Origin: Chloroflexota bacterium | GTDB lineage: Bacteria > Chloroflexota > Dehalococcoidia > Dehalococcoidales > UBA2162 | Length of the DNA stretch: 13,234 nucleotides | Reading direction: 5' to 3' | NCBI GenBank assembly: GCA_016202555.1 | Contig: JACQOL010000103.1 | Span: forward strand, 1 to 13,234 | In this document: piece by piece, positions 1 through 13,234 of the stretch | Layout: every line of letters starts with the position of its first letter | How positions within the stretch are numbered: the stretch's first letter is position 1 | Made by a program: the position numbers and the translations under genes | Notes under the pieces: model-generated | What the model saw: the letters and a program-made list of their open reading frames with translations, nothing else | What the model was told of the DNA's origin: nothing | The model's database searches: none

Positions 1-2
1 AT

Positions 3-647
3 AAGAACGAAAGAATAGTATTAGACCCGTTTGTAGGCGTAGGCTCCACAGCTATTGCAGCGGAGGGACTTGGTAAGGTAGGTATAGGTTTAGAAATTTC
101 CCCTGATTTTGCTGATAAAGCAAGGATGAGACCTTGCTCGCATAATATGTTTGATAGTGACGAATTAGGTCAGCGCAGAATCTATAATGCAGATGCCAAT
201 GCTCTTCTCTCTTATGTTGAGCGTGATTCTGTGGACTTGGTGGTTACATCTCCTCCTTATTGGGATATATTACTTCAAAAACGGTCGGCAGATAATAAAG
301 AAATAAGACATTATGGAGATGAATCAGCAGATTTAGGCAAGATTAGAGACTACAGAAAATTTCTGGAAGCTCTATCTGAAATATTTCGTTTAGTATTTGA
401 TGTTATGAAACCAGGAAAATACTGTTGCATAGTAGTGATGGACATAAGGAAAAAGGATAAGTTCTATCCGTACCATTCAGATGTGGCTGAATTCATGCAA
501 GGGATTGGCTTCATCTTTGACGATATTGTAATCTGGGATAGAAGACATGAATACAACCTAATGAGACCCCTTGGATATCCGGCAAAGTTCAGAATAAACA
601 AGGCTCATGAATATGTTTTGATTTTCCAAAAACCAAATACGAAATAA
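3..647 (+). CDS. Amino-type DNA methyltransferase (N4-cytosine or N6-adenine), 5' end missing
   Basis: This gene transfers a methyl group from S-adenosylmethionine to an exocyclic amino group in DNA and is probably the protective arm of a restriction-modification cassette. The frame is open from the left edge, and 214 residues are visible. The SAM-binding motif DPFVGVGST is encoded at about 24-50 and is followed by GIGLEISPDF. The catalytic motif TSPPYW is encoded at 246-263, after VDLVV. The protein ends in HEYVLIFQKP, a usual end for this family. The ATG at 126 cannot be the start because motif I lies upstream in the same frame. Motif I before motif IV is the alpha/gamma order. SPPY is common in N4-cytosine enzymes but does not settle the methylated base. 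The stop codon is 16 nt before the next gene, which suggests an operon. The N-terminus and any recognition domain there lie outside the window. The methyltransferase call is firm; the modified base and target are unknown. Confidence 0.9.
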   Translation, partial: KNERIVLDPFVGVGSTAIAAEGLGKVGIGLEISPDFADKARMRPCSHNMFDSDELGQRRIYNADANALLSYVERDSVDLVVTSPPYWDILLQKRSADNKEIRHYGDESADLGKIRDYRKFLEALSEIFRLVFDVMKPGKYCCIVVMDIRKKDKFYPYHSDVAEFMQGIGFIFDDIVIWDRRHEYNLMRPLGYPAKFRINKAHEYVLIFQKPNTK

Positions 648-663
648 AGTAGCGAGACAAAGA

Positions 664-1575
664 TTGAAGATAATAGATTACCTTGATGGTGATGTTGCGT
701 ACCTACTCGGATTGCTTGTAGCACGTGGTGAATTACAATCGTCCGAAAACGCATATCGTATGATAATACATTTCCCTAAGGGAAGTTTATTGGCAAAAGG
801 GATAAAGGTTCAATTCGATACAGATAAGGAAATTCGACTTGGGATGGAGAAAATCCGAGAACGTCTAATAGAATTGCTCGGTGCGGATATTACCACTGTT
901 GATACTTCAGACAGCATCGACTTGATAGCTAAAATGACTAGAAAAACTATGTCATGGCGGAACATAAATATGCTTTTGGGTGGTGCGACGAGTTTTCCAT
1001 ATTTCGATATACCGGAGGTGTTCTTTGACACCGATACTCCTATCGAATACAAAAGAGAGTTTGTTAGGGGGTATGCAGATGTGGGGGGTAATATAAGACC
1101 TGCAAATGTAGATTGGGCAGGAAGGCATAGGGTGAGACTTGATATACTGAATCATCCAACAAACTGGAAAGTAGGTATGAGACTTTGCCTGCTAATACAA
1201 AACCATCTCAGTGTTCCTGTCCCTGTAATAACATGGGGACACCCAAATATGAACAGGGGATGGCGTGAGCACCAACTTAATATCTATGCTGAGGAATTTA
1301 CTAGTATCGGCTTTTATTTCGATTTCAAACAAGCTGCACTTGAGGAGTTAGCTGATTTTAATAACAAGCATTTCACCACTAAGATTAAGGGTTGTCCTGG
1401 TGCAAGGAAGATTGGAGCCAGGAAGAAAAAAGATAAGGAAGAAAAGAATGGTGAGCGACTTCCTCCGGAATTAGTAGGGAGACATTTTAATGCTTACTGG
1501 CAAGTATGCAGAGCATTGGGTTGCACTAGAAGGCCGAAACCGGATGAACAAATTGAACTGATACCTGAGGTATGA
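664..1575 (+). CDS. LAGLIDADG-fold protein with degenerate active sites, in an R-M cassette
   Basis: This is a 303-residue protein with two LAGLIDADG-like helices. The first is LLGLLVARG at residues 14-22 and the second is VRGYADVGG at 134-142. In active homing endonucleases the eighth residue of each motif is a metal-binding acid. Here these are Arg21 and Gly141, so cleavage activity is doubtful while the DNA-binding fold may remain. The TTG at 664 is taken as start because the first motif precedes the first ATG codon (residue 33). No strong ribosome binding site is seen. A lysine-rich stretch at about 250-263 separates the core from a C-terminal segment. The gene lies 16 nt after a methyltransferase and overlaps the next nuclease gene by ATGA. 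I infer a specificity or accessory subunit shared by its neighbours. The alternative is a decayed homing endonuclease that inserted between M and R genes. The fold call is fairly sure; the role is a guess. Confidence 0.75.
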   Translation: MKIIDYLDGDVAYLLGLLVARGELQSSENAYRMIIHFPKGSLLAKGIKVQFDTDKEIRLGMEKIRERLIELLGADITTVDTSDSIDLIAKMTRKTMSWRNINMLLGGATSFPYFDIPEVFFDTDTPIEYKREFVRGYADVGGNIRPANVDWAGRHRVRLDILNHPTNWKVGMRLCLLIQNHLSVPVPVITWGHPNMNRGWREHQLNIYAEEFTSIGFYFDFKQAALEELADFNNKHFTTKIKGCPGARKIGARKKKDKEEKNGERLPPELVGRHFNAYWQVCRALGCTRRPKPDEQIELIPEV

Positions 1576-2099
1576 AGTTGAATTATGAGACTGAAAAGCA
1601 GATGTATCCAGATGTGTCTATATGGCTACATGAACTATTGAAAGGCAGGTATCAGGCAACGAAATTTGAAGTAAGGGATACGCATGCTGCTCCACTAAAT
1701 GAATATATTACTAGGCATGGACTTCAAGACTACTTTGACGGTGACCAATGGCAGACCTATGATATACGAGTTGATTTAACAGCGTTCGTCAAGAGCAGGA
1801 ATAGTAAAGGGCTAGTATTTGTAGAATGTAAGATTACAAGTGTTACTCTGCTTAATATATCTCAGCTTCTTGGCTATTCAAGGGTAGCTCTACCGCTTTC
1901 ATCGTACTTAATATCTTCAAAAGGTATCGGAGGAAGTGTCCAAAGCTTGATCACAACATACGCCCGCTCAGATATTCTTGAGTACCACTGGGAGAAGGGC
2001 AAATCGTCAAGAAAGATAGTAATTGCTAAGTGGGATTACAGTTCAAAGAGCATAGACTCAACTTCAGTATTACCACCAGGGTCTTCGGGACAATTATAG
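1572..2099 (+). CDS. PD-(D/E)XK nuclease, probable restriction endonuclease
   Basis: This 175-residue protein shows a PD-(D/E)XK core. Asp68 in RVDL follows a beta-strand-like segment, and Glu85-Cys86-Lys87 in FVECK lies 17 residues later, giving the D...ExK catalytic signature for metal-dependent DNA cleavage. The following segment, ITSVTLLNISQLLGYSRVA, fits the helix that usually follows the ExK strand in such nucleases. There is no obvious separate DNA-recognition domain, and the protein is small for a stand-alone Type II enzyme. This fits a need for a partner such as the adjacent LAGLIDADG protein. Its ATG overlaps the upstream TGA (ATGA), so the two are probably translationally coupled. 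Position in an M-X-R order supports a restriction role. It could instead be a nicking or repair nuclease. I do not recognise the exact subfamily. Confidence 0.72.
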   Translation: MKLNYETEKQMYPDVSIWLHELLKGRYQATKFEVRDTHAAPLNEYITRHGLQDYFDGDQWQTYDIRVDLTAFVKSRNSKGLVFVECKITSVTLLNISQLLGYSRVALPLSSYLISSKGIGGSVQSLITTYARSDILEYHWEKGKSSRKIVIAKWDYSSKSIDSTSVLPPGSSGQL

Positions 2100-2179
2100 A
2101 TAATCCGGTCTATGAACTCTATGGTCTTAATGAAGAGGAAAGGCAAGTCATAGAGGCTTCTCTGGTGAACAAATCTTAG
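2093..2179 (+). pseudogene. Relic of the C-terminus of a TaqI/Eco57I-like DNA methylase
   Basis: This stretch overlaps the end of the nuclease gene in another frame. It reads IIDNPVYELYGLNEEERQ followed by VIEASL and a TAG stop at 2177-2179. The pattern I-D-x-x-V-Y-x-L-Y-G-L-x-x-x-E-x-x-x-[IV]-E is the usual last segment of N6-adenine methylases and Type IIG restriction-methylation enzymes of the TaqI/Eco57I kind. The frame is closed upstream by TAA at 2027-2029, no start codon or catalytic motif is present, and the part before residue IID does not look conserved. I infer the remains of an older R-M gene replaced or deleted at this site. A frameshifted tail of the nuclease itself is less likely, because the nuclease reads as complete. 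Confidence 0.5.
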
Positions 2180-2404
2180 AGGTTGCCACGCGGAGTTTAC
2201 ACTGAACATAGTGAATGGTCTCGTAATGACAAGCTAAAGCAACTATTTACAATTCCTGGCGAAAATACTTTCTCCGGAAGTAGAGAGCCACATTTACCTG
2301 GCGGATGAGCACCGGCACCTCCGCAATAGTAGGATAAATCCGTTGTTTGCAAGATTGATGTATATCTGGTAAGTTTAGCCAGCACAATAATTAATGTTTC
2401 TAAA
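2180..2404. other. Intergenic stretch without a recognisable gene
   Basis: This gap separates the R-M block from the stress-protein gene. Short open frames occur, for example one from 2238 that ends in NPLFARLMYIW before a TAA, but none has a start, a ribosome binding site or a recognised motif. No convincing terminator hairpin with a T-run or paired -35/-10 boxes was found. It may be degraded accessory DNA. Confidence 0.5.
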
Positions 2405-2409
2405 AGGAG
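2405..2409 (+). promoter_or_regulatory. Shine-Dalgarno site that sets the start of the stress-protein gene
   Basis: AGGAG lies 5 nt before the ATG at 2415. An earlier in-frame ATG at 2394 has no such site, and the AGGAG would fall inside its coding sequence. The 2415 start also places the protein start (MFKRILLTLDGSE) where universal stress proteins begin. Confidence 0.8.
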
Positions 2410-2414
2410 AGAGT

Positions 2415-3314
2415 ATGTTTAAGAGAATACTATTAACACTTGATGGTTCCGAAGTATCTGAGATTGTGCTTCCTTACGGGGAGGAATTGGCTGGTAAGTT
2501 GGGTTCTGAGGTGATCTTGTATCATGTACGGGGGCATGAACATTTGCAGCAGGAGCACATGCATCAGATGTATCTTGACAGGTTGGCTGAGACTGTGCGA
2601 AGCAACATTAAAAAAGGCCGGCCAAAGGGCACAGAGGTGAGAGTAACTGCGAAGGTTGAGGCCGGAGAGCCTGCCGAGAGTATCTGTAATCTTGTAGATA
2701 CAAACAAGGTAGATTTGATAATTATGGCTTCTGTTAGCACCGCTGGTCTTAAGGTCGGTAAAATGCTGGGCAGCGTGACCGACCAGGTATGCCGAACGGT
2801 GCCCATACCGGTGATGCTTATCCGACCTCAGAATATCAAGCAGACTGGCAAAAAGAGACGATTGGTCAACCATATCCTGATACCTCTGGATGGCTCCGAG
2901 CTCAGCAAACTGGCACTCCCTATCGGAGAGGAACTAGCCACTAAATTAAAGGTTCGGACTACTCTCTTTCGGATGGCAACTATGATTCGCATCTATGATG
3001 ATGGTTCGGGGTACACCGCGTATGTTGATTATACGACATTGAATGAGGATGAGAAGAGACGGGTTACTGATGAAATGATTGCCCTGAAGAAAGAACTGAA
3101 AGAGAGAGGCCTCAAGGTAACCCATCTGGTAACCTCTGGTTTTGATGCCGCTAATGAAATCATTGAGGTATCAAAGAAGATTGACGCTGACCTGGTGGTC
3201 ATGTCCACTCACGGGCAATCTGGATTAGGCCGTTGGGTCTTCGGCAGCGTCGCTGAAAAAGTCCTGCGCCATGGAGAGACACCTCTGTTGCTGGTGCACG
3301 CCAGAGTCAGGTAG
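2415..3314 (+). CDS. Universal stress protein, two tandem UspA domains
   Basis: This is a 299-residue cytoplasmic protein made of two UspA folds, residues about 3-140 and 151-299, each opening with a beta strand and an Asp-Gly-Ser-Glu turn (Asp10 and Asp159). The second domain keeps most of the nucleotide-binding loop: His266-Gly267, nine residues, then Gly277-Ser278. The first domain has ASVSTAG in place of the usual STHG segment and keeps only the late Gly-Ser, so it probably binds ATP poorly. UspA proteins bind ATP or AMP and support survival under stress, but the exact target is rarely known. The start at 2415 has a strong AGGAG site. The gene ends 76 nt before a P-type ATPase on the same strand. 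Pairs of Usp and cation transporter genes are common, so a role in tuning or protecting that pump is plausible but inferred. Confidence 0.93.
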   Translation: MFKRILLTLDGSEVSEIVLPYGEELAGKLGSEVILYHVRGHEHLQQEHMHQMYLDRLAETVRSNIKKGRPKGTEVRVTAKVEAGEPAESICNLVDTNKVDLIIMASVSTAGLKVGKMLGSVTDQVCRTVPIPVMLIRPQNIKQTGKKRRLVNHILIPLDGSELSKLALPIGEELATKLKVRTTLFRMATMIRIYDDGSGYTAYVDYTTLNEDEKRRVTDEMIALKKELKERGLKVTHLVTSGFDAANEIIEVSKKIDADLVVMSTHGQSGLGRWVFGSVAEKVLRHGETPLLLVHARVR

Positions 3315-3390
3315 CAATGTAAAGAATATGGTGAAGTGGTTTTCTCTCTGAACAAAATCGAGGCTTTCACAACATGAGGTAACCTGAGAT

Positions 3391-5928
3391 ATGGCAACCT
3401 CAGCTAGCCAATCTGATAGGTCATTTTGGGCTTTTTCTTCTGATGATGTCTTAAATCAGCTCGGAGCAAACCGAAACGGATTAACCCGAGTTGAGGCTCA
3501 GAAAAGGCTTTTGCGTTTTGGCGCTAATCTTCTGAAACCGAAGAGAAAAACCGACACACCAACTCTCTTCCTAAACCAGTTCAGAAGTCCGCTTGTTATC
3601 ATTCTGATTACCGCTGCCATATTAGCCTTTTTTCTGGGGGAAGAGATTAATGCTGGCATAATACTGGTGATTGTGGTTACCAGCGGCTTACTGGGATTCT
3701 GGCAAGAGAGAGGCGCCAGTAATGCTGTCCAAAGACTGCGGGCTATCATTCAACTAAAAGTATCTGTATTTCGTGGAGGGAATCCCAGTGATGTTCCGGC
3801 TGAAGAAGTTGTGCCGGGGGATGTTATCTTACTTTCCGCCGGCGATGTTGTCCCTGCGGATTGCCTGATACTTGAGTCCAAAGACCTCTTTGTGGACGAA
3901 GCTACGCTTACCGGTGAGACTTACGCTGCCGAAAAATCGGTGGGGTTATTACCGGAGGAAACGCCCATCAGCCACCGGACGAACTCACTCTTTATGGGGA
4001 CCCATGTTATCAGCGGTAGTGCCAGAGCCGTGGTAGTGCACACTGGTCAAGGTACCGAATTTGGTAAGATTGCCGAGCATTTAAGGCTCAGGCCTCCGGA
4101 GACCGAATTTGAGCACGGAATAAAACAGTTCGGCTATTTTCTCATGATTGTCACCTTGGTGCTAGTAATGGCCATCTTTGCCACCAGCGTCTATTATAAA
4201 CGGCCCCTGCTGGACTCGGTACTTTTCTCTCTGGCTCTGGCGGTAGGGCTGACCCCGCAGTTGTTGCCGGTTATCATCAGTATCAACCTGTCCCACGGGG
4301 CCAGACGTATGGCAGAGCAAAAAGTTATCGTCAAACGGCTAGCCTCCATTGAAAACTTCGGCAGTATGAACATACTCTGTTCTGATAAGACCGGGACTTT
4401 GACTGAAGGAATCATGCATTTGCATTCCTTCGTTGGTACGGAGGGAAATGAAAATGAGAAAGTATTATTGTACGCTTATCTTAATTCTTCCTATGAAACC
4501 GGTTATAAAAATCCTATTGATGAAGCCATTCGAGCTCATGGTTATCTGGATATATCTGCCTATCATAAGTTGGATGAAGTGCCCTATGATTTCATTCGCA
4601 AAAGGTTAAGCATTTTAGTCTCAACTGGAGATGGGAATATGGTAATCAGCAAAGGCACCTTGCCGAATCTGTTTTCCATCTGTTCTCAGGCCGAGACAGC
4701 CGGCGGCATCGTTAATCTAACCAGCCTGCAAGAGAAGCTACAGGTCCAACTTGAGGACTTTAACCGCCGGGGATTTCGTGTACTGGGACTAGCCTACCGA
4801 CCTTATAATACTGGCAGCACTATCACTAAAGAAGATGAGAAAGGTTTTACTTTCCTGGGTTTCATTATCTTCAATGACCCACCTAAATCTGGAGTCGCCG
4901 ACACTATTAAAAAATTAAAACAGCAGGGGATTTCCTTAAAAGTCATTTCCGGGGATAACCGCCTGGTGACGGCCCATATCGGTGAACAGGTTGGATTATC
5001 AACAGCACGTATTCTGACTGGTTCGGAGCTTCTTCGGATATCGGACGCAGCTTTAGTCAGGCAAGCGAATGAAGTAAGCCTTTTTGCCGAGATAGAACCA
5101 AATCAGAAACAACGCATAATTGTAGCACTCAAGAAATCAGCCAATGTGGTTGGTTATATTGGAGATGGAATCAACGATGCTCCGGCACTTCATGCTGCCG
5201 ATGTTGGTATTTCAGTGGACAGCGCCGCTGATGTTGCCAAAGAAGCCGCTGATATTGTACTACTGGAAAAAGATTTGGGTGTCCTTGAGCGTGGTGTTCG
5301 GGAAGGCAGAATAACATTTGCCAATACTCTCAAATATGTCTTTATGGCTACCAGTGCTAATTTTGGCAACATGTTTAGTATGGCTGGAGCCTCCCTTTTT
5401 CTATCTTTCTTACCTCTTCTACCCAAGCAGATCCTGCTCACTAACTTGCTGACCGATTTGCCGGAGATGACCATCGCTACTGATAGTGTGGATGCGGAGT
5501 TAGTTGAGACACCACGACGCTGGAATATCAGGTTCATCCGTAACTTTATGATAACCTTTGGTATTTTAAGCTCCCTATTTGACTATCTAACTTTTGCCAT
5601 ACTTCTCTTCATATTGCATCTGAGTACAGATATGTTCCGGACAGGTTGGTTTATTGAGTCGGTTATTTCGGCATCGCTGGTCGTGCTCGTAATACGGAGC
5701 CGGCGGCCATTCTACAAAAGCCGCCCAAGCCGGTATCTATTGATTGCCGCTCTAGTCATTTCCGTAGTGACGGTTATTATCCCATTTACTCCTATGGGTG
5801 GGATATTTGGCTTTACCCCTTTGTCTTTGGTATTTCTTTTACTGATAGGAATAATCGTGGTACTCTATATTGCAGCAGCTGAAGTGGCTAAAAAGGTGTT
5901 CTACCAGCGGATGAGGTTTAAATACTAA
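3391..5928 (+). CDS. MgtA-like (P3B) magnesium-type P-type ATPase
   Basis: This 845-residue membrane pump is driven by ATP and most likely imports Mg2+. It has an N-terminal cation-ATPase domain, two membrane helices at about 65-110, the actuator loop with TGET at 174-177, and helices M3/M4 at about 245-300. The phosphorylation motif DKTGT follows, with Asp332 as the phosphorylated residue. The nucleotide-binding domain, the hinge GDGINDAP at 591-598 and six C-terminal helices complete it. The sequences around M4 (VIVKRLASIENFGSM) and after the hinge (NLLTDLPEMTIATDSVD) match MgtA/MgtB rather than calcium or heavy-metal pumps. It lacks the longer N-terminal tail of enterobacterial MgtA (about 898 residues). 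In M4 the usual TPEMLP is TPQLLP, so Gln290 replaces a conserved Glu. A GAGG site lies 11 nt before the ATG. Mg2+ is the best guess for substrate. Confidence 0.92.
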   Translation: MATSASQSDRSFWAFSSDDVLNQLGANRNGLTRVEAQKRLLRFGANLLKPKRKTDTPTLFLNQFRSPLVIILITAAILAFFLGEEINAGIILVIVVTSGLLGFWQERGASNAVQRLRAIIQLKVSVFRGGNPSDVPAEEVVPGDVILLSAGDVVPADCLILESKDLFVDEATLTGETYAAEKSVGLLPEETPISHRTNSLFMGTHVISGSARAVVVHTGQGTEFGKIAEHLRLRPPETEFEHGIKQFGYFLMIVTLVLVMAIFATSVYYKRPLLDSVLFSLALAVGLTPQLLPVIISINLSHGARRMAEQKVIVKRLASIENFGSMNILCSDKTGTLTEGIMHLHSFVGTEGNENEKVLLYAYLNSSYETGYKNPIDEAIRAHGYLDISAYHKLDEVPYDFIRKRLSILVSTGDGNMVISKGTLPNLFSICSQAETAGGIVNLTSLQEKLQVQLEDFNRRGFRVLGLAYRPYNTGSTITKEDEKGFTFLGFIIFNDPPKSGVADTIKKLKQQGISLKVISGDNRLVTAHIGEQVGLSTARILTGSELLRISDAALVRQANEVSLFAEIEPNQKQRIIVALKKSANVVGYIGDGINDAPALHAADVGISVDSAADVAKEAADIVLLEKDLGVLERGVREGRITFANTLKYVFMATSANFGNMFSMAGASLFLSFLPLLPKQILLTNLLTDLPEMTIATDSVDAELVETPRRWNIRFIRNFMITFGILSSLFDYLTFAILLFILHLSTDMFRTGWFIESVISASLVVLVIRSRRPFYKSRPSRYLLIAALVISVVTVIIPFTPMGGIFGFTPLSLVFLLLIGIIVVLYIAAAEVAKKVFYQRMRFKY

Positions 5929-5957
5929 TTCATAACCATTCTACTATCGAGTATACT
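5929..5957 (+). promoter_or_regulatory. Possible promoter for the peptidase-lipoprotein pair
   Basis: TATACT at 5952-5957 could be a -10 box, with a weak TTCATA at 5929-5934 and a 17-nt spacer. The -35 match is poor, so this is tentative. It lies just after the ATPase stop and about 100 nt before the peptidase gene. Confidence 0.3.
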
Positions 5958-5981
5958 TCATAACTGGCAGATTCTAAGAGC

Positions 5982-6008
5982 AAAGTGTGATATTAAAGTG
6001 TGATATTA
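5982..6008 (+). repeat. Tandem 13-bp direct repeat upstream of the peptidase gene
   Basis: AAAGTGTGATATT occurs at 5982-5994 and again directly at 5995-6007, with the next A also matching. The repeat period is 13 bp, just over one helical turn. It lies in the 130-nt gap between the ATPase and the peptidase gene, 51 nt before the latter's ATG. It may be a regulator binding site or a replication-slippage duplication; the sequence alone cannot decide. Confidence 0.8.
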
Positions 6009-6058
6009 TAGTATTAGTATTGTTTATGATGCTGTGGTCGTAGCTGTAGGGAGAAATA

Positions 6059-7246
6059 ATGAAAAAGAAAATCGCCATACTTACGATTCTTATTTGCTTG
6101 TCTCTGAGTGCCTTTGCCCCGGTATTGGTGCATGCTCAGATTACAATTAAGTTACAAAGCTCTTCCGTTCAGGCTGATTTTCCGTCAAAGCTAACCTTTA
6201 ATCTTTCGGCTAAGGACGATGTTAATCTGACTGATATCCGTCTCCGCTACACCATAAATCGTGAGAGCTTCGCTCAAGCATTCAGTGAAGCTTATGTTGC
6301 ATTCACTCCAGCGGCCACCGTTAGTGTTAATTGGGTCTTAAACATGCAAAAGATTGGTGGTTTGCCACCAGGCGCGACGGTTAAGTACTGGTGGGTAATT
6401 AAGGATGCAGCCGGTAATCGGCTTGAGACGGCACCGCAACAAATTGACTTTAATGATAGTCGGCACCTGTGGCGTAATGTGTCTAAAGGTACGCTAACGC
6501 TCTACTGGTATCAGGGTGATGACGCATTTGTCAACCAGCTGATGACTGCGGCGCAGCAGGGATTAGCCAGTCTTGAAAAGAATACTGGAGCACAACTGGT
6601 AAGACCAGTCAGGATTTATATTTACGCCAGTGCCCGTGATTTACAAGGCTCGATGGTTTTTCCCGCGGAGTGGACCGGAGGGGTATCCTTTACCGAGTAT
6701 GGGATTATTGCTATCGGCATCGCGCCGAGTAATCTCGACTGGGGATTGAGAGCTATTACGCATGAACTAACTCATCTTGTCATCCATCAAATGACATTTA
6801 ACCCTTATAACGGGTTACCGACCTGGCTGGACGAAGGGTTGGCGGTTTACAACGAGGGGCCGCCGGACCCGACCTTTACGGCTCTATTAAATCAAGCAAT
6901 TGCTGATAACCAGCTTACTTCGGTGCGTAGTCTGAGCAGTCCATTTTCAGCTTACGGTGATGAAGCCACGCTTTCTTATGCAGAGAGTTACAGTGTGGTC
7001 AACTACCTCATTACCACCTATGGACAACCAAAGATGCTTGAATTGCTGAATACCTTCCAGCAAGGTAGCACCTATGACGGCGCTTTTCAGGAGGTATATG
7101 GCTTTAATATGGACGGACTTTATACCCTGTGGAAGCAGCAAGTAATACCGAAGAGGGCCAGTAGATTAGAACCAGTAACCCCATCGTTTCCAGTTAGATT
7201 TGGGCTGGCTCTTCAAGGTTTAATGCCGCTATGGGGTGTGAGCTAA
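6059..7246 (+). CDS. Secreted HExxH metallopeptidase, peptidase MA-like gluzincin
   Basis: This 395-residue exported protein probably acts outside the membrane on peptides or proteins. Residues 1-26 form a signal peptide with a lysine start, a hydrophobic core and likely cleavage after VHA. Residues about 28-140 look like an immunoglobulin-like beta domain (PSKLTFNLSAKDD, VKYWWVIKDAAGN). The catalytic domain has His235-Glu236-x-x-His239 for zinc and Glu259 in WLDEGLAVY 20 residues on as third ligand, the gluzincin arrangement of the peptidase MA-like group. AGGGAGA at 6048-6054 is a good ribosome binding site. No C-terminal membrane anchor is clear. The gene is 3 nt from a solute-binding lipoprotein gene, so the two are almost certainly co-transcribed. 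Release of peptides for uptake is a reasonable but unproven joint role. Zinc peptidase fold is firm; substrate is unknown. Confidence 0.88.
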   Translation: MKKKIAILTILICLSLSAFAPVLVHAQITIKLQSSSVQADFPSKLTFNLSAKDDVNLTDIRLRYTINRESFAQAFSEAYVAFTPAATVSVNWVLNMQKIGGLPPGATVKYWWVIKDAAGNRLETAPQQIDFNDSRHLWRNVSKGTLTLYWYQGDDAFVNQLMTAAQQGLASLEKNTGAQLVRPVRIYIYASARDLQGSMVFPAEWTGGVSFTEYGIIAIGIAPSNLDWGLRAITHELTHLVIHQMTFNPYNGLPTWLDEGLAVYNEGPPDPTFTALLNQAIADNQLTSVRSLSSPFSAYGDEATLSYAESYSVVNYLITTYGQPKMLELLNTFQQGSTYDGAFQEVYGFNMDGLYTLWKQQVIPKRASRLEPVTPSFPVRFGLALQGLMPLWGVS

Positions 7247-7249
7247 GAG

Positions 7250-8869
7250 ATGAAGAAGACCTTAGCATCGATACTCCTTGCCACTTTACTGTCTGTCACT
7301 TTGCTTGCCGGATGTACAGCACCGCTAGCAAAACCATCTACGCTGACTCCAACCCAAACTACTCCGAGTCCTACGGCTCAGGGGACTCTTAATCTCTTTG
7401 GGGATGACCCGACTACTCTCGACCCCGCCCTTGCTGGAGATGCCACCTCCCATGATTATATCGTTCAGATTTTCAGCGGCCTGGTTCGCTTGGATGATAG
7501 CCTCCAGCCGGTCCCTGACATTGCTAAGAGTTGGGACATCAGTCCCGATGGCATGACATATACCTTTCATCTGCGCAACGATGTAAAATTCCAGGACGGC
7601 CGTCAGGTCAAAGCCGATGACTTCAAATTCTCTTTGGAGCGGGCTTTTGACCCGGCCATCGGTTCGACTACGGCGCTCACTTACCTTGGTGATATTATCG
7701 GCGTAAAAGATATGTTGGAGGGTAGTGTTAAAACGATTAGCGGCGTTAAGGTTGTTGATGATTATACCCTTCAGGTGATTATAGATTCACCTAAATCTTA
7801 CTTCTTGTCTAAAATGACTTACCCCACTGCCTTTGTCATCGACAAGAATAACGTGAATTCAGGTAAGGACTGGTGGCTCACCCCTAACGGTACCGGCCCC
7901 TTCAAACTCACTCGGTATACTAAACAGCAGCAACTTGTTTTGGGGAGGAATGACTTATACTACGGCGTCAAAGCTAAAGTTACCTCGGTGGTATTCGGTA
8001 TCCTGTCGGGCAACCCGATGGACTTATATGAAACCGGTAAGATTGATGTTGTTGGTGTTTCACTGCCTTATATTGAGCGGGCATCTGACCAGTCTGGACC
8101 ATTTGCCGGCCAACTTGCTCAGGCACCGGAGCTTAGTATTAGTTATATCGGTTTCAACTCGGCTAAGCCACCTTTCGACGATGTTAATATCCGTCTCGCC
8201 TTCAGCTATGCCGTCGATAAAGACAAGCTGGTTTCGGTAGCTTTTAAGAACATGGTGCAGCGTGCCGATGGTGTTCTGCCGCCGGGTATGCCGGGCTACA
8301 ATAAAAATCTGGCTGGGCTGGGTTTTGATGTTAATAAGGCAAAAGACTTGATTGCGAAGTCGAAGTATGGCTCGGTGGCTAATTTGCCGTCGATAACCCT
8401 CACCACTTCCGGGGAGGGTGGTAGGGTTTCCAATCTTCTGGAGGTAATTGCCTACCAATGGAAGCAGAACCTGGGTGTAGATGTTACCATAAGGGCATTA
8501 GAACCGGAGCGATATTTCTATAATCTCAAATCCGAATTAGACCAGATGTATGATTTCGGCTGGATTGCCGATTATCCGCATCCCCAGGATTTCCTTGATA
8601 TCCTCTTCCACAGCGGTGCCGACTATAACTATGGTGGCTATGCTAATGCCGATGTCGATACTCTCCTTGATAAAGCGGGCCGGGGGCAGGACTTCAATGC
8701 CACTGCGGCACTATATCAGCAAGCTGAGCAGAAACTGGTTGATGAAGCGGCTATGTTACCTCTCTTTTTTGCTCAAAACTACATCCTCGTGAAGCCCTAT
8801 GTCAGCGGTTATAAACTTAACCCACTCGGCTTTGTCATGCTGAACAATGTCTCGCTTGGTTCTCACTGA
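7250..8869 (+). CDS. Peptide-type ABC transporter substrate-binding lipoprotein (SBP family 5)
   Basis: This 539-residue lipoprotein should capture oligopeptides or a similar ligand on the outer face of the membrane and deliver it to an ABC permease. It has a lipoprotein signal with the lipobox LAGC and lipidated Cys22, then a Thr/Pro-rich linker at about 23-45. The family signature follows at about 88-117, reading DIAKSWDISPDGMTYTFHLR and then KFQDG. Later parts (FDDVNIRLAFSYAVDKDKL, DYPHPQDFLDILFHS) and the length are typical of DppA/OppA-like proteins. The ATG is 3 nt after the peptidase stop, with only weak ribosome binding sequence, so translation may depend on the upstream gene. No permease or ATPase genes are adjacent, so it must share a transporter encoded elsewhere. 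Ligands of this family also include nickel and sugars; peptide is an inference. Confidence 0.93.
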   Translation: MKKTLASILLATLLSVTLLAGCTAPLAKPSTLTPTQTTPSPTAQGTLNLFGDDPTTLDPALAGDATSHDYIVQIFSGLVRLDDSLQPVPDIAKSWDISPDGMTYTFHLRNDVKFQDGRQVKADDFKFSLERAFDPAIGSTTALTYLGDIIGVKDMLEGSVKTISGVKVVDDYTLQVIIDSPKSYFLSKMTYPTAFVIDKNNVNSGKDWWLTPNGTGPFKLTRYTKQQQLVLGRNDLYYGVKAKVTSVVFGILSGNPMDLYETGKIDVVGVSLPYIERASDQSGPFAGQLAQAPELSISYIGFNSAKPPFDDVNIRLAFSYAVDKDKLVSVAFKNMVQRADGVLPPGMPGYNKNLAGLGFDVNKAKDLIAKSKYGSVANLPSITLTTSGEGGRVSNLLEVIAYQWKQNLGVDVTIRALEPERYFYNLKSELDQMYDFGWIADYPHPQDFLDILFHSGADYNYGGYANADVDTLLDKAGRGQDFNATAALYQQAEQKLVDEAAMLPLFFAQNYILVKPYVSGYKLNPLGFVMLNNVSLGSH

Positions 8870-8988
8870 TTGGACTATTCAAGACTCGGATGCAATTCCT
8901 GCCCGGTTACATTCAGTAAAGACAAGCCCAAAGGTGCCTTTTCGTGGATAGTATTGTCTTGATGTTTTGCCCAAATAACCGGCGACTT

Positions 8989-9018
8989 TCGACTCATTCC
9001 TGCCAAAAATGGTATAAT
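8989..9018 (+). promoter_or_regulatory. Promoter of pcrA with extended -10, predicting a leaderless mRNA
   Basis: A perfect TATAAT at 9013-9018 is preceded by TGG, forming an extended -10 element. TCGACT at 8989-8994 is a 4-of-6 match to the -35 consensus with an 18-nt spacer. The ATG lies 8 nt after the -10 box, so transcription should start at or within a few bases of the start codon, and there is no room for a ribosome binding site. Confidence 0.7.
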
Positions 9019-9026
9019 AGTTACTA

Positions 9027-11237
9027 ATGGATATTTTGGCTTCGCTTAACCCGGCGCAGAGGGCAGCAGTAGAGACGATTAGCGGTCCGGTGCTGATTCT
9101 GGCTGGTCCGGGCAGTGGCAAGACCAGGGTGATTACCCATCGTATTGCTTACCTGATTAAAGTCGTTGGCATCAACCCCCGCCATATTATGGCTGTTACC
9201 TTTACCAACAAGGCGGCCCGGGAGATGGCGAGTCGATTATTTGGTAAGAGTGAAGAAGACTCTGCCGCTCCGCTTCTTGATTGGAGCATGCGGGATATGG
9301 TCACCCTGGGTACTTTTCACGCTATCTGCTCCCGTATTCTGCGCCAGGATGGTCAGGCTATCGGTATTGACCACCATTTTGTCATCTACGACGATACCGA
9401 CCAGCTCAGTTTGCTCAAACGTAGCCTTCAGGAAATAGGACTTGACCCCAAGCAATATACTCCTCAGGCAATCGCCTCTGCCATTTCGGCGGCAAAGAGT
9501 CATCGGCTGACCCCGACCGAATCAATCCAGCGCGGTCGCAGCTATTTCGATGAGGTGGTAGGGCGGGTCTACGAGCATTACCAGCAATTACTGGGGGAAA
9601 ATAATGCCCTGGACTTTGATGATTTGCTGATGAGGACGGTGCAGCTTTTCAGGAAGAGCCCTGAGATTTTGTCCCGCTACCAGTCGAGATACCAGCACCT
9701 TATGGTGGACGAGTTTCAGGATACTAATCTGGTGCAGTATGAGTTGATAAAGATGTTGGGTGGTAAGTACCGCAATATCTGTGTTGTTGGCGACCCTGAC
9801 CAGTCAATCTACTCCTGGCGATTTGCTGACCTGCGCAACATCCTGAGCTTTGAAAAGGACTACCCTGAGACAAAACTGGTCCTGCTGGAGGAGAACTATC
9901 GCTCAACTAAGATGCTTCTGGAAACAGCCTCGAATATCATCTCAGTCAATCAGCAACGTAAACCGAAAAACCTGTGGACGAATAACGAGTTGGGGGAGCC
10001 GGTAACTGTTGTTGAAACCTATACCGAGCAGGAGGAAGCCCAGTTTGTCGTTAATGAGATAGAGCGTTTGGTCGGTCGGGGGCAGGTTAGCCTCGGTGAT
10101 TGTGCCGTGATGTATCGCACTAATGCCCAGTCAAGAGCTCTTGAGGAAGCTTTTATGCGCTACGGTACGCCCTATAAGCTGGTCGCCGGTACCCGTTTCT
10201 ACGAGAGACGGGAGGTTAAGGATATCACTGCCTATTTCCGGCTTATCCAGAACCCTAACGATAGTATTAGCCTGTTACGAATAATTAATGTTCCCGGGCG
10301 TGGTATCGGACAGCAGACCCAGGTCAGACTGGCTAGCTGGGCAAAATCGCTGGGGGTCTCACCCTATCAAGCGTTACAGCTGGTGGCTGAGCCAGCGACG
10401 GCAGAGACAGCTACTGAGCTGAACTTTAATGTTCATACCAGGCGGGTGCTAACCGATTTTCTTAGCCTGATGGAAGATTTTGTTAGCGTAAGTCGCCAGT
10501 TAAACCTGGTTGATTTGTTTGACCTAGTAGTCAAGGGCTCCGGTTATAGGGAATATTTGCTGAGTGAGAGCGACGGAGAGGGACGCTGGGACAATATTAT
10601 GGAACTGCGGACGGTTGCCCAGCAGTATCGTGATTTACCGCCAGGGGAGGGATTAGCTGCCTTTCTGGAGGGGGTAACCCTGGTATCTGATGTCGATACA
10701 CTTGATGAAAGTGCCTCAGCGGTGACCCTGATTACCCTGCATCAGGCTAAAGGACTGGAGTTTGGGGTGGTCTTTATCGTTGGTATGGAGGATGGCATCT
10801 TGCCTCACTTCCGCTCTTTTGATAACCCTGTCCAGATGGAGGAGGAGAGGCGACTCTGCTATGTCGGTATCACCCGGGCTAAGCAGAGGGTGTATCTGGT
10901 GCGGGCCTTTCGTCGCAGCCTGATGGGACGCAGTATGGTCAGTCAACCATCGCGTTTTTTAAGTGACATCCCATCGCACCTGACTTCGGCTAGTGGTCGT
11001 TGGCTAGGCGCCGAGAGGCGGGTAGCCCCATCAATCTATTCCTGGGATACAGAAACTGCCCCCAGCCTGTCCACCTTAGAATTTAAGGCGGGCGAACGTG
11101 TGCACCACATCCAGTTCGGTAACGGGGTGGTGGTCAGTTGCCAGCCAGTGAAGGATGATGCCGAGGTCGTCGTCGCCTTTAATGGTGGCGTCAAAAAACT
11201 CCTCTTGAGCTTCGCTAACCTGGAGAAGGCAGCCTGA
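9027..11237 (+). CDS. pcrA: UvrD/PcrA-type superfamily 1 DNA helicase
   Basis: This 736-residue enzyme unwinds DNA 3' to 5' using ATP and serves nucleotide excision repair, mismatch repair and removal of stalled complexes. Motifs run in order: Q motif LNPAQRAAV (7-15), Walker A GPGSGKT (27-33, Lys32), VDEFQDTN with Asp228-Glu229, GDPDQSIYSWRF from 255, ENYRST, TLHQAKGLEF, and YVGITRAKQR from 612 with the arginine finger in TRA. A C-terminal tudor-like domain at about 688-735 (ERVHHIQFGNGVVVS) marks the PcrA/UvrD group rather than Rep, which lacks it, or RecB/AddA. The start is fixed: an in-frame TAG lies at 9018-9020, and the Q motif begins at residue 7. There is no ribosome binding site because the promoter abuts the ATG. 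mutL follows after 54 nt with its own promoter. PcrA and UvrD names are interchangeable here. Confidence 0.96.
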   Translation: MDILASLNPAQRAAVETISGPVLILAGPGSGKTRVITHRIAYLIKVVGINPRHIMAVTFTNKAAREMASRLFGKSEEDSAAPLLDWSMRDMVTLGTFHAICSRILRQDGQAIGIDHHFVIYDDTDQLSLLKRSLQEIGLDPKQYTPQAIASAISAAKSHRLTPTESIQRGRSYFDEVVGRVYEHYQQLLGENNALDFDDLLMRTVQLFRKSPEILSRYQSRYQHLMVDEFQDTNLVQYELIKMLGGKYRNICVVGDPDQSIYSWRFADLRNILSFEKDYPETKLVLLEENYRSTKMLLETASNIISVNQQRKPKNLWTNNELGEPVTVVETYTEQEEAQFVVNEIERLVGRGQVSLGDCAVMYRTNAQSRALEEAFMRYGTPYKLVAGTRFYERREVKDITAYFRLIQNPNDSISLLRIINVPGRGIGQQTQVRLASWAKSLGVSPYQALQLVAEPATAETATELNFNVHTRRVLTDFLSLMEDFVSVSRQLNLVDLFDLVVKGSGYREYLLSESDGEGRWDNIMELRTVAQQYRDLPPGEGLAAFLEGVTLVSDVDTLDESASAVTLITLHQAKGLEFGVVFIVGMEDGILPHFRSFDNPVQMEEERRLCYVGITRAKQRVYLVRAFRRSLMGRSMVSQPSRFLSDIPSHLTSASGRWLGAERRVAPSIYSWDTETAPSLSTLEFKAGERVHHIQFGNGVVVSCQPVKDDAEVVVAFNGGVKKLLLSFANLEKAA

Positions 11238-11255
11238 TTTCTTTTCGGAAAACCC

Positions 11256-11284
11256 TTGACATTTTACACGTAAGCGTGTATATT
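11256..11284 (+). promoter_or_regulatory. Strong sigma-70 promoter of mutL, predicting a leaderless mRNA
   Basis: A perfect TTGACA at 11256-11261 is followed by a 17-nt spacer and TATATT at 11279-11284 (5 of 6). The mutL ATG starts 8 nt downstream of the -10 box, so the expected transcription start falls at or next to the A of ATG. No Shine-Dalgarno sequence is possible in between. Confidence 0.8.
11265..11280. promoter_or_regulatory. Perfect inverted repeat inside the mutL promoter, possible operator
   Basis: TACACGTAAGCGTGTA consists of two 6-bp arms around TAAG. It fills the spacer between -35 and -10 and touches the first bases of the -10 box, so a bound dimeric repressor would block the polymerase. 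It is too short and lacks a following T-run to act as a terminator for pcrA. The cognate regulator is unknown. Confidence 0.55.
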
Positions 11285-11291
11285 TAACTTA

Positions 11292-13010
11292 ATGCCAATT
11301 AAACTTTTAGACCCGGAAGTAGTTGCCCGGATTGCCGCTGGCGAGGTGGTGGAGCGGCCGGCTTCGGTGGTTAAGGAGCTGGTGGAGAACTCGCTGGATG
11401 CCGGAGCGAGCCAGATTGCGGTTGAGGTACGGGGTGGTGGGGTGAATCTGATTCGGGTAACCGATAACGGCTCTGGTATTCCTGCCGCCGAACTGGAGCT
11501 TGCCTTCCAGAGGTATGCCACCAGTAAGATAGCCGGAATTGATGACCTGGAGACCATTGCCAGCCTCGGTTTTCGGGGTGAAGCCTTGCCCAGTATCGCT
11601 GCCGTTGCCCAGGTGGAGATGGCTAGCTGCTCCGGAGGCGATTCATCGGGTAATTATCTTCACCTGCGGGAGGGCGCGGTCAGTAACCGGGGTAAGCAGG
11701 GACATCCTCAGGGGACGACGGTGACGGTGCTAAATTTGCTCCATAACGTGCCAGCCAGATTAAAATTCCTCAAGTCGCCGGCGACGGAGAATAGCCACAT
11801 CGCTAATGTCGTCAGCCAGTACGCTCTCGCCTTTCCCGAGGTTAAGTTCACTCTTTCCGCTGATGAGCGAATGGTGCTGAGAACTCCGGGCAGTGGTCAG
11901 CTCATCGATAGCATTATTGAGGTCTATGGTCTTAATGTAGCCCAGAATATGCTGGAGCTGGGCAGGGGGGACCGGGTCTGGGAAAGCGGGTCGGCGACTC
12001 TTTCACCCCGGATAACCGGTATGGTCAGCTCGCCAGCAGTAAGTCGCTCCAATCGGGATTATCTCAGCTTTTTTATCAACCGTCGCTGGATAAGTAGTCG
12101 GCTGCTCTCCTGGGCAGTGGAGGAAGCCTACCATGGCTTGCTGATGACCGGGAAACACCCCCTGGCGATTATCAACATCACACTATCACCCAGGGAGGTG
12201 GATGTTAATGTCCATCCCACCAAAACCGAGGTCAAGTTCCAAAACGAGCGGCTGGTTTTTAGCTCTGTCCAAAAAGCAGTCAGGCGGGCTCTTCTTGAAC
12301 TGGCCCCGGTACCTAGGATTGAAGAGGTAGCTATCGCTTATGAATCCCAGGCAGTATCAAGACAACCGCGGTCAGTATCGAGCGGAACCAGTCACCACCC
12401 GGCCAGTCTGATTCCGTTAGCTCAGTCAACTCCTGCCTTCGCCCTGCCGGCGCTGAGATTACTGGGACAGCTTGCGACGACCTATATTATCGCTGAAGGG
12501 TCTGACGGATTGTATCTCATCGACCAGCACGCTGCTCATGAGCGGATTCTTTTTGAGCAAATAAAGAGCCAGAGAGCCAAGCAAGCCATCGAGGTTCAGG
12601 GACTGCTGGTACCGGCAACGCTTGAGATTAACCCCCAGCAGGACGCCGTTCTGAAGTCTCATTACGAGAACCTGGTTGAATTCGGCTTCTCAATTGAGCC
12701 TTTTGGTGAACGAAGCTACCTGGTGCGGGCGGTGCCTGTCTGGCTTCATCAGCAGGACTGGGCGGGAGCCCTCCGGGAATTGCTGGATTTACCGTTAGGG
12801 AGGAACGAAGGGGATTGGCTGGAAAAAGTAGGAATCACTATTGCCTGCCACAGTGCGGTGAGAGCCGGGCAGGCATTAACTGATGACGAAATGCGTGAGC
12901 TGCTACGGCAACTGGAGCTGGTAGCTCTGCCCAATACCTGTCCTCACGGTCGACCCACCATGATTCACTTAAGCTCTGGGCAGTTAGAGAGGGAGTTCGG
13001 TAGAAGCTGA
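11292..13010 (+). CDS. mutL: DNA mismatch repair protein MutL, endonuclease type
   Basis: This 572-residue protein couples mismatch recognition by MutS to strand incision and excision. The N-terminal GHKL ATPase shows ELVENSLDAG with catalytic Glu29, DNGSGI, ATSKI and GFRGEALPSIA. The ribosomal-S5-like domain ends near residue 335 (DVNVHPTKTEVKF). A variable linker spans about 340-385. The C-terminal domain holds the metal-binding nuclease motif DQHAAHERILFE at 411-422 (the DQHA-x2-E-x4-E pattern), ACHSAVRAGQ at 518-527 and CPHGRPT at 550-556. It should therefore nick DNA itself, as in bacteria without MutH. The start aligns residue for residue with E. coli MutL over the first 38 positions, so ATG 11292 is certain even though no ribosome binding site precedes it. 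An in-frame TAA lies at 11271-11273. Its neighbour pcrA encodes the helicase class that works with MutL. No mutS is present in the window. Confidence 0.97.
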   Translation: MPIKLLDPEVVARIAAGEVVERPASVVKELVENSLDAGASQIAVEVRGGGVNLIRVTDNGSGIPAAELELAFQRYATSKIAGIDDLETIASLGFRGEALPSIAAVAQVEMASCSGGDSSGNYLHLREGAVSNRGKQGHPQGTTVTVLNLLHNVPARLKFLKSPATENSHIANVVSQYALAFPEVKFTLSADERMVLRTPGSGQLIDSIIEVYGLNVAQNMLELGRGDRVWESGSATLSPRITGMVSSPAVSRSNRDYLSFFINRRWISSRLLSWAVEEAYHGLLMTGKHPLAIINITLSPREVDVNVHPTKTEVKFQNERLVFSSVQKAVRRALLELAPVPRIEEVAIAYESQAVSRQPRSVSSGTSHHPASLIPLAQSTPAFALPALRLLGQLATTYIIAEGSDGLYLIDQHAAHERILFEQIKSQRAKQAIEVQGLLVPATLEINPQQDAVLKSHYENLVEFGFSIEPFGERSYLVRAVPVWLHQQDWAGALRELLDLPLGRNEGDWLEKVGITIACHSAVRAGQALTDDEMRELLRQLELVALPNTCPHGRPTMIHLSSGQLEREFGRS

Positions 13011-13190
13011 TCGGGTTATTTCTACAAAATCGACTGTCTCTATCATATCAAAGGAACCTATTGTTATGAATGATGCTCCTTTTAATCCCCTTGCTAAACA
13101 ATCTCCCACTTGACTACTGCCCCAGAATGTATGAAAATGGGTCTGCCAGAGGAAACCAATCTGGCTCAAAGGTCACTTCAACCGTAGTAT

Positions 13191-13234
13191 CGGGGCGTAG
13201 CGCAGCCTGGTAGCGCACCTGAATGGGGTTCAGG
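13191..13234 (+). tRNA. tRNA-Pro (anticodon GGG), 3' part outside the window
   Basis: The 44 visible bases fold as the first half of a tRNA: 7-nt acceptor strand CGGGGCG, TA, D arm GCGC with loop AGCCTGGTA and GCGC, A, then anticodon stem CCTGA, loop ATGGGGT and TCAGG. The loop gives anticodon GGG, read as proline. The CGGGGCG start and the D arm are typical of bacterial tRNA-Pro. The window ends exactly at the end of the anticodon stem, so the variable loop, T arm and acceptor 3' strand are not seen. Confidence 0.93.

Follow-up and report, generated by a model that had tools for sequence, protein, structure and literature searches.

The three-gene cassette at the left edge of the window (one whole contig of 13,234 nucleotides, G000:C72, from an assembly of 955 kb that is 62% complete) probably encodes a restriction-modification system with a two-subunit restriction enzyme, in which a LAGLIDADG-fold protein (LAG) reads the site and a small nuclease (NUC) cuts, beside a self-sufficient and exchangeable methylase (M). 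We put the probability of this reading at roughly 60%. The three genes form one operon on the same strand, as the preliminary description of this DNA had observed, with a 16-nt gap between M and LAG and an ATGA overlap between LAG and NUC (Table 1). The cassette would be a Type II-like system with the work of the restriction enzyme divided between two proteins: LAG, seen as a domesticated LAGLIDADG meganuclease in which neither catalytic acid is left, would bind the target site; NUC, a small putative PD-(D/E)XK nuclease from the overlapping next gene, would be brought to the DNA by LAG and cut it; and M would protect the host copies of the same site, recognizing that site by itself. We infer that LAG binds DNA and forms a complex with NUC, that cleavage occurs and foreign DNA is restricted, and that M and LAG match in specificity.

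Table 1. Features of the cassette, in window coordinates.
Feature	Position	Strand	Basis
M: amino (N6/N4) DNA methyltransferase	3..647	+	PF01555 1.3e-23; 5' end cut off by contig edge
M motif I, DPFVGVG	24..44	+	sequence; D, P, F, G, G invariant in alignment of relatives
M motif IV, TSPPYW	246..263	+	sequence; invariant in alignment of relatives
LAG: proposed recognition subunit (303 aa) of LAGLIDADG fold, lacking the catalytic acids	664..1575	+	
LAG first LAGLIDADG-like motif, YLLGLLVARG	700..729	+	helix 9-21 in model; R21 (724-726) at catalytic-acid position
LAG second LAGLIDADG-like motif, FVRGYADVGGN	1060..1092	+	helix 127-141 in model; G141 (1084-1086) at catalytic-acid position
LAG C-terminal tail (part), conserved C244, H274, C282, C287	1393..1524	+	residue census; possible Zn site, branch 1 only
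NUC: proposed cleavage subunit (175 aa), nuclease of PD-(D/E)XK type	1572..2099	+	
NUC putative active-site residues D68 (1773-1775), E85 (1824-1826), K87 (1830-1832)	1773..1832	+	invariant in alignments

The confident predicted model of LAG has the LAGLIDADG fold, with two pseudo-symmetric alpha-beta halves carrying LAGLIDADG helices. None of 240 proteins of the family, drawn from the branch of the window (branch 1) and a distant one (branch 2), has an acidic residue at either catalytic position (two have a gap at the first). Position 21 is R in 118/118 branch-1 rows with a residue and N in 120/120 branch-2 rows, while position 141 is A, G or S in all 120 rows of branch 1 and T in all 120 of branch 2. 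Because both positions are non-acidic in all 240 proteins, LAG is very probably no nuclease. The proposal of the preliminary description that it acts as a specificity subunit for the small nuclease names its most likely job. The fold alone would suit a free-standing homing endonuclease, that is, a selfish gene inserted between M and the nuclease gene. We give this reading next to no credence: it is contradicted by the missing catalytic acids and by the constant place of LAG between M and NUC in both branches, where we found no pattern of mobile insertion, and no intact M-NUC pair without LAG occurs among the loci examined. LAG as an intein or splicing maturase was also rejected, since in the window neither M nor NUC is a split gene.

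In the LAGLIDADG fold the sheet strands face DNA, and conservation is much higher in the strands of the second half of LAG than in those of the first half (mean identity 0.82 vs 0.58, Mann-Whitney p 0.0005); at a guess, one half-site might be constant and the other variable. The tail residues C244, H274, C282 and C287 are kept in 119, 118, 118 and 118 of 120 branch-1 proteins, which makes a zinc site possible there, and the residue census finds the three cysteines absent from branch 2. Two points speak against LAG as a DNA reader. Its net charge (-2, 0 and +6 for residues 1-120, 121-240 and 241-303) is not strongly basic, and in WhiA (DUF199), the known degenerate LAGLIDADG protein, the HTH domain does the specific DNA binding and the LAGLIDADG surface is altered (PMC3781837). 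WhiA resembles LAG in being a natural LAGLIDADG protein without catalytic residues (PMC3781837), and differs from it as a transcription factor with an HTH domain, outside any restriction-modification operon.

Searches of Pfam, NCBIfam, PADLOC and PHROGs returned no significant match to either LAG or NUC. NCBIfam gave a single match to NUC, at E 0.1 only, and a chance-level match to the LAG of locus L037 (E 0.0065, 16 bits against a cut-off of 300); PHROGs gave weak matches only (E 0.035-0.057), and PDB sequence searches with LAG and NUC, single and as profiles, returned nothing better than E 0.54. The LAG family is nevertheless large, with 512 database matches to the window LAG and 2136 to a branch-2 profile (two sets that may overlap), and it is unannotated, every source name shown among the 120 matches listed of each set being 'hypothetical protein'. 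It occurs on plasmids and phages. Database matches with NUC number 126 vs 512 with LAG, a lower count that may be due to the shorter query.

The D...(D/E)xK residues of NUC, D68, E85 and K87, are invariant both in an alignment of 33 rows and in one of nine rows that spans both branches. The putative assignment of NUC to the PD-(D/E)XK type draws on a confident model as well. The cleavage domain of the Type IIS enzyme PaqCI aligns with NUC over 121 of 175 residues, and DNA-repair matches are equally good. Small PD-(D/E)XK enzymes, for example PvuII, can recognize DNA alone, and therefore NUC need not require LAG. A further observation against such a requirement comes from Poribacteria, where NUC is present in 23 of 84 genomes, 11 times in cassettes or remnants of them and 12 times without LAG. 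The 12 orphans (L129-L137, L143-L145) share one chromosomal place, with a HEAT-repeat gene adjoining in all 12 and two oxidoreductase genes beside NUC in 11, the contig of the twelfth coming to an end; six copies are full length and the other six are partial or broken. They look like one lineage.

The preliminary description had taken the middle gene for an integral third part of the cassette, and its conservation in homologues agrees with this. In our scan of genome contigs for LAG, which gave 30 loci, M lies upstream in 29, the remaining one (L024) beginning inside LAG at a contig edge, and NUC lies downstream in 27, of which 25 have it at full length, L009 has it cut by the contig edge and L019 has it with an in-frame stop. 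Locus L027 is a decayed cassette with a NUC fragment, and L004 and L030 are cut short by the contig edge. Hence no LAG locus that is long enough to tell is without M or NUC, decayed copies counted. In 32 of 35 loci no more than 20 nt separate the stop of LAG from the start of the matched NUC region, the exceptions being L010, L019 and L026, the last of which has another gene between LAG and NUC; this closeness fits subunits made together. No trustworthy LAG-NUC fusion was found: the one candidate, P0101 (491 aa), was not counted, as its junction reads as out-of-frame letters and looks frameshifted.

By record labels, mostly of metagenome-assembled genomes, the cassette occurs in five phyla, Chloroflexota, Acidobacteriota, Poribacteria, Armatimonadota and Hydrothermota. 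Its distribution is rare and patchy. Counting the centre genome of each sample, LAG is present in two of 400 Chloroflexota genomes, in 12 of 84 Poribacteria, in five of 251 Armatimonadota and in one of 247 Acidobacteriota, the last being the centre genome itself. NUC is present in three of the 400 Chloroflexota genomes, the third copy (G284) sitting at a contig start with the LAG position out of view. Two further Armatimonadota loci (L146 and L147) have the same gene order, one of them with NUC cut by the contig edge. In L022, a broken second copy of NUC (6324-6915) lies upstream of an intact M-LAG-NUC cassette.

The distant branch separates the LAG-NUC pair from any particular methylase. Using tblastn, we found relatives of LAG and NUC (26-31% identity) adjacent to each other on two Lactiplantibacillus plantarum plasmids, which share their protein accessions, and, at the same range of identity, in two Heliusvirales phages from human feces. 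A NUC query spanning both branches found four viral contigs, in all of which LAG adjoins NUC, which brings the adjacency in branch 2 to 8/8 records (two plasmids with the same proteins, two phages and four viral contigs). A LAG query independently found one of these four contigs and no others; a second LAG query, built from the other three, found only those three and is no independent test. Viral contigs with a branch-1 LAG were not found.

The methylases of branch 2 are of several kinds. On the plasmids and phages M is a fusion of about 700 aa that joins an EcoRI-type adenine methylase to a C5 methylase, and viral contigs L047 and L048 encode these two as separate genes, L048 with a NOV_C-domain gene between the methylases and LAG. 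Viral contigs L049 and L051 carry an Eco57I/N6-type methylase together with a methylase of the window type. Because different methylases surround LAG-NUC in this branch, LAG-NUC is the constant core and the methylase varies. In the trees the M of L049 and L051 falls among the Chloroflexota M (support 86/79) on a long branch and their LAG far outside, a position that is only suggestive of a methylase swap. Two different methylase domains would suit an asymmetric site, such as a pseudo-symmetric LAGLIDADG monomer would read. As to accessory genes, L051 encodes a 149-aa protein (6481-6930) with 35% identity to the N-terminal part of the NOV_C-domain protein of L048 (2868-3944), and L049 encodes a protein (5199-5648) that looks similar to the 149-aa protein of L051.

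The preliminary description had also suggested that LAG may guide the methylase. LAG would then be a specificity subunit common to NUC and M, comparable to HsdS of Type I and S of Type IIB systems, a reading that we consider unlikely. It has some appeal, in that the window-type M is core-sized and without an obvious large recognition domain: its relatives have the motif order X-I-IV, circularly permuted relative to 2zie, and the halves of the M profile align to 2zie in exchanged order, without any large additional insert. The best point in its favor comes from the trees. We compared the three genes in 27 loci that have all of them (the window, whose M is partial, 24 genome-scan loci and two viral ones), six of the 33 loci scanned being left out with a gene missing or too short. 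The distance correlations are 0.838 for M-LAG, 0.815 for M-NUC and 0.837 for LAG-NUC, against 0.637, 0.479 and 0.526 in the best of 2000 shuffles, values that would also be expected from common descent of linked genes. The M and LAG trees share the most splits, 13 of 24, compared with nine for LAG-NUC and eight for M-NUC. The good agreement of the three trees speaks against independent movement of LAG, though the methylases differ both between and within branches.

Three observations go against a subunit shared with M. The first comes from three Poribacteria genomes (G446, G450 and G466) in which a deletion took away the bulk of LAG and the beginning of NUC, leaving a full-length M with no complete LAG beside it. 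What is left of LAG covers profile positions 3-104, 3-38 or 3-31 of 305, and what is left of NUC covers positions 124-165, 40-165 (in two pieces) or 129-166 of 172; in remnant L061 most of NUC persists, in two pieces. The joint loss of LAG and NUC is weak proof of their joint function, because one deletion across the junction explains each remnant; what counts is the persistence of M. The dN/dS values of M pairs with a remnant are 0.055-0.133 and those of the intact pairs listed 0.046-0.124 (pairs with computable dS), which suggests that M of the remnants is still constrained, within the limit that shared history before the deletion sets to this test. Restriction must decay before a restriction-modification system can be lost, as stated in PMC9957025, and the order in the remnants, restriction lost and methylase kept, would correspond to that expected for such systems.

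The second observation is that M also occurs where LAG is absent. The 84 Poribacteria genomes contain 14 strong M matches (over 390 bits), 12 of them with LAG or a LAG remnant; the minority without LAG consists of one that stands alone (G416) and one with a small nuclease-like gene of another kind, bearing an EYK motif, after it (G470). The third is that the EcoRI-type and C5 methylases of branch 2 should have recognition parts of their own, because each covers nearly the whole of its Pfam model. The guiding role of LAG for the methylase was thus not upheld. We see about an even chance that the disarmed meganuclease serves cleavage only, that one site is read by unrelated proteins for restriction and for modification, and that LAG-NUC is a portable module joined to several methylase types. 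The small genes with an EYK motif form a second family, found after M alone (L139, 4114-4728), between LAG and NUC (L026, 8918-9604) and after NUC (L024, 1063-1728); by eye, it is possibly of the PD-(D/E)XK type.

The loss of LAG together with the nuclease would likewise be expected if LAG were a regulator, either a controller protein or a WhiA-like transcription factor, that times the expression of NUC, with NUC recognizing DNA itself. We think this quite improbable. Known controllers of restriction-modification systems are HTH proteins of about 80 aa, whereas LAG has 303 aa, a LAGLIDADG fold and no HTH-type Pfam match; it follows M by so few nucleotides in the window that there is little room for a promoter of its own, and it stays with NUC whichever methylase is present.

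It is very improbable that the cassette is not for defence at all and serves, for instance, DNA repair or the stabilization of plasmids and prophages through post-segregational killing, LAG then sensing DNA structure. The PaqCI match of NUC is as good as its DNA-repair matches; moreover, a methylase accompanies LAG-NUC wherever the locus extends far enough, and the pattern of loss is that of a restriction half. A methylase gene beside a nuclease gene is the arrangement of a Type II system, and no HsdS or helicase Pfam match, as would mark a Type I or IIB system, was found in M, LAG or NUC.

Compared with known systems, the proposed two-subunit enzyme would differ from the Type IIS enzymes PaqCI and FokI, in which the recognition domain is fused, in that recognition would fall to a separate LAGLIDADG-fold protein. 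The restriction enzyme R.BspD6I is a heterodimer whose large subunit has a nuclease domain of its own, whereas LAG has none. The S subunits of Type I (HsdS) and Type IIB (BsaXI) systems are built of HsdS-type recognition domains and serve methylation as well as cleavage; the likeness lies in a dedicated protein that gives specificity, and the difference in that M seems independent of LAG. The same logic underlies engineered fusions of PvuII and inactive I-SceI (Fonfara et al. 2012, as described in PMC3857828), in which an inactive meganuclease aims a restriction nuclease, although as an artificial single-chain fusion. The preliminary description knew of no described system built in this way, and none was found among the open-licence PMC matches listed.

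If true, we know of no earlier case in which a restriction enzyme has taken on a homing-endonuclease fold for its recognition subunit; this would invert the usual selfish role of the fold and be a natural version of the engineered fusions. The cassette makes it testable how restriction and methylation keep one specificity although the proteins that read the site are unrelated, and LAG-NUC could supply new two-part site-specific nucleases. The rest of the window (2394-13010) has ordinary neighbors, namely a two-domain universal stress protein, a P-type cation ATPase, a Peptidase_MA-like protein, a solute-binding protein, a UvrD/PcrA helicase and MutL.
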